Both the position numbers and the translations under genes were made by a program. From Acidobacteriota bacterium (lineage in GTDB: Bacteria > Acidobacteriota > Vicinamibacteria > Vicinamibacterales > UBA2999), in assembly GCA_030697165.1 (NCBI GenBank), contig JAUYQQ010000004.1, positions 62,001-126,000 of the forward strand: a stretch of 64,000 bases of DNA. Direction: 5' to 3'. Within the stretch, counting starts at the first letter, position 1; each line of letters starts with the position of its first letter. The notes under the pieces are model-generated. The model had not been told where the DNA came from. It saw nothing but the letters and a program-made list of their open reading frames with translations, and did no database searches. Positions 1 to 64,000 of this stretch are shown here, piece after piece.

Positions 1-142
1 GGGCGTGGATGCCGAGTTCGCGAAGCAGGCTGCCCACGCGCGCGGGCCCGCCGTGCTTCATCACGTCGTCCAGCGAATCGAGCCACTCCCGGGTTTCGAG
101 GGCTTCGAGCTGGGCGGCATCGGTAGGGGCGGTGTTTCTCAT
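1..142 (-). CDS. aceE: Pyruvate dehydrogenase E1 component, N-terminal fragment (cut by window edge)
   Basis: Only the first 47 codons are inside the window. The reading frame begins with ATG at 142 and encodes a leader followed by ETREWLDSLDDVM, the conserved opening of homodimeric AceE-type E1 proteins, which decarboxylate pyruvate in the pyruvate dehydrogenase complex. An AGGAAGG sequence lies about 12 nt upstream of the start, which supports this start codon. The rest of the gene, including the thiamine diphosphate site, is off the left edge, so the function rests on the N-terminal signature alone. It is divergent from the uracil-DNA glycosylase gene to its right. Confidence 0.72.
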   Translation of the reverse strand, partial: MRNTAPTDAAQLEALETREWLDSLDDVMKHGGPARVGSLLRELGIHA

Positions 143-275
143 GGCCGACTATTACCTTCCTGATAGGAGCGAACTTCTCGTCGTTTGGACAACCGGACCA
201 TTTTACCGGGCTTGGGGGGCAAATGAAAGCGGCGGACCGGGGCGAACGGCTTGTAACATGTTGCAACGCCTACAC

Positions 276-1004
276 ATGAGCCCTTCTCGCGCTAATCGTC
301 CCCTTGTTCTCTCGGCCGTTCAGACCGCCATCGTTAGCTGCAACCGTTGCCCCCGCCTGCGCGACTACTGCCAGGAGGTGGGCCGGGTAAAACGGGCCGC
401 CTATCGCCAGGACCATTATTGGGCCCGGCCCGTGCCGGGGTTCGGCGACCCTGACGCCCGGGTCCTCTTTCTGGGCCTGGCGCCAGCCGCCCACGGCGCC
501 AACCGCACCGGCCGGGTCTTTACCGGCGACGGCACCGGCGGCTCCGGCGACTTCCTGATGGCCGCCCTCAAGCGCGCCGGCTTCGCCAACCGCGCCACGT
601 CCCAGCGCGCCGACGATGGGCTCGAGTTGAGGGATGCCTACATCGCGGCGGCCGTCCGCTGCGCGCCGCCCGCGAACAAGCCGCTGCCCGAGGAGGTCGA
701 TCGCTGCCTCGTGCATCTCGTGAACGAGGTGGCCGCCCTGCCGCGCCTGCAACTCGTCGTGGCCCTCGGCAAGATCGCCTGGGATGCGTGGTTGAAGGTG
801 TTGGTCCAGCAGAGCGTCACACTCCCCCGCCCGCGTCCGGTCTTCTCGCACGGCGCGATCGCGCACGTCAGCACCCGAGCACCTCAGCACCCAAGCACTC
901 TGGTTGGGATGTACCACCCGTCTCGACAAAACACGAACACGGGGACGGTAACGCCGGCGATGTACGACGCGGTGCTGCGGCGGGTCAAGGGCGCGCTCCG
1001 GTAG
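276..1004 (+). CDS. Type-5 (UDGb-like) uracil-DNA glycosylase
   Basis: About 242 aa. The protein has the family-4/5 UDG layout: a cysteine-rich N-terminus for the iron-sulfur cluster (CNRCPRLRDYC, residues about 22-32), motif 1 GLAPAAHGANRTGRVFTGD, and motif 2 near the C-terminus, YHPSRQNTNTG. These enzymes excise uracil and other deaminated bases from DNA. The alanine-rich form of motif 1, without the catalytic Asp or Asn of other families, is typical of family 5. The frame is open further upstream, but the start at 276 gives the usual spacing to the first Cys pair; ATG at 258 is an alternative. No clear Shine-Dalgarno is visible. It stands alone, between divergent aceE and the convergent sensor gene. 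Confidence 0.85.
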   Translation: MSPSRANRPLVLSAVQTAIVSCNRCPRLRDYCQEVGRVKRAAYRQDHYWARPVPGFGDPDARVLFLGLAPAAHGANRTGRVFTGDGTGGSGDFLMAALKRAGFANRATSQRADDGLELRDAYIAAAVRCAPPANKPLPEEVDRCLVHLVNEVAALPRLQLVVALGKIAWDAWLKVLVQQSVTLPRPRPVFSHGAIAHVSTRAPQHPSTLVGMYHPSRQNTNTGTVTPAMYDAVLRRVKGALR

Positions 1005-1035
1005 AATTCTCCGCGTGATCACCCAGGGCGAGCCG

Positions 1036-2943
1036 TTAGCGCGGCGGTGCCGTCGGCGGGCGGTGACCCTCGAAGCCGGTGAGCGACATGGCCACGAGGT
1101 TGGCCAGCGCGACGGCGAACGTCTGCTCGTCGTGAGACCAGCGACGCACGCGGCCGGTGTGCTCGCAGCACAGCACGCCCACGACCCCGCCGCCCACCCG
1201 GATCACGGAATCCATCATCGAAGTCACGCCGAGGTGCGTCAGGTAGCCTTCCGCGAACTGCCGGGTCCGCGGATCACGGTGGGCATCGTCGGCCGCCAGC
1301 ACGTCGGCCTCGAGCAGCGCCTGGAAGTACGGCGGGTTGTCGGCGGCGGAAATCTCGCTGCCGGACGAGTGACGATCTTCAGTCCGCTCGTACAAGTCGA
1401 GGCACCGAATGCCGGTGCGCTGGTCGTTGTAGCGCCAGATGCTGACGCGCTCCACTTCGAGCGTGCGCACGGCGACCTCGGTGATGCGATGGAACGCCTC
1501 GGCCAGCGACTCGTCGTCGTTGGGCAGCGCGTTGCTGGCCAGCTGAATCAGGGCATTGCGCTGGCGCTGGTAGCGCTGATCTTCGGCCAGGCGGTTCGCT
1601 TCCACGGCCCGGGCGCCGCTGATGTCCTGGATGATGCCGACCATGCGCTGCGGCTTGCCGCTCGGCGCGTAGTCAATGCGAGCGCGGCTGTGCACCCAGC
1701 GCTCTGACTTGTCGGGGTGGACGATCCGGTACTGATGCTCGAAGTGGCCGCGCGTGGCCACCGCGCGCTCGAAAGCGGCGTCGAGTTCGTCACGGTCGGA
1801 CGGGTGGACTACCTCGCGCCACCCGGCGCCGGTCCGCGGGTGATCTGGGCCAATACCGAGCACACGATCGAGATTCACCGAGCTCGTGAATGTGTCACCC
1901 GGGATATCGAAGACGAAGCTGCCCAGTTGCCCCACTGCTTCGGCCTCGCTCAGCAACTGTTCGTTCTCGCGCATCGACTCGTAGAGCCCCTTGAACTGGG
2001 TGGCCTGCCGCTTCCGATAGAACGCCGCCACGCCGCCCGCCCCGACGAGGATCATCAACGTGATCAGGATCACGGCCACGCCGGCGCGATAGCGGGCCTC
2101 GGCCCACACTTCGTCGGCATCGAGCTTGGCGACCAGGAACCAGTCGGTGTTCGCCACCGGCCGCAAGTCGGCCAGCACCGCGACGCCGCGATAATCGGTG
2201 CCCTCGGTGGGGCCTTCGGTGCCGAGAACGGCCATGACCGAGACCGCCTCCGGCTCGCCCATCGATTGGCGAATCGTCAGCGCCGTGCCGTGTTGATGGC
2301 GCATCTCGTTGAGAAACATCACCTCGTCGCCGTCCCGCCGCACCAGCATGGTCTCCGCGGTTGGACTGGGGGTCGGCCAGGTCTGCAGCATCGGGAACAG
2401 CAGCTTCTGCGCGTCGGTGCGGAGCACGACCACGGCGATCGGTTGGCCGAGCGGGTCTCGCACGGCCGCAGCCGTGTCGACGTAGACCCGGCCATCGCCG
2501 CCGCGGAAGAACTCGCCCATGACGGGGTCGTTGCCGGAGAGCGCAGCGATCACGGCCGGCGATCGCTCGGGAAGTGAAGCCGCCTGGCCGCCGGTTGCGA
2601 GCAGGCCCTGCCCGGCGGGGGTGATCACGAACGCGCCGGCATAGCCATAGGTCCGAACGCCGGTGTCGAGCACGGCTCGGGCATTCGTCAGGTCGGCGGC
2701 GGGGTCACTTTGGTGGGCCGCGAGTTCACGGCTGACCGTGGGCGCCCGCGACAGGGCCGCCGCGTGATCGAGGCGCGCCTGCCGCCACAGGTCCAACTGG
2801 TCGGCCTTGAGCGCGCCAATGGCGGCGATCGCCTGGTAGCGCTCCCGGCGGATCTGCCTGGACTCGGTACCGTAGTAGCCATACCCAAGCGCCGCCAGCG
2901 TCATCGCCGCGGCCACCAGCGGTCCCGCCCATCGACCCCACAT
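1036..2943 (-). CDS. Membrane sensor with periplasmic region, PAS and GAF domains, no output domain
   Basis: About 635 aa. An N-terminal membrane segment (about residues 5-25) is followed by a large extracytoplasmic region resembling a Cache sensor, a second membrane helix (about 285-310), a PAS/PAC fold (about 340-450, with the PAC-like MVGIIQDISGARAVE) and a GAF domain (about 470-625). The protein ends just after the GAF domain with no histidine kinase, GGDEF, EAL or phosphatase module. Its presumed role is ligand sensing with signalling through a partner protein. The start is placed at ATG 2943; an in-frame GTG lies at 2970. The neighbouring genes offer no obvious partner. Domain calls are from reading the sequence; the ligand is unknown. 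Confidence 0.7.
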   Translation of the reverse strand: MWGRWAGPLVAAAMTLAALGYGYYGTESRQIRRERYQAIAAIGALKADQLDLWRQARLDHAAALSRAPTVSRELAAHQSDPAADLTNARAVLDTGVRTYGYAGAFVITPAGQGLLATGGQAASLPERSPAVIAALSGNDPVMGEFFRGGDGRVYVDTAAAVRDPLGQPIAVVVLRTDAQKLLFPMLQTWPTPSPTAETMLVRRDGDEVMFLNEMRHQHGTALTIRQSMGEPEAVSVMAVLGTEGPTEGTDYRGVAVLADLRPVANTDWFLVAKLDADEVWAEARYRAGVAVILITLMILVGAGGVAAFYRKRQATQFKGLYESMRENEQLLSEAEAVGQLGSFVFDIPGDTFTSSVNLDRVLGIGPDHPRTGAGWREVVHPSDRDELDAAFERAVATRGHFEHQYRIVHPDKSERWVHSRARIDYAPSGKPQRMVGIIQDISGARAVEANRLAEDQRYQRQRNALIQLASNALPNDDESLAEAFHRITEVAVRTLEVERVSIWRYNDQRTGIRCLDLYERTEDRHSSGSEISAADNPPYFQALLEADVLAADDAHRDPRTRQFAEGYLTHLGVTSMMDSVIRVGGGVVGVLCCEHTGRVRRWSHDEQTFAVALANLVAMSLTGFEGHRPPTAPPR

Positions 2944-3016
2944 CCGGTGAACACTATATAGCGCCAGCACGACAGCTGCTACGCGTGTCCGCGACCGCCG
3001 GTACGAGGCGCCTGCT

Positions 3017-4180
3017 TCAGAACGTGCCGCCGGCGCCGGCGCCGCCCGAACGGCCGCCGCCGCCGATCGACGGATCGGGCGTGGGCGTCGATGCCGTCAC
3101 GGGGACTTCGACCTGGGCCGCCGACACCAGGGCGAGGTGGCCGGTCAGATCGCGGTCAGAGGCCACCAGGCGCGATGCCGTGTAGCCGCGACGCCGGCCG
3201 TCCTCGCCGGCCGCGAGCCAGCGCCGCACCCCCACCGCAATCGCCATCAACAGCAGGCCGAACACCATGGGATCCCACTCGTGCCGTCGACTGCCGAGAT
3301 ACTCCTTGTTCGACAGCAAGGTCCCGAGCGCCATCGCCACGCCACTCCACAGCAGCGGCCGTTCCCGTCCGCGGATGGCCAGCCACAACACGATCGCGGG
3401 CAACACCCAGATGGCAGCGTAGGTGATCCAGTGGACGACCGAGCCGCGGTCGACGCGCGAAACGCCGCTCGACAACACGAGGTTGACAAGCACGTAGATG
3501 CCCAGCCAGGCTGCCGCCTCGATCACCATGAGGCCGTCGCCGGGGTACTCGTCGCCGTGTTCCGCGCGCGCCGCCCGCGCCGCGGCCGCGGCGGCGGCGA
3601 GGATGACGACGGCGAGCAGTCGCTCGATGGGCTCGGACGACCCGAGTTGAAACGGCAACGCCGCGGCAGCCACCAGGGCGAACACCGCTGCGTAGACATA
3701 GCCGAAGTGGCGAAACAGCACGAACAGCATGGCGGCGGCGGTCGCCAGCCCGATGACGAGCGGCCAGTCGCCGACGCCCACATCTGTGATCAGGAGCGCC
3801 GCCCCCGCCGCCACCAGGCCGGCGGCGCTGAGCGCGGCTGCTTCTTCCACGCCGAAGCGATACAGGTGGTAGCGGCTGACCAGGTGTGACGCCAGCCAGA
3901 AACAACCGGCGCCGACGACCAGGCACAGCACACCGGCGCCCGCGGCGTTGGACACGTCGAACAGCGCCACGGCGAACAGGCCCAGGGCCGACTGCAGGAT
4001 GATGCCGCCGAACACGAACAGCGTAATGCGCAGGAACTTGTTGGTGCGCCGCAAGTCCACCGCCATTTGCGGGATCAGGATGTCGCGCTGTTCCTGATTG
4101 AGCAGGCCCGACTTGGTCCAGTCTTCCACCAGCCGGCCGGTGCGAATCGCGCGCTCATCGTCCAGGTCGTAGGCGCTCAT
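3017..4180 (-). CDS. DUF2157-like polytopic membrane protein (second of pair)
   Basis: 387 aa. A short soluble N-terminus (GRLVEDWTKSGLLNQEQRD, a DUF2157-like helical segment) precedes about ten hydrophobic helices and ends in a Gly-rich tail (IGGGGRSGGAGAGG). The start ATG at 4180 overlaps the stop of the upstream paralogue by 4 nt (ATGA), so the two are translationally coupled. The frame stays open upstream of 4180, but that stretch lies inside the other gene. DUF2157 proteins are uncharacterised integral membrane proteins. This is the last gene of an operon running from the GDPD gene at 6883. No catalytic motif was seen. Confidence 0.7.
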   Translation of the reverse strand: MSAYDLDDERAIRTGRLVEDWTKSGLLNQEQRDILIPQMAVDLRRTNKFLRITLFVFGGIILQSALGLFAVALFDVSNAAGAGVLCLVVGAGCFWLASHLVSRYHLYRFGVEEAAALSAAGLVAAGAALLITDVGVGDWPLVIGLATAAAMLFVLFRHFGYVYAAVFALVAAAALPFQLGSSEPIERLLAVVILAAAAAAARAARAEHGDEYPGDGLMVIEAAAWLGIYVLVNLVLSSGVSRVDRGSVVHWITYAAIWVLPAIVLWLAIRGRERPLLWSGVAMALGTLLSNKEYLGSRRHEWDPMVFGLLLMAIAVGVRRWLAAGEDGRRRGYTASRLVASDRDLTGHLALVSAAQVEVPVTASTPTPDPSIGGGGRSGGAGAGGTF

Positions 4181-5118
4181 TCGTCCCGTCCGACGTGGCG
4201 GGCCAGCGCCACCAGTGCAATCAACACCAGCGTGCCGGTGACCAGGCCGTAGAAGAAGATCGCCGTCGGCCCGCCGAGCACGTCGAGCAGCTTGAAGCTG
4301 ATCGCGCCGTAGCCGTAGAGGATGCCGTAAGTGACGAACGCAAACTTCCGGTGACGAATCCCGAGCAGAATCGCAGCCGAGCACAGGGCCAGCAACGCGC
4401 CGAGATACGCCAGGCCAATTCCGGGTTCGCCAATCCCCGACGCCATCGCCGCCAACACCACGTTGGCCGCCAGGTGGAGGTAGACATCCAGGAAGTGCGC
4501 CTTGACGCCCTGCCGGTAGAGCCACGTGCCGATGCCGGCGACGAACGCGCCATAGATCAAGGCGGTTGCCCGCAGCGGGTCGGCGGCCACCACGTCCAGC
4601 CCGGACACGCGAATGCCCAGCCAGCCGGCCAGTGACGAGAGCGCCAACGACAACACGAACCGGTTGTCGAAGCGGTAGGCCAGCCCGCCAAAGAGCACGC
4701 TGACGATCAGCAGGTGGTGATGCCAGTTGGCGAAAATCTGGAACCGGTATTCGATGAAGCCGATCTCGGCGGATAACACGAGGCAGCCGAGGTACAGCAC
4801 ATAGTCGAGCGACAGGTGGGGCGACTCGACCTCGGTGTTGGCGTACGGCGCGGCCTTCGCAAAGCAGTACGAGAATGCGGCCGCGACGATCAGGGTCAGC
4901 AGCGACAGGATCGCGGCATCACCGAGATTGGCCACATACGCACGCATCGTCCAGCCGAGCCCGCCGACGAACGCCAGCACGCCGATGTACAGCAGCGCGC
5001 TCAACTCGACATAGACCGAGACGCGCTCCCGGCGGACCAGGGCGGCGAGCGTGTCGTGCTGCGCCGGGGTGATGGTGCCCACGGCCCTCCACTCCTCGAG
5101 CCGTTCGAGCGTGGTCAC
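4177..5118 (-). CDS. DUF2157-like polytopic membrane protein (first of pair)
   Basis: 313 aa. It starts with GTG at 5118 (VTTLERLEEWRAVGTITPAQ), whose N-terminal helical segment matches that of the downstream protein, and it continues with about nine membrane helices. The GTG overlaps the TGA of the threonine dehydratase gene (GTGA), and its own stop overlaps the next start (ATGA). The frame extends upstream to 5520 only as a shadow of the dehydratase gene. The two DUF2157-like proteins look like paralogues that could form a heteromeric membrane assembly, which is an inference. Function is unknown. Confidence 0.7.
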   Translation of the reverse strand: MTTLERLEEWRAVGTITPAQHDTLAALVRRERVSVYVELSALLYIGVLAFVGGLGWTMRAYVANLGDAAILSLLTLIVAAAFSYCFAKAAPYANTEVESPHLSLDYVLYLGCLVLSAEIGFIEYRFQIFANWHHHLLIVSVLFGGLAYRFDNRFVLSLALSSLAGWLGIRVSGLDVVAADPLRATALIYGAFVAGIGTWLYRQGVKAHFLDVYLHLAANVVLAAMASGIGEPGIGLAYLGALLALCSAAILLGIRHRKFAFVTYGILYGYGAISFKLLDVLGGPTAIFFYGLVTGTLVLIALVALARHVGRDE

Positions 5119-6077
5119 CCGAGGACCCACTTCAGCTTGACCTGGTCCAGGTTGCCACCGCTCATGATGCAGACCACGCGCTTGCCCGCAAGCCGGTCTT
5201 TCAGCTTCATCGCGGCGGCTAGCGACGCCGACCCGGCGCCCTCGGCCAGGTTGTGCGTCGTCCGCAGCGCCAGGCGCACCCCGTCGGCCAGTTCCTCTTC
5301 GGTCAGCGACACGAAGTCGTCCAGGTGCTGTTTCAGGATGCCGAAGGTCAGGTCGAAGGTCACGCGCGTGGCCATGCCCTCGGCGAAGGTATTGGCGGAG
5401 GTGCCGACCACGCGGTCCGGCCCCCGCCACGAGCGCTCCACCGCATCGGCATTCGCCGCCCCCACGCCGATGATTTTCGTCTTCGCGCCGAGGGCGTTGC
5501 GCACGGTGATCAGGCCACACGCACCTGACCCGCCGCCGATGGCGACCAGCACCACGTCCACGTGAGGCAGGTGTTCAAACACCTCGAGACCATAGGTACC
5601 GACCCCGGCCAGCAGCAGCGGCTCGTTGGCCGAGTGGACATAGCGCGCGCCGGTGGCGGCCGCGCGCTGCTCGCACTGCTCACGGGCCTCGTCAAAGTCG
5701 CGGCCGACCTCTTCGACGGTCGCGCCGTAGGCGCGCATGGCGGCGTTCTTCTCGGGGTTGTTGCCGAGCGGCACGAAGACCGTGCAGGCGACGCCGTGGA
5801 TCCGTGACGCCAGGCCGATCGACTGGCCGTGGTTGCCGGTGCTGGCGGTCACGATGCCACGCGCTTTCTCTTCGTTGCTGAGCGACCCGACCAGGTTGAG
5901 GCCGCCGCGCACCTTGAAGGCGCCGGTCGGATTGTGGTTCTCGTGCTTCACCCAGACCGACAGGCCGGTCGCCTGGTCGAGCAACGGATGCTTCAGCAGC
6001 GGCGACGGACCCAGGTGCGGCCGAATCCGCTCGCGAGCGGCGTAGATGTCGTTGAGGGTCGGCGGCGTCATGTTCAT
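5115..6077 (-). CDS. PLP-dependent threonine/serine dehydratase
   Basis: 320 aa, the length of short catabolic (TdcB-like) or serine/threonine dehydratases without the ACT-like regulatory domain of biosynthetic IlvA. The PLP lysine is K55 in NPTGAFKVRGG, the STGNHGQ loop binds the substrate carboxylate, and IGGGSGACG and the C-terminal MSGGN form the phosphate-binding and ring-nitrogen parts of the site. The expected reaction is deamination of L-threonine or L-serine to the 2-oxo acid and ammonia. The start ATG overlaps the GDPD stop by 4 nt and the stop overlaps the next start by 4 nt. Exact substrate (threonine, serine or a racemase activity) cannot be told from the sequence. Confidence 0.85.
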   Translation of the reverse strand: MNMTPPTLNDIYAARERIRPHLGPSPLLKHPLLDQATGLSVWVKHENHNPTGAFKVRGGLNLVGSLSNEEKARGIVTASTGNHGQSIGLASRIHGVACTVFVPLGNNPEKNAAMRAYGATVEEVGRDFDEAREQCEQRAAATGARYVHSANEPLLLAGVGTYGLEVFEHLPHVDVVLVAIGGGSGACGLITVRNALGAKTKIIGVGAANADAVERSWRGPDRVVGTSANTFAEGMATRVTFDLTFGILKQHLDDFVSLTEEELADGVRLALRTTHNLAEGAGSASLAAAMKLKDRLAGKRVVCIMSGGNLDQVKLKWVLG

Positions 6078-6883
6078 TCAGGTTGGCGCTCGTTATACCA
6101 CGCGGCCATTACCTTGACGGCGATGTCGGGCCGATCAGAGATCACGCCGTCGACGCCCCACTCGAGCAGGCGGATGATGTCGGCTTCCTCGTTGACGACC
6201 CACACCTGGATCACCTGGCCTTCGGCGTGCACCTGGTCGATGAACGCCGGCGTCACCACGCGCAGGCGGCCGGCGCGCTCGGGCACCTGGAACGCGACGT
6301 AGGGCCGCGGCCCGATCCACGGCCAGCGCACCCACGACCGATGGAGCGCCCAGCGGGCCTCGGGCTGCGACGCGCTGGTCACGATCTCGGGAGCCTCTTC
6401 GCGCAGCGTCACGATCGAGCGCTGGTGGAAGGAGCCGACGCAGACCCGCTCGACCGCGCCGGCCGCGCGCACGTCACGCGCGACCGCGCGGGCCAGCTCC
6501 GGCTCGCCCCCCTTCATCTCGATGATCACCCGGGCCTCGCGATGGCGCGCCAGCACGGCCGCCAGCGTCGGGACGCCGTGATCCTGGCCGCGGAACGGGT
6601 GCGTGCCCTCGCGCTCGAAGCGGTAGCCCGCATCGACGCGCGCCAGGTCGTCGGCCGTGAAGTTGCGGACCGGCCCCACGTGGTCGGTCGTGCGATCGAG
6701 CGTCTTGTCGTGAATGACGACGGGCACGCCGTCAGCCGACAGCTGGACATCGAGTTCCAGGCCATCGGCGCCGAGAGCCAGGCCGTGGTCGAGCGCAGCC
6801 ATGGTGTTTTCGGGAGCCAGCCGCGCGCCGCCGCGGTGCGCGAACACCAGGGGACGAGGCGACCGGAACACGGGCACGCGCAC
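6074..6883 (-). CDS. Glycerophosphodiester phosphodiesterase
   Basis: 269 aa, full length for a bacterial cytosolic GDPD (UgpQ type). It carries the catalytic HRGG...PENT segment (residues about 16-26), the metal-binding ELDVQLSADGVPVVIHD and the C-terminal WGVDGVISDRPD motif of the TIM barrel. It would hydrolyse glycerophosphodiesters to glycerol 3-phosphate plus an alcohol. It begins with GTG at 6883 and is the first gene of the coupled operon continuing with the dehydratase. No signal peptide is seen, so a cytoplasmic location is expected. Why lipid-headgroup turnover is coupled to amino-acid deamination here is not clear. Confidence 0.88.
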   Translation of the reverse strand: MRVPVFRSPRPLVFAHRGGARLAPENTMAALDHGLALGADGLELDVQLSADGVPVVIHDKTLDRTTDHVGPVRNFTADDLARVDAGYRFEREGTHPFRGQDHGVPTLAAVLARHREARVIIEMKGGEPELARAVARDVRAAGAVERVCVGSFHQRSIVTLREEAPEIVTSASQPEARWALHRSWVRWPWIGPRPYVAFQVPERAGRLRVVTPAFIDQVHAEGQVIQVWVVNEEADIIRLLEWGVDGVISDRPDIAVKVMAAWYNERQPE

Positions 6884-6951
6884 CGGGGTATGTTCGCATG
6901 GGGTGCGACAAACCTAAAAGGGTTGTCGCCAGGCCTGCGTATACTCGCGCC

Positions 6952-7755
6952 ATGCGGATGTTCGACACGCTCGGCGCCCTGGCCGTGTCGCTACTGCCCC
7001 GACGGCACTGGCGCGCGTTCGATCAGCTGCCCCTGCACGTGATGGCGCCGGTCGCGGGAGTCCTCACCAGTGTCGCGGGCGCCGCCCTCGGCATCCGCGG
7101 ATTCTTCGACTATCTAGAGCGCATGCGCGGATCGGCGGCCGGGTCGATAATCGCGGTGGCTCAACAGCAGATCACGGGTGGACTTCCGGAAACCGCGGCC
7201 GTGAGCGCCGTGCCGTCGACGGTGTGGATGGTGGCCCCGGTTGCCTTCGCGTTCTTCACGCCGCTCGGGCTGTTCTCAATCTACCTGGTCGGCAGTGGAC
7301 TGGCGCGCGCCGTGTCCGGCTGGATCGACGAACCATTCGGGGACCCGATTCTCACGGCTATCGACAGCCTGATCCGCCGCCTCCGCGGCACGGCCGTCAC
7401 GCGCACGGCCGAACGCGAGCGCCTGGCGGCCGAGGGCGCGGACGAGCCGGATCGCCGCTACCCCGCCGCCTGGGCCGATTTACCCGGTGCCGACTTCGTG
7501 ATCGTGGCGGCGCGCCGCAAGGCCGGCTGGACCCCGGGCACATTTGTCATTACCGACGAGGGCTGGTTTACGCTGGGCCAGTCGTTTGACCGGCCCACGC
7601 CGAACGGCCTCCGCACGATCTATCCGTTGACCGTGCTGCAGACCCTCGAGGTGCTGCGAAAAGGCGTGCCCTATGACATGCCACCGCTGCGGCCGTACCC
7701 GCCGCGGCGGCGCGGCCCGGTGGCTGAACCGTTACCCCCGCCGAACGAGTCATAA
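6952..7755 (+). CDS. Membrane protein of unknown function with RDD/PH-like soluble tail
   Basis: About 267 aa. ATG at 6952 begins MRMFDTLGALAVSLLP. There are two or three hydrophobic helices (about residues 28-50 and 95-125), then a soluble region (about 145-245) with VIVAARRKAGWTPGTFVITDEGW and a Pro/Arg-rich tail. I do not recognise the family. It ends 8 nt before the AAA+ gene and is on the same strand, so it may be part of the same transcript as the AAA+/VWA pair and help place that pair at the membrane. The frame is open back to 6898, but the 6952 ATG fits the start of the hydrophobic region better. Confidence 0.6.
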   Translation: MRMFDTLGALAVSLLPRRHWRAFDQLPLHVMAPVAGVLTSVAGAALGIRGFFDYLERMRGSAAGSIIAVAQQQITGGLPETAAVSAVPSTVWMVAPVAFAFFTPLGLFSIYLVGSGLARAVSGWIDEPFGDPILTAIDSLIRRLRGTAVTRTAERERLAAEGADEPDRRYPAAWADLPGADFVIVAARRKAGWTPGTFVITDEGWFTLGQSFDRPTPNGLRTIYPLTVLQTLEVLRKGVPYDMPPLRPYPPRRRGPVAEPLPPPNES

Positions 7756-7762
7756 TGGCGAC

Positions 7763-9286
7763 ATGCCCTCTCCGCCACGCATCGACACTCTTGGACAACT
7801 GAAGGCCGCCATCGCCCGGGGAGAGGTGCGCCGGCGTCCCGTGCGCGACGAGGTCCGCGAGAACCTCGCCGAGCGGCTGCGCCGCAAGGAGACGCTCTTC
7901 CCCGGCATCATCGGCTACGACGAGACGGTCGTGCCCCAGCTCGTCAACGCGGTGTTGGCGAAGCACCATTTCATTCTGCTGGGCCTGCGCGGCCAGGCGA
8001 AAACCCGGATCCTGCGCGCCCTGACGACGCTGCTCGACGAGTGGCTGCCGGCGGTGCCTGGCAGCGAAATCAACGACGACCCGATCGCGCCGCTGTCGGC
8101 GTACGGCCATGCCAAGGTCAAGGCCGAGGGCGACGACATGCCCATCCGCTGGATGCACCGCGACACGCGCTACGTGGAGAAGCTGGCGACGCCCGACGTG
8201 ACCATTGCCGACATGATCGGCGACATCGATCCGATCAAGGCGGCGAAAGGCGGCCTGCAACTGGGCAGCGAGCTGTCGATGCATTTCGGACTGCTGCCGA
8301 GGGCCAACCGCGGCATTTTTGCCATCAACGAGCTACCCGACCTGGCGGGCAAGATCCAGGTGGGCCTGTTCAACATCCTGCAGGAGGGCGACGTTCAGAT
8401 CAAGGGCTACCCCATTCGCCTGCCGCTCGACCTGCTGATCGCGTTTACCGCCAATCCCGAGGACTATACGGCGCGCGGCAAGATCATCACGCCGCTCAAG
8501 GACCGCATTGGTGCCGAGATCCGCACCCACTACATGCAGAACCGCGTGGACGCGATCGAGATTACGTCGCAGGAGGCGTGGACCGAGCGCGGCGGGGCCA
8601 TCGAGGTGCCGCGGTTCGTGCGCGAGGTGGTCGAAGAGGTCGCGTTCCAGGCGCGCGGCGAGCGCAAGGTCGACAAGCGCTCGGGGGTCAGCCAGCGCCT
8701 GCCGATCAGCGTGCTCGAGACCACGGTCTCGAACGCCGAGCGGCGCGCCCTCGCCACCGGTGACACGCCGACCGTGGCCCGCGTCACCGACATCTACGCC
8801 GCGCTGCCGTCGATGACCGGCAAGTTCGAACTGGAGTACGAGGGCGAACTGAAGGGCGCCGACCAGGTGGCGCGCGACCTGGTGCGGTCGGCGGTGTCGC
8901 AGGTGTTCGACGGCTACGTCCGCGACCGCGACCTCAAGCCCGTGATCGAGTGGTTCGACCTCGGCGGTGCGCTCAGCCTCTCGGACACCACCTCTTCCGA
9001 CAACCTGGTCGCCCAGGCGAAGAAGGTGCAGGGCCTGATGGAACTGGCGCACCTCGTCGGCACGGCGCCCGATGCGCCGGTGCCGGTGCTGGCGGCCGGC
9101 ATCGACTTCGCCCTCGAAGGCATGTATTCGCAGAAGAAGATCAGCCGTAGCGACGAGCGCGGCTACTTCGCCACCGAGCCCGTCCGTCGTCCCCAGCAGC
9201 AGCAGTCGCGAACGCCCGTGCTGACCCCGGATGATCTGGACGATGACAGCCCGACGGGAAAGAAGAAGAAGAAATACTACAACTAG
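7763..9286 (+). CDS. AAA+ ATPase, magnesium chelatase subunit I-like (MoxR/BchI group)
   Basis: 507 aa. The AAA+ core has a P-loop GLRGQAKT (about residues 74-81), a Walker-B-like segment GIFAINELPDL and the sensor segment AFTANPEDYTARG, followed by arginine-containing helices and a long C-terminal helical region. Walker B has Asn where Asp is usual (INEL); I believe this is shared by this subgroup but could not check. It is followed by a VWA protein, matching the BchI/BchD and MoxR/VWA arrangement in which a hexameric ATPase and a MIDAS partner remodel or metallate a target. The TAG stop abuts the hairpin cluster at 9287. The target is not evident. Confidence 0.8.
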   Translation: MPSPPRIDTLGQLKAAIARGEVRRRPVRDEVRENLAERLRRKETLFPGIIGYDETVVPQLVNAVLAKHHFILLGLRGQAKTRILRALTTLLDEWLPAVPGSEINDDPIAPLSAYGHAKVKAEGDDMPIRWMHRDTRYVEKLATPDVTIADMIGDIDPIKAAKGGLQLGSELSMHFGLLPRANRGIFAINELPDLAGKIQVGLFNILQEGDVQIKGYPIRLPLDLLIAFTANPEDYTARGKIITPLKDRIGAEIRTHYMQNRVDAIEITSQEAWTERGGAIEVPRFVREVVEEVAFQARGERKVDKRSGVSQRLPISVLETTVSNAERRALATGDTPTVARVTDIYAALPSMTGKFELEYEGELKGADQVARDLVRSAVSQVFDGYVRDRDLKPVIEWFDLGGALSLSDTTSSDNLVAQAKKVQGLMELAHLVGTAPDAPVPVLAAGIDFALEGMYSQKKISRSDERGYFATEPVRRPQQQQSRTPVLTPDDLDDDSPTGKKKKKYYN

Positions 9287-9344
9287 GCGATGGCTGAAGC
9301 CATCGCCCTCCGACGTTCGGAGAGCGACGGCTTTAGCCGTCGCT
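9287..9344. repeat. Cluster of three short palindromes after the AAA+ gene
   Basis: Three successive hairpins sit between the AAA+ stop and the VWA start. The first is GCGATGGCTGAAGCCATCGC (9287-9306), the second CTCCGACGTTCGGAG (9309-9323), the third a 22-nt palindrome at 9323-9344 with centre GGCTTTAGCC. The outer two have the CTGAAG/CTTTAG centre shared with other palindromes in this window. The first begins directly after the TAG stop codon. Confidence 0.8.
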
Positions 9345-9351
9345 GCAGGCC

Positions 9352-10650
9352 ATGAAATACAAATATTCGAAGTACGTCCCCAATCTGCTCGACGACCTCG
9401 ACATGGACGAGCTCATGTCGAAGTTGTCGGACCTGCTGATGTCGAGCGGGTTTGGGAACCCGCGCGACACCGGCGACGATAGCGACCGCACCATGCAGGC
9501 ACTGCACGACGCGATTCTCGAGGCGCTGTTCAACGGCGGCGTGCTGCCCGAGGACACGCTCGAGAAGCTGTTCGGCGATCAAGCCGAGGGTACCCAGGAA
9601 CAGATGCGCGAACAGCTCGAGCAACTGATCCAGGAGATCATCGAGCGCATGAAAGAGTCGGGCTACATCACCACCCCGCCCGACCTGGATCCCGAGAAGG
9701 CGCGGCGGGCCCAGGGCGGCGGCCCCGGCGAGGGCGAGCCCGGCGAGGTGAAGTTCGAGGTCACCGACAAGGCGCTGGATTTTCTCGGCTATCGCGCGTT
9801 GCGCGATCTGCTCGGCTCGTCCGGCCACAGCAGCACCGGCCGCCACGACACGCGGGATCTCTCCACCGGCATCGAGACCAGCGGGGCGCCAAAGCCGTAT
9901 GAATTTGGCGATGTCATGAACATCGACGCCACGGCGACGATCCTCAACGCCGTCCAGCGCGCGTCTGAATCGACCGGCTCGGCCGGGGCTGAAGCCCCGG
10001 CCCCTCTGGCATCGGGGATCGATATCGACTACTCGGACCTGATGGTCGCGCAGGGCGAGTACCAAAGCTCCTGCGCCACGGTGCTGATGCTCGACTGCAG
10101 CCACAGCATGATCCTCTACGGCGAGGATCGCTTCACGCCGGCCAAGCGCGTGGCCATGGCGCTGTCGCATCTCATTCGCACGCAGTATCCCGGCGACACC
10201 CTGCACGCGGTGCTGTTCCACGACAGCGCCGAGGAGATCCCGCTACGCGAGCTCGGCCGCGTGCGGGTCGGGCCGTATTACACCAACACCCGCGAGGGCC
10301 TGCGCGTGGCCCGCCGCATCCTCGAGCGCCAGCGCAAGGACATGCGGCAGATCATCATGATCACCGACGGCAAGCCGTCGGCATTGACGCAGCCCGACGG
10401 CCTGATCTACAAGAACCCGTTCGGCCTCGACCCGTTCGTGATCGGCGAGACGCTGTCGGAGGTCTCGGCGTGCGCCAAGGCCGGCATCATGATCAACACC
10501 TTCATGCTGGCGCGCGACTACGACCTGGTGGCGTTTGTCCGCCGGGTCGCGCATATGTGCCGCGGCAAGGCCTACTTCACGACGCCCTACACCCTCGGCG
10601 AATACGTCCTGATGGATTACATGGACAAGAAGACGAAGACGATTCACTGA
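9352..10650 (+). CDS. VWA-domain protein, partner of the AAA+ ATPase
   Basis: 432 aa. An N-terminal helical, acidic region (about residues 1-130) is followed by a linker and a C-terminal von Willebrand A domain (about 240-420) with an intact [13 protein letters not shown], and a later MITDGKPS. This is the chelatase-D-like partner expected beside a MoxR/BchI-type ATPase. A palindrome of the dispersed family lies inside the coding region at 9981-10002 and adds a short Ala/Pro/Gly-rich linker segment ([10 protein letters not shown]) without breaking the frame. The start ATG at 9352 follows the hairpin cluster by 7 nt; no clear Shine-Dalgarno is seen. No signal peptide is present, so it is probably cytoplasmic. 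Confidence 0.82.
9981..10002. repeat. Palindrome inside the VWA coding sequence
   Basis: A perfect 22-nt palindrome, GGCCGGGG-CTGAAG-CCCCGGCC in outline, lies in frame within the VWA gene between the helical region and the VWA domain. Its centre matches the intergenic palindromes, so it looks like an insertion of the dispersed element that became a protein linker. Confidence 0.75.
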
Positions 10651-10655
10651 TTCTT

Positions 10656-10701
10656 GTCGGGAGTCGGGAGTCGGGAGTCGGGAATCGGGAGTCGGGAGTC
10701 G
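10656..10701 (+). repeat. Heptad tandem array GGGAGTC (about six units)
   Basis: Six GGG runs at 10659, 10666, 10673, 10680, 10687 and 10694 recur every 7 nt, with units GGGAGTC and one variant GGGAATC. The array fills the gap between the VWA stop and the LON gene, ending 13 nt before the LON start. Four or more GGG runs with 4-nt loops fit the standard G-quadruplex pattern on the plus strand. Confidence 0.9.
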
Positions 10702-10714
10702 AGTTCATCTACCT

Positions 10715-11353
10715 ATGTTTCCATCATCGCTGCCGATCTTTCCGTTGCCGACGGTCGTTCTGTTCCCGAACGTCTTTCTGCCCCTGCACATCTTCGAGCC
10801 GCGTTACCGCCAGATGACCGCCGACGCGCTGGCCGGCGATCGGCTGATCGGCATGGTGTTGCTACGTCCGGGCAACGACGCCGACTACGAGGGCCGGCCA
10901 CCGGTCTACGGCACTGGCTGCACCGGGCTGATCACGCACGCCGAGAAGCTGGACGATGGCCGGTTCAACCTGGTGCTGCGTGGGCTGGAGAAGTTCACGA
11001 TCCTGGGTGAGGAAGACCCGGCAGTAGGCCGGCTGTACCGCAGCGCCTTCATCACCCCGATCGACGAGACCGTCCCCAAGGCCGACCGCGACCCCCTGCG
11101 CGAGGCCCGCCGCAAGCTCGAAGGGCTGCTGGAGCCGCTGTTCGAGGGGACCATGGAGAGTCGCCTGCCGCAGAACATGCCAGACGATGACCTGATTAAC
11201 GCGCTGGCGCAGTACCTGGATTTCGATCCGATGGAGAAGCAGGCACTCCTTGAGCGCCTGGGCCCGCTCGCCCGCTGCCGGTCGATGATCGAGTTGCTGG
11301 AGATGAAGGCGCTGCTGAAGAACTCCGCCGGCGACGCCGGCTTAGTTCACTGA
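10715..11353 (+). CDS. Stand-alone LON substrate-binding-domain protein
   Basis: 212 aa. The N-terminal half matches the LON (Lon N-terminal) domain: LPIFPLPTVVLFPNVFLPLH, HIFEPRYRQM and the GTGCTGLI turn, followed by a helical bundle. It lacks the AAA+ and protease parts of Lon. Single-domain LON proteins of about 200 aa are common in bacteria; their role, perhaps as substrate adaptors, is not settled. ATG at 10715 is the first start after the G-rich tandem array and no good Shine-Dalgarno is present. It is the last ordinary gene before the cassette array. Confidence 0.85.
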   Translation: MFPSSLPIFPLPTVVLFPNVFLPLHIFEPRYRQMTADALAGDRLIGMVLLRPGNDADYEGRPPVYGTGCTGLITHAEKLDDGRFNLVLRGLEKFTILGEEDPAVGRLYRSAFITPIDETVPKADRDPLREARRKLEGLLEPLFEGTMESRLPQNMPDDDLINALAQYLDFDPMEKQALLERLGPLARCRSMIELLEMKALLKNSAGDAGLVH

Positions 11354-11402
11354 GGTGGAGGCGACCCCTTCTTGGGGTTGCCTGGGCAGCTTCACGCTCC
11401 AC

Positions 11403-11485
11403 AGCGAGTTGTCTGTAACTAACCTGCCCGTCGGGGCGCTGTTGATTCCCTCTGTCCAAACAGAAATCGGTCGCCCCGACTCCCG
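11403..11485. repeat. Left copy of 83-bp inverted repeat bracketing the cassette array
   Basis: This segment matches the reverse complement of 16020-16102 at 81 of 83 positions. It starts AGCGAGTTGTCTGTAA and ends CGCCCCGACTCCCG. Inside it GTCGGGGCG (11430-11438) pairs with CGCCCCGAC (11472-11480), so each copy can also fold on itself. The pair encloses the five cassettes and all five attC-like sites. The surrounding 11354-11581 stretch holds no credible gene. Confidence 0.95.
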
Positions 11486-11486
11486 A

Positions 11487-11525
11487 CCTTCGACATGCTC
11501 AGGTCGCCCCGAGCGGAGTCGAGGG
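11487..11525. repeat. Imperfect palindrome of the CCTTCGAC...GTCGAGG type
   Basis: CCTTCGACATGCTCAGG (11487-11503) can pair imperfectly with the following CCCCGAGCGGAGTCGAGGG. It lies directly next to the left 83-bp repeat, outside the cassettes. Similar-looking palindromes are dispersed in many bacterial genomes; whether this one is repeated elsewhere in this genome is unknown. Confidence 0.6.
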
Positions 11526-11581
11526 GCGCCGACTTGCGTTCGGGCTCCACCTGATGGCGGACGGCCTGTGCCTGTCGGGCT

Positions 11582-11651
11582 GGCTAACGCTGCCGCCTCA
11601 ACACCGGCGCGCGCCGGGATGTTCCCTCGTCGGCTGCAGCAGCTGTTAGGT
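11582..11651 (-). other. attC-like recombination site A (70 bp)
   Basis: Read on the minus strand it runs from ACCTAAC (R'' box) through GCTGCTGCAGCCGACG to GTTAGCC (R' box). The R'' box contains the TAA stop codon of the PIN-domain cassette, a common overlap in gene cassettes. The R' box departs from GTTRRRY at one position, so this end may be slightly degraded. It is the site furthest from the presumed start of the array. Confidence 0.75.
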
Positions 11652-12179
11652 TGCAGCCCCGCATCGCGCCCACAGCTCGCCCACCGAAACGCACTGTCCG
11701 CCATACTCCTTCGCGACCACAGTGAGGTGCGTGTCGTCCGTCACGAGGACGTGCCCGGCTTTTATTGACGTTTCGCCGATCAGGGCGTCTTGTACGTTAT
11801 TTGGCTTAGCCCCGTTTAGGAAATCAAGGCGTGTCTTGAGGGCGGCGTACAGGTTGTCGTTCGACGAATAGCTCGCTTGACCAAAGTTCGAGATCCCAAA
11901 CACAGCTGAAGCCGTTGGGACGAAACGCTCGCCGCCGAGCCGAGCATGGCCAAGACGAGATACGTCAAGAACAAAGGAACCGGTTGGCACTGCCTCCGTG
12001 ATCACAGCCGCGAAGATTGCGCTAAGAGCGGCGCGCCGCTCTTGATCCTTGGTTCGTTGGGGTTCGTCGAGTTGAATGTGGGTTGCGAAGACCTCAACAT
12101 GCCCAGCCAACGCCTGAACCGGCACGATGCCATCGAGAATGCGATTGAACACGTTCGTATCGAACATGACCTTGAGCAT
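11646..12179 (-). CDS. Cassette gene 1: PIN-domain protein
   Basis: 177 aa from ATG 12179 (MLKVMFDTNVFNRILDG). The PIN fold is indicated by the first acidic residue in FDTNVF, a glutamate-containing second helix (HIQLDEPQR) and the acidic pair near the C-terminus, QDALIG...LVTDD, the layout of Mg-dependent PIN ribonucleases. The frame is open to 12227, but that part lies inside attC site B, so 12179 is the likely start with a leader of about 15 nt. The TAA stop lies within the R'' box of site A. No antitoxin gene accompanies it, which is unusual for a VapC-type toxin; it may be a solitary nuclease. Confidence 0.72.
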   Translation of the reverse strand: MLKVMFDTNVFNRILDGIVPVQALAGHVEVFATHIQLDEPQRTKDQERRAALSAIFAAVITEAVPTGSFVLDVSRLGHARLGGERFVPTASAVFGISNFGQASYSSNDNLYAALKTRLDFLNGAKPNNVQDALIGETSIKAGHVLVTDDTHLTVVAKEYGGQCVSVGELWARCGAAT

Positions 12180-12194
12180 CAAGGGCGTTCTGCA

Positions 12195-12290
12195 ACTTAA
12201 CGCCTGCCGCTCAGCCGCGAGCGGCATGGCGCGGTCATGCGAAGGACTCTAAACCATCCGCCGCTCGTCGGCTGCAGCGGTTGGTTAGGC
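12195..12290 (-). other. attC-like recombination site B (96 bp)
   Basis: On the minus strand: R'' GCCTAAC, L'' region CCGCTGCAGCCGACGAGCGGC, a variable loop, the complementary CCGCTCGCGGCTGAGCGG and R' GTTAAGT. The two arms form a long imperfect palindrome. It is nearly the same sequence as site E, including the loop segment GGATGGTTTAGA. It lies just downstream of cassette gene 2. Confidence 0.88.
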
Positions 12291-12325
12291 CGTTCGTTGC
12301 GAACAGAACTGATCGCGTGAAACCG

Positions 12326-13066
12326 CTAGTCCCGAGACACGTGATGCAACACGAAATCAGTCTGATTGTCGGTGAATTCGACTCGAAACACCTCTCTCAT
12401 CTGCGTGAGACGGCCGTTTACCCAATCAACTGGAGGCATGAGGACTCCAGGCATTGGGACCATCTGGCTCTTGGGGTACTTTGAGGTGTAATCGGCGCTT
12501 AGGAGGCTCAGGACTCTGAGCCTTCGATCGTACTCAGGCGAGTTTGCGCCGCGTCCGCCCTGACCGTACCCTTCTTTGCCCGTTAGGCCCCACGATTTCA
12601 GTGCTTCGGGGGATAGCTTCTTAAGGGGACTCTCGGCGCCAGCCCCTCCGCGACCATCGGAACGGCCGCCGCCCCCGCCGTCCCCACCAATGACCATTGC
12701 ACCCTCTCCGACAGCGTCCCCTCCGCCTCCATCTCCGCCGCGCCCTCCGCCTGGGCTGCCACCCTTTCCGCCGGTGCCTCCGAGAACGATACTGTCCTTG
12801 CCCACTGCGTTTCCGCCACCGCCGAGACCGCCCCGCCCATCCGGCGGTGTCGAGTCAGAACTGGCGATCGGTAAACCATGACTGGCGTCCGACGCGGCCG
12901 CTCTTGACCTCTCGATTGTTCGGGCAGCAAACACAGACAAGCCGACAATCGCAACAACGAGCGCGGCTCGTTGAACTCGGTCGAGCTGCCAGGGATTCGT
13001 CAGCACCGCAGCTCCGAAAATTGTCGCTAGGACTGCAAGGGCGAAACGCTCAAGCCAAATACTCAT
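12326..13066 (-). CDS. Cassette gene 2: two-helix membrane protein with Gly-rich central region
   Basis: 246 aa. Two hydrophobic helices (about residues 8-24 and 33-50) are followed by a Gly-rich stretch of about 70 residues (about 76-146; for example GGTGGKGGSPGGGRGGDGGG) and a C-terminal domain with VPMPGVLMPPVDWVNGRL and FRVEFTDNQTDFV. I do not recognise the family. The start ATG at 13066 lies 26 nt after the R' box of site C and the stop is 36 nt before site B, so it occupies one complete cassette. The Gly-rich segment may form a flexible tether between membrane and C-terminal domain. Confidence 0.62.
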   Translation of the reverse strand: MSIWLERFALAVLATIFGAAVLTNPWQLDRVQRAALVVAIVGLSVFAARTIERSRAAASDASHGLPIASSDSTPPDGRGGLGGGGNAVGKDSIVLGGTGGKGGSPGGGRGGDGGGGDAVGEGAMVIGGDGGGGGRSDGRGGAGAESPLKKLSPEALKSWGLTGKEGYGQGGRGANSPEYDRRLRVLSLLSADYTSKYPKSQMVPMPGVLMPPVDWVNGRLTQMREVFRVEFTDNQTDFVLHHVSRD

Positions 13067-13091
13067 TGAACCTGATCCACTGTAGTTAAGG

Positions 13092-13178
13092 GCCTAACGA
13101 TCGCGGTTCAGCCGCGGCGGCTCACCTCGCACTGTCAGGTGGATACACGCCGCCTTCGGCTGCAACCGCTGGTTAGGC
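13092..13178 (-). other. attC-like recombination site C (87 bp)
   Basis: On the minus strand: R'' GCCTAAC, then AGCGGTTGCAGCCGAAGGCGG, a loop, and GCCGCGGCTGAACCGCG leading to R' GTTAGGC. The pattern of L'' (TTGCAGCCGA) and L' (CGGCTGAACC) closely follows classical attC sites, which fixes the orientation as gene-then-attC on the minus strand. It directly follows cassette gene 3. Confidence 0.9.
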
Positions 13179-13183
13179 CGCGC

Positions 13184-14161
13184 TTACCGCGTTGTGACCT
13201 CGAACGTGATATTCCCTCTGAAGTTGGCTTCCGCGAACTCAGGTGGAATCAGAGTTGGTGCCCCAAGCCCGCCCGCGGTATCTGCGAAGTACATGACCTT
13301 TGGCCGAACCGTGAACTCGGCTCGCTGCTCAGCAGCTCCGATCCTATAGCGGACGCTCGCCTGCACATCAGGACCGGAGAGGAAGAACTGCCAGGTTCTC
13401 GGGCGCGGCATCTCACACAGGAGCCTGAGCACGATGTTGTTCAGGATCTCACCAGGCAAGGGGAACGTCGTCGCATCATCTGAGGTTGGCGTTGCCGGCG
13501 CGAACGGCACAAGGCTGATGGCCTCATCAGACACCGGTATGCCGATCTCGCGAGGTGCATCCGGATCGGTGAGGAAATAGAGGTACTCGTCCACAACGCG
13601 TGGCCTGTATGGACGCAGTACATCGGAGTGCAGAAATACCTCGCTTATTGGGGCGCCTGGCACCAGCCAGGAGATCTCGATGTCAGTAACCGGCAACGGT
13701 CCGATGTTTTTCAACCGCATTAGAGGTCTACTATCCTCCAAGACCGCTCCGGTCGTGTCCATGGCCTTCACCTGAACCGCATAGCTGCGCTTGGGGACCC
13801 ACTCGACTCCCACGATGGTGTTCGCGGCGGGCAGAAGCAACACTTGGGTGCCCGCTGATGGCGACAACGGAACCGACTGGGCGTCGCCGCGGACTACCAG
13901 CAGCCAGACACCGACCGCCAGGAGTCCTCCCAAGACGAAGATGAATGCTAGGCTCATCGGATGACTGGCCCTTCGGTGGCGCGCGAACGGGGTGAGTCCA
14001 GGTGCGTGGGCGAACAGCCAGCCTGAGCACGCAAGCAGGAAGACGACGAGCGCCACCGCCCACACCGGGCGCCGCCACGACCCCAGCCAGTCGGGTGGAG
14101 TCAGCCACGTGGCGACAGCAAATGTCGCAGACACGAGTACTCCCCAGCTCGATCTCAACAC
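13184..14161 (-). CDS. Cassette gene 3: membrane-anchored protein of unknown function
   Basis: 325 aa. There are three hydrophobic helices in the first 90 residues (about 8-22, 32-50 and 70-90), then a long extracytoplasmic-looking, beta-rich domain (SPSAGTQVLLLPAANTIVG onward) without a recognisable motif. It starts with GTG at 14161 and its stop at 13184 is 5 nt from the R'' box of site C. Base composition is visibly lower in GC than the flanking genes. No related sequence is recognised; it could be a surface or envelope protein. Confidence 0.6.
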   Translation of the reverse strand: MLRSSWGVLVSATFAVATWLTPPDWLGSWRRPVWAVALVVFLLACSGWLFAHAPGLTPFARHRRASHPMSLAFIFVLGGLLAVGVWLLVVRGDAQSVPLSPSAGTQVLLLPAANTIVGVEWVPKRSYAVQVKAMDTTGAVLEDSRPLMRLKNIGPLPVTDIEISWLVPGAPISEVFLHSDVLRPYRPRVVDEYLYFLTDPDAPREIGIPVSDEAISLVPFAPATPTSDDATTFPLPGEILNNIVLRLLCEMPRPRTWQFFLSGPDVQASVRYRIGAAEQRAEFTVRPKVMYFADTAGGLGAPTLIPPEFAEANFRGNITFEVTTR

Positions 14162-14239
14162 AGCCGGTTCAGCTTACATGGCTTCGCGCTGTTGTGGCAG
14201 CGCCCGTTCTGCGTCGACGAGCGCACCCGGCCCAAGTCG

Positions 14240-14316
14240 GCCTGACGCCAGGCTTCAGCCGCCGCGCGCGGCCAAGTATCCCCCTGTGCGCCGTCGGCTG
14301 CAAGCCGTGGTTAGGC
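14240..14316 (-). other. attC-like recombination site D (77 bp)
   Basis: On the minus strand: R'' GCCTAAC, L'' region GGCTTGCAGCCGACGGCGC, loop, then GCGCGGCGGCTGAAGCC and R' GTCAGGC, one base off GTTRRRY. The TAA stop of cassette gene 4 lies inside the R'' box (GCC TAA C). Confidence 0.82.
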
Positions 14317-15042
14317 CGTTGCAGGAGCCGCGGAATTGGAGCGAGCGTCAACAATTCTCATCAGGAGGCTCGCCAGGGCAACCATCTCCGCCGCCTCGCT
14401 CCCGTTGGTGAGCCCGATGTGCCGGTGACTGGTCGGATTCTTGAACAGGCCCATAGCCCCGGAGAACAGGCTCAACATCGCGAGTTGTTCGGCTTCCGGC
14501 AGGGACTTGTCCGTGAGTGGTCCGACGTTCGCCTTAAACGCTTCGCCCATGAGCGCCACGCCTACCTTCACAGCGGGGAAACCGCCCGCCGCTCTTACGG
14601 CGATCTCGACTTCCTTGAACGCTTGCAAAACAGCGATGTCATACTCGCCCCGAACGAAGCTTGACCATACGCGCTCAGCAACCACAGGGTGTAACGACGC
14701 CTTGGGCAAAACATTTGAGCGCCTGAACGCTTCGAAGTCCTGTCGGCCTCTAACCCGCAGTCCTCGCCGCGAGATGAAGTAACGGTGTGACTTGGCCACT
14801 AGAAGCCCTTCGCGTTCAAGCCACGACCACGCTTCTCGAAAGGCTTCGTCAACTCGGACGTCTTTTCCGTAGTGGGCCATGACTGTGTCGCCCACGCTAG
14901 ATTCAAGAAAGTTGGTCAGATTCAGGTGGCTAGGATTGCCTGCAAGGTGTTCAAGCAGATAAGGGGCAAGTTCCTCTGCTTCAAGCTGAAGAACTGATTC
15001 AACGGTGGGAAGAGCTTTCGTAATCTGCAAGATTGTCCTCAC
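14311..15042 (-). CDS. Cassette gene 4: TIGR02391/Hypoth_Ymh family protein
   Basis: About 243 aa. The C-terminal half (about residues 110-240) has the features of the TIGR02391 (Ymh) family: a helical pair AFKEVEIAVRAAGG, then SGAMGLFKNPTSHRHIG, where the FxNPxxHR segment is diagnostic. The N-terminal half has a winged-helix feel (WSWLEREGLLV). Members are uncharacterised and often sit on mobile or defence-rich DNA. The start is uncertain: GTG at 15042 is used, while TTG at 15060 lies inside the R' box of site E. The stop overlaps the R'' box of site D. Confidence 0.7.
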   Translation of the reverse strand: MRTILQITKALPTVESVLQLEAEELAPYLLEHLAGNPSHLNLTNFLESSVGDTVMAHYGKDVRVDEAFREAWSWLEREGLLVAKSHRYFISRRGLRVRGRQDFEAFRRSNVLPKASLHPVVAERVWSSFVRGEYDIAVLQAFKEVEIAVRAAGGFPAVKVGVALMGEAFKANVGPLTDKSLPEAEQLAMLSLFSGAMGLFKNPTSHRHIGLTNGSEAAEMVALASLLMRIVDARSNSAAPATA

Positions 15043-15054
15043 TCGAGGAGATCG

Positions 15055-15150
15055 GCCCAACGCATTGCCGCTCAGACGCGAGCGGCGGGCACGGTCACGC
15101 GAAGGAGTCTAAACCATCCGCCGCTCGTCGGTTGCAGCGGCTGGTTAGGC
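15055..15150 (-). other. attC-like recombination site E (96 bp)
   Basis: On the minus strand: R'' GCCTAAC, L'' CCGCTGCAACCGACGAGCGGC, a loop with GGATGGTTTAGACTCC, CCGCTCGCGTCTGAGCGG and R' GTTGGGC. It is nearly identical to site B over most of its length. It follows cassette gene 5 by 7 nt. Confidence 0.88.
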
Positions 15151-15157
15151 ATCCCTT

Positions 15158-15760
15158 CTAGTATTGATGGTACCAAGCCAACGTTGGCTCTTGCGGGGGG
15201 AGCAGCTCGCACCGAATGTGAAGGCGGTTTTGGCCACAGTCAACGAATCGCTCCGCGACCGCCTCGGCGGCTCCGGCGGCACCGGGTAGCACAAAATCAA
15301 TGGCAACTCCGATGGACACATCGCTCGACTCGACCGGCACCTTGACCGATTCAGTACGGTTCGAGTGTCGGGGATTACCCGAGCGTGAGATCTGGCTGAC
15401 CGGCTTCGACACGAACCGAATCCAAGGCACGTGCCCCTCTTGCGCAAGCATGATCTCAACCTCGGCGATCCCGGCAAACAACTCTGAATCACCATTCGCG
15501 CGCAGGTGGAAGTAGACCGGCGGGTGAAATGTGAGATGGGGATTCGTCACGGCCTGGAGCTCGTGCGGGCTGTGCGGGACTAGGTATTCCAGGGTGACGC
15601 GGTTATACGCGTTCCAAACGAATTGACGCGCGTGAAATCGCGGCGACACGAAGGCGCGATCGGTCAAGCCGACTGAGATAGCACCATCTGGCTGCAGGCT
15701 GATCCACGCGATCGAGCGCTCCACTGATTGGCGATCCACGGCGTGCACTGTGAGTAACAT
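15158..15760 (-). CDS. Cassette gene 5: protein of unknown function
   Basis: 200 aa, soluble, no signal peptide or membrane helix. It is rich in beta-type segments (MLLTVHAVDRQ, SVGLTDRAFVS, VYFHLRANGDSELF) and ends LLPPQEPTLAWYHQY. I do not recognise it. It starts with ATG at 15760 and is the cassette nearest the presumed insertion point, because all cassettes read right to left. The region to its right carries no integrase gene. Confidence 0.55.
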   Translation of the reverse strand: MLLTVHAVDRQSVERSIAWISLQPDGAISVGLTDRAFVSPRFHARQFVWNAYNRVTLEYLVPHSPHELQAVTNPHLTFHPPVYFHLRANGDSELFAGIAEVEIMLAQEGHVPWIRFVSKPVSQISRSGNPRHSNRTESVKVPVESSDVSIGVAIDFVLPGAAGAAEAVAERFVDCGQNRLHIRCELLPPQEPTLAWYHQY

Positions 15761-16221
15761 CGGAGCTCTCGAAAATGCCCAATTAGTTACTGAGCTGCGT
15801 GAATCCTAACCTGACCCCGGCTTAGGCTGACGCTGTTTCGCAAGTTCGCTGCGGGTCGCCTCTTTCTGCCGTGTTAACTCTGTCTTGATAACACGACGGC
15901 ACACTTGCTTGATAACGCATCAACGAGGCGACGCGGAGGCCCGCTGAGCAGCCCCACACTGGCACCTCCTGGCAGACACCGAGGCATCTCGCCGTCGGGT
16001 GGAGCGCGAGCGCAGCCGGCGGGAGTCGGGGCGACCGATTACTGTTTGGACAGAGGGAATCAACAGCGCCCCGACGGGCAGGTTACTTACAGACAACTCG
16101 CTGCGAAGGCAGGGCGACAGTTGGGCCTGAGCTGCGAGTTGAAAGCCGTCGCGAAGCGAGCGCGGAGGCCGATGGCGAGATGCCTCGGCCATCGGCGTCG
16201 GACGCACCTAAAGGTGCGGCC
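15761..16221. other. 461-bp gene-free flank of the cassette array
   Basis: This stretch lies where an attI site and integrase would be expected, but no integrase reading frame is present. It holds TCCTAAC...CTTAGG (15804-15826), a possible worn recombination-site remnant, the right 83-bp repeat (16020-16102), an enclosing 15-bp perfect inverted repeat (CCGAGGCATCTCGCC at 15979-15993 with its complement at 16174-16188), and a REP-like hairpin near 16203. Small open frames here overlap the repeats and are not credible genes. Confidence 0.7.
16020..16102. repeat. Right copy of 83-bp inverted repeat bracketing the cassette array
   Basis: Reverse complement of 11403-11485 with two mismatches. The distance between the inner ends of the two copies is about 4.5 kb and contains only the cassette array and its attC-like sites. 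This copy is itself nested in a 15-bp perfect inverted repeat (15979-15993 and 16174-16188). Confidence 0.95.
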
Positions 16222-16225
16222 CTAC
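16203..16225 (-). repeat. REP-like hairpin with GTAG foot; supplies the stop of the S1 gene
   Basis: CGCACCTAAAGGTGCG (16203-16218) is a perfect palindrome. On the minus strand GTAG (16225-16222) precedes it by 3 nt. The TAG of this GTAG is the stop codon of the S1-domain gene. Confidence 0.8.
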
Positions 16226-17400
16226 TTTTTGAGGGCGCCGCGGAGTTGGTCGGCGAGCGAGCCGATGCCACCTGATGGAGCGGGGACTTGGCGATCGCGG
16301 TACTCCTTCACTTCGTCGACCTTCTTGCCATCGCGAATCTCCGCGCCGTCCTGCACCATCGCCACGCCGATGCGCTTCTTGTCGACATCGATCGCGACGA
16401 TCTCGAACGGCGCCGTCACGCCGACGGTGACCGCGCGCTTCCAGTCTTCCTGCCGGCCCGTCGGCGCGAAGGTCGAGAAGTGCGCCAACGCTTCGACGCC
16501 AGGCTCCAGCTCCACGAACGCGCCGAAGTCGGCGATGCGGGTGATGCGGCCGGTCCTGACCTGCCCCACTTCGTAGCTCGATGCGGCGGCGACCCACGGA
16601 TCGGCCAGCAGCTGCTTCAAGCCCAACGCGATGCGCTCGCCGTCGTTGTCCACTCGCAAGACGCGGACCGTGATCTCTTCACCGACCTTGACCACTGAAC
16701 CAGGATCGGTCACACGCGACCAGCCCATCTCGGATACGTGCAGCAATCCCTGGACGCCGGCGCCGAGGTCAACGAACGCGCCGAACTCGCGCACCGAGGC
16801 CACGCGGCCGGTGACAGTATCGCCAACCGCCAGCGACTGGCGCAGGACGGCGGCGCCGGCCTTCTGTTCGTCTTCGAGCAGCGCACGGCGAGAGACGACC
16901 AGGTTCTTGCCGCCTTCCTTGAACTCAATGATGCGGAAGGCGTAGGTCTGGCCAATGTGCTGGGCCGGATCGGTGGCGCGGACCGTGTCGATCTGCGAGA
17001 ACGGGCAGAACCCGCGCTGGCCGGCGACGCGAACTTCGTAGCCGCCCTTCACCTCGCGCTCGATCTTGCCTTCAACCGACAGTCCAGCCTGGTAGGCGTT
17101 CTCGAGCTGCCGCAGCGAGGCCGCGCCCCGAATGCCCTTGCGCGACAGGGTGATGCCGCCGGTGGTGCCGATCACGATCGCCTGAATACGATCGCCCACG
17201 GCGAACTCGAGGTCGTTCTCGTGATCCTTCAGGTCGGCGGTCTCGATCACCGCCTCGCCCTTGCCGCCGACGTTGACGAGCGACGTATCGGGCCCAATCG
17301 CCACGATCGTGCCCTCGATCGACTGTCCCCTGGCAAAGCGCCTGGTCTTGACCGACGCCTCGAACATCGCGGCGAAATCTTCTACTTCCGGCTCACTCAC
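16222..17400 (-). CDS. Protein with four S1 RNA-binding domains (ribosomal protein S1-like)
   Basis: 392 aa. Four consecutive S1 repeats can be seen, starting near residues 22, 105, 195 and 280; the third, TGRVASVREFGAFVDLGAGVQ..HVSEMGW, and fourth, TGRITRIADFGAFVELEPG, are the most canonical. It is shorter than six-repeat RpsA and probably binds mRNA or modulates translation. Start is GTG at 17400 with AGGAG 6 nt upstream; the open frame further upstream to 17739 lacks homology to S1. The C-terminus ends GALKK and the TAG stop belongs to the REP-like element at 16203. It may be an extra S1 paralogue rather than the main RpsA. Confidence 0.83.
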   Translation of the reverse strand: MSEPEVEDFAAMFEASVKTRRFARGQSIEGTIVAIGPDTSLVNVGGKGEAVIETADLKDHENDLEFAVGDRIQAIVIGTTGGITLSRKGIRGAASLRQLENAYQAGLSVEGKIEREVKGGYEVRVAGQRGFCPFSQIDTVRATDPAQHIGQTYAFRIIEFKEGGKNLVVSRRALLEDEQKAGAAVLRQSLAVGDTVTGRVASVREFGAFVDLGAGVQGLLHVSEMGWSRVTDPGSVVKVGEEITVRVLRVDNDGERIALGLKQLLADPWVAAASSYEVGQVRTGRITRIADFGAFVELEPGVEALAHFSTFAPTGRQEDWKRAVTVGVTAPFEIVAIDVDKKRIGVAMVQDGAEIRDGKKVDEVKEYRDRQVPAPSGGIGSLADQLRGALKK

Positions 17401-17480
17401 GGCGTACTCCTCAAAACATTGCCCGAAGGCCAACAGGCAATGGTACCGCGGCCGGGCCAATGGCGACACCGGAATCTGTG

Positions 17481-18086
17481 TCAGCCCCCCAGCCACCGGG
17501 CAAGTTCGGCACCCAGGGCCTTGCCGCGATTGGCGCCCAGCTCTTCGATGCGCGCGACCGCAGCCACGGCACGCCCGCGTTCCTCCGGCCCCAGCTGTGC
17601 CGCCAGTGCGCGGAGATCGATGCCGTCTTGCGGGCGATCCGGGGCGAGCGCCAGGACTTTCATCGCCACCAGGTGGCCGGCCCGGGCCACTGGCACGATC
17701 AGGCCGGGCGCGATCTCGACGCGCTCGGCATCCCGGCAAATCTCGGGCTCGATACCGGCGGAAGCGAACAGCAGATCAACGACGATGCCCTCTTCACGCT
17801 GTCCGGGAGGCACGACCCTGACGGCGGCCAGCCGGCCCAGCGCCTGCTGCTCAAGGGACACCTTCAGCGTAAAACCGGCAGCCTGAAGAACGCCAACCAG
17901 TACTTCGGCGACGGCATCGTCGGCGACGGCGACCACCAGGTCGATGTCCCTCGTAAATCGAGGTTCGACGCGAACCGACACCGCGAGGCCGCCGACCAGC
18001 GCCCAGGGCTGGTGCCGTTGATCGAGAATCTGGGCGGTCTGGCGTAACGCCGATAGCAACCGCGTCGCGCCAGCAGGCTCGCTCAC
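17481..18086 (-). CDS. Nucleotidyltransferase, AbiEii toxin-like
   Basis: 201 aa. The N-terminal half has the minimal nucleotidyltransferase motif: VGGLAVSVRV, then RFTRDIDLVV, with the acidic pair D-x-D, and a third strand VDLLF. This is the arrangement of the AbiEii/AbiGii group, whose members act as toxins that modify nucleic acid or protein targets. The GTG start at 18086 overlaps the stop of the small upstream gene (GTGA). The pair has the size and order of a type-IV-like toxin-antitoxin unit with the small gene first. Target and toxicity are not shown by the sequence. Confidence 0.75.
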   Translation of the reverse strand: MSEPAGATRLLSALRQTAQILDQRHQPWALVGGLAVSVRVEPRFTRDIDLVVAVADDAVAEVLVGVLQAAGFTLKVSLEQQALGRLAAVRVVPPGQREEGIVVDLLFASAGIEPEICRDAERVEIAPGLIVPVARAGHLVAMKVLALAPDRPQDGIDLRALAAQLGPEERGRAVAAVARIEELGANRGKALGAELARWLGG

Positions 18087-18292
18087 GGGCGCTCAGGCCT
18101 GCCGGCCTGCGGTCCATCGCCCGTCTCAGCCCCGGGTCGTTCCTGCAGCCATGAATTGAGCAAGTCCTCCACCTCTTGATGCGTCGCCTCGGGACGCTCG
18201 CGGCGAATCGCCTGGCGGCGCAGCGTCACACCGGTGACCCACAGGTCGACCGCGGTGTGAAACCGTTCAATCAGGCGAAGGGGATCAGACAC
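18083..18292 (-). CDS. Small partner of the AbiEii-like nucleotidyltransferase (putative antitoxin)
   Basis: 69 aa, starting with GTG at 18292 (MSDPLRLIERFHTAVDLW). It is predicted helical with a charged centre (RRQAIRRERPEATHQEVED) and a disordered C-terminus rich in Gly/Pro. It overlaps the nucleotidyltransferase start by 4 nt, so the two are made together. Position and size suggest an antitoxin or adaptor; I do not recognise a family or a DNA-binding motif. Confidence 0.6.
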   Translation of the reverse strand: MSDPLRLIERFHTAVDLWVTGVTLRRQAIRRERPEATHQEVEDLLNSWLQERPGAETGDGPQAGRPERP

Positions 18293-18331
18293 GGCGATAG
18301 TCTACTTCCTCACGTTGAGTAAGCCCCCGAC

Positions 18332-19162
18332 TCAGTGGGTCATGCCGTAGAGGACGACGTCGAGGCCGACGGCGTAGCCCTGCGGCGAGAAGCTGAAGAA
18401 GAACTGCGGGTCGGCAGCTTCCCGCTCCCACGCATCCGAGATATCGGTGTTGTGGGTCATCACCACCATCAGGCGGCCATGCTCATCCGCGATGCCGCGG
18501 AAATTCGGCTGGGCACTCATCTCGTAGCGCTCGGAGGTCTCGCCGCCGCTCTCGCGCCAGAAGTTGATCGACGGAATCTGCGGCAGGTCCGTGAACTCGA
18601 ACAGCGTGCGGCGAATCGCGTGGTCGAGGCCGATATCGCGGATCGGGAACTGCGCCGGTGACAGCACCTTACTGATCTGGTTCACCCAGCTATCCCAGGC
18701 ATAGGGCCCCCAGAAGTCGTCCACCCACAGGAACCCGCCCTTGAGCAGGTAATTGCGCAGCACCTCGGCCTCGTCATCCGAGAAGAACGCGGTGCCGACA
18801 TCGGTGGCGCTCAGGAACGGGCACTGAAACAGCAACGGATCGTTAAGGCGCACCGTCAGGTGATTGGGCGTGCCGTCGGGCCGGCGGCTGATCGTCGTCT
18901 TGGTCAGCTCGCCCAGGCGCGTGCTGAAGTTGATGTCGGCGTCCCAGTAGTCCGTGGACCAGCCCGAGCCGCCGCGCTCGGAGCGGTCGCTGTTGTACAT
19001 CAGGCGGCAGAAGTTGAAGCCGCCGTCGAAGCTGGTGACGGTCGGATGGCGTGGCGGAAACCGGCCGCGCCCGCCCCAGCCGCGCCCCCAGCGATCCTGC
19101 GCCGACACAACCGACGCCGCCAACACCAGGGCGACGACGAAGGCGCGGGCAATGCGGAGCAT
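18332..19162 (-). CDS. Secreted DUF4159 protein (copy 1)
   Basis: 276 aa. A signal peptide (LRIARAFVVALVLAASVVSAQ) precedes an Arg/Gly-rich stretch and the DUF4159 domain: FNFCRLMYNSDR, KGGFLWVDDFWGPYAWDSW, MTHNTDISDAWERE and the final AVGLDVVLYGMTH. DUF4159 resembles glutamine-amidotransferase-like folds and is uncharacterised. It is the last of the MoxR/VWA cluster and a close paralogue of the next gene (copy 2). Its likely place is the periplasm. Confidence 0.8.
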   Translation of the reverse strand: MLRIARAFVVALVLAASVVSAQDRWGRGWGGRGRFPPRHPTVTSFDGGFNFCRLMYNSDRSERGGSGWSTDYWDADINFSTRLGELTKTTISRRPDGTPNHLTVRLNDPLLFQCPFLSATDVGTAFFSDDEAEVLRNYLLKGGFLWVDDFWGPYAWDSWVNQISKVLSPAQFPIRDIGLDHAIRRTLFEFTDLPQIPSINFWRESGGETSERYEMSAQPNFRGIADEHGRLMVVMTHNTDISDAWEREAADPQFFFSFSPQGYAVGLDVVLYGMTH

Positions 19163-19189
19163 GGGCGTGGGCCGGACTAGGGGGTCGGA

Positions 19190-20032
19190 CTAGTGAGTCA
19201 TCGCGTAGAGCATGGTATTCAGCCCTACCGCGTAACCGTTCGGCGAGAAGTGAAAGAAGAAGTTCGGATCGTCACCTTCGCGCTCCCACGAGTCGGCAAT
19301 GTCGGTGTTGTGCGTCATCAACACCATGATGCGGCCGCGCTTGTCGGTGATGGCAGCCATGTGCGCCTTCTCGCTCTCGATGCCCATCTCGGACGTCTCG
19401 CCGCCGCTGCCGCGCCAGAAGTTGAGCGAGGGCACTTGCGGGATCTCGGCCACTGGAAACAACGTGCGGAAGATCGCGTGGCCGGGCTCGAGGTCCTTGA
19501 TCGGAAACTCACCGGGCGGCAGCACCTTGCCAATCTCGCTGGCGAACGAATCCCACGCGTAACTGCCCCAGAAATCATCCACCCAGAGAAAGCCGCCCTT
19601 GTCGAGATACTCGCGCAGGCGATCGGCGTCGGCCGCCGAGAATCCCGCGCTGCCGGGATCAGACGCAATCACGACCGGGCACTGAAACAGCGCATCGTCG
19701 GTCGGCCGCACGACCAGGTTGACGGGATTGCGCTCGCCATCGAACGCCACCGTGGTCTTGGTGAGTTCCGAGAGACGGATCGAGAGGTTGATTTCGGCGA
19801 AGGGATAGTCGGTGCCCCATCCCATGCCGAGATTCTGCTGGCGCACCTGCGTGTACATCAGCCGGCAGATGTGGAACTTGCCGTCGAAGTCGGCCTGGCT
19901 CGCAAACCGCGGCGGCGCCCCCGACTCGCTGCCGAAGCGGCCCCGGCCGCCGCGAAACCCGCGCTGCGCCTCTGCCAGCGATGTTGCCAGCAGAATCGCG
20001 ACCACGAGGCCCGCGGCGAGGCGAAGGCTCAT
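19190..20032 (-). CDS. Secreted DUF4159 protein (copy 2)
   Basis: 280 aa from ATG 20032. It has a signal peptide (MSLRLAAGLVVAILLATSLAEAQ), then a DUF4159 domain with FHICRLMYTQVR, KGGFLWVDDFWGSYAWDSF, MVLMTHNTDIADSWERE and C-terminal LNTMLYAMTH. The ATG overlaps the stop of the DUF4175 gene (ATGA), so they are coupled. The long open frame upstream of 20032 is a shadow of that gene. Copies 1 and 2 share most motif blocks, which points to a local duplication. Confidence 0.8.
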   Translation of the reverse strand: MSLRLAAGLVVAILLATSLAEAQRGFRGGRGRFGSESGAPPRFASQADFDGKFHICRLMYTQVRQQNLGMGWGTDYPFAEINLSIRLSELTKTTVAFDGERNPVNLVVRPTDDALFQCPVVIASDPGSAGFSAADADRLREYLDKGGFLWVDDFWGSYAWDSFASEIGKVLPPGEFPIKDLEPGHAIFRTLFPVAEIPQVPSLNFWRGSGGETSEMGIESEKAHMAAITDKRGRIMVLMTHNTDIADSWEREGDDPNFFFHFSPNGYAVGLNTMLYAMTH

Positions 20033-23000
20033 TGACGCTGCTTTTGCCTCGACAGCGACCGGTAGTATTCCTCGACCAGCGCCTTGAACTCGGCCGGCAC
20101 CTCGTCTGAGCCGTTGACGAGCGCGCGGTCGGTTTCGTCGCCCACCTGGCGGCGCAGGCCGTACTCGAAGCGCTTCATGCCTTCGGCCACGAACGTCTGC
20201 AGGCGCTCGAGTTCGGCGACATCCTGGTAGACGCGTTCGGAGTCGAGCTCGCGCAGGCGCTTCATGATCTCGTCGAGCTCCTTCGCATCGATGTTCTGTT
20301 CGCGCAGCATGTTGCGCAGCGCCTGTCCCTCTTGCGCCCAGCGCCGGGCCTCGCCGCGGAACTGGCGAATGTCGTCGGGCGAGAATCGGCCGGGGCTGCG
20401 GTCGCTGCCGTTCCACCCGCCATCACCGAAGCCGCCGGTGGTCGCGCGGCCGCTCATGTCGTCGCGGCCACCGCCACCGCGCTCGCCACCTTGCTGGCCC
20501 TGACCCTGTTGGCCGCCTTGACCCTGCTGGCCGCCTTGGCCCTGCTGCCCGCCTTGGCCCTGCTGCCCGCCTTGGCCTTCCTTACCGGCCTGGCCCTCTT
20601 GACCTTTGGCACCCTCAGCACCCTTGGCACCTTCGGCACCCTTGGCACCTTCGGCACCTTTGGCACCCTTGGCACCTTGTTGCTGACCGTTGGCACCTTC
20701 GCGCGAGCGTTCCGCCATTCGCTGGCCCATCGAATCCATGCCGCGCGCGAGCTCGCGCGCCTTGTCGAGCGCCTCGGTGCTGCGATCGCGACCTTGCCGG
20801 CCCACCGTGCTGGCCGCATCATCCAGCTTCTTGCGCAACGCTTCGATGTTGGCGCCGATCTCTTCCTCGAAATTGCGCGCGTACTGTTCCGGCGCACCCG
20901 CGCCCAGCAGGCTCTTCGAGTAGCGGATCTTTTCCTTCACCTTGTTGTCGCGAATGCCGCTGGCGGCTTCCGACAACTTGCGGGCGGTGTCCTTCGCGTC
21001 CCGGGTCTGCTCGCCGACCATGCGATCGAGCTGCTTCTCGAGATTGGCGACCTTGTTTTCGAGCGCGTCCTTGCGCTGGCCCAGCAACTGCGCCTGCTGC
21101 AGGCGGTCGGGGCCGGCCTGCGGCAAGCCGCGCGCGTCGCCGGCAATGTCCCTCTGCTCTTCGGCAATCTCTTCGGCCTGCCGTTGCGCCTCGCGCACGT
21201 CGCGTTCGCCGCGCGCCTGCTGGTTGCTGGTCAGCTGCCGCTGCGCTTCACGCAGCCGGTCGGCGGCGGCCGACGCCTGGCCGGCAGCCGACGGATCGCC
21301 GGAGGCGGCGGCCCGCTTCATGGATTCGGCGGCGCTGCGCAACTGACGAGCCGTGTCGGCGAGATCCTGCCGTTGCTGATCGCGCGACAGGCGTTCGAGT
21401 TGCCGCGCCGCCTCCTCGGCTTGTTCCGCGAGCGCGCGCTGCAAGTCACCACCACCACCGCCGACCGACTGCCCGGCCGCCTGGCGCCGCTGGCGCTCGA
21501 TCTCCTGCTCCTGCCGGCGTGCCAGTTCCTTCAGTTTCTCGGCCAGCTCGTCGATCTGCTGATCCTGCTGCTGGGACGAGGCCTGCGAGTTGGTCTCGTA
21601 CTGGTTCGCCATCTTGTCCATTTCCATCTTGAACAAGTCGGCCAGATCTTCCGCAATCGAACCCGCGCCGCCACCGCCGCCACCACCGCCGGCCTGGCGC
21701 CCGGTCTGCACCTGCAGCTCGAACTCCTCTTCCGCCTGCTGCAGGAACTGCAGGGCCATGTTCTCGGGCGGCAGCGCGCCGTCGGGCTTCTGGGCCTGCA
21801 GCTGCTTCTCGGCCAGCGTCATCTGCTCGGCGGCCTTGGGCAGCAGCTCGGCAATCTTCTTGAACGAGGGATCGGAGACCACCAGGCGGCTGTTCATGCG
21901 CTGCACCAGGCCCGTGACCTGGTCGCGCAGCTTGCTCTGCGCCAGCGTCAGCACCACCATGTCGGCGCGGAACTTGTCGGCCTTGAGCGTCTTGCGATCG
22001 CGCTGGATGTTGAAGGTGCCGGAAATGATCTGGCGTTGCTGTTGCGACAGCGCGCCCACTTCCTGGCCGCCTCCGCCGCCCCCGCCGCCCCCGCCACCGG
22101 CCTGCGAGGTGGCCGGCTTGAAGTTCTTGTCGAACGGCCGGATGCGCAGGAAGAAGATGTCGCTCGTCGCCTGCTTGGCGCCGGCCACCGCGTCGTTGTC
22201 GGTCGCCTTGGCGTAGTACGACACCGAATCGCCGGCCTTTACGCCGAGTTCTTCCATGTAGAAGGTGTGGCCGGCCGTGACCTCCTGTACCGGCTTCACG
22301 CCGTCGAACAGGCGGATGGTCTTCTCCGGGCCCCCGTTTACCGAGTACACCAGTTGCAGGTTCTTCACCGCGTAGTCATCGTCTGCCTGCGCCTCGACGA
22401 AGAACTCCTGCACGGGCGTCGCGTCGGTATCGCGGCCCGGCTTCGACAGCTTCACGGTCGGCATCAGGTCCGACAGCAGGTCCACCGTGTACTGCGGCGA
22501 CGCCGGCAGGCGCTCGCCGCCGGCCGAGTCGAGCTCGACGTGATAGAAGCCGTCGTGCTGCGCCTTGAACTGCGCCGTCAGCGTCCCGTCGGCGTTGAGC
22601 GAAAGCGGTACGCTTATGTTGTCGTCCGCCTTCGCGGCCGAAGGCCGCTTCGGCGAGACCTCGCCGGAGCTCGCCGACGACTCCCGCGCGAGCGAAGGCG
22701 GGCCCAGCACCACGCGGCCGCCCTGCGAGGCCATGGTCGGCGTGACCGTCACGCGCACGTCGGTGCCCTTCAGCACGGCGACGTCGCCGCCGTCTTCAAT
22801 CGTTCGCGGCGCGAGGCCGGTATAGGCGGGATAGGTGTACTCGAGGTCGAGCTTCTTCACGTACGGCAGTTCGACCACGTTCAGCTTGAACACCGGCGAT
22901 CGCACGCCGGCCGCTTCGACGACGTACTCGAGGGGTTCGGCCAGGTCGAACAGCATGCCTTCGTAGGCGCCGCTCTCGCTCTTGACCATGGGCACGCGAT

Positions 23001-23709
23001 CGAACGCCGACTGCGACGCCTTGCGAATCAGGATGGTGGCGTCGGCGGCGTCGAATCCCGAGATGGTCGCGTTGATCATCTGGTCCGCGCCTTTGGGGAC
23101 CTTGGTGTCGCCGGGCGTCACCTCGATGCGATAAGGCGCCGCCGCCTCGACGTCGCGCGAAATATCGAACATCGCCGTCAGCGTGTGCCGCAGGTAGCCG
23201 GGACCAAACGTGAACAGCGCCACGGCTGCCAGCACGACCCCGCCCGAGACCCAGGCATAGCGCTTCAGCGAGTCGCGCTCGATGCGCTGGCCCTCGTGAA
23301 TCTCATGCGCGCGCTCGAGGGCGTTCTCGACCAGGCGGTTGATCAGCACCGGCGACCAGTCGCCCGGCCGCTCCGACGCCTCCATGGCGCTCAGGATGGT
23401 CGAGTCGAGCGTCGGCTCGTTCTCTTCGAGGTAGAGCACCACCTGCTCGTCGGTGACCTTGCGCGACAGCGGCCGCGCGAAGAACCACGCGCCGGCGGCG
23501 ACCAGCGACAGGCCGGTGGCAATGCGGAACCAGAAGATCGCGGAGGGGGTGAACTTGAGCGCCTCGAGGGCGTAGGCAATCGCGACGAGGACCGCGATGC
23601 CGGCGATCAGGAAACCGACCGCGCCGCGCAGCGCCAGCTTGATCCGCCAACGCCGGCGTACCTGCCGGACGACTTCGAGCAGTTGCGCGCGCGGATTGAG
23701 CTCACCCAT
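20029..23709 (-). CDS. Giant DUF4175-like membrane protein with coiled coil and collagen-like repeats
   Basis: 1226 aa. Two N-terminal membrane helices (about residues 27-48 and 57-78) and a third (about 155-173) are followed by an extracytoplasmic beta-rich region (about 180-560), then a very long Gln/Glu/Arg-rich coiled-coil region (about 570-990), a low-complexity segment of KGAEG and GGQQGQ tandem repeats (about 1000-1075) and a helical C-terminus. DUF4175 proteins are found with MoxR, DUF58 and BatA. The repeats are encoded by tandem DNA repeats and are likely to vary in length. The protein could be a long envelope-spanning scaffold; this is inferred from shape only. Confidence 0.8.
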   Translation of the reverse strand: MGELNPRAQLLEVVRQVRRRWRIKLALRGAVGFLIAGIAVLVAIAYALEALKFTPSAIFWFRIATGLSLVAAGAWFFARPLSRKVTDEQVVLYLEENEPTLDSTILSAMEASERPGDWSPVLINRLVENALERAHEIHEGQRIERDSLKRYAWVSGGVVLAAVALFTFGPGYLRHTLTAMFDISRDVEAAAPYRIEVTPGDTKVPKGADQMINATISGFDAADATILIRKASQSAFDRVPMVKSESGAYEGMLFDLAEPLEYVVEAAGVRSPVFKLNVVELPYVKKLDLEYTYPAYTGLAPRTIEDGGDVAVLKGTDVRVTVTPTMASQGGRVVLGPPSLARESSASSGEVSPKRPSAAKADDNISVPLSLNADGTLTAQFKAQHDGFYHVELDSAGGERLPASPQYTVDLLSDLMPTVKLSKPGRDTDATPVQEFFVEAQADDDYAVKNLQLVYSVNGGPEKTIRLFDGVKPVQEVTAGHTFYMEELGVKAGDSVSYYAKATDNDAVAGAKQATSDIFFLRIRPFDKNFKPATSQAGGGGGGGGGGGQEVGALSQQQRQIISGTFNIQRDRKTLKADKFRADMVVLTLAQSKLRDQVTGLVQRMNSRLVVSDPSFKKIAELLPKAAEQMTLAEKQLQAQKPDGALPPENMALQFLQQAEEEFELQVQTGRQAGGGGGGGGAGSIAEDLADLFKMEMDKMANQYETNSQASSQQQDQQIDELAEKLKELARRQEQEIERQRRQAAGQSVGGGGGDLQRALAEQAEEAARQLERLSRDQQRQDLADTARQLRSAAESMKRAAASGDPSAAGQASAAADRLREAQRQLTSNQQARGERDVREAQRQAEEIAEEQRDIAGDARGLPQAGPDRLQQAQLLGQRKDALENKVANLEKQLDRMVGEQTRDAKDTARKLSEAASGIRDNKVKEKIRYSKSLLGAGAPEQYARNFEEEIGANIEALRKKLDDAASTVGRQGRDRSTEALDKARELARGMDSMGQRMAERSREGANGQQQGAKGAKGAEGAKGAEGAKGAEGAKGQEGQAGKEGQGGQQGQGGQQGQGGQQGQGGQQGQGQQGGERGGGGRDDMSGRATTGGFGDGGWNGSDRSPGRFSPDDIRQFRGEARRWAQEGQALRNMLREQNIDAKELDEIMKRLRELDSERVYQDVAELERLQTFVAEGMKRFEYGLRRQVGDETDRALVNGSDEVPAEFKALVEEYYRSLSRQKQRQ

Positions 23710-23726
23710 TGGGCGGTTCCCCTTCG

Positions 23727-23774
23727 GTCCGGCTAACCACCTTCGCCATGGCTACGGTGGTCAAGAAGCCGGAC
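23727..23774. repeat. 48-bp nested hairpin, long palindrome family copy 1
   Basis: Outer arms GTCCGGCT (23727-23734) and AGCCGGAC (23767-23774) enclose inner arms ACCACC and GGTGGT. Read on the minus strand it matches the element at 63721-63769 at most positions, and the outer-arm difference is compensated (G:C versus C:G). It lies between the DUF4175 and BatA genes. Confidence 0.85.
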
Positions 23775-23783
23775 GTTCCAACA

Positions 23784-25922
23784 TTATCGTGTGGCGCGCG
23801 ATAGTCGCTGCGCCAACACGGTCTCGGCGATTAGCAGCAGGATACCTGCGAACAGCAGATACCACCAGACCCGTTGCGCCAGTTCCTGCGCCTCATCCGG
23901 TAAGACGTCCTGGGCGCCGGCCGGGCCGGACACCCCGTTGCCGGTCACGCCCGACACCAACTCTTTCGGGTCCATCCGGTCGAGGTTCGATTCCGCCAGG
24001 TTGACGTTGGCGGCCGCGACAATCACCGGTCCCGCCTCTCGTCCCGCCGGCCGGACCTGGTAGAAACCTTGTTCGACCAGTTCCAGCGCCGCCGCGGACG
24101 TCGGCGCCTCGGAATTCACACTTAAATCACGACGCTGGCCCGACGGCGCCAGCACCGTGCGGCCGGCCTCGCTATTGGCGCCGGCCGTCGAGGTGGCGCC
24201 GGCGGCAATCTCCGCCGCCGTGATGTCGAGCACTTCACCCACCGTCAGGGACGCCGGCTGCTCGCGGAAGCCCGACAGGTGCCGGCCCAGCTGGTGCACG
24301 AACGGCAGGAACACCGGCTTCAGCGCCAGGTCGTTCCAACTGAGATCGATGGTCGAGGCGAACATGACGATGCGACCGCGGCCAGCGGCCTTTTCGATCA
24401 ACGCGGGCTCGCCGGTATCGAAGCGCGCCAGCACGGTGGCATCCTTGGCCGCCTTCAAGCCGCGGTACGAGTAAAACCGCGCGGTCGAGAAGTCGCCGCT
24501 GCGCGGGGCGCGGAACGGTTCGAACACCGCGTGCCCGAAGTCCATGCCGCTCAACTTGGCCGCCGCGCCGCGGGTGCGATCCACCGGCGCGCCGATCACC
24601 GCCGGCAGCCACGCTTCGCGGGAAGACGGCCACGACGCGCGCGGGCCGAGCGCCATCAGCAAGCCGCCGCCGCCTTCGACGAACGTGACCAGCCGGGCCG
24701 CGGTGGCCTCGGGCACCGCGAGATCGTTCACGATCAGCAGTCGCGCGCGATTCACGGCGTCGCCGGCCAGGGCCTCGACCGACTGCAACGACGTCTCGAA
24801 CCGCGGCGCCTCGCCAATCTCGAGCGCGCGCGACAAATACAAGTTGGCGTCGCCGCGGCTCCCCTGCGTCACCACCGTGACCGGCACCGGCGCGCTCGGC
24901 GTAATGACGAAGTTGAACACGTTGTCACGCGCCAGCGCGTCGATCGATGACGAAGCCGGCGCGATGCCAGTCTGCACGGCCACACCGGCGGCCGCGTCAC
25001 TGCCGAGGCGCACGGTCGCGCGGGTCGTGGTCGCGGCGATCGACACCGGCGCGAAGGTCACGGTCGCCGAGGCGCTGCCGGCGACATCCACTGTCAGCGT
25101 CTGGACGATGCGGCCGTCCATTTCCAGCTGCACCGGCACTGCGGCCGCCGGTGCGGTGGTGCGGTTCAGCACGCCGGCGGTGACGGTCACCCGTTCGGGC
25201 TGGCCGGCATCGCGCGTGCGCAGCAACGTCGCGGGCGTCAGCGCCAGGTTCGGGCCGGTGGCGCCTTCCACCATGACCGGCGTGATCACCGTGCCGCCGG
25301 GCAGGCGCAACGTGTCGTCGGGCTGCCAGCCGCTGCGCTGGAAGTCGGACACCACGATCACTTCCTTCCGCGGCAACAGCGACTCGGCCAGCGCGCTGCC
25401 GGCCAGCTTCAGCGCCGGTCCGTATTTGGTCGCGCCGGGACCGGGCGACGCGGCGTTGATCTCGGCCACCGCACGCGACCGATCGGGCGTCGAGCGCAAC
25501 ACCACTTCGGCATGGTCGGCAAACAGCACCAGTGACACGCGATCGGCCGGCGTGGCCGAGGCAATCGCGTCGGCGGCGAGCCGCTGCGCCCGCGACCACG
25601 AATCGCCGTAACCCATGCTGTACGAGCGATCGAGCAGCACCACGATCTCGCGGGCGCCGCCGGCCGCGGCGGCAATCTCCGACCCGCGCAGGAACGGCCG
25701 CGCGAACGCCGCGACGATCAGCGCCAGCGCCGCCAGCCGCATGGCCAGCAACAGCCAGTCGCGAATGCGGCGCTTCTGCACCGACTCGTAGGGGATCTTC
25801 TTGAGGAACATCAGTGACGGAAACGCGACCACCGACTTGCGCTCGCGCTGGGTCAGGTGCACGAGCACCGGGATCGCCAGCGCCGCGAGACCGAGCAGGA
25901 AGAGGGGCGTCAGGAACGACAC
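23784..25922 (-). CDS. BatA-type membrane VWA protein
   Basis: 712 aa. The N-terminus is the BatA domain with two helices (LTPLFLLGLAALAIPVLVHL and LLAMRLAALALIVAAFARPF), followed by a VWA domain whose MIDAS is LLDRSYSMGYGDS (about residue 95), a beta-rich middle region and a final membrane helix near residue 690 (WWYLLFAGILLLIAETVL). It starts with GTG at 25922, 2 nt downstream of the DUF58 stop. It is the standard partner of MoxR and DUF58 proteins, thought to act on envelope complexes. Confidence 0.85.
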   Translation of the reverse strand: MSFLTPLFLLGLAALAIPVLVHLTQRERKSVVAFPSLMFLKKIPYESVQKRRIRDWLLLAMRLAALALIVAAFARPFLRGSEIAAAAGGAREIVVLLDRSYSMGYGDSWSRAQRLAADAIASATPADRVSLVLFADHAEVVLRSTPDRSRAVAEINAASPGPGATKYGPALKLAGSALAESLLPRKEVIVVSDFQRSGWQPDDTLRLPGGTVITPVMVEGATGPNLALTPATLLRTRDAGQPERVTVTAGVLNRTTAPAAAVPVQLEMDGRIVQTLTVDVAGSASATVTFAPVSIAATTTRATVRLGSDAAAGVAVQTGIAPASSSIDALARDNVFNFVITPSAPVPVTVVTQGSRGDANLYLSRALEIGEAPRFETSLQSVEALAGDAVNRARLLIVNDLAVPEATAARLVTFVEGGGGLLMALGPRASWPSSREAWLPAVIGAPVDRTRGAAAKLSGMDFGHAVFEPFRAPRSGDFSTARFYSYRGLKAAKDATVLARFDTGEPALIEKAAGRGRIVMFASTIDLSWNDLALKPVFLPFVHQLGRHLSGFREQPASLTVGEVLDITAAEIAAGATSTAGANSEAGRTVLAPSGQRRDLSVNSEAPTSAAALELVEQGFYQVRPAGREAGPVIVAAANVNLAESNLDRMDPKELVSGVTGNGVSGPAGAQDVLPDEAQELAQRVWWYLLFAGILLLIAETVLAQRLSRATR

Positions 25923-25924
25923 GG

Positions 25925-26833
25925 TTACCTCGTGCGGGCCATGCGTTCGCGCATCGACAGGAAGCGGAACAGCGCGTAATCGAGCGGCTGGCTGGTATTG
26001 AGCAGCATGTAGTCAATCTGCTGCTGTGACGCGCGAGTGGTCAGGGCCTCGATGTGCGCCGCCACCAGCGATCGGTACTGGTCCGCCAGGGCCGCCGGCA
26101 CGACGGGAATCTGGTCGCCGCTCTCGAGGTCCTCGAAGCTGGACGGCTCCACGAACGAGAAATCAACCTCCTGCGGATCGAGCACGTGAAACAGCACGAC
26201 ATCGTTGCCGCGGAACCGGAGCAGCCCCACCGCATCGAAAATCTCGTCGGGCTCGGCATAGAAGTCCGAGATCACGACGATGATGCCGCGGCGGCCGAAG
26301 TGCTCGGCCAGCCGCTTGAGCGGCGCCACCAGGTGACCGGGCTTCTCCGCCTTCGCCCGGTCGAGCGTGTGCAGCACCACATCCATGTGCTTGGCCGACG
26401 GCGGCACGTGCTCGACGATGCCCTCATCGAACGTCACCAGGCCGACCCGATCGCGCTGCTGGTTGGCGAGATACGTCAGGCACGCCGCCAGGGTCTTGGC
26501 GTAGTCGAGCTTCGAGAGCTTCTCGCCGAAGCTCATCGACTTCGAGACGTCGAGCAGCACCGAGAAGTTGGCATTGGAATCGGCCTCGAACTCCTTGATG
26601 TAGTACTTGTCGGTGCGCGCGTAGACGCGCCAGTCCACCCGCCGGATGTCGTCGCCGGCGACATAGCCGCGATGCTCGGCAAAATCCACCGACGCGCCGA
26701 AGAACGGCGAGCGATGGGTGCCGTTGATCAGGCCATCGACCACCGTCTTGGCGACCATCTCCAGGTTGCCGATGCGCGACAGGACCACGGGGTCCACGAA
26801 GCGCGCGCCGGGAATTGGTTGGTGTACTGACAT
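25925..26833 (-). CDS. DUF58 (VWA-like) protein
   Basis: 302 aa from ATG 26833 (MSVHQPIPGARFVDPVVLS). The DUF58 signature is present: GTHRSPFFGASVDFAEHRGY, GDDIRRVDWRVYARTDK and a VWA-like metal site LLDVSKSMSFGEK. It is soluble. DUF58 proteins are the cytoplasmic companions of MoxR ATPases. The start is set by the N-terminal DUF58 motif; the open frame upstream to 27145 contains no homology and crosses a hairpin. It is followed without a gap by the BatA gene. Confidence 0.88.
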   Translation of the reverse strand: MSVHQPIPGARFVDPVVLSRIGNLEMVAKTVVDGLINGTHRSPFFGASVDFAEHRGYVAGDDIRRVDWRVYARTDKYYIKEFEADSNANFSVLLDVSKSMSFGEKLSKLDYAKTLAACLTYLANQQRDRVGLVTFDEGIVEHVPPSAKHMDVVLHTLDRAKAEKPGHLVAPLKRLAEHFGRRGIIVVISDFYAEPDEIFDAVGLLRFRGNDVVLFHVLDPQEVDFSFVEPSSFEDLESGDQIPVVPAALADQYRSLVAAHIEALTTRASQQQIDYMLLNTSQPLDYALFRFLSMRERMARTR

Positions 26834-26840
26834 TGTTCTC

Positions 26841-26870
26841 CCAGGCGGAACTAAAGTTCCGCCCTCCTGG
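26841..26870. repeat. Short palindrome upstream of the DUF58 start
   Basis: GGCGGAACTAAAGTTCCGCC (26844-26863) is a perfect palindrome with the shared CTAAAG centre, flanked by CCAGG and CCTGG that extend the stem. It begins 8 nt upstream of the DUF58 start codon, so in the mRNA it would place a stem at the ribosome-binding region. Confidence 0.8.
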
Positions 26871-26907
26871 CTCTGTCTGCCAACTCGCCTGACCTGCCCA
26901 ACCCGCC

Positions 26908-27930
26908 CTACATGCCCGAACGCGGCGACGGCACGGCCTCGATCAGGCGGTCGATCAGCACGTCGCTCGTGACGCCTTCCGACTGCGCATGGAAGTTGGT
27001 CAGCACGCGGTGACGCAGCACCGAGTGGGCGATCGCGCGAATGTCGTCGAAGCTCACGTGGTAGCGGCCGCTGGTGAGCGCGCGCGCCTTGCCGCCGAGC
27101 ACCAGGAACTGCGCCGCGCGGACGCTGGCGCCAAACGCCACCCACTTCTTGACGTTGTCGGGGCAGGTCGGCGACTTCGGGCGACTGGCGCGAACCAGGG
27201 ACAGCGCGTAGCGCATCACCGGATCGGCCACCGGCACCCGGCGCACCAGGCGCTGGAACGCCACCAGGTCAGGCCCGCTCACCGGCCGTTCGAACGTCGG
27301 CTCGAGAATCGCCGTCGTCGTCTTCACGACCAGGAACTCTTCCTCTTCCGGCGGGTGTTCCATGACGATGTGAAACATGAAGCGATCGAGTTGTGCTTCG
27401 GGCAGCGGATACGTGCCTTCGAGCTCGATCGGGTTCTGGGTCGCGAACACGTAGAACGGCTCTTCGAGCTTATAGGTACGGCCCTGGATGGTGACGCGGT
27501 GTTCCTGCATGGCTTCGAGCAAGGCGGACTGCGTCTTGGGCGGCGTGCGGTTGATTTCGTCAGCCAGCACGATGTTGGCGAAGATCGGCCCGGGTGAAAA
27601 CACCATCTGGCGGCGGCCGGTGGCGGCGTCTTCCTGGATGATGTCGGTGCCGGTGATGTCGGACGGCATCAGGTCGGGCGTGAACTGGATGCGCGAAAAC
27701 TTCAGGTCCAGCACGCGGGCCATGGTGTGAATCAACAGCGTCTTGGCGAGGCCGGGCACGCCGATCAGCAGGCTGTTGCCGCCGACGAACAAGGTCAGCA
27801 GCACCTGATTGACGACTTCATCCTGCCCGACGATCAGCTTCTTCAACTCGCGGATGATCTGGTCGCGGCCGTCCTTCATGCGGTCGGCAAGGGCGAGATC
27901 ATCCGGCGAATTCATGTCAACGGTGTCCAC
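26908..27930 (-). CDS. MoxR-family AAA+ ATPase
   Basis: 340 aa from GTG 27930, which has AGGAG 5 nt upstream; ATG 27915 is an alternative. P-loop GVPGLAKT, Walker B VLADEINRTPPKTQ and the sensor segment FVFATQNPIELEGTYPLPEAQ are all intact, and the lid domain follows. MoxR ATPases act as chaperone-like remodelers together with VWA proteins such as the DUF58 and BatA proteins directly downstream. It is in the middle of the long minus-strand cluster. Confidence 0.93.
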   Translation of the reverse strand: MDTVDMNSPDDLALADRMKDGRDQIIRELKKLIVGQDEVVNQVLLTLFVGGNSLLIGVPGLAKTLLIHTMARVLDLKFSRIQFTPDLMPSDITGTDIIQEDAATGRRQMVFSPGPIFANIVLADEINRTPPKTQSALLEAMQEHRVTIQGRTYKLEEPFYVFATQNPIELEGTYPLPEAQLDRFMFHIVMEHPPEEEEFLVVKTTTAILEPTFERPVSGPDLVAFQRLVRRVPVADPVMRYALSLVRASRPKSPTCPDNVKKWVAFGASVRAAQFLVLGGKARALTSGRYHVSFDDIRAIAHSVLRHRVLTNFHAQSEGVTSDVLIDRLIEAVPSPRSGM

Positions 27931-27987
27931 GGAGGCTCCTCTCACGTCACGTCGTGCCTAACTACCAACTACCAACTCTTCAACTGG

Positions 27988-28809
27988 CTAGTGCGTCATC
28001 GCGTAGATGACGTAGTTCACGCCAAACTTGTACGCCTCGTTCGATAAATCCACCGGCACATAGCCCGTGTCCGAGTATTCCCACAGCTCGCCCAGGTCGT
28101 GGTTGTAGTTGGCCACGGCCAGCAACCGGCGCGCCGGATCGTTGTCCTCGAAGATCCCGGTCCACTCGGTGGGGCCGTAGTAGCCCTCGACCTCGAGCGA
28201 ATCGATCTCGAAGAACGAATGGAAGATCGGATGCGAGACGTCGAGCGGCACCCAGCGCGCGTCGGGCAGCACGCGCCGCATCTGGTGCACCAGGTTGTCG
28301 CGGTGGTCCTCGCGGAAGTCGTCGAAGATGATGAAGCCGCCCTTCTGGAGGTACGCCCGCAGTCCGTCCGCTTCCGGGTCGCTCAGCGTCCAGAACCCCG
28401 GCTCCGACATGTAGGCGACCGGAAACATCGCCAGGTCGGGATCGTCGAGCGTGCGCACGTTACCTTTGTCCGCAAACGTCCGGACGAACGTGAGCTCGGC
28501 CAGGATCTTCGTGAAGTTGAAATCAGCGCGCGGAAAGTCGTGCGCCCACGGCGGCTCGCGGCGCATCATCCGCAGGTCGGCCGACGGGTAGCGCAACCGC
28601 GTGAACACGAAGCGGCCGTCGTACTCGGCCTGCCCCAGCTCAATCACGGGCGGCGGGCGACGGCTGCGGAAGCCAGGAAAGTCCTGCTCCACCGTGGCCG
28701 CAGGCAACCCCTCCACCTTCGCGCGCAGCGCTTCGGTGGACAGGAAGAAGGGGTTGCCTCCACCAACAATGGCCAGCACGACAATCACGCTACGCGAGGC
28801 CGACAACAC
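27988..28809 (-). CDS. Secreted DUF4159 protein (copy 3)
   Basis: About 273 aa. A short hydrophobic N-terminus (VIVVLAIVGGG) is followed by the DUF4159 domain: GRFVFTRLRYPS, LQKGGFIIFDDFREDHRDN, VANYNHDLGELWEYSD and the terminal VNYVIYAMTH. It is the most divergent of the three copies. GTG at 28809 gives a 20-nt overlap with the upstream VWA gene; GTG at 28788 would remove it. It sits between the VWA/GATase-like gene and moxR. Confidence 0.78.
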   Translation of the reverse strand: MLSASRSVIVVLAIVGGGNPFFLSTEALRAKVEGLPAATVEQDFPGFRSRRPPPVIELGQAEYDGRFVFTRLRYPSADLRMMRREPPWAHDFPRADFNFTKILAELTFVRTFADKGNVRTLDDPDLAMFPVAYMSEPGFWTLSDPEADGLRAYLQKGGFIIFDDFREDHRDNLVHQMRRVLPDARWVPLDVSHPIFHSFFEIDSLEVEGYYGPTEWTGIFEDNDPARRLLAVANYNHDLGELWEYSDTGYVPVDLSNEAYKFGVNYVIYAMTH

Positions 28810-31069
28810 GTCGGTACCCCCATTCGGCGCACAGCAGGCCCACCAGCAGCATCAGCACGATCGGCATGTGCCAGAGATCGTGCTCTTCCACGCTGGTGAC
28901 GCCGCGGCCGGTATAGCGCAGGTCATCGGCCAGGGTCGCGGTGTTGGCCGCGTCGTAGTAGCGCCCGCCGGTCTCTTCGGCAATCCGCTTCAGCGTCGCG
29001 GCCTTCATGGTGGCGTCGAAAAACTCGGCCTCGCCCGGCGCGGCGCGGAAGTGCGTGACGGTGCTGCCGATCATCTTGCCGCCGCGCATGGCATCGAGCT
29101 TGGCCTCGTACCAGCCCGGCGCCCTGGTCGGCACCGCGACCGAGTAGCGCCCCGCGTGCTCCCCGTCCCAGGTCATGGGCAGGTCCGAAACCTGGCCGTC
29201 GGGACCGGTGATGGTCGCCATGACGACGGCGTCGTTCAGTTCGACGAAGGAGGGATCGACCACGTTGGCCACAAGCGTCGCGGCCTCGCCCGGCTCCACC
29301 CGTTCCGTCGTCAAACTCGGCTCCACCTGGTCCGGCACATCGTCCACGACCGAGCGCAGCAACTGGCGCCAGTAGTTCTCGTGGGTCATGTCTTCCACGG
29401 GAATGCTGTGGTGCATCTGCCAGATCCAGGAGTCTTGCGGCAGAAACGAAAAGGCCTTGCCGCGGCCGTAGCGCTGGAACGCCAGCATCGGCCGTTCCGC
29501 GCGCGCCTCGTCGGTGCCGCTCAGCAGCACGGTGGCCCCGGGTTTCACGGCGTCGACGCGATTGACCGCGGTAATGCCGGGGAGCGTGCTCCAGCGTTCT
29601 GCTGACGCCGCTTCGTTGGCCGCGAGCTGTGTCACGGCAGTGGCGCTGCCGGCGCGGGTCGGCTTCACGGTGAGCCGCGACACGGTGTCCTTGGCCTGGG
29701 TCCGGGTCCGATCCAGCACCACCGGCAGCACGTCGGCAACCGCGGTGCCGGCGTAGCCGCCCTCGGCGAAGGCGCGCGGACCGCCGAGCGTGAGCAATCC
29801 GCCGCCGCGGCGATCGACGAACTCCGCAATCATGCGCAGCTGGTCGCCGGAGAAGGCGCCGGCCTCGATGCTGCCGAGCACCAGGCCGCGGTACGCGAAC
29901 AGCTCTTCACGCGTCTTCGGGAACCCTGCCGCCAACTCGTCCGGTGTGTCAACGCCCAGGCGGAGGTACTTGTTGTCGGCGGTGCGCTGCAGGACCGTGA
30001 GAATCAGGTTGCTGTCGTCCTTGACGGCGCGGCCGATGAACTTCATCTCGAAGCGCGGCTCGCCCTCGAAGTAGAGGACCTTCTCCTTGCGGTCGCGAAC
30101 GTCAATCAACGCTTCGCGCGCGTTGTTCTCGGTAACCAGCTCGCCTGGCTGTGGCGACACCCGGAAGCGCAGCACGCGCGGGCCGGCCTCGGTGACCGTA
30201 AACCGCACGGGGATGGAGGCCGGCGTGCCGGCATCGGGCAACGTCACCTGCTGCGTGCTGACCAGCGTGCCTTCGTCTTCCACGTCGAGCGTGACCGGCT
30301 GGCCATCGAACCCCGACTGTGACAACACCACGTCCACCATCAACGTGGTGCCTTTCAAGGCGGTCTTCGGCGTCGAGATGCGGCCGACCTGGATGTCTTT
30401 CGACAACTGCTCCTGGCCGACGCCGACGGTGAACACCGGCAGCCCCTCGGCTTTGAGGCCGAGCAGCGCGTCACCGAGCGCCGCGTCGGCCGTGTCGGCG
30501 CCGTCGCTGACCATCACCAGCCCGGCCACCGGCAGGCCGGCCAATTCCTGGCGCACGCCCGACAGCGCGGCGCCAATTCGGGTTTGCGAACCACCGAAGG
30601 TGAGGTCGCCCGGCTCGGTCGTGCGCGCCGGCGCCGCCGAGAAGCGGAAGGTGCGGACGGTGAAGCGTTCCGACAGCGCCGCCAGCAGCGCCGCATTGGG
30701 GCCGGTGAGCTGTTCGGCAATAAACGACGAGCGCGGCTGGCCGTTGCGGTCGGCAATCTGCATGCTGCGCGAGTCGTCCAGCAGCACGCCCAGGAAATTC
30801 TGCTGCGCCACCGCGGCCTTGACGACCAGCAGCGGGCGGAACAGGCACACCAGCAGGATGGCCAGCAGCGCAGTGCGAATGGTCGCCAGGATGGCGCGGT
30901 CGCGCGCGTGGCCGCGGCCCGAGCGGTACGCCATCACCGTCAGGCCGACCGCCACCGCCACCGCGACGGCGGCCACGTACGAACCCGTGGAGGCGGCGAA
31001 GCGAAATTCCCCCTGGCTGAACACCACCGGGGAAAGCTCGAAAAAGAATCTAAAAAGGGCGTCGAACAC
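28790..31069 (-). CDS. Membrane VWA protein with glutamine-amidotransferase-like domain
   Basis: 759 aa, GTG start at 31069. Two N-terminal helices (about residues 30-48 and 62-82) precede a VWA domain with MIDAS LLDDSRSMQIADR (about 95) and MVSDGADT, an Ig-like region, and a GATase1-like segment (about 385-520, GGGLLTLGGPRAFAEGGYAGT). A last helix lies near residue 735. This architecture is typical of large proteins preceding MoxR/DUF58/BatA clusters in this type of genome. It is the first gene of the cluster that runs down to 18332. Confidence 0.82.
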   Translation of the reverse strand: MFDALFRFFFELSPVVFSQGEFRFAASTGSYVAAVAVAVAVGLTVMAYRSGRGHARDRAILATIRTALLAILLVCLFRPLLVVKAAVAQQNFLGVLLDDSRSMQIADRNGQPRSSFIAEQLTGPNAALLAALSERFTVRTFRFSAAPARTTEPGDLTFGGSQTRIGAALSGVRQELAGLPVAGLVMVSDGADTADAALGDALLGLKAEGLPVFTVGVGQEQLSKDIQVGRISTPKTALKGTTLMVDVVLSQSGFDGQPVTLDVEDEGTLVSTQQVTLPDAGTPASIPVRFTVTEAGPRVLRFRVSPQPGELVTENNAREALIDVRDRKEKVLYFEGEPRFEMKFIGRAVKDDSNLILTVLQRTADNKYLRLGVDTPDELAAGFPKTREELFAYRGLVLGSIEAGAFSGDQLRMIAEFVDRRGGGLLTLGGPRAFAEGGYAGTAVADVLPVVLDRTRTQAKDTVSRLTVKPTRAGSATAVTQLAANEAASAERWSTLPGITAVNRVDAVKPGATVLLSGTDEARAERPMLAFQRYGRGKAFSFLPQDSWIWQMHHSIPVEDMTHENYWRQLLRSVVDDVPDQVEPSLTTERVEPGEAATLVANVVDPSFVELNDAVVMATITGPDGQVSDLPMTWDGEHAGRYSVAVPTRAPGWYEAKLDAMRGGKMIGSTVTHFRAAPGEAEFFDATMKAATLKRIAEETGGRYYDAANTATLADDLRYTGRGVTSVEEHDLWHMPIVLMLLVGLLCAEWGYRRVVGLA

Positions 31070-31204
31070 GAATAGCTCGGATTCTACTTCGGTTAGGCAG
31101 GCGCCACGCCACAGCTAACCGTCAGACGGCCCCGCTGCCACGATGGCCGTGCCACGGACTAACGAGAAGCCACAGATTAATCACAGATTAGACACAGATC
31201 AGGT

Positions 31205-31348
31205 GCCCGACCCGCGACGCCGGGCTCCGCCCGGCGCTACTCGCGACCAACGAACTCGGGGTCGAGAGAACTCGGGCCAAAGCGATCAGTTCTCTCGATC
31301 CCGAGTTCGCTGGCCGCGGCCGGCCCGGAGGGCCGGCGCGGGTCGGGC
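31205..31348. repeat. 144-bp cloverleaf-like palindrome upstream of the BCAT gene
   Basis: Outer arms GCCCGACCCGCG (31205-31216) and CGCGGGTCGGGC (31337-31348) enclose three hairpins: GCCGGGCTCCGCCCGGC near 31219-31235, a central pair of 22-nt arms (31251-31272 and 31288-31309, 21 of 22 complementary) and CCGGCCCGGAGGGCCGG at 31320-31336. The rest of the gap 31070-31434 holds a short CACAGATTA direct repeat near 31171 and no gene. Confidence 0.85.
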
Positions 31349-31434
31349 CGCCGTGTTCATCCCAATAATCGGTGACTAATCAGTTGCTAATCGGTGGCCT
31401 GTCTTGGTCCGTCGACTGGGTGATAAGCTGCTAC

Positions 31435-32493
31435 ATGCTCGCTACCATTCCCGTCATCAAGACCACTGCTTCCCGGCTGACGCCGGAAATCCGCGACAAA
31501 TCTGCGTTCGGCGCCGTGTTCAGCGATCACATGCTGATGGCCGACTACGCCAACGGCAAGTGGGGCGATCCGAAGATTGTTCCCTACGGCGCCCAGATGA
31601 TGGCCGCTGCGCCGGCCGTGGCCCACTACGGCCAGGGCATCTTCGAGGGGTTCAAGGCGTTTCCGCGGCCCGGCGGCGGCGCGGTGCTGTTCCGCCCCGA
31701 CGCCAACCACGCCCGCATGAACCGGACCTGCCAGCGCATGGCGATGCCCGAGATTCCAGCCTCGATCTTCATCGATGGCACGGCGGCGCTCGTGCAACTG
31801 GACCGCAACTGGATTCCCGAAAGCGACGGCGCGGCCCTCTACATTCGTCCCGTCATGTTCGCCACCGGCGAGCCGCTCGGCGTGCGGCCGTCAGACACCT
31901 TCCGTTTCATCATCGAGACCTGCCCGAGCGGTCCCTATTTCTCGGGCGCTGCTGACCTGATTGCCGAAGACGTTTACGTGCGCGCTTTCCCCGGCGGCAC
32001 CGGCGCCGCCAAGTGCGGCGGCAACTACGCCGGCAGCATGCTGGCCGCGCTCGAGGCGCAGAAGAAGGGCTTTCACAACGTGCTGTGGCTCGACGGCATC
32101 GAGCACAAGTGGGTCGAAGAGGCCGGCCTCATGAACGTCATGTTCGTGATCAACGGTACCGTCGTCACGCCGCCCCTCGGCGGCACCATCCTTCCCGGCA
32201 TCACGCGCGACAGCGTGCTGACGCTGCTGCGCGACATGAAGGTGCCGATCGAGGAGCGCCGCATTTCGATCGATGAAGTGTTCGAGGCGCACGCCAAGGG
32301 CGCGCTCGACGGCGCGGCCGGCGTGGGCACCGCGGCCGTGATTGCGCCACTCGGCCGCCTGCGTCACAAGGACCGCGAGATCACGGTCAAGGCGATGACG
32401 CCAGACTCGGTGCTCGCGAAGGTGGGCGCCGAACTCGAAGGCATCCGCTCGGGCCGCATTGCCGACCGCCACGGCTGGCTGATGACGATTTAG
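31435..32493 (+). CDS. ilvE: Branched-chain amino-acid aminotransferase
   Basis: 352 aa from ATG 31435 (MLATIPVIKTTASRLTPEIR). It has the fold-type IV features: YGQGIFEGFKAFPR near residue 65, YIRPVMFATGEPLGV, the PLP lysine in GGTGAAKCGGNYAGS and GLMNVMFVINGTVVTPPLGGTILPGITRD. It interconverts leucine, isoleucine and valine with their 2-oxo acids. The length and motifs match the longer bacterial/eukaryotic-type BCAT group. It is followed within 2 nt by a YciI-like gene and is near the Liv transporter, so a catabolic role is plausible. Confidence 0.9.
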   Translation: MLATIPVIKTTASRLTPEIRDKSAFGAVFSDHMLMADYANGKWGDPKIVPYGAQMMAAAPAVAHYGQGIFEGFKAFPRPGGGAVLFRPDANHARMNRTCQRMAMPEIPASIFIDGTAALVQLDRNWIPESDGAALYIRPVMFATGEPLGVRPSDTFRFIIETCPSGPYFSGAADLIAEDVYVRAFPGGTGAAKCGGNYAGSMLAALEAQKKGFHNVLWLDGIEHKWVEEAGLMNVMFVINGTVVTPPLGGTILPGITRDSVLTLLRDMKVPIEERRISIDEVFEAHAKGALDGAAGVGTAAVIAPLGRLRHKDREITVKAMTPDSVLAKVGAELEGIRSGRIADRHGWLMTI

Positions 32494-32495
32494 CG

Positions 32496-32804
32496 ATGCC
32501 GTACTTTGCGCTGACCTACGAGGTCGTGGACGACTTCATCAACAAGCGGACGCCGTTTCGCCCCGCGCACATCAGCGGTGTGCGCGAGGCGCACGCGCGC
32601 GGCGAGCTCGTCATGGCCGGGGCGCTCGGCGAACCGGCCGGCGCGCTGCTGGTCTTCCGCGGCGCGGACAAGTCGGTCGCCGAGAACTTCGCCAAGGCCG
32701 ACCCTTACGTCAACGAGGGACTCGTCAAGAGCTGGTCGGTGCGGCCGTGGACGGTCGTCGTTGGCCAGGACCCGTCAGAGACGCCGCCCGGCCTGCCGAA
32801 GTGA
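32496..32804 (+). CDS. YciI-like (YCII domain) protein
   Basis: 102 aa. PYFALTYEVVDDF...RPAHISGVREAHARGELVMAGAL with ADPYVNEGLVKSWSVRPWTVV is the ferredoxin-like YCII fold. YciI proteins have a conserved His-Asp pair, here in the RPAH segment and ADPYV, and are thought to be small lyases or dehydratases. It starts 2 nt after the BCAT stop and is probably co-transcribed. Substrate unknown. Confidence 0.85.
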   Translation: MPYFALTYEVVDDFINKRTPFRPAHISGVREAHARGELVMAGALGEPAGALLVFRGADKSVAENFAKADPYVNEGLVKSWSVRPWTVVVGQDPSETPPGLPK

Positions 32805-32811
32805 CCGTCGC

Positions 32812-34008
32812 TTAGCCCTTTCGCAGTTCGAGCTTCGCCACGCTCTCCAGGTGCACTTCGTCGGGGCCGTCGGCGAGCCGTAGCGTGCGCGCCGAGGCCC
32901 ACGCGTGGGCGAGAAAAGTGTCCTGGCTGACCCCGGCCGCGCCGTGCGCCTGGATCGCGCGATCGAGCACGCGCAGCGCCACGTTCGGCGCCACCACCTT
33001 GATCATCGCGATCTCGAGCCGCGCGGCCTTGTTGCCCACCGTGTCCATCAGGTGCGCCGCCCGCAACGTCAGCAGCCGCGCCTGATCGATCTCGATCCGC
33101 GAATCGGCAATGTCGCGGCGAATGGTGCCCTGCTCGGCCAGCGTCTTGCCGAAGGCCACGCGCGACTTGACGCGCCGGCACATGGTTTCGAGCGCGCGTT
33201 CGGCCAGGCCGATCAACCGCATGCAGTGATGGATACGGCCGGGCCCGAGGCGGCCCTGCGCAATCTCGAAGCCACGGCCTTCGCCAAGCAGCATGTTCCC
33301 CGCCGGCACCCGCACGTTCTCGAACGTCATCTCCGCGTGCCCGTGCGGCGCATCGTCGTAGCCAAACACGGTCATCATGCGCTGGATGGTGACACCCGCG
33401 GTGTCCATCGGGACCAGGATCATCGACTGGCGCTGGTGGGGCGCCGCATCGGGGTTGCTCTGTCCCATGAAGATGGCGATCTGGCAACGGGGGTCGCCCG
33501 CGCCGGAGATCCACCACTTCCGGCCGTTCAAGACATAGTGGTCGCCGTCCCGGACGATGGTCGAGCGGATGTTGGTGGCGTCAGACGAGGCGACGTCGGG
33601 TTCGGTCATGGCGAAGCACGACCGGATGCGGCCGTCGAGGAGCGGTGTCAACCAACGCGCCTGCTGCTCCGGCGATCCGTAGCGCGCCAACACTTCCATG
33701 TTGCCGGTGTCTGGCGCCCCACAGTTGAACACCTCGGGCCCGAACGCAAGCGAGCGTCCCATCACCTCGCAGAGCGGCGCGTATTCGAGGTTGGTCAGGC
33801 CCGCGCCGTGATCGCTGGCCGGCAGGAACAGGTTCCACAATCCCTCGGCCCGCGCCTTGATCTTCAGTGCCTCGACGATCGTCGGGACCTGCCATCGATG
33901 GTCGTGGATCTGCTGGTGAAACAGCGCTTCATTCGGGTAGATATGTTGATCGAAGAATGCGAGCAGGCGCTCGCGCAACTCGCGTGATCGTGATGATGGC
34001 TCAAGCAT
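32812..34008 (-). CDS. Acyl-CoA dehydrogenase (ACAD10/11-like)
   Basis: 398 aa from ATG 34008 ([20 protein letters not shown]). It has the ACAD signatures [28 protein letters not shown], the FAD-binding helix region and [22 protein letters not shown], and [19 protein letters not shown] near the C-terminus. The flavoprotein oxidises acyl-CoA to the 2-enoyl-CoA. The start overlaps the acyl-CoA ligase stop by 8 nt, so both belong to one fatty-acid-use operon. The ACAD10/11-like grouping suggests long or branched chains, but this is inferred. Confidence 0.87.
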
Positions 34009-35668
34009 TCGGGACGGCCGCCTCGGCTCGCAGTTTGGTGTAGAGCACTTTGCCCACGGTTGACTTCGGCAGGCTCGCACGGATCTCGATCACGCGCGGC
34101 CGCTTGTATTCGGCGAGCCGGCTGGCGCAGTGGGCGCGCAGTTCGTCGGGCACGGCCGCCTGCCCCGGCTTCAGCACCACGGCCACCTTGACCACCTCGC
34201 CGTGATAGCCGTGCGGCACTCCGTACGCTGCCGCCTCCATCACCGCCGGATGCGTGTAGAGCGCCGCTTCGACCTCTGACGGATACACGTTGTAGCCGTC
34301 GACGATCATCATGTCCTTCTTGCGCTGCACGATGAAAGTGTAGCCGTCCTCGTCCAGACGCGCGACGTCGCCGGTGTGCAGCCAGACCACGCCATCGGCG
34401 TCGGCGCGCAGCGCGATGGCGGTTTCGTCAGGGCGATTCCAGTAGCCCTTCATCACCTGCGGCCCCGACACGCACAACTCGCCTTCCTCGCCGATCGGCA
34501 ACTCCCGCGTGCCGGTCTCGAGATCGACAATCTTGAGGTCGGTGTCCGGCATGGGCAGGCCGATGCTGCCCGGCTTGCGGCGGGCCAGGTGCGGGGTCGA
34601 ATGGGTGACCGGCGACGCCTCTGACAACCCATAGCCTTCGTTCAGGGTCACGTTGACCTGGCGCTCGAACTTCTCCAGCACCTCGACCGGCAATGGCGCC
34701 GAGCCGCTGTTGTAGGTGCCGACCCGATCGAGGTGGAACTCGCGCAGGCGCGGATGATTGAGCAGCGAGACGAAGATCGTCGGCACCGCCGGGAAGTAGG
34801 TCGGCCGGTAATCGCGCAACGCCGCCAGCACGGCCTCGACGTCGTACTTGGGGATCAGGATCTGCCGCGCGCTTTGCCAGATCCCACGCATCATGCCGAC
34901 CGTCAGGCCGTAGATGTGAAAATACGGGATCACCAGCAGGAAGCGATCCTGCCCACGCTCGATGCTGCGGGAATGCCACAACTCGGTCTGGATGGTGTTG
35001 GCGAAGATGTTGCGGTGGGTCAGCATCGCGGCCTTCGGCACGCCCGTCGTGCCGCCCGTGTATTGCAGCACCGCCACGTCCACATCCGCATCAATGGCCA
35101 CGCGAGGCAGATCGCTCTCGGTGGCACCGGCGATCAGATCCGCCAGGCGCATCACGTCCGGCGCGGCGGCCGGCGGAGTGGCCGCTGGCGAATACTCGCT
35201 GAGCGCCGTGATCAGGATAGTCTCGAGCGCCGTGCCCGGCTTCAGCGCCGACAACACCGGCGCCAGCACGTCCAGGGTCAGGACCATCCGCACACCCGAA
35301 TCGCGCAGAATGAAGCCGACCTCGGGCGGCGTAAACGCAGGGTTGATGTTGACGACGGTGGCGCCCAATCGCAGGACGGCGAACACGCCAATCACATACG
35401 GCGGGCAGTTCGGCAGCATGATGCCGATGCGGTCGCCTGGCACGATTCCCAGGCGCGCCAGCGCCGTGGCCAGTCGATCGACCTGCTCCTTCAGCTCGCC
35501 AAACGTCAGGTCCGCACCGAGAAACGTTGTCGCCGGCAGTTCGGGGCGCTCCGCCGCCGCTCGCCGCAAGATCTCGTACAGCGGCCGCCGCGGGTAATTG
35601 GTGTGGCGCGGCACCCAGTAGTCGTAGTGGTCGAGCCACGGCCGTGGACGATCGGAGCGGAGAGTCAT
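34001..35668 (-). CDS. AMP-forming long-chain acyl-CoA ligase
   Basis: 555 aa from ATG 35668. It shows the ANL-superfamily motifs: P-loop-like [16 protein letters not shown] (A3), [11 protein letters not shown] (A5), [15 protein letters not shown] (A7), the hinge [22 protein letters not shown] and a C-terminal lysine in [15 protein letters not shown] (A10). It activates a carboxylic acid to acyl-CoA. A REP-like palindrome lies immediately upstream. It precedes and overlaps the acyl-CoA dehydrogenase, with an SDR upstream. Confidence 0.9.
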
Positions 35669-35677
35669 CGGTTCACC

Positions 35678-35701
35678 GTAGGGGCGCACTTCAGTGCGCC
35701 C
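35678..35701 (+). repeat. REP-like hairpin with GTAG foot
   Basis: GTAG at 35678 directly precedes the perfect palindrome GGGCGCACTTCAGTGCGCCC (35682-35701). It lies between the SDR stop (35703) and the acyl-CoA ligase start and is nearly the same as the hairpin at 62561-62584. Confidence 0.88.
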
Positions 35702-35702
35702 G

Positions 35703-36482
35703 TCACGTGATCGTCCGCCCGCCATCGACCACGATGGTCTGGCCGGTGATGTAGTTCGACGCGTCGGCCGCAAGAAACACGGCGACGCCCTTCAGCTCGC
35801 CGGCCTCGCCCACCCTCGGAATGGGACTGGTCGCCTTGATCTGCGGCTCGGCCTGGCCGATCGCGGGATCGGCGAGGCGCGAATGGAAGAAGCCCGGCGC
35901 AATGGCATTCACGCGAATGCCGCTCCTGCCCCACGACGCCGCCAACTCGCGCGTCAGCCCCATCAACCCGGCCTTGCTGGCCGCGTAGCCGGCGTAGTGC
36001 GCGCCGTGGACCGACCCCTGCAAGCCCGCGACCGACGCGATGTTGATGATCCGCCCATACTGCTGCTTCAGCATCTCGCGGCCGGCGGCTTGCGAGAAGA
36101 GGAATGCGCCAGTCAGGTTGGCGTCGATCACTCGCTGCCACTTGTCGAACGGCATCGTTTCCGGAGCCTCGCCCCACGTGACGCCGGCGTTGTTCACGAG
36201 AATGTCAACGCGCCCGAAGACCGACATCGTCTGGTCAACGACCGCCTGCACCTGTTCCGGCTGGGTCACATCGCAGACCAGTCCGTCAACCCGGAAGCCA
36301 CGGCCCTGGAACCGGTCCAAGGTCGGCGTCAGCCACTGTTCGCGACGGGCGCACAGCATGAGCGCGGCACCGGCTTCAGCGAGGCCCTCGGCCATCTCTT
36401 CACCCAGGCCGCGCGAACCGCCGGTCACGATGGCGACGCGGCCGGTGAGATCGAACAGGCTGCTCAAGGGCCGTGCCGTCAT
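35703..36482 (-). CDS. Short-chain dehydrogenase/reductase
   Basis: 259 aa. Rossmann motif TGGSRGLGEEMA, NNAG (ILVNNAGVTW), the catalytic Ser-Tyr-Lys set (NIASVAG..YAGYAASKAG) and GGRTIT at the C-terminus are intact. It is an NAD(P)H-dependent oxidoreductase, probably of a 3-hydroxyacyl or related intermediate because it is upstream of an acyl-CoA ligase and dehydrogenase on the same strand. The substrate is not shown by the sequence. It is divergent from the acyl-CoA dehydrogenase gene at 36564. Confidence 0.9.
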   Translation of the reverse strand: MTARPLSSLFDLTGRVAIVTGGSRGLGEEMAEGLAEAGAALMLCARREQWLTPTLDRFQGRGFRVDGLVCDVTQPEQVQAVVDQTMSVFGRVDILVNNAGVTWGEAPETMPFDKWQRVIDANLTGAFLFSQAAGREMLKQQYGRIINIASVAGLQGSVHGAHYAGYAASKAGLMGLTRELAASWGRSGIRVNAIAPGFFHSRLADPAIGQAEPQIKATSPIPRVGEAGELKGVAVFLAADASNYITGQTIVVDGGRTIT

Positions 36483-36563
36483 TGGCCGGAAAGCTTACAC
36501 CGACTCGCATCCCGACGTTCGCGTCTTGTGACGCGCCACCGCCGGTGCTATGTTTACCGCCCC

Positions 36564-38312
<1,749 letters not shown>

Positions 38313-38316
38313 AACA

Positions 38317-38366
38317 GACGCCGGGTTCATTTTGGACGGGCGGGCAGCGAAAATGAACCCGGCGTC
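38317..38366. repeat. 17-bp-arm inverted repeat carrying the start codon of the MaoC gene
   Basis: GACGCCGGGTTCATTTT (38317-38333) and AAAATGAACCCGGCGTC (38350-38366) are perfect complements with a 16-nt loop. The ATG in the right arm (38353) is the start of the MaoC-like gene. The arm sequence resembles the AAAATGAACC-type ends that I recall flanking RAYT transposases in other genomes. Confidence 0.9.
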
Positions 38367-38796
38367 ATTGCGCGATCTCGTCGGCAAGGAAATGGTGTCA
38401 CCCTGGCACGTCGTCACCCAGGAGGCCATTACCCAGTTCGCCGACGTCACCGGTGATCGGCAGTGGATCCACCTGGATGCCGAACGGGCCGCCGTCGAGT
38501 CTCCGTACGGCGGCACCATCGCGCACGGTTTTCTCACGCTCGCCCTGGTGAGCCGCCTGCTGCGCGACGCCGTCGGCGCGATCGACGGCACCAGGATGGG
38601 CATCAACTACGGCTTGAACAAGGTCCGGTTCCCGTCGGCGCTGCCGGCCGGCTCTCGGGTGCGCGGCCGCTGCACGCTGGCGCGCGTTGATCCCGTCGAG
38701 GGTGGCGAGCAGGCGACCTGGATGGTACTGGTCGAACGAGACGGCGGCACGAAGCCGTGCTGCGCCGCCGAATGGCTGGTCCGCTACTACCACTAG
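38353..38796 (+). CDS. MaoC-like enoyl-CoA hydratase
   Basis: 147 aa. The start region LRDLVGKEM and the hot-dog motif FADVTGDRQWIHLDAERAA..YGGTIAHGFLTLALVSRLL, with the catalytic Asp and His of MaoC hydratases, are present. It would hydrate 2-enoyl-CoA, the product of the preceding acyl-CoA dehydrogenase. The first residues (MNPAS) are encoded by the right arm of the inverted repeat 38317-38366. A start at M14 (38392) is an alternative, but the LRDLVG block is conserved in the family and favours 38353. Confidence 0.87.
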   Translation: MNPASLRDLVGKEMVSPWHVVTQEAITQFADVTGDRQWIHLDAERAAVESPYGGTIAHGFLTLALVSRLLRDAVGAIDGTRMGINYGLNKVRFPSALPAGSRVRGRCTLARVDPVEGGEQATWMVLVERDGGTKPCCAAEWLVRYYH

Positions 38797-38810
38797 TGTT
38801 CACCACCATG

Positions 38811-38901
38811 CATCACACAGAACCGCGGAAACACAGAAATCACGTCACCTCGTTTGGCCAAAAGGAGCTGCGGCGCTTCAGTGATTCTGTGCTTCAGTGT
38901 G
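38811..38901. repeat. Intergenic imperfect inverted repeat (CACAGAA type)
   Basis: CACACAGAA and ACACAGAAATCAC (38831-38843) face GTGATTCTGTG (38881-38891) and TTCAGTGTG (38893-38901). The same CACGGAAACACAGAA wording recurs near 54371-54399. The 183-bp gap before livH holds nothing else recognisable. Confidence 0.6.
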
Positions 38902-38979
38902 AAGCATTTGTGAGATGCCCTGAAGTGAAGCTATCAACAGGAACGATAGTTTCCGTCAACCGGACACTCCATTAGACCC

Positions 38980-39840
38980 ATGGAATTGCTGGCGCAGCAG
39001 GTCCTGAACGGACTGGTCACCGGCAGTGTCTACAGCCTGGTCGCGCTCGGCTTGACGCTGATCTACGGGACCATGCACGTGCCGAACTTCGCGCACGGCC
39101 ACCTCTACATGCTGGGCGCGTACCTGACGTACACGCTGGTGACCAGCGCCGGCCTGAACTACTGGGCGGCCATGGCCGTCTCGGTCGCGGTGCTCGCCGC
39201 CATCGGCGCCGCGCTCGAACGGCTGGTCTTCCGGCCGCTGCGCCACGCGCCCCACCTCAACGCGATGATCGCCGCACTCGGCGTCATGCTCTTTCTCGAG
39301 GCGGTCGCACAGAAGATCTGGGGCGAAGAGTTCCGGCACGTCGACTCGCCCCACACCGGGGTGGTCTCGGTCTTCGGGATGATGGTCACCGGGCACCGGC
39401 TGATTCTGGCCGGGGCCGCGGCCGCGCTGATGGTCGGGTTGCTGCTGTTTCTCACGCGAACGGTCGCCGGCTCGGCCATTCGCGCCACCGCCCAGAATCC
39501 CGAGGGCGCGTTGCTGGTCGGCATCGACACCAACCGCGTGGCGATGGCGACGTTTGCCATCTCCGCCGCGCTTGCGGCAGTGGCCGGCTCGCTGATTGCG
39601 CCGATCAGCCTCGTGTATCCCTCGATGGGCACGATGATCACGTTGAAGGCGTTTGCGATTGTCGTGGTCGGGGGCATGGGCAGCGTCCCCGGCGCATTGG
39701 CGGGCGGCTACCTGCTGGCCCTCGCCGAAAGCCTGGGCGGCACCTATATCTCGGCGACCTACCAGGACCTGGTGGCGTTTGTCGTGCTGGCGCTCGTGTT
39801 CACGTTCAAGCCGAGCGGCCTGTTCAAGGAGGCGGCGTAG
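38980..39840 (+). CDS. livH: Branched-chain amino-acid ABC transporter permease LivH
   Basis: 286 aa, about eight membrane helices. LivH features include VYSLVALGLTLIYGTMHVPNFAHGH near the start, RPLRHAPHLNAMIAALGVML and VVGGMGSVPGALAGG, the EAA-like cytoplasmic loop. It forms the channel with LivM. Start ATG at 38980. It is the first gene of the liv operon; its TAG overlaps the GTG start of livM by 1 nt. Confidence 0.93.
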   Translation: MELLAQQVLNGLVTGSVYSLVALGLTLIYGTMHVPNFAHGHLYMLGAYLTYTLVTSAGLNYWAAMAVSVAVLAAIGAALERLVFRPLRHAPHLNAMIAALGVMLFLEAVAQKIWGEEFRHVDSPHTGVVSVFGMMVTGHRLILAGAAAALMVGLLLFLTRTVAGSAIRATAQNPEGALLVGIDTNRVAMATFAISAALAAVAGSLIAPISLVYPSMGTMITLKAFAIVVVGGMGSVPGALAGGYLLALAESLGGTYISATYQDLVAFVVLALVFTFKPSGLFKEAA

Positions 39841-40789
39841 TGTCGTCGCTCAAGCGGTTCGCGCCGGGCGTGGCGCTGGCCGCGGGCGCGGGGCTGCCAC
39901 TGGTCGTGCCGAACGAGTACTACCTGCAGATCCTGACGCAGGGGTACGTCTTCGCCATCCTGGCCTGCGGCCTCAACGTGATCGTCGGCTTCGCCGGCCA
40001 GCTGTCGTTGGCGCACGCCGGATTCTTCGGGATCGGCGCGTACACGGTCGCGTTACTCGCCACCAAGGCGGGCGTGGCGTTCTGGCTCGGCTTGCCGGCC
40101 GGCATCGTCCTGACGGCCGCGTGCGGACACGCGATCGGATCGATCTGCCTGCGCAGCAAGGGGCACTACTTCTCGATCTTCACGCTCGCCGTCGGCCTGA
40201 TCATCCACATCGTGATCCAGAAGTGGGAATCTCTGACCCACGGTCACGTTGGCGTGATTGGCATCCCGGGCCCAGGACCGATCGGTCCGATTCAGTTCGA
40301 TTCCAGCATGGCGCGCTCGTACCTGGCGCTGGCGTTCCTGGCGCTGACGCTGGTCGCGACGGCGCGACTGCTGCGCTCGCCGGTTGGCCGCACGCTGATG
40401 GCCGTGCGCGAGAGCGAACCGCTGGCGGCCGCGGTCGGGCTCGACGTGATGGCCGCCAAGCGGCTGGCCTTTACCGTGTCGGCGGCGCTGGCCGGCCTGG
40501 CGGGCGGGCTGTATGCGGGCTTCATCGGCTTTCTCGGGCCCGAGTCGTCGAACGTGGAGGTCACGTTCAACTCGCTGCTCTACGTGATGGTTGGCGGGAT
40601 GGGATCCTTGTCGGGCCCGGTCGCCGGCACGTTCATCGTCTACGGCCTCTCGCAGGTCCTCCAGGTCCTACAGGAGTACCAGATGGTGATCTTCGGCCTG
40701 GGGCTAGTGTTGCTGATCCTGTTCATGCCGACCGGACTCGCGGGCTTGATTCGATCCTGGTCTATCCGGCTAAAGCCGGCCAACAAGTC

Positions 40790-40793
<4 letters not shown>
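39840..40793 (+). CDS. livM: Branched-chain amino-acid ABC transporter permease LivM
   Basis: 317 aa, GTG start at 39840 overlapping the livH stop. It has the conserved GFAGQLSLAHAGFFGIGAYT, a central EAA-type loop (AVRESEPLAAAVGLDVMAAKRLAF) and YVMVGGMGSLSGPVAG. The last residues (SIRLKPANKS) are encoded by a palindromic repeat sequence shared with 63682-63704, so the C-terminus appears to have been rewritten by an inserted element. The stop overlaps the livG start. Confidence 0.93.
40760..40781. repeat. REP-like sequence inside the 3' end of livM
   Basis: GTCTATCCGGCTAAAGCCGG (40760-40779) is also found at 63684-63703. The palindrome is CCGGCTAAAGCCGG (40766-40779). Here it is coding and forms the end of LivM. 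Confidence 0.9.
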
Positions 40794-41541
<748 letters not shown>

Positions 41542-41545
<4 letters not shown>

Positions 41546-42252
41546 CGTTGCAGGTCTCGAACCTCACCGTGTCGTACGGCGGCTTTCAAGCCACCCGCGA
41601 GGTCAACCTCGAGGTGCGTGAAGGCGAGCTGGTGGTGCTGCTCGGCGCCAACGGCGCCGGCAAGACCACGGTGTTCCGCGCCGTGAGCGGACTGCTCCGC
41701 GCCGATGCCGGCGCCGGCATCCAGTTCGCGGGTCGAGAGCTCTCGACCTTGAGCCCGCGCGAAATTGTCGCTACCGGGCTGTCGCACTGCCCGGAAGGCC
41801 GCAAGCTGTTTCCGGCGCTCTCGGTGCTGACCAACCTGCGCCTCGGCGCCTACCTGTGCCACGACCGCCACGCGGTCGAACAACGGCTCGGGCGCGTCCT
41901 GTCGTTGTTTCCGGCGCTCTCGACGCGCACCGGCGACCCGGCCGGCGCGCTCAGCGGCGGACAACAGCAGATGGTGGCGATTGGCCGGGCGCTGATGGCC
42001 GAGCCGCGCCTGCTGCTGCTCGACGAGCCGTCGGTCAGTCTCGCGCCCAAGGTGGTGCGACAGGTGCTCGATGCGGTTGCGGCGATCAACCGCGCCGGTA
42101 CAATGGTGCTGCTGGCCGAGCAGAACGCCTACGCGGCGCTCGAGATTGCCCACCGCGGCTACGTGCTCGAGAACGGCCGCATCGTGATTGAAGGACCGGC
42201 GGCGGAGTTGATGACGCACGACGAGGTTCGGCGGGCGTATATGGGGGCTTAG
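41542..42252 (+). CDS. livF: Branched-chain amino-acid ABC transporter ATP-binding protein LivF
   Basis: 236 aa from ATG 41542. Walker [10 protein letters not shown], signature [15 protein letters not shown], Walker [14 protein letters not shown] and a late [14 protein letters not shown] switch region are intact. It pairs with LivG to energise the importer. The stop at 42252 is followed directly by the 9-bp tandem array that leads into the substrate-binding protein gene. Confidence 0.93.
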
Positions 42253-42253
42253 A

Positions 42254-42370
42254 GTGCCTAAGGTGCCTAAGGTGCCTCAGGTGCCTAGGGTGCCTAGGGT
42301 GCCTAGGGTGCCTAAGGTGCCTAGGGTGCCTAGGGTGCCTAGGGTGCCTGGGGTGCCTGGGGTGCTAAGG
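42254..42370 (+). repeat. Nonamer tandem array GTGCCTAGG (13 units)
   Basis: Thirteen units begin every 9 nt from 42254 to 42362. Twelve are GTGCCT followed by AAG, CAG, AGG or GGG; the last is the shorter variant GTGCTAAGG. Consecutive GGG runs with 6-nt loops fit the G-quadruplex pattern. The final unit plus the next two bases forms AAGGAG, the Shine-Dalgarno sequence of the gene at 42379. Confidence 0.93.
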
Positions 42371-42378
42371 AGCTGTGA

Positions 42379-43557
42379 ATGAGTAGGAGTCGAACGTTAG
42401 TTGCTCGCCTATCAGTCGCTGCCGTTTTGCTCGCGGCGCTGGCCGGTTGCTCGTCGACTCCGGCCGGCGATACCGTCACGGTGGGATTCACGGGGCCGCT
42501 GAGCGGCGGCGCGGCGCTCTATGGCCGCAACGTGCTCGATGGGCTCGAGATGGCGATCGAGGACATCAATGCCGCCGGCGGCATCACCGTCGCGGGCCGG
42601 CCGGTGCGGGTGTCGGTGACGCCGCTCGACGATCGCTACTTCCCCAACGAATCGGCCACCAACGCCAAGCGGCTCGTGCACCAGAATCGCGCGCCCGCGG
42701 TGTTCTGCCCGCACAGCGGCGGCATTCTCGCCATCCAGGGCTTCAACGGCTCGGACCCGCCGTTCATCGTCGGCGCCTACAGCAGCGAGCCGCAGATCGT
42801 CGAAAGCGGCAATCCCCTGACGCTGATGATTCCGCCGAAATACCCGATCTACTTCGATGCCTTCGCGCAGACGATGCTCGACGGCCACGGCAAGCGGCTG
42901 GGCCGCATTCCCGGCGCGCACGCCTACGCCAAAGAGTGGACGAAGGGCTTCTCGGCGGTCTGGGAGGGCAAGGGCGGCACCCTGCTGACCAACAACGAGG
43001 TTGACTACAACACCACCACCGATTTCTCGAGCGTCGTCAGCAAGGCGCTCTCCGAGAGGCCGGACGTGCTGTTCGTCGGCGGGCCGTCGCAGGCGACGGC
43101 GCTCGTGATCAAGGCGGCACGCGAGCAGGGGTTCAAGGGCGGCTTCGTCGTGATGGACCAGGCCAAGTTCGAGGAAATGAACAAGCTGGTGCCGATGGCC
43201 ATGCTCGAACACTCCGTCGGGGTGATGCCGACGGTGCACCACCCCGACTTCCGCGCCGCACGGTTCGTGGAGAAGTACCGCGCCAAGAAGGGCGCCGATC
43301 GCGACCCGCCGCGCGAGGTCAGCCTCACCTACGGCGCCATGCGCATCCTGGCCCGAGCCATGGAACTGGCCGGCACGACGACCGACGCCAGGGCGATTCA
43401 CGCCGTGCTGGACGAGGCCGCCAAGACCCTGCCAGACGAGGCCAAGCCGTCGGAACTGCTTGGCGTGGACGCCAGCGGCCACCTGGAGCAAACCACGGTC
43501 GCCGCGCACGTGGTCGGCGGCAAGTTCGTTCCCCTGTACCTCAAGACAATTGATTAA
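42379..43557 (+). CDS. Branched-chain amino-acid ABC transporter substrate-binding lipoprotein
   Basis: 392 aa. A lipoprotein signal peptide ends in the lipobox LAGC (Cys near residue 24). The mature part is a type-I periplasmic-binding fold (VGFTGPLSGGAALYGRNVLDG, AGGITVAGRPV, VNDR-like NNEVDYNTTTDFSS). It is the extracytoplasmic ligand receptor for the Liv permease above and shares its transcriptional direction after the nonamer array. The Shine-Dalgarno AAGGAG, 6 nt upstream of ATG, comes from the last repeat unit. The ligand could be branched-chain or other amino acids. Confidence 0.88.
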   Translation: MSRSRTLVARLSVAAVLLAALAGCSSTPAGDTVTVGFTGPLSGGAALYGRNVLDGLEMAIEDINAAGGITVAGRPVRVSVTPLDDRYFPNESATNAKRLVHQNRAPAVFCPHSGGILAIQGFNGSDPPFIVGAYSSEPQIVESGNPLTLMIPPKYPIYFDAFAQTMLDGHGKRLGRIPGAHAYAKEWTKGFSAVWEGKGGTLLTNNEVDYNTTTDFSSVVSKALSERPDVLFVGGPSQATALVIKAAREQGFKGGFVVMDQAKFEEMNKLVPMAMLEHSVGVMPTVHHPDFRAARFVEKYRAKKGADRDPPREVSLTYGAMRILARAMELAGTTTDARAIHAVLDEAAKTLPDEAKPSELLGVDASGHLEQTTVAAHVVGGKFVPLYLKTID

Positions 43558-43563
43558 GCACCC

Positions 43564-45681
43564 ATGGCACAGCTGATTCGCTACGACGTCCGCGACCGCA
43601 TCGCGATTCTCACGGTCGATAACCCCCCCGTTAACGCTATGGGACCCGGGGTGCTCGAAGGCATCGAAGAGGCCGTCGCCCGCGCCGACGCCGACCCGGC
43701 CGTCGACGCCATGGTGCTGATCGGCGCCGGGTCGACCTTCGTCGCGGGCGCCGACATCAAGATCTTCGGTACCCTCAAGACGCGCGAGCAATCGCTGGCG
43801 CGATCGGAAGCGACGCACGCGCGACTCCGGCGCATCGAGGACGCCGCCAAGCCGCTGGTCGCCGCGATTCATGGCAACGCCCTCGGCGGCGGCCTCGAAA
43901 TCGCCATGTCGTGTCACTACCGGGTCATGGCGCACGACGCCAGGATCGGCCAGCCGGAAGTGATGCTGGGGATCATTCCCGGCGCCGGCGGTACCCAACG
44001 CCTGCCCCGCCTCTGCGGCGCGGCCATGGCGCTCGAGATGTGCACCGGCGGCAAGCCGGTATCCGCCTCCCGCGCGCACGCGGCCGACATCGTCGATGAG
44101 GTCATCACCGGATCGCTGCTCGATCACGCCATCGCGTTTGCCGCCACCAGGGCCGCCGCGGGTGATGCCAGAAGGACGCGCACCCTGTCCTCGAAGATCG
44201 CCGACCGCGAGGCCGGCCTGGCGGCCTGCGCCGCCACTCGCAAATCCTTGGCCAGCACGGCCAAGGGCGTTACCGCCCCCTTCAAGGCGGTGGACGCCAT
44301 CGAAGCCGCGCTCTCGCTCGACTTCGACGCCGGCTCGGCCCGCGAGCGCGAGCTGTTCGCCGACTGCGTCACGTCGGTCGAGTGCCGCGCACTGGTGCAC
44401 ATGTTCTTCGCCGATCGCGAAGCCGCCAAGGTGCCCGACGTACCGAAGGACACGCCGGTGATGCCAATCGCCCGCGCCGCCGTCATCGGCGCCGGCACCA
44501 TGGGCGGTGGCATCGCGATGACCTATGCCAACGCCGGCATTCCGGTGATCCTCAAGGATGTGGACGATGCGGCCGTTCAACGCGGGATGGCCACCATTCG
44601 CAAGAACTACGAATCGACGGTCGCCAAGGGGCGCATGACGGCCGAGGCCCTCGAGCGCACCATGGCCCTGATCACGCCGACGACCACCTACGACGGTTTC
44701 GATCAGGCCGACATCGTGGTCGAAGCGATCTTCGAAAACATGGACCTGAAGAAGACCACGTTCGCGGATTTGGCGCGGGTAACCAAGCCGTCCTGCCTCC
44801 TGGCCTCGAACACCTCAACGCTCGACATCGACGAGTTCGCCCTGGCCAGCGGTCGGCCCGGCCAGGTGATTGGCCACCACTTCTTCAGCCCCGCGAACGT
44901 GATGAAGCTGCTCGAGATCGTCCGCGCCAAGCAGACCAGCAAAGAAGCCATCGCGACCTCGCTCGCCCTCGCCAAGAAGCTCGGCAAGGTGGGCGTAGTC
45001 GTCGGCAACTGTTTCGGGTTCGTCGCCAACCGGATGCTGGCGTACTACATGCGCGAGGCGCTGTTGCTGCTGGAGGAGGGCGCCACGGTGTCGCAGGTGG
45101 ATGGCGCGCTGACCGCCTTTGGAATGCCGGTAGGTCCGTTCGGCATGCAGGACATTGCCGGCATTGACGTGGGCTGGCGCATTCGCCAGCATCTCAAGCT
45201 CACCGGCCAGACGCGCGCCGAAGGTCCGCAGTCGGAAGTGCCGGACCGTCTTTACGAGATGGGCCGATACGGACAGAAGACCGGCGCCGGCTGGTACCGG
45301 TACGAGGCCGGCAGCCGCACGCGCATCCCGGATCCGATCGTCGACGAACTCGCGGCCGCCGAAGCGGCGAAGCGAGGGATCACCCGACGCAAGGTGGACG
45401 ACGCGGAAATCATTGCCCGGATCATGACGGCGCTCGCCAACGAAGGCGCCCGCATTCTCGAGGAGGGCTACGCCACGCGCGCCAGCGACATCGACGCGGT
45501 CTACTGTTACGGGTTTGGCTACCCGCGGCACGTCGGCGGGCCGATGTTCTACGCCGACACGGTCGGCTTGCCAACGGTACTGGCGCGGGTGAAAGAGTAT
45601 CGCGAACGCTGCGGCGACTACTGGCGGCCGGCCGCACTTCTCGAGAAGCTCGCGGCCGAGGGCCGCGGCTTCCACTCGTAA
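43564..45681 (+). CDS. Multifunctional enoyl-CoA hydratase/3-hydroxyacyl-CoA dehydrogenase (FadJ/FadB-like)
   Basis: 705 aa. The N-terminal crotonase domain (about residues 1-190) has the oxyanion-hole segments AGADIKIFG and [17 protein letters not shown] with the catalytic Glu in [15 protein letters not shown]. The dehydrogenase half has [20 protein letters not shown] (Rossmann), [17 protein letters not shown] with the catalytic His, and a C-terminal helical dimer domain. It catalyses the middle two steps of beta-oxidation. It follows the liv genes closely, which suggests joint catabolism of branched-chain amino acids and fatty acids. The thiolase gene is convergent at 45691. Confidence 0.93.
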
Positions 45682-45690
45682 CAGCGGCGA

Positions 45691-46875
45691 CTAGGCGCGC
45701 TCGAACAGGGCGGCCGCGCCCTGCCCGCCGCCCACGCACATGGTGACCACGCCGTAGCGCGCCTGGCGACGTTGCATCTCGTAGGCGATCGTGCCGACCA
45801 GGCGCGACCCGGTCATGCCGAACGGGTGGCCGATCGCAATCGAGCCGCCGTTGACGTTGAGGCGCTCCATCGGGATGCCCAGCTGGTCGCGGCAGTAGAG
45901 CACCTGCGACGCAAACGCCTCGTTGAGCTCCCACACGTCGATGTCATCGACCGTGAGCCCCTGGTTCTTGAGAAGCTTGGGCACGGCATAGACCGGCCCA
46001 ATCCCCATCTCATCCGGTTCGCATCCGGCGGTCGCATAGCCGCGAAACACCAGCAGCGGCGCGAGGCCCAGGTCCTTGGCGCGCGCCATGGACATCACCA
46101 GTGTGGCCGACGCGCCATCCGACAGCTGCGACGAATTGCCGGCCGTGACGCTGCCCTGGCCGCTGGTCTTGTCGAACACGGGCGGCAGTTTTTGCAGGAC
46201 CTCGAGGGTGGTGTCGGCGCGATTGCACTCGTCGCGGTCGACCCGCGCGTCTTCTTCGCCGGTCTTCTCGCCGGTCTTCTTGTCGAGAATGGCGCGACGG
46301 ACATCAATGGGGGCAATCTCGTCGGCGAACGCGCCCCCCTGCTGGGCGCTCGCCGTCCGCATTTGGCTCATCACCGAGTACTCGTCCTGCGCCAGCCGGC
46401 TGATGCCGTAGCGCTTGGCCACCACTTCCGCCGTCTCGCCCATCACCATGTAGAGGCCGGGATGGTGCTCCTGCACCCACGGGTTGGGCGAGTTGTCGCG
46501 CTGCATCATCGTGATCGACTCGACGCCGCCGCCAATCGCCGCCTCGACGCCCTCTTGCAGCACCATGTGGGCCGCCTGGACGATGGCCTGCAGGCCGGAA
46601 TTGCAGAAGCGATTCACCGTCACGCCTGGCGTCGAGACCGGCAGCCCGGCCCGCAACGCCGCGACGCGCGCGACGTTGTGCCCCTGCGGGCCATGCGGCT
46701 GCCCGCAGCCGAGGATCACTTCTTCGATCTCGGCCGGTTCCAGCCCTGGCACCTTGGCCAGGGCACTAACGATGCAATGCGCGGCCAGGTCGTCGGGCCG
46801 GGTGATGTTGAAGGATCCGCGTTGTGACTTGGCCAGAGGCGTGCGGCTACTCGAGACGATGACGGCTTCGCGCAT
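45691..46875 (-). CDS. Acetyl-CoA C-acyltransferase (thiolase)
   Basis: 394 aa, full length. Catalytic residues can be seen: the nucleophile Cys in VNRFCNSGLQ (about 90), the His in IAIGHPFGMTGSR and the second Cys in VVTMCVGGGQGAAALFE. It completes beta-oxidation by cleaving 3-ketoacyl-CoA with CoA. It is convergent with the FadJ-like gene, with 9 nt between the two stops, so a shared bidirectional 3' end is likely. It starts with ATG at 46875, 12 nt from the stop of the YpdA-like gene. Confidence 0.93.
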   Translation of the reverse strand: MREAVIVSSSRTPLAKSQRGSFNITRPDDLAAHCIVSALAKVPGLEPAEIEEVILGCGQPHGPQGHNVARVAALRAGLPVSTPGVTVNRFCNSGLQAIVQAAHMVLQEGVEAAIGGGVESITMMQRDNSPNPWVQEHHPGLYMVMGETAEVVAKRYGISRLAQDEYSVMSQMRTASAQQGGAFADEIAPIDVRRAILDKKTGEKTGEEDARVDRDECNRADTTLEVLQKLPPVFDKTSGQGSVTAGNSSQLSDGASATLVMSMARAKDLGLAPLLVFRGYATAGCEPDEMGIGPVYAVPKLLKNQGLTVDDIDVWELNEAFASQVLYCRDQLGIPMERLNVNGGSIAIGHPFGMTGSRLVGTIAYEMQRRQARYGVVTMCVGGGQGAAALFERA

Positions 46876-46887
46876 GATGCAGCAATT

Positions 46888-47886
46888 CTACATGCGCCCG
46901 GCCAGCGTCTTGGCAATCACCTCGCCGTGGAACCGGCCGTTCTCGATGAACACGCTGCCGGTCTTCTTGCCGGCGACCTGCCCGCCGGCCACGAACAGCC
47001 CGGGCACGTTGGTCTCGTGGGTCTCGGCGTCATACGCCGGCTCCAGCGTCTCGGGGTTGATGTCGATGCCGGCGCGGCGCATGAAGTCCGGGTCGGCGCG
47101 GTAGCCGGTCAAAAGCAGCACGCCCTCGGCAGGCAGCGTGACGCCGGAGTCGAGCACGACCGCGGTCGGCCGAATCTCCACGACATTGGCATTGAAGTGC
47201 GCCGCGATCGACCCTTCCTTCACGCGGTTCTCGATGTCGGGCTTCACCCAGTACTTGATCGAATCACCGAACGCCGCGCCGCGATGGACGATGGTGACGT
47301 GACCGCCGGCGCGGTGGATCTCGAGCGCCGCTTCGGCGGCGGAATTCTTGCCGCCGACAATGACCACGCGCTGCCGGTAGTACGGGTGCGCTTCCTTGTA
47401 GAAGTGCGAGACATGCGGCAGGTCTTCGCCGGGAATGTTCAACATGACCGGCGCGCCGTAGTACCCCATGGCCAGCACGACGTTGCGCGCCTCGCGCACG
47501 CGCGTCACGCCGCGCGCGTTGCGAGTGTAGACGCGAAAGAGAGTCAGCGCACCCACCTCAGCTGCTTCGTCGGCGGTGGCGGGCTTGACCTCCGTCACCT
47601 CTTCGAACAGCGACACCTGCAGCTGGAACGTGTCGACGACCTTGCGGTAGTACTGCAGCGCCTCGGCCCGGGTCGGCTTGTCGTACGGCGTGGTCAAGGG
47701 AATGCCGCCAATCTCCAGCAGCTCGGGAGTGGTGAAGAACACCATGTTGATGGGGAACCGCGCGATGCCGTCGACCAGCGACCCTTTTTCGAGGACGAGG
47801 TAGTCGAGGCCGAAGTGCTTGGCGGCAATGGCGGTGGCGAGCCCGGACGGACCGGCCCCAATGATGATGACGTCGCGAACAGACAT
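46888..47886 (-). CDS. YpdA-like flavin NAD(P)H-dependent reductase (bacillithiol-disulfide-reductase-like)
   Basis: 332 aa. FAD-binding GAGPSGLATAIAAKHFG, NAD(P)-binding VIVGGKNSAAEAALEIHRAGG and the C-terminal FAD site GLFVAGGQVAGKKTGSVFIENGR match the YpdA group of Firmicutes and Acidobacteria-type genomes. Known YpdA proteins reduce bacillithiol disulfide. Its presence hints that this organism makes bacillithiol, but the biosynthesis genes are not in the window. It is on the same strand as the thiolase and its 5' end is next to the heptad array. Confidence 0.8.
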   Translation of the reverse strand: MSVRDVIIIGAGPSGLATAIAAKHFGLDYLVLEKGSLVDGIARFPINMVFFTTPELLEIGGIPLTTPYDKPTRAEALQYYRKVVDTFQLQVSLFEEVTEVKPATADEAAEVGALTLFRVYTRNARGVTRVREARNVVLAMGYYGAPVMLNIPGEDLPHVSHFYKEAHPYYRQRVVIVGGKNSAAEAALEIHRAGGHVTIVHRGAAFGDSIKYWVKPDIENRVKEGSIAAHFNANVVEIRPTAVVLDSGVTLPAEGVLLLTGYRADPDFMRRAGIDINPETLEPAYDAETHETNVPGLFVAGGQVAGKKTGSVFIENGRFHGEVIAKTLAGRM

Positions 47887-47902
47887 GTCTACTGATTCTA
47901 GC

Positions 47903-47941
47903 CGGGAGTCGGGAGTCGGGAGTCGGGAGTCGGGAGTCGGT
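47903..47941 (+). repeat. Heptad tandem array GGGAGTC (five units)
   Basis: GGG runs at 47904, 47911, 47918, 47925 and 47932 recur every 7 nt with unit GGGAGTC. It is the same unit as the array at 10656-10701. It ends 23 nt before the start of the VWFA-TPR gene and fits the G-quadruplex pattern on the plus strand. Confidence 0.9.
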
Positions 47942-47964
47942 TAAGATGCGCGCGAGGGTTCGTC

Positions 47965-50754
47965 ATGCGATTCCTGATCGTCGCGGCCATCGTCACCTCC
48001 GCTTCCCTGCTGTCGGCGCAGGCGCCGCAGGCTCCCGCGTCGCAGCCGGTGTTCCGGGCCGGCGTCGAGCTCATCAGCGTGGACGTGACTGCACTCGACG
48101 GCAACGGCCGACAGGTCACCGACCTGGCCGCCACCGACTTCCTCGTCCAGGTTGACGGTGATGCCCGGCAGGTCGTGTCGGCCGAATACATTCGCTCCGT
48201 CGATCCGTTTCGCGTAATCGGCGCGCCGCGCAAGGTGGTGGCCGCGCCAGACGAGGCGTTCTTCACCTCCAACGCCAAGGGTGCGCCCAGTGGACGGCTG
48301 ATCATGCTGCTCGTCGACCAGGGCAACATCCGCACCGGCGCCGCGCGCGCGGTCATGAACAGCGCCAAGCAATTCGTCGACACGCTCACGCCCGAGGATC
48401 GGGTCGCGGTGATCGCGGTGCCTGGCCCCGGCGAACTGGTCGACTTCACCACCGATCACGACAAGGTCCGTGAGTCGCTGCTGCGCATTGTCGGCGGCTC
48501 CGACCCGATGAAGGGCCGGTTCAACCTCGGCGTGACCGAGGCAATGGCGCTGTACACCCACAACAACCTGCAACTGGCGATCGAAGTGCTGAAGCGCGAG
48601 TGCGGGACGTCGGTGGACGCCGAACGGTGCGAGCGCGAGGTGGAACAGGATGCCGCACAGATTGCCGCCGATGTCCGGCAACGAACCAACGCCTCGGTGG
48701 CGGGCATGCGCGCGGTGATGCAGGGCCTGGCCGGCATCGAGGGACCGAAGTCGATCATCCTGATGTCGGAAGGGCTGGTCTTCGAAGGCCTGGGCGGCGA
48801 GACCGAAGAGCTGGCGGCGGCGGCCGCCGACGCCCAAGCCAGCATCGACGTGCTGCTGATGGATGTGCCGAGTTTTGATGCCGCCCAGCGCGAGCGCCCC
48901 AACACCCAGCGCGAGGACCGCGACCTGCAGGTCACCGGCCTCGAGATGCTGGCCGGCGCGTCGCGCGGCGGGCTGTACCGCATCAACACCACGGCGGGGT
49001 TCGCGTTCGACCGCATCTCGCGTGGCATCGACGGCTTCTACCTGCTGGGCGTCGAGGCGCGGCCCGACGACCGCAACGGCCGCCGCCACAACATTTCGGT
49101 GAAGTCGGGCCGCCGCGGCGTCACCATTCGCTCGCGGCGCACCTTCCTGACCTCGGTATCGGCCAGGGCCACCACGCCGGCCGACGCCGTGACGCGCGCG
49201 CTCAAGTCGCTGCTGCCCATCAACGACCTGCCGCTGCGCCTGGCGACCTGGACCTACAAGGAACCGGGCAGTTCGAAGGTGCGGGTGCTGGTGGCCGCCG
49301 AGGCGGAACGCCTGGCCGGTCAACCGCTCGGCTACACCACCGGCCTGTTGCTGGTGAACAAAGCGGGACGAGGCCTCGCGCCAGCCGTCGCGCCGCGAAC
49401 GCTGGCCGAGAAGGCCGGCGATCCCGGCACCGCGGTGTTCTCGGCCTCAATGGCGGTGGACCCGGGAGAGTACCGGCTGATTCTGTCGATGGCCGACAGC
49501 GAGGGCCGCGTCGGCAGCGTGTCCCGCCTGGTCACCGCGTGGCAGATGGATGGACCGGCGCTGGCCATGGGGGACCTGGTCGTCGGCGGCCTCACGCCCG
49601 GGCAAGCCGCGCCGCTCGTGCCCGCGATCGAGCCCGCGGTCGGCGGCGGCCAGATGGCCGCCCTCGTTGAAATGTATGGCTCGCCGGCGCAACTGGCCGG
49701 ACTCGAAGCCACACTCGAGATCCTGGTCAACGAAGATGCCCCGCCGCTCGCCACCATCGCCATGCGGATCGGCGCCGGGGCGTCGCCCGAGATTCTCGCC
49801 GGCACCGCGCAGTTCAGCACCACGGCACTGCCGCCGGGCCGCTACCTGGCGCGCAGCACGATTCGGCAGGCCGGCAAGGCCCAGGGCCACATGACTCGCC
49901 CCTTCCGCATCGTCACCGAGTCGCCCGCCTTGAACGACGGCGTGCCGGTGGCCGCGTCGGGCGGCCCGCTGCCTGCCCAGATGATCGCGGTGCTGCTCGG
50001 CGGGCTGGAGAATTTCAACTCCAAGGAACTGCTCACGCCGGCCGCGCTAACCCCGATGTTCGCCGCTGCCGAAGGCCGACCCGCCGCCTCGGTGGCTGCG
50101 GTCAAGGAAGCGCGCGGCGGGGACCTGGGCTCGGCGGCCATGACCGCGCTTGGCGACGGCGACCAGGCGCTGGCCGCCTTCTTCAAGGGACTCGAGCTGC
50201 TGCAGCTCTCGCAACTCGACAAGGCGGCCGTGCAGTTCCAAAGCGCGATGCAGATCGCGCCGGGGTTCACGCCGGCGCGCCTGTACCTGGGCGCGTCGCT
50301 CGCGGCGGCCAACCGCCACAAGGAGGCGGCCGGGCTGATCCAAAGCGCGGCGAACACGCCGCCGAACGCCGTGGTAGCGCGGCTCGCCGGCGAGGAGTGG
50401 ATCAAGGCCGGACAGCCGGTGCTCGCCATCGCGCCGCTCGAACTGGCGATGCAGCAACCCGGCGTGGACGCGCGCACGCGCAAGCTGATGGGCATGGCCT
50501 ACGTGCTGGGCGGCCGGCCCGCCGAGGCGGTGGCCGTGTTGACGCCGTACCTGGAGACCAACCCGGGCGATCAGTCGGCGCAACTGGCGGCGATCTTCGG
50601 CACCTACATCCGCCACCTGAACGCGGCACAGCCGGCGACGCTGGCCGCCGACCAGATCAACGTCGCCAAGTGGTCAAAGGCCTACACGGCGGCCAAGGGC
50701 GCGATGCAGCCGTTAGTGTCCGCCTGGGTTCAGCACGTGCAGTCACTGAAGTAG
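47965..50754 (+). CDS. Acidobacteria-type VWFA-related protein with C-terminal TPRs
   Basis: 929 aa. A signal peptide (MRFLIVAAIVTSASLLSAQ) precedes the domain opening typical of acidobacterial VWFA-related proteins, FRAGVELISVDVTALDGNGRQVTDL, then a VWA-like domain (LIMLLVDQGNIRTG; the MIDAS is DQGN rather than DxSxS) and a large beta-rich region. The last third (about 690-900) has TPR-like helices (FFKGLELLQLSQLDKAAVQFQSAM, PRRAEAVAVL). The likely role is a secreted scaffold; function is not known. The start follows GAGGG by 6 nt. The TAG stop lies in a REP-like GTAG. Confidence 0.83.
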   Translation: MRFLIVAAIVTSASLLSAQAPQAPASQPVFRAGVELISVDVTALDGNGRQVTDLAATDFLVQVDGDARQVVSAEYIRSVDPFRVIGAPRKVVAAPDEAFFTSNAKGAPSGRLIMLLVDQGNIRTGAARAVMNSAKQFVDTLTPEDRVAVIAVPGPGELVDFTTDHDKVRESLLRIVGGSDPMKGRFNLGVTEAMALYTHNNLQLAIEVLKRECGTSVDAERCEREVEQDAAQIAADVRQRTNASVAGMRAVMQGLAGIEGPKSIILMSEGLVFEGLGGETEELAAAAADAQASIDVLLMDVPSFDAAQRERPNTQREDRDLQVTGLEMLAGASRGGLYRINTTAGFAFDRISRGIDGFYLLGVEARPDDRNGRRHNISVKSGRRGVTIRSRRTFLTSVSARATTPADAVTRALKSLLPINDLPLRLATWTYKEPGSSKVRVLVAAEAERLAGQPLGYTTGLLLVNKAGRGLAPAVAPRTLAEKAGDPGTAVFSASMAVDPGEYRLILSMADSEGRVGSVSRLVTAWQMDGPALAMGDLVVGGLTPGQAAPLVPAIEPAVGGGQMAALVEMYGSPAQLAGLEATLEILVNEDAPPLATIAMRIGAGASPEILAGTAQFSTTALPPGRYLARSTIRQAGKAQGHMTRPFRIVTESPALNDGVPVAASGGPLPAQMIAVLLGGLENFNSKELLTPAALTPMFAAAEGRPAASVAAVKEARGGDLGSAAMTALGDGDQALAAFFKGLELLQLSQLDKAAVQFQSAMQIAPGFTPARLYLGASLAAANRHKEAAGLIQSAANTPPNAVVARLAGEEWIKAGQPVLAIAPLELAMQQPGVDARTRKLMGMAYVLGGRPAEAVAVLTPYLETNPGDQSAQLAAIFGTYIRHLNAAQPATLAADQINVAKWSKAYTAAKGAMQPLVSAWVQHVQSLK

Positions 50755-50773
50755 AGTCCGGCTTTGGCCGGAC
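50751..50773 (+). repeat. REP-like hairpin with GTAG foot; supplies the stop of the VWFA gene
   Basis: GTAG (50751-50754) is followed after 1 nt by GTCCGGCTTTGGCCGGAC (50756-50773), a perfect palindrome apart from the centre. The TAG is the stop codon of the VWFA-TPR gene. Confidence 0.85.
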
Positions 50774-50811
50774 AGACAAGCGACGTGGCGAATCGTGGGG
50801 CGGCCCGCTGT

Positions 50812-51201
50812 TTACACTTTTCGGACGGGTCCCGGATAGCTGGCCAGCGTCTCGTCGGCGGTCACGAGCGTAATACCTTCGCAGGTGGCTTGCGCCAAAA
50901 GCAACCGGTCGAACGGATCCTTGTGAATCGCGGGCAAGGTGGACGTAGCGGCAGCATGCTCGCCGGTGACGGGCAATTCGACATAGCCGCTGTCGAGCAG
51001 CGCACGTCGGAGTGCGCCTGCATCGACACCGAAGTCGGCCTTACCGGCGTGGGCCTTGAGCGCGATCTCCCAGAGACTAGCGGCGCTGAACACCAGTTCA
51101 TTACCCTCGTCGGCGAGGAGCCGGCGTCCGGTGGATGAGAGCCTGCCAGGCGGACTCTCCGCCACCCACAGAAGCAGGTGGGTGTCCAAGAGGAGTCTCA
51201 C
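50812..51201 (-). CDS. VapC-like PIN-domain toxin
   Basis: 129 aa, GTG start at 51201. The PIN signature is present: LLLDTHLLLW with the first Asp, ASLWEIALKAHAGKADFGV with the conserved Glu, and PFDRLLLAQATCEGITLVTADETLA with the last acidic pair. It would cleave RNA in a metal-dependent manner. The start overlaps the antitoxin stop by 4 nt (GTGA). Together they form a type II toxin-antitoxin module. Confidence 0.92.
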   Translation of the reverse strand: MRLLLDTHLLLWVAESPPGRLSSTGRRLLADEGNELVFSAASLWEIALKAHAGKADFGVDAGALRRALLDSGYVELPVTGEHAAATSTLPAIHKDPFDRLLLAQATCEGITLVTADETLASYPGPVRKV

Positions 51202-51440
51202 TCCTCAATCCCGAACAACTTCGCCACCTCGGCATCCAGGCGGTCAAAGTCGTCCGGGACCTTGATCTGCCCTGCCAGGAAGCCGAATCGCTTCGCCTTC
51301 TTCGGCGCATCGATCGCGGTGACCTTCACCATGGGCTTACCAGCCTTGGCAATGATGATGGTCTCCCCCTTCGACGCTCGCTCCACGAGCTTCGAAAGTT
51401 GGGTCTTGGCTTCGTGGATGTTGACGGTGATGGTGGCCAT
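51198..51440 (-). CDS. Phd/YefM-family antitoxin
   Basis: 80 aa. MATITVNIHEAKTQLSKLVERASKGETIIIAKAGKPMVKV is the DNA-binding Phd/YefM fold; the C-terminal tail (RLDAEVAKLFGIEE) would cover the toxin. It is the first gene of the pair and likely represses its own promoter. Two direct copies of an 8-bp box lie just upstream of its start and are good operator candidates. Confidence 0.92.
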   Translation of the reverse strand: MATITVNIHEAKTQLSKLVERASKGETIIIAKAGKPMVKVTAIDAPKKAKRFGFLAGQIKVPDDFDRLDAEVAKLFGIEE

Positions 51441-51446
51441 TTGATC

Positions 51447-51468
51447 GGACTAAGCTAACTGGACTAAG
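51447..51468 (-). promoter_or_regulatory. Candidate operator: two GGACTAAG direct repeats before the Phd gene
   Basis: GGACTAAG occurs at 51447-51454 and 51461-51468 (14-bp period), 6 nt upstream of the antitoxin start codon. The spacing is a bit more than one helical turn, as expected for two operator half-sites bound by a Phd-type autorepressor. This is inferred from sequence. Confidence 0.55.
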
Positions 51469-51570
51469 TCTAGCAAGACCCGGTGGCGCCGTCAATACCA
51501 GACCCTGCCCACGCGCCGGAGGCGCGCCCCACGAGCGGCGGCGCCGCGAGCCCGACGAGAGCGCGACTTG

Positions 51571-51599
51571 TCCGCCGTAGCCCGCAGGGCGAAGGTGGA
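51571..51599. repeat. Short copy of the nested-hairpin family
   Basis: TCCGCCGTAGCC..GGCGAAGGTGGA can form a stem with GTAGCC and GGCGAA in the inner part. That inner wording matches the long elements at 23727 and 63721. The 51441-51623 gap has no gene. Confidence 0.6.
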
Positions 51600-51623
51600 A
51601 GCGCGCGAGCCCCACGGTCGCCG

Positions 51624-52931
51624 CTAGGCGACCGCCCCGTCCGTCAGGTACAAGCCTTTGTCGATAATCGCGAACGCCTCCGCCAGCTCCGCCTCGGTGA
51701 TGCACAGCGGCGGGTTGGTGAAGAACGTGTTCCACCGCACGAACGTGTAGAGCCCTTCTTCGCGGAAGAACTTGCCGAGCGCCTGCATGGCCGGCGACGT
51801 GCCGTTGAACGGCGCCAGCGGTTCCATGGTGTTGCGATCCTTGACCAGTTCGACGATGCCGAACAGGCCGATGGAGCGGACATCGCCCACGCACGGGTGC
51901 TTGGCCTTGAGCTCGGCCAGCATCTTCCCCATCACCACGCCCATCTTCTTGGCGCGTTCGATCAGGTTGTCTTCCTCGTAGACCGCGATGGTGGCCAGCG
52001 CCGCGGCGCAGCCAAGCGGGTGGCTGTTGTAGGTCAGGCCGCCGTAGAACACCTTGTCCTTGAAGTGATCCGCGATCGAACGGCGGAGGCCGACGGCGCC
52101 CAGCGCGACATAGGCGCTCGTCAGGCCCTTGGCCATCACCAGGATGTCGGGGACCACCTTCCAGTGATCGACCGCGAACCACTCGCCGGTGCGGCCGAAG
52201 CCGGACATCACCTCATCACAGATCAGCAGGATGCCGTGCTTGTCGCAGAGCGCACGCACGCCTTCGAGATAGCCGTCGGGCGGCACGTGAATGCCGTTGG
52301 TGCCCGTCACCGTCTCCATCAGGAAGCCCGCGATGGTCTGCGGCCCTTCGAGCATGATCACTTCTTCGAGTTCGGCGAGCGCGTCGGGGCCGGAGAGCGT
52401 ACCGCGCTTCAACCCGTGATGCGGGTGCGGCACGTGGATGATGCCCGGCATGCCGGGCTCCATCGCCCAGCGTCGCGGATCACCGGTCGCCGTGAGGCTG
52501 GCGCCGGTGCCGCCGTGGTACGACCGGTAGCGCGCGAGGATCTTGTGGCGGCCGGTGGCCAGCCGCGCGATGCGGATCGCGTTCTCGTTGGCTTCGGCGC
52601 CGCCGTTGGTGAAGAAGAAGACGTCGATGTCGCCGGGACAGATCGCGGCCAGCTTCTGCCCCAACCGGGCGCGCGCCTCGGTGGCCATGAACGGGTTGGC
52701 GTAGGCCAGCGTCGCCGCCTGATCCTGGATCGCCTTGATCACCCGCGGATCGCCGTGGCCGATGTTGACGCACATCAACTGGCTGTTGAAGTCGATGAAG
52801 CGCTTGCCCTCGGGCGTCCAGAAGTGAATGCCCTTCGCTTTCGCCACGGGGATGGGATCGACGTGCGCCTGCGCTGACCACTCGTAGAGCGAGTGCTGCT
52901 TCGACAGCGCCACCATTTCTTGTCCAGTCAT
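51624..52931 (-). CDS. Class III aminotransferase
   Basis: 435 aa. Fold-type I class III features are clear: a PLP-phosphate region FFFTNGGAEANENAIR, YRSYHGGTGASL, ILLICDEVMSGFGRTGEWFAVDH and the PLP lysine in ILVMAKGLTSAY. It transfers an omega-amino group, for example of beta-alanine, GABA, taurine or ornithine-like donors, to a 2-oxo acid. The exact donor is not clear from sequence. The stop codon lies in a small palindrome (GGTCGCCGCTAGGCGACC, 51616-51633). Confidence 0.88.
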   Translation of the reverse strand: MTGQEMVALSKQHSLYEWSAQAHVDPIPVAKAKGIHFWTPEGKRFIDFNSQLMCVNIGHGDPRVIKAIQDQAATLAYANPFMATEARARLGQKLAAICPGDIDVFFFTNGGAEANENAIRIARLATGRHKILARYRSYHGGTGASLTATGDPRRWAMEPGMPGIIHVPHPHHGLKRGTLSGPDALAELEEVIMLEGPQTIAGFLMETVTGTNGIHVPPDGYLEGVRALCDKHGILLICDEVMSGFGRTGEWFAVDHWKVVPDILVMAKGLTSAYVALGAVGLRRSIADHFKDKVFYGGLTYNSHPLGCAAALATIAVYEEDNLIERAKKMGVVMGKMLAELKAKHPCVGDVRSIGLFGIVELVKDRNTMEPLAPFNGTSPAMQALGKFFREEGLYTFVRWNTFFTNPPLCITEAELAEAFAIIDKGLYLTDGAVA

Positions 52932-52950
52932 AAGTCCTCACCCAACTGCA

Positions 52951-53056
52951 ACCACGAAGAGCACGAAGATTAGCCACGAAGACCGCGAAGAACTCTTTCT
53001 CAAGAAAACCAAATCACCTTCGTGTCCTTCGAGATTCACTTCGTGGCCTTCGTGGT
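52951..53056. repeat. Intergenic inverted repeats of the CACGAAG type
   Basis: Several CACGAAG/GCGAAG copies (52951-52990) face CTTCGTG/CTTCGAG copies (53018-53056), giving a long imperfect stem between two minus-strand genes. No gene is present. Confidence 0.6.
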
Positions 53057-53063
53057 AGCGTTC

Positions 53064-54332
53064 TCATTCCGCCAGCGTCAGAACCGCCAGCGCCAATACT
53101 TTCGTCGCCATCACAATATCCGCAATCGAGCAGTACTCGTCAGGTTGATGCGCCAGCGCCAGGTCGCCGGGACCGTACGCCACGCACTGCGGCACGCCGG
53201 CAATGCGATCGACGTGTTTCTGATCGTAGGTGCCGGGACTCGCCACGAGCGACGCCGGCCGGCCCACCACGCGGGCAATGGCGCCGGTCAGCGCCGCGAT
53301 CACCGGCGCGTCATCCGGCGCGCGGGTCGGCTCGACGATCATTCGGTCTTCAATCGAAAACCGGACGGTCGGCATGCGCACCTGCGCTTTGGCCACCAGC
53401 CCGGCAATCTCGGCGCGGGTGCGCTCGAGGCCCTCTTCGAGCAGGAAGCGGCGATCGAACACCACCCGGCAGCGATCGGCGACACATGGGCTCGGTGATT
53501 CGTCCACCGGCTGCCCGCCGTCGATGCCGTTGATGTTGATGGTGGCGTGGCGCGATCCTTCCGGCACCACCGGCATGGCCGTCACACGCCCCAGGAGCGC
53601 CGGCCCGAGCTCGTCGCGCACCAGCTCGAGCAGGTGCGACATGCCCTCCACGGCGTTGGCGCCCAGGTACGGCATGCTGCCGTGGGCAATGCGGCCCTCG
53701 GCCACCACCTCGAACCAGTAGACGCCGCGATGACCGACGCACACCCGGTCCACGCCGAACGGCTCCGGGATGATCACGGCCTTGGTTCGCTCCCGCGAGA
53801 TCCAGCGGTTCTCGGCCAGCCACGCCACGCCCGCGAAGCCGCCGCTTTCTTCATCGACCGTCCCGCTGATCTCGATCGGCGCCGCGTGCGCGACACCGGC
53901 CCGGCGAATCGCCTCGGCCGCAAACACCGCCGCGGCGAGGCCCGCCTTCATGTCGCAGGAGCCGCGGCCATAGAGCCGGCCGCCCTCGATCTCACCGCCA
54001 AACGGATCGCGCGTCCAGCCCTGCCCCGCCGGCACCACGTCGAAGTGCCCGTTCAGGTGAATGCCCGGTCCCTTGACGCGGCCGTCATGACGACCGACGA
54101 CGTTGATGCGGGGATGGAGCGGCGTGTGTTCGCGCTTGCCGATTGCCGGCAGCAGGTGGACGTCGGCGCCATGCGCCCGCAACTGGTCGCCAATCGCATT
54201 GGCGCACGCCTCGTACTCCTCCCCCGGCGGGTTCACCGTGGGAATGCGCACGAGCCGAGCCGCGAAATCGATCATCTCGTCGGCAGCGCGATCAACTTCA
54301 GCGAGGACGCGGTCGATGGCGGAGGCAGCCAC
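53064..54332 (-). CDS. M20-family metallopeptidase (ArgE/DapE-like)
   Basis: 422 aa, GTG start at 54332. The metal-ligand pattern of M20 enzymes is intact: HLNGHFDVVPAG (His-x-Asp), GRGSCDMKAGLAA (Asp), SGTVDEESGG (Glu-Glu catalytic/metal pair) and a late His (LALAHQPDEYC). It hydrolyses N-acyl or peptide bonds of amino acids or dipeptides. Substrate not determined. No signal peptide. It is on the same strand as the aminotransferase but separated by a repeat-rich gap. Confidence 0.88.
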   Translation of the reverse strand: MAASAIDRVLAEVDRAADEMIDFAARLVRIPTVNPPGEEYEACANAIGDQLRAHGADVHLLPAIGKREHTPLHPRINVVGRHDGRVKGPGIHLNGHFDVVPAGQGWTRDPFGGEIEGGRLYGRGSCDMKAGLAAAVFAAEAIRRAGVAHAAPIEISGTVDEESGGFAGVAWLAENRWISRERTKAVIIPEPFGVDRVCVGHRGVYWFEVVAEGRIAHGSMPYLGANAVEGMSHLLELVRDELGPALLGRVTAMPVVPEGSRHATININGIDGGQPVDESPSPCVADRCRVVFDRRFLLEEGLERTRAEIAGLVAKAQVRMPTVRFSIEDRMIVEPTRAPDDAPVIAALTGAIARVVGRPASLVASPGTYDQKHVDRIAGVPQCVAYGPGDLALAHQPDEYCSIADIVMATKVLALAVLTLAE

Positions 54333-54368
54333 TGGAAGAGTCTAGCAGGTCGGGAGGCTTCGAAAATG

Positions 54369-54461
54369 CTGACACAGAAGCACGGAAACACAGAACACGA
54401 AGGTTGGTAGTTGGTCGTGGACGACAACGTTCGAGTGGTTTCGTGATTCGGTGTTTCCGTG
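54369..54461. repeat. Intergenic inverted repeat (CACGGAAACAC type)
   Basis: CACGGAAACAC (54381-54391) pairs with GTGTTTCCGTG (54451-54461). The surrounding ACACAGAAGCACGGAAACAC resembles 38811-38840. It lies in the 157-bp divergent gap between the M20 and SDR genes. Confidence 0.65.
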
Positions 54462-54489
54462 GTCCGCATTGAACGTCTATAGTCTGGTC

Positions 54490-55269
54490 ATGTTCAGACT
54501 CGATCGAAAGACGATAGCGGTTATTGGCGCAGGTTCGGGGATCGGCCAGGCGGTCGCCCTCGGGGTTGCGCAACAGGGCGGCCACACCATTTGCCTCGAC
54601 ATCAACGCCGCCAACGCCGCGGCGACCGCGGAGATGATCGCCAAGACCGGCGGCTCGGCCGACTCGGGTGTGATGGACATTGCCGACGAGACCTCGGTGC
54701 GCGATGGCCTCGCCAACTCGCTGCACCACCGCCCAGGGCTCGACGGCCTGGTCTGCACACCGGCCATCAACGTCCGGAAATCCATCTTGAAATACACCGG
54801 CGAGGAGTTCGACCGCGTGGTGCGCGTCAACCTGCGCGGCAACTTCAACGTGCTGCAGGCGGCGGGCCAGTTGATGGTCCTCCAGAAATCCGGCAGCATC
54901 GTGCTGTTCTCGTCCATTCGATCGCTCGTCACCGAGCCGGGGCAGTCGGTCTACTCGATGACCAAGGCGGGCATCGTGCAACTGGTGCGCACCGCCGCCA
55001 CCGAGTGGGGACAGCTGGGGGTGCGGGTCAACGCGGTCGGCCCGGGCGTGATTGAAACCCCGCTCACGGCGCCGATCAAGTCGCAGCCCGCGTGGTACCA
55101 GGCCTACGCCGACAAGACGCCCATGAAGCGTTGGGCACAGGCGTCGGAGATGGCCGGCCCCACCGTGTTCCTGCTGTCGGATGCGGCCAGCTACGTGACC
55201 GGCACGATCCTGTTCGCCGATGGCGGCTGGCTCGCCAACGACGGACGGTTCACGCCGCCGGGAATGTAG
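54490..55269 (+). CDS. Short-chain dehydrogenase/reductase
   Basis: 259 aa from ATG 54490 (MFRLDRKTIAVIGAGSGIGQAV). Rossmann GAGSGIGQ, the NAG-equivalent TPAI region (ACTPAIN rather than NNAG), catalytic SSIRS..YSMTKAG with the Tyr-x3-Lys pair, and C-terminal FADGGWLAND are present. The missing NNAG triplet is worth noting. It starts a plus-strand group with an agmatinase-like gene 7 nt downstream. Substrate unknown. Confidence 0.86.
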   Translation: MFRLDRKTIAVIGAGSGIGQAVALGVAQQGGHTICLDINAANAAATAEMIAKTGGSADSGVMDIADETSVRDGLANSLHHRPGLDGLVCTPAINVRKSILKYTGEEFDRVVRVNLRGNFNVLQAAGQLMVLQKSGSIVLFSSIRSLVTEPGQSVYSMTKAGIVQLVRTAATEWGQLGVRVNAVGPGVIETPLTAPIKSQPAWYQAYADKTPMKRWAQASEMAGPTVFLLSDAASYVTGTILFADGGWLANDGRFTPPGM

Positions 55270-55276
55270 GACGCCC

Positions 55277-56083
55277 ATGCCGCCAGCCGCACCGCAGCTC
55301 ATCGGCCTGCCCTACGACGCCAGTTCCTCGTTCCTGCGCGGGGCCGCGGCGGCGCCGCCGGTGATCCGACAGGCGCTGTGGTCGCCGGCCGGCAATACCT
55401 TCACCGAGAACGGCGCCGACCTTGCCCGGCTGACCGACGCGGGCGACCTGTCCCTGGCCGAGGATTCGGCCAGGGCGCGTGACCAGATCGAGATGGGTAT
55501 TGGCGCACTGCTGGCCAGCGGGTTCCAACCGATCGCCCTCGGCGGTGACCACTCGATCACCTACCCGATCCTGATGGCGGTCACGGCTGAACGGCCCACG
55601 CTCACCATCCTCCACATCGACGCGCACGGCGACCTCTACGACCATTTCGAAGGTGATCGCCTGTCGCACGCCTGCCCGTTCGCCCGCATCATGGAGGAAT
55701 GCCCAGGCGTCACGCTGGTGCAGGTGGGCATTCGCACGCTGACACCGCACCAGCGCGACCAGATCGCGCGGTTCGGCGTGAACTGCATCGAGATGCGGCA
55801 CTTCGCCAGCGGCGCGCGGCCGGCCATCGACGGCCCGGTCTACGTCTCGGTTGACCTCGACGGCCTCGATCCGGCCTTTGCGCCCGGCGTCTCGCACCGC
55901 GAGCCCGGCGGCCTGGGCGTCCGCGACGTCTTGACAATGATCCACCAGCTGCGCGGGCCGATCGTGGGCGCCGATGTCGTCGAGTTCAATCCGGCGCAGG
56001 ACCTCGGCGGCGTGACGGCGAATGTCGCCGCCAAGATCGTCCGCGAGATCGCTGGGCAGATGATGCTGGGTCCCGCAATGTAG
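55277..56083 (+). CDS. Agmatinase/arginase-family ureohydrolase
   Basis: 268 aa from ATG 55277. The manganese-site motifs are complete: GGDHSITYPI, ILHIDAHGDLYDH and VYVSVDLDGLDPAFAPGVS. Members hydrolyse agmatine, arginine or related guanidino substrates, releasing urea. Which one cannot be decided. It follows the SDR by 7 nt. The TAG stop is part of a REP-like GTAG, and the class-I aminotransferase gene follows. Confidence 0.9.
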   Translation: MPPAAPQLIGLPYDASSSFLRGAAAAPPVIRQALWSPAGNTFTENGADLARLTDAGDLSLAEDSARARDQIEMGIGALLASGFQPIALGGDHSITYPILMAVTAERPTLTILHIDAHGDLYDHFEGDRLSHACPFARIMEECPGVTLVQVGIRTLTPHQRDQIARFGVNCIEMRHFASGARPAIDGPVYVSVDLDGLDPAFAPGVSHREPGGLGVRDVLTMIHQLRGPIVGADVVEFNPAQDLGGVTANVAAKIVREIAGQMMLGPAM

Positions 56084-56102
56084 CGTCCGCCTTCAGGCGG
56101 AC
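56080..56102 (+). repeat. REP-like hairpin with GTAG foot; supplies the stop of the ureohydrolase
   Basis: GTAG (56080-56083), 1 nt, then the palindrome GTCCGCCTTCAGGCGGAC (56085-56102). The TAG is the ureohydrolase stop codon. Confidence 0.87.
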
Positions 56103-56123
56103 CGGGCGAAGTAGAATGCGCCG

Positions 56124-57278
56124 GTGCGATACACCCGCGAGTTCTCCGGCGTGGCCGAATCACCGATGGTGCAGATTGCGACGGCCGCCGAATCGATGCC
56201 GGGGTCGCTCAAGCTCTGCTACGGCGAGTCCGATCTGCCGACGCCGGCGTTCATCTGCGAAGCCGCGGATGCCGCGCTGAAGGCCGGGCACACCTTCTAC
56301 ACCCACACGGCCGGCGCTCTCGAACTGCGCGAAGCCATCGCGCAGCAGATTCACCATCTCCACGGCGTGGGATATCGCCCGACTGAGATCATGAGCACGG
56401 TCGGCGCGTCGATGGCCATTTATGCCGCCATTCGCGCCTTCGTCAGTCGCGGCGACAACGCGGTGATTGTCTCGCCCACGTACGCGATTTTCTCGAACGG
56501 CGTGATCATGGCCGGCGGCGAGCCGCGCCCGGTGCCACTGGTGCGAGACGACGGCGGGTTCCGGCTCGATCTCGATCGCGTCCGCGCCGCCATCGACCGC
56601 CACACCCGAATGGTCATCATCAACAGCCCGTCGAACCCCACCGGCTGGGTGATCAGTGCCGCGGAGCAGCGGGCGCTGCTGGAACTGGCCGCGCAGCACG
56701 ACCTGATCATTCTTGCGGACGAGGTGTATGAGCGGCTGGTGTATGAGGAACCGATCGCGCCGTCATTCGCGCGGGTCGCCGGCAATCGCGACCGCCTGAT
56801 CGTCGTCAACAGCTTCTCGAAGACCTACAACATGACCGGCTGGCGGCTGGGATGGGCGCAGGCCAGCGAGGCCACCATCAAGACCATGTATCGGGCCGTG
56901 GAGTTCATGACCTCGAATCCGTCGGCCATGGTGCAGCAGGCCGGCATCGCCGCGCTGCGCGACGGCGAGCCGTACATCGCAGAGCTGCGCCGGCACTACA
57001 CCGAGCGGCGCGCGCAAGTCGTGACCGCACTGGCCGCGACTCCTGGCGTGTCGCTGCCCGCGCCGGCTGGCGCGTTCTACGCGTTTCCGCAGATCGCCGG
57101 GCTGACCGATTCAACCGCGTTCGCCACGCGGTTGTTGCGCGACACCGGCCTGGCAATCGCGCCGGGAGTGGGATTTGGTGGGTCGGGAGAGGGCTACGTG
57201 CGGATCTGTTTCGCGGCGAGCGAGGCCACCGTCACCGATGCGCTGGCACGCCTGTGCGCCTGGGTGAATCAAACATAA
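56124..57278 (+). CDS. Class I/II (aspartate-type) aminotransferase
   Basis: 384 aa, GTG start at 56124. The PLP lysine is in NSFSKTYNMTGWRLGW, with SPSNPTGWVIS, ILADEVYERLVYEE and a C-terminal RICFA arginine that binds the substrate carboxylate. It transfers amino groups between an amino acid and a 2-oxo acid; the sequence does not define which. The start is tentative because no Shine-Dalgarno or ATG is in a better place. It follows the ureohydrolase and its REP-like hairpin. Confidence 0.88.
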   Translation: MRYTREFSGVAESPMVQIATAAESMPGSLKLCYGESDLPTPAFICEAADAALKAGHTFYTHTAGALELREAIAQQIHHLHGVGYRPTEIMSTVGASMAIYAAIRAFVSRGDNAVIVSPTYAIFSNGVIMAGGEPRPVPLVRDDGGFRLDLDRVRAAIDRHTRMVIINSPSNPTGWVISAAEQRALLELAAQHDLIILADEVYERLVYEEPIAPSFARVAGNRDRLIVVNSFSKTYNMTGWRLGWAQASEATIKTMYRAVEFMTSNPSAMVQQAGIAALRDGEPYIAELRRHYTERRAQVVTALAATPGVSLPAPAGAFYAFPQIAGLTDSTAFATRLLRDTGLAIAPGVGFGGSGEGYVRICFAASEATVTDALARLCAWVNQT

Positions 57279-57342
57279 GGAGATCAAGAGTCCAAGAGAG
57301 TCTGACCATTCAAATTCTCCTGAACTCCTGACCTCCTGTTTC

Positions 57343-58959
57343 TTATTTGGCCATCTTTCGGGCGTACTGCAGCTCGGGGCGCTCGGGCCCCGCGTCCTTG
57401 CAGATCTCGACGATCTGCCGGTAATACCCCTTGGCCTTGCTCGTCTGCCTGGTGGCCTCGGCCGCCTTGCCCGCGCCGTAGAGCGCGAGGAAGCGGTTGG
57501 GCTCCTTCTTCGTGACCGCTTCGAACGCGGCCAGCGCCTCTTTGGCCTTGCCGGCTTCGAGCAGCATGAAGCCGTACATCTCGCGGGCCGGGGCAATCGG
57601 TCCTGGCGTCACGGCCGCCTTGTCGGTCTTGTCCTCGACGTCGGCCACCGCCGCCATGGCCGAGAGCGCCTCGGCCTGCTTGCCTTCCGCGAACATCACC
57701 CACGCCTCTGCGCCGCGCCGCTGGATGTCCACCTGCTCGGTCCAGTACGCGTCCTTCAACTCGATCTCGCGGTCGCGCAGCGCCGTGAGACGGGCGATGT
57801 CGGCAGCGGCTTCGGCCGGCTTGCCTGAACGCGCAAACCCGATCGCCCGCGCGAAGTGCGTGATGGCTTCCGTGTACGGCGCGCCCGGCGCCGGCCACGG
57901 CTTGAGCATGGTCGCGTCGGCCCACTGGCCGCGCTCCATCGCGTAGCGAGCCGGAATGGCCGCAATCGCAAACGTGTTGGCACCGGTGGCGCTTGGCGAC
58001 GCGGCCGCCGCGGCGGCCACCTGAGCCGCGTGGTCCACGACGGTCTTGGCTTCCTTGTCCATCCCCATTTGGAGATAGGCGTAGGTCATGTAGTCGCGGG
58101 CGTGGAGGCCTTCACTGAGCCCACTGCCGGTCTTCTCGGCCTCCGTAGCCGAACGGATGTTGGTATCGACGGATTCCTTCCATTCGCCAACCCGCGTGAA
58201 CGTGTGCGATGGCATGTGCAGCGCGTGCGGCACCGACGGGGCGATGTCGGCATAGGCGCGCGCCGCGGGCAGCGCCTTCGCGGCCAGCGCCGGCACGTCG
58301 TAAGCATGGATGATGTAATGCGCGAGGCCGGGGTGATTCGGCATCCGCTTGTAGAGCGGCTCGAGAATCTCGGCGGCCTTCAGGTTCTGCGCGAACGTCT
58401 TGTCGCTCGGCAGCGCGGTTTGCGCAATGGCGAGCGCCCAGAAAATGCGGGCCTCCACGTCAGCGCGGTTCTGGCTGGCCACCAGCTCCGTGGCACCCTC
58501 GTAAGCGACGACGCGCGCGCGCTGGGTGGTGACATCGGCGCTCGAGAACAGGCCCGCGACGGCGTCAATGTAGCCCTTCTCTCGCGGCGTCGGCGTGCCG
58601 GTTGATTTCGCCTTGTCAATCGCGGCCTTTCCATTGGCTATGACCTGCGGCGACCGCTGGCCGGCGAAGGGATTGCCCCAGTACGTGAGGGCCACGCCCC
58701 AGTAGGCGATCGCGCAGTTGGGGTCCTTCTTGGCGACGCTCTCGAAGAGCGCTCGCGCCTCGGGGAACCAGAACGAATGCAGTTCGGCGACGGCCAGGTT
58801 GAACTCGTCCTTCACCGCCGGGCTGCACGAGGTCTCGAAGTCGACCGTGCCAGCCTTGATCGCGCCAGGCTTGGCGTTGTGATCGTGCTGCTCGGTTTGC
58901 GCCCACGCCGGCGTCGCCAGCGCGAGCCCGAGACACATGCAAAATACCAGTCGCTTCAT
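57343..58959 (-). CDS. Secreted TPR-repeat protein
   Basis: 538 aa. A signal peptide (MKRLVFCMCLGLALATPAWAQ) is followed by HDHNAK..CSPAVKDEFNLAVAELHSFWFPEA and a set of TPR-like helical pairs (AYWGVALTYWG, AAEILEPLYKRMPNHPGLAHYIIHAYD, MLLEAGKAKEALAAFE..RFLALYGAGKAAEA). Proteins of this type occur widely in Acidobacteria-like and related genomes and are not characterised. The start has GAAGGAGA 5 nt upstream, which is placed directly beside the GGGATCA array. It is likely periplasmic. Confidence 0.82.
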   Translation of the reverse strand: MKRLVFCMCLGLALATPAWAQTEQHDHNAKPGAIKAGTVDFETSCSPAVKDEFNLAVAELHSFWFPEARALFESVAKKDPNCAIAYWGVALTYWGNPFAGQRSPQVIANGKAAIDKAKSTGTPTPREKGYIDAVAGLFSSADVTTQRARVVAYEGATELVASQNRADVEARIFWALAIAQTALPSDKTFAQNLKAAEILEPLYKRMPNHPGLAHYIIHAYDVPALAAKALPAARAYADIAPSVPHALHMPSHTFTRVGEWKESVDTNIRSATEAEKTGSGLSEGLHARDYMTYAYLQMGMDKEAKTVVDHAAQVAAAAAASPSATGANTFAIAAIPARYAMERGQWADATMLKPWPAPGAPYTEAITHFARAIGFARSGKPAEAAADIARLTALRDREIELKDAYWTEQVDIQRRGAEAWVMFAEGKQAEALSAMAAVADVEDKTDKAAVTPGPIAPAREMYGFMLLEAGKAKEALAAFEAVTKKEPNRFLALYGAGKAAEATRQTSKAKGYYRQIVEICKDAGPERPELQYARKMAK

Positions 58960-58973
58960 CGACGTCTCCTTCA

Positions 58974-59025
58974 GGGATCGGGGATCAGGGATCAGGGATC
59001 AGGGATCAGGGATCAGGGATCAGGG
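58974..59025 (+). repeat. Heptad tandem array GGGATCA (eight units)
   Basis: GGG runs at 58974, 58981, 58988, 58995, 59002, 59009, 59016 and 59023 recur every 7 nt. The array lies 14 nt upstream of the TPR gene's start (which reads right to left) and carries the stop codon of the amidohydrolase (59020-59022). It fits the G-quadruplex pattern on the plus strand; here the C-rich strand is the mRNA sense. Confidence 0.93.
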
Positions 59026-60261
59026 TTTTCCGAAACTCAAACGGTCCAAACCGACGCGGCCGTTGCTGATCACGAGCAGCGGATCCAGCAACGTCCGGAT
59101 ATTGTCGAGCGGGTTGCCGTCCACCACCAGCAGGTCAGCCTCGAAGCCGGCCTCCACCACGCCCACCTGCTTCTCGAGTCGCAGCATCTCGGCGTTGGTC
59201 AGGGTGGCCGCCTGCAGCGCCTGCAACGGCGTCAGGCCGGCCGACACCAGCATGCCCAGCTCGCGTGACACGCGCGCGATGCTCGAGGGTCCGTAGCCGG
59301 TGTCGGACCCGGCCACGATCTTGACACCGAACTTGTGCGCGCGCTGCACCGCGGCGTGCAGAATGGGCTGCATCATCTCACCGCGCCGCTTCAGCCCGGC
59401 ATTGTCGTAGTCGCCACCCGCCTCGGCCAGGTCGTTGACGATGTCGAGGGTGGGGGCGAAGAAGGTGCCCTGCTTCGCCATCAGCTGCAGCGTGTCGTCA
59501 GAGAGATACGTGCCGTGCTCGATGCTGCGCACGCCGGCGCGGACCGCCGCGTCGGCGCCCTCGGCCCCATGCGCGTGCGCCATCACCGGGATGTTCTTCG
59601 CCGCCGCCTCGACCACGAGAATCCGCAACTCTTCCTGGCTATAAAGCTGCCGGCGCGGATCGGTGTCCGGGGTGCCGGCCCGTTCGGTGGCGTTGGTCTT
59701 GATCCAGTCCACGCCACGCGACAGGTTGGCGCGCACCACGCGGCGAATCGTGTCGGCGGCCGGCGCGCCGCCGCCCATCAACCCACCCTCGTCGGGAAAA
59801 TCGAGAAAGAACTCGGCGGCGACGCCGGGGCGCACGTGATAGCCCGTGGCCATCATGTCGGGGCCGGCGGCAAAGCCCTTCCGCACCAGGTCCCGCAGCC
59901 CGACATCCACGAAGTGCGACACGCCGGCGCTGCGCACGGTGGTGACGCCGCTGTCGAGCGCGGCCCGCATCTGCGGGAGCGACGTGATGTGGACATGCGC
60001 ATCGATCAGTCCCGGCACCACGTAGCGACCCTTCAGGTCGATGGCGCGGACGCCGGCCGGCGCCGCTTCGGCGCTAACGCTCTCGATCCGCGCGCCACGA
60101 AGCACCACGGTCGCGCCGCGCGTGATGGCGCCGCTGCGCACATTGACCACCGAGGCGTTGGTCAGGGCCACGGCGTCCTCACTTCCGACCCGGCCTGGCT
60201 GTGCTGAGATGGAGATCAGGCTGGCGGCGAAGGCAATTGCCGAGGTGATGGGGAGGCGCAT
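59020..60261 (-). CDS. Secreted amidohydrolase (imidazolonepropionase/prolidase-like)
   Basis: 413 aa from ATG 60261. A signal peptide (RLPITSAIAFAASLISIS) precedes the amidohydrolase barrel: GLIDAHVHI metal-binding HxH, a carbamylated-Lys candidate in the middle (WIKTNATE), PVMAHAHGAEG, RSIEHGTYLS and AGSDTGYGPS. The TGA stop is in the GGGATCA array. Substrate is unknown; related enzymes act on Xaa-Pro dipeptides or cyclic amides. It is divergent from the radical SAM gene. Confidence 0.86.
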   Translation of the reverse strand: MRLPITSAIAFAASLISISAQPGRVGSEDAVALTNASVVNVRSGAITRGATVVLRGARIESVSAEAAPAGVRAIDLKGRYVVPGLIDAHVHITSLPQMRAALDSGVTTVRSAGVSHFVDVGLRDLVRKGFAAGPDMMATGYHVRPGVAAEFFLDFPDEGGLMGGGAPAADTIRRVVRANLSRGVDWIKTNATERAGTPDTDPRRQLYSQEELRILVVEAAAKNIPVMAHAHGAEGADAAVRAGVRSIEHGTYLSDDTLQLMAKQGTFFAPTLDIVNDLAEAGGDYDNAGLKRRGEMMQPILHAAVQRAHKFGVKIVAGSDTGYGPSSIARVSRELGMLVSAGLTPLQALQAATLTNAEMLRLEKQVGVVEAGFEADLLVVDGNPLDNIRTLLDPLLVISNGRVGLDRLSFGKP

Positions 60262-60387
60262 CCGGCAGCATAACCCCAATAATTGGCGACCGATTCTGTC
60301 GGCATTTGACCATTCACGCGGCCAATTAGCCAATTCGGCGCGGCTTTCTGCCCAATCCGGCGTCCGTGTGCAATGCCGCACAAAAAA

Positions 60388-60421
60388 CCCGTAAGATATC
60401 GACCAGTCAATCACTTACGGG
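60388..60421. promoter_or_regulatory. 8-bp inverted repeat in the divergent promoter region
   Basis: CCCGTAAG (60388-60395) and CTTACGGG (60414-60421) are perfect complements separated by 18 nt. The pair lies in the 217-bp gap between the divergent amidohydrolase and radical SAM genes. It could be an operator or a leader hairpin of the radical SAM mRNA. Confidence 0.5.
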
Positions 60422-60478
60422 CCGTGATCCTGACTTGCACCACCTCGACAGAGCCCGACCGATCAGTGAGGAGTGCTC

Positions 60479-62557
<2,079 letters not shown>

Positions 62558-62560
62558 GAC

Positions 62561-62584
62561 GTAGGGGCGCACTTTAGTGCGCCC
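62561..62584 (+). repeat. REP-like hairpin with GTAG foot
   Basis: GTAG (62561-62564) directly precedes GGGCGCACTTTAGTGCGCCC (62565-62584). It differs from the 35678 element only in the centre (TTTA versus TTCA). It starts 3 nt after the radical SAM stop. Confidence 0.9.
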
Positions 62585-62593
62585 GGGGCGACC

Positions 62594-62627
62594 AAGGCCG
62601 GGCCCTGATGAGGGGACCCGGCCTTTT
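62594..62627 (+). terminator. Rho-independent terminator of the radical SAM gene
   Basis: AAGGCCGGG (62594-62602) pairs with CCCGGCCTT (62617-62625) across a 14-nt loop; the stem is followed by a short T run (TTTT, 62624-62627). It is placed between convergent genes and could also serve the minus-strand gene that ends at 62628. Confidence 0.75.
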
Positions 62628-63521
62628 CTATTTGGCGATCCTGAAAACCTGCCCGACGAAGGCCGACACGTCACCCCTGCCGGTGGCGCCGTTGTAGGTC
62701 AGCACCAGCCCGCCCGTGAAGCCGCCCTCGCGGTGCGCCATGAAATACACCGGCACCTCGACCCCCCACCCGTGGTCGCGGCCATCGCGGGTCAGGAACA
62801 CCTCGGCGCCCACCTTGTCGCCAAGGTGCACCTGCGCCTGGACCTCGAACTGCTGCCAGCGCTCGGCCGCCGGGCGGCGGAACAGGCGATCGGCCGGGCA
62901 GGCGGTCAAGCCGGTGTCCGCGACCGCGTGACACGACTCGCCCTCGGCGATCTGCCACGCTTCGCTCCAGCGATACGTCGCGGCAATGACGAGGTCGCGC
63001 GGGAGGATCAGGCCGCCGGTGGCCGTGACGGCATACCGTGCGTGCGCGTCACTGCGACGGTCGAGGGTCATGTCGTAATAGTCAAAGGCATCGCGGCCGG
63101 CCTCGACGCGGGCGGCCAGCAGCGGCGTCGCGCGGGTGCTGCCCGCACGGGTCCAGGTGGTCGCGCCCCAGGCCGACGACCCGTTGGTCAGCCGGCGAAG
63201 GCTCGTGGGCCGTCCGGACGCGAAGTTGCGATCGAAGGCGCCGGTGAAACCAACCTCGCCGGTCCAGCCCGGCCGCAACACGAATCCCAGTTTTCCCGAG
63301 GCGCGTTTGGCCTCGTCCATCACCTCGGCCGCCCACTCGATCGTCGGCACCGCCAGGGGACTCCTTAGAGATGGATCGATCATGGTGTCGATAGTGGTCG
63401 TAGACGACTCGGCCGGCGCGGGTGCAACACCAGGGGCTTGGGCGGCGGCGATCGCGGGGACCAAAGTCAGCAGTATCCCAAGGTGCCATGCTCGCTTCGT
63501 GTGCCCGCTGGTTGCCCGCAT
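62628..63521 (-). CDS. Putative outer-membrane beta-barrel protein
   Basis: 297 aa from ATG 63521 (MRATSGHTKRAWHLGILLTLVPAIAAAQ, a signal peptide). The mature part alternates polar and aromatic residues in short segments (TNGSSAWGATTWTRAGS, YAVTATGGLILPRDLVIAATYRW, GFTGGLVLTYNGATGRGD) and ends with a beta-signal-like VGQVFRIAK. No known family is recognised. A GTG at 63524 is an alternative start. It converges on the radical SAM gene. Confidence 0.65.
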   Translation of the reverse strand: MRATSGHTKRAWHLGILLTLVPAIAAAQAPGVAPAPAESSTTTIDTMIDPSLRSPLAVPTIEWAAEVMDEAKRASGKLGFVLRPGWTGEVGFTGAFDRNFASGRPTSLRRLTNGSSAWGATTWTRAGSTRATPLLAARVEAGRDAFDYYDMTLDRRSDAHARYAVTATGGLILPRDLVIAATYRWSEAWQIAEGESCHAVADTGLTACPADRLFRRPAAERWQQFEVQAQVHLGDKVGAEVFLTRDGRDHGWGVEVPVYFMAHREGGFTGGLVLTYNGATGRGDVSAFVGQVFRIAK

Positions 63522-63688
63522 CACCCGCCTTCAGGTCGTTAGACGGACCGGCGGTTCGGTTTCCCGCATGCGACTGCCTGTCCGGGGCCGGACACCGTCA
63601 CCCCGGTCTCGACCAGTGGGTCAGTCCACGCGACAGTTTTCAGGCCGAATTGGACCCTAAAGTCAGGCACGGGACGTGCTCTTGTCTA

Positions 63689-63710
63689 TCCGGCTAAAGC
63701 CGGATGCTAC
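63689..63710 (-). repeat. REP-like hairpin with GTAG foot
   Basis: TCCGGCTAAAGCCGGA (63689-63704) is a palindrome; on the minus strand GTAG (63710-63707) precedes it by 2 nt. The preceding wording GTCTATCCGGCTAAAGCC is shared with livM. It is part of the 63522-63775 gap, which has no gene. Confidence 0.85.
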
Positions 63711-63720
63711 AAGATGTGGC

Positions 63721-63769
63721 GTCCGCCTTCCTGACCACCGAAGCCTCTGGCGAAGGTGGTTAGGCGGAC
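63721..63769. repeat. 49-bp nested hairpin, long palindrome family copy 2
   Basis: Outer arms GTCCGCCT (63721-63728) and AGGCGGAC (63762-63769), inner arms ACCACC (63734-63739) and GGTGGT (63755-63760). It matches the reverse complement of 23727-23774 with compensatory change in the outer stem. It ends 6 nt before the ADOP gene start. Confidence 0.87.
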
Positions 63770-63775
63770 CAATCC

Positions 63776-64000
63776 ATGGACACACTGATTCGCGACCTCG
63801 CCTTTGCTTTCCGCACGCTGAAGCGGCAACCGGCCTTTGCCCTGACCGCGGTGCTGACCATTGGCCTGGGCATCGGCGCCACCACGGCCATTTTCAGCGT
63901 TGTCAACGCGGTGGTGCTGCGGCCGCTTCCCTACAACGACGCGGCTCGCCTGGGGACTGTCTGGGCCGACCTGCGGAACCGCAACGTCGTTGATTTCCCG
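63776..64000 (+). CDS. ADOP/MacB-like ABC transporter permease, N-terminal fragment (cut by window edge)
   Basis: The first 75 codons begin MDTLIRDLAFAFRTLKRQP, then a first membrane helix FALTAVLTIGLGIGATTAIFSV followed by NAVVLRPLPY, the diagnostic opening of the acidobacterial-type duplicated permease (ADOP) group of MacB-like proteins. These large proteins have two MacB periplasmic core/FtsX domains and are thought to act in envelope export or mechanotransmission. ATG at 63776 fits. The rest is off the right edge. Confidence 0.85.
   Translation, partial: MDTLIRDLAFAFRTLKRQPAFALTAVLTIGLGIGATTAIFSVVNAVVLRPLPYNDAARLGTVWADLRNRNVVDFP

Follow-up and report, generated by a model that had tools for sequence, protein, structure and literature searches.

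Two 96-bp segments on the minus strand of the window (the whole 64,000-nt stretch of DNA analysed here), at 12195-12290 (site B) and 15055-15150 (site E), are nearly identical and adjoin different genes, which raises the question of how their likeness arose. An integron integrase inserts and cuts out gene cassettes by acting on the folded bottom strand of the attC site, and the attC site of a cassette sits at the 3' end of its gene. The features of the locus are given below; the bit scores of the attC sites are those of covariance model R1, which was built from 14 sites, all from this genome and including all five sites of the window, and type 1 denotes the loop shared by B and E.

10715-11353, plus strand: left neighbour gene, which we take to be LON
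11402-11485, minus strand: core of the left dispersed repeat, an element some 200 bp long, in opposite orientation to the right copy
11582-11651, minus strand: attC site A, 70 bp, lowest of the five scores (41.7 bits), last site of the array
11646-12182, minus strand: cassette gene 1, about 178 aa, start inside a longer ORF (11646-12227)
12195-12290, minus strand: attC site B, type-1 loop GATGGTTTAGAGTCCTTCGC, 86.8 bits
12326-13066, minus strand: cassette gene 2, 246 aa, Gly-rich middle; site B belongs to its cassette
13092-13178, minus strand: attC site C, different loop, 65.6 bits
13184-14161, minus strand: cassette gene 3, 325 aa
14240-14316, minus strand: attC site D, different loop, R' core GTCAGGC and not GTTRRRY, 62.9 bits
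14311-15060, minus strand: cassette gene 4, at most 249 aa, Hypoth_Ymh (PF09509, 80.9 bits)
15055-15150, minus strand: attC site E, type-1 loop GATGGTTTAGACTCCTTCGC, 87.8 bits
15158-15760, minus strand: cassette gene 5, 200 aa; site E belongs to its cassette
15797-15850, plus strand: edge segment GCGTGAATCC...GTTTCGC, upstream end of the array
15979-16188, plus strand: right dispersed repeat, with 20-nt terminal inverted repeats
16222-17403, minus strand: right neighbour gene, presumably S1

Read along the minus strand, the array begins with gene 5 and E and continues through gene 4, D, gene 3, C, gene 2 and B to gene 1 and A. All five genes and sites are co-oriented, and each attC lies just 3' of a gene end or overlaps it. 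The product of gene 1 appeared PIN-like by eye and had neither a Pfam match (E 0.01) nor a PADLOC match, and gene 4 gave a weak match to PD-Lambda-3_B (15.7 bits) in addition to Hypoth_Ymh. Genes 2, 3 and 5 were without a Pfam match at E 0.01, and for gene 5 no match was obtained at E 1e-5 when the 42 other genomes of the family were searched.

When B and E were aligned, 84 identities were found in 97 aligned columns (11 mismatches and 2 gaps), and blastn gave 91% identity over 86 nt, in agreement with the near-identity reported by the first-pass annotation. A pattern of 31 positions spanning arm and loop (two positions free, up to 3 mismatches tolerated) was found in the window at B and E only, and in 0 of 100 dinucleotide shuffles. 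With the covariance model, E and B took the top ranks in the window, followed by C, D and A; the sixth match reached 16.3 bits. The loops of A, C and D are unlike those of B and E, as had been proposed (inner-part identity 0.19-0.50), and the core that was said to be common to all five, a stem motif around CAGCCGACG/CGCGGCTGA, is largely the same among them. The genes adjoining the two sites proved to be as unrelated as they had been described, since no blastp match between genes 2 and 5 was seen at E 1e-3.

B and E can be classed from their sequence as ordinary attC-type recombination sites of an integron. Both R''/R' boxes (RYYYAAC/GTTRRRY) are fitted by B, C and E, and only R'' is fitted by A (R' GTTAGCC) and D (R' GTCAGGC); in site B the two R boxes are complementary at 5 of 7 positions only. 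A strict regular-expression R' pattern misses A, D and many of the sites in relatives, and the covariance model was used instead. The consensus fold of the 14 sites of this genome has 15 pairs, 11 of them with a change on both sides in at least one site. Columns 18 and 25 are unpaired, and both lie on one hairpin arm, as expected for the extrahelical bases of attC. A CALIN consists of two or more attC sites a few kb apart, with co-oriented genes and without intI nearby. Here, five sites lie within 3.6 kb with a single gene orientation, and none of the genome's 7 TIGR02249 matches falls on this contig (C4). Five attC cassettes on a contig without an integrase thus indicate that the array is a CALIN, in what is, judged by its relatives, an acidobacterial chromosome.

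To place the B/E loop among other sites, 76 attC sites (72 rows, less one opposite-strand echo at L178 12899-12999, plus the five window sites) were compared by their loops. One cluster of 15 sites from seven genomes was obtained (type 1), a number that is not a frequency, since the loci had been chosen largely by similarity to E. The remaining sites formed smaller clusters of 3, 3, 3, 2, 2 and 2 sites or stood singly (46 sites), and 115 loop pairs exceeded the threshold, against a mean of 0.25 (maximum 1) in 20 shuffles that keep single-base content only. Four type-1 sites each were found in this genome (G000) and in G006, three in G007, and one each in G001, G003, G004 and G031. Those of G000 are B, E, one on contig C22 and one on contig C9 that lies beside intI, so that the loop copies for which the first-pass annotation had suggested a search do exist, on C9, on C22 and in six relatives. 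Across 193 genomes of the class, a strict 36-base type-1 pattern (up to 3 mismatches), which misses the type-1 members of C22 and G003, gave 13 matches in 6 genomes, namely in five of the nine genomes of the genus and in G031, which belongs to another genus of the same taxonomic family; the reversed pattern, used as a control, was found in 0 of the 193. No exact match to the type-1 loop was present in the viral contigs. In other genera of the family, the hairpin arms are seen joined to different loops, and the arm sequence therefore appears to be broadly shared and the loop to be the lineage-specific part. The reading of B and E as a lineage-specific attC family is thus supported within the class scan, with one amendment: they are not a pair but members of a family of 15. 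Type 1 is nevertheless a minority in this genome (4 of at least 15 sites), which does not hold a homogeneous set.

The genes upstream of the 15 type-1 sites were unrelated to one another (blastp, E 1e-3), except for one shared cassette, a RelE-like/HTH toxin-antitoxin pair present in G000, G004 and G006. The only other blastp match among the upstream ORFs joined two ORFs of one locus (L177); for some sites the upstream ORFs were taken without a known previous attC, and a few may not be cassette genes. Among the three genomes with several type-1 sites, mean identity was 0.815 within and 0.809 between genomes (permutation p = 0.24). When all 15 sites were included, a slight within-genome excess was seen (0.815 against 0.790, p = 0.04), so that a degree of local spread or conversion may have occurred. 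The nearest site to E is in G031, another genus (0.87), and the nearest to B are E and a G006 site, tied at 0.84. The absence of clear clustering by genome, together with the unrelated upstream genes, supports a shared cassette pool, and the earlier proposal that cassettes with a common site type are gathered from a pool agrees with the finding of type-1 sites in seven genomes behind mostly unrelated genes. We therefore consider, with a probability of about 0.93, that the array is a CALIN and that B and E are members of the type-1 attC family carried on unrelated cassettes. Type-1 sites would have spread on many unrelated cassettes through the genus, presumably by integrase-mediated capture and by exchange of cassettes between species.

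Three other origins of the likeness were weighed against this reading. A cassette duplicated in place, with one of the two gene copies later replaced or decayed, would suit sites that are separated by 2.9 kb within the array and share 88-91% identity; this origin is nonetheless very unlikely, because the flanks share nothing outside the site, E is nearer to the G031 site (0.87) than to B (0.84), B is equally near to a G006 site, and the E loop, by eye, is nearer to a G006 loop on an unrelated gene than to the loop of B. When B and E were compared with 600 bp on either side (blastn, E <= 0.001), the only match besides the site pair was 26 nt of site A against E, and the next-best match between the flanks had E = 0.059. 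A single duplicated segment as the source of genes 2 and 5 and their sites, which the first-pass annotation had named as the finding that would speak against its view, is accordingly not seen, as neither flanks nor genes match. It is more improbable still, and hardly to be credited, that the B/E sequence is a dispersed repeat lying between genes and not an attC. Dispersed palindromic repeats do occur in this genome, and a copy stands at either end of the array, but these differ in sequence from B and E, which have R boxes and fold like attC, with bases left unpaired on one arm; moreover, the orientation of the genes is fixed and a type-1 site stands beside intI on C9.

Gene conversion or homologous exchange among attC sites, independent of the genes, is an unlikely but more serious candidate for what keeps type 1 alike, and since it concerns the maintenance of the family, it is compatible with the spread of type-1 sites on unrelated cassettes. 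The one toxin-antitoxin cassette bears three different loop subtypes in G000, G004 and G006, and the loops of E and of the G006 toxin-antitoxin site, which stand on unrelated genes, are identical letter for letter from GATGG to GTGCCCG. For such sites in Vibrio, interspecies transfer and gene conversion have been proposed (PMC1382264). Against conversion stand the lack of clear clustering of sites by genome and a recombination test that was not significant in the loop alone (p = 0.75-0.81); for the whole site, the PHI-type test gave p = 0.001-0.0045, a significance that misalignment at the 5' end could cause.

The toxin-antitoxin cassette also allowed the letters of the site to be compared with a neutral control, the four-fold degenerate sites of both its genes, in three species pairs that are not independent of each other. 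At four-fold sites, differences amounted to 40/120 (G000-G004), 38/121 (G000-G006) and 44/122 (G004-G006). In the same order of pairs, differences in the hairpin arms numbered 0, 1 and 1 over 43 positions; the loop showed 3, 0 and 3 within its first 20 bases and 8, 6 and 4 within the 12 that follow. The arms were clearly more conserved than the linked four-fold sites (p = 6e-7, 2e-5 and 2e-6). The same holds less surely for the first 20 loop bases (p = 0.08, 0.001 and 0.05), and the next 12 showed no conservation beyond the four-fold rate in any of the three pairs. This gives a weak sign that part of the loop may be conserved by its letters, and such conservation could reflect either selection on the letters or exchange of sites between cassettes; an exchange of this kind is hinted at by the identity of the E and G006 loops and by the differing subtypes of G000 and G004.

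We regard it as unlikely that the letters of type-1 attC and not only its fold are selected, the first 20 loop bases (GATGGTTTAGACTCCTTCGC) being recognised as single-stranded DNA, or that loops are actively exchanged between cassettes. The loop core would then be a putative single-stranded element, bound by the integrase or by a host factor when the bottom strand folds. When a Vibrio site was given another loop, the in vivo effects were only minor (PMC2727003); the same work cites a loop change in another attC that lowered integrase binding in vitro. Of 43 genomes of the family, 12 carry the HTH gene of the toxin-antitoxin cassette. Nine of its copies are more diverged; by eye, at least four of these (G011, G018, G031 and G037) lead at the corresponding position into a hairpin with different arms, and no hairpin was seen there, again by eye, in the copies of G005 and G040. 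Sites therefore do change while the gene in front of them stays.

Type 1 thereby offers a clean attC family whose range is one genus plus a single genome from a neighbouring genus, and the toxin-antitoxin cassette of three species supplies a linked comparison in which neutral drift serves as the yardstick for how far the letters of a site are conserved. The question of why attC sites within a lineage stay alike, whether by common descent, by selection on letters or by exchange, becomes testable. Lineage-specific attC families are an already known kind, best known in Vibrio; what is added here is the boundary of the family within the class, its presence on three contigs, a truncated integrase, the history of the junction and a weak sign in the loop letters. 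In the Vibrio superintegron, similar attC sites (VCR / 59-be) stand on many genes and form mixed-species clades, with no clade specific to one species among close relatives (PMC1382264). Type 1 resembles the VCRs in being near-identical on unrelated genes within one lineage; unlike them, it accounts for 4 of at least 15 sites of the genome, and the arrays are short (1-5 sites here). Taxon-specific covariance models of attC have been built for 11 taxa including Acidobacteria, and attC was found to carry taxonomic signal (PMC8352920). That signal is at the level of the phylum, whereas the type-1 loop is confined to one genus and one neighbour. In the chromosomal integrons of Treponema, intI lies on the same strand as the array and points toward it (PMC3607928), as on C9 and in G006 and G002; the present case differs in phylum and in the opposite strands of G004 C8.

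As shown by the covariance model, this genome has at least 15 attC sites (5 in the window, 3 each on C9, C22 and C2, and 1 on C23), and 8 of the 9 genomes in the genus together have at least 134 attC-like sites; both numbers are minima, since scoring was limited to 150 candidates per genome, and the attC site of G003 C26 is missing from the 134. The genome's only intI above the family cut-off lies on C9 (TIGR02249, 401.5 bits against a cut-off of 265), on the same strand as the C9 cassettes and pointing at them, and C2 holds an intI fragment only. The match of the C9 protein to the model begins only at position 24, and an N-terminal motif present in nine compared integrases is missing from it. 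The integrases of G001, G002, G004 and G006 (two copies) match from model position 1. In G006 and G002, intI is on the same strand as the cassettes and directed toward the array, and in G004 C8 the two are on opposite strands. The MAG Acidobacterium sp. Baikal-G1 (L030) has 82% integrase identity, and its two attC scores equal those of G002, so that it is probably G002 or a twin of it. With model positions 1-23 missing from the only intI above the cut-off, the array may no longer be mobile, and its present activity seems doubtful.

The array is placed between the convergent genes at 10715-11353 and 16222-17403, and the contents of this junction differ among relatives. In G002 the flanking genes are about 40 bp apart, leaving the junction nearly empty. 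The gap is 640 bp in G006, where the edge segment and a single dispersed repeat accompany a weak attC-like match (28 bits), and 870 bp in G008, with an ORF (by eye), a more diverged edge segment and a repeat remnant. Next to the left gene of G003 come a dispersed repeat and an attC (42 bits), and after them a transposase-like frame (by eye) and the end of the contig. In G001 the right neighbour lies 170 bp off and shares the strand of the left gene; it was not found in the sequence examined of G003, G004, G005 and G007. From these differing contents, the junction looks like an old integration place that may have been filled and emptied in different species.

The two repeats that flank the array are 97.6% identical over 84 nt, and the flanking repeat is 93.9% and 91.7% identical to the junction copies of G006 and G003, respectively. 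Repeats of this kind were found at 17 places in 5 of the 9 genomes of the genus. Five of them are within 5 kb of an attC-like match (the two here, G003 C26, G003 C140 and G006 C19, the last with a weak match), and the other 12 have no attC-like site within 10 kb among the matches listed. In our view, the dispersed repeats are not part of the integron. A pair of them on C8 was considered as a second flanked array and dropped, as no attC was found there by the strict scan or by the covariance model; the C8 ORFs are ordinary-looking by eye. Short inverted-repeat elements on both sides of the array are known from the MITE-flanked class 1 integrons of Acinetobacter. The present array is likewise situated between two short inverted-repeat elements; unlike in Acinetobacter, there is no evidence here of the repeats moving the array, and the relatives have single junction copies.

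From a class 1 attC site, the extrahelical bases on the coding strand would be expected to be C and A. Among the 76 collected sites, 45 had GA and 18 were without such a pair. GA on the coding strand was considered as a peculiarity of these sites and dropped, since 9 of the 16 sites scored in loci of other phyla also carried GA, and 5 carried CA; the scoring took in only sites whose 5' arm has a pair of single-base bulges spaced 6-9 nt, so that many sites were left out.

On either side of the five-site attC array of the window stands one copy of a dispersed palindromic repeat, other in sequence than attC, and the copies are mutually inverted. A further inverted pair was located on contig C8.

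Window 11350-11560, left repeat copy (∼200 bp; outer limits by eye)
Window 15979-16188, right repeat copy (∼200 bp)
L026 9115-9307 and 16136-16302 (C8), further inverted pair of the repeat

The cores of the left and right window copies are closer to each other than to the cores of the repeat copies that G006 and G003 (relatives of the same genus) carry at the same junction, which suggests, from sequence comparison, conversion or inversion between the two flanking copies. The copies on C8 are 7 kb apart, and no attC was found between them by a strict pattern scan and a covariance model.

The only intI above the cut-off of family TIGR02249 (265 bits) in the source genome lies on contig C9 (401.5 bits), and it is without the N-terminal motif LLDQVR..RHYS.RTE. 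Five full-length intI matches were spread over four relatives. None of the nine intI matches in the whole G007 assembly reached the cut-off; this assembly carries at least 51 attC-like sites, far above every other genome of the genus among the matches listed, all per-genome counts (G007 included) being lower bounds since each was drawn from 150 scored candidates.

L018 16410-17360 (C9), intI
L018 16228-16340 (C9), possible attI stretch (likeness by eye)
L020 9252-9362 (C22), possible attI stretch (likeness by eye)
L018 14226-15981 (C9), toxin-antitoxin-like cassettes (Pfam matches)

The arrays of C9 and C22 open with stretches that are alike by eye and end in GATACAGTTAGCC, and these may represent attI. 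The family profile search gave no strong intI match on C22. The C9 intI is on the cassette strand and directed toward the cassettes, as are those on G006 C13, G006 C15 and G002 C45, and likewise those of Treponema integrons; on G004 C8, intI is on the strand opposite to the nearest attC. The toxin-antitoxin-like cassettes of C9 comprise PemK/MazF, ParE, and RelE with an HTH partner.
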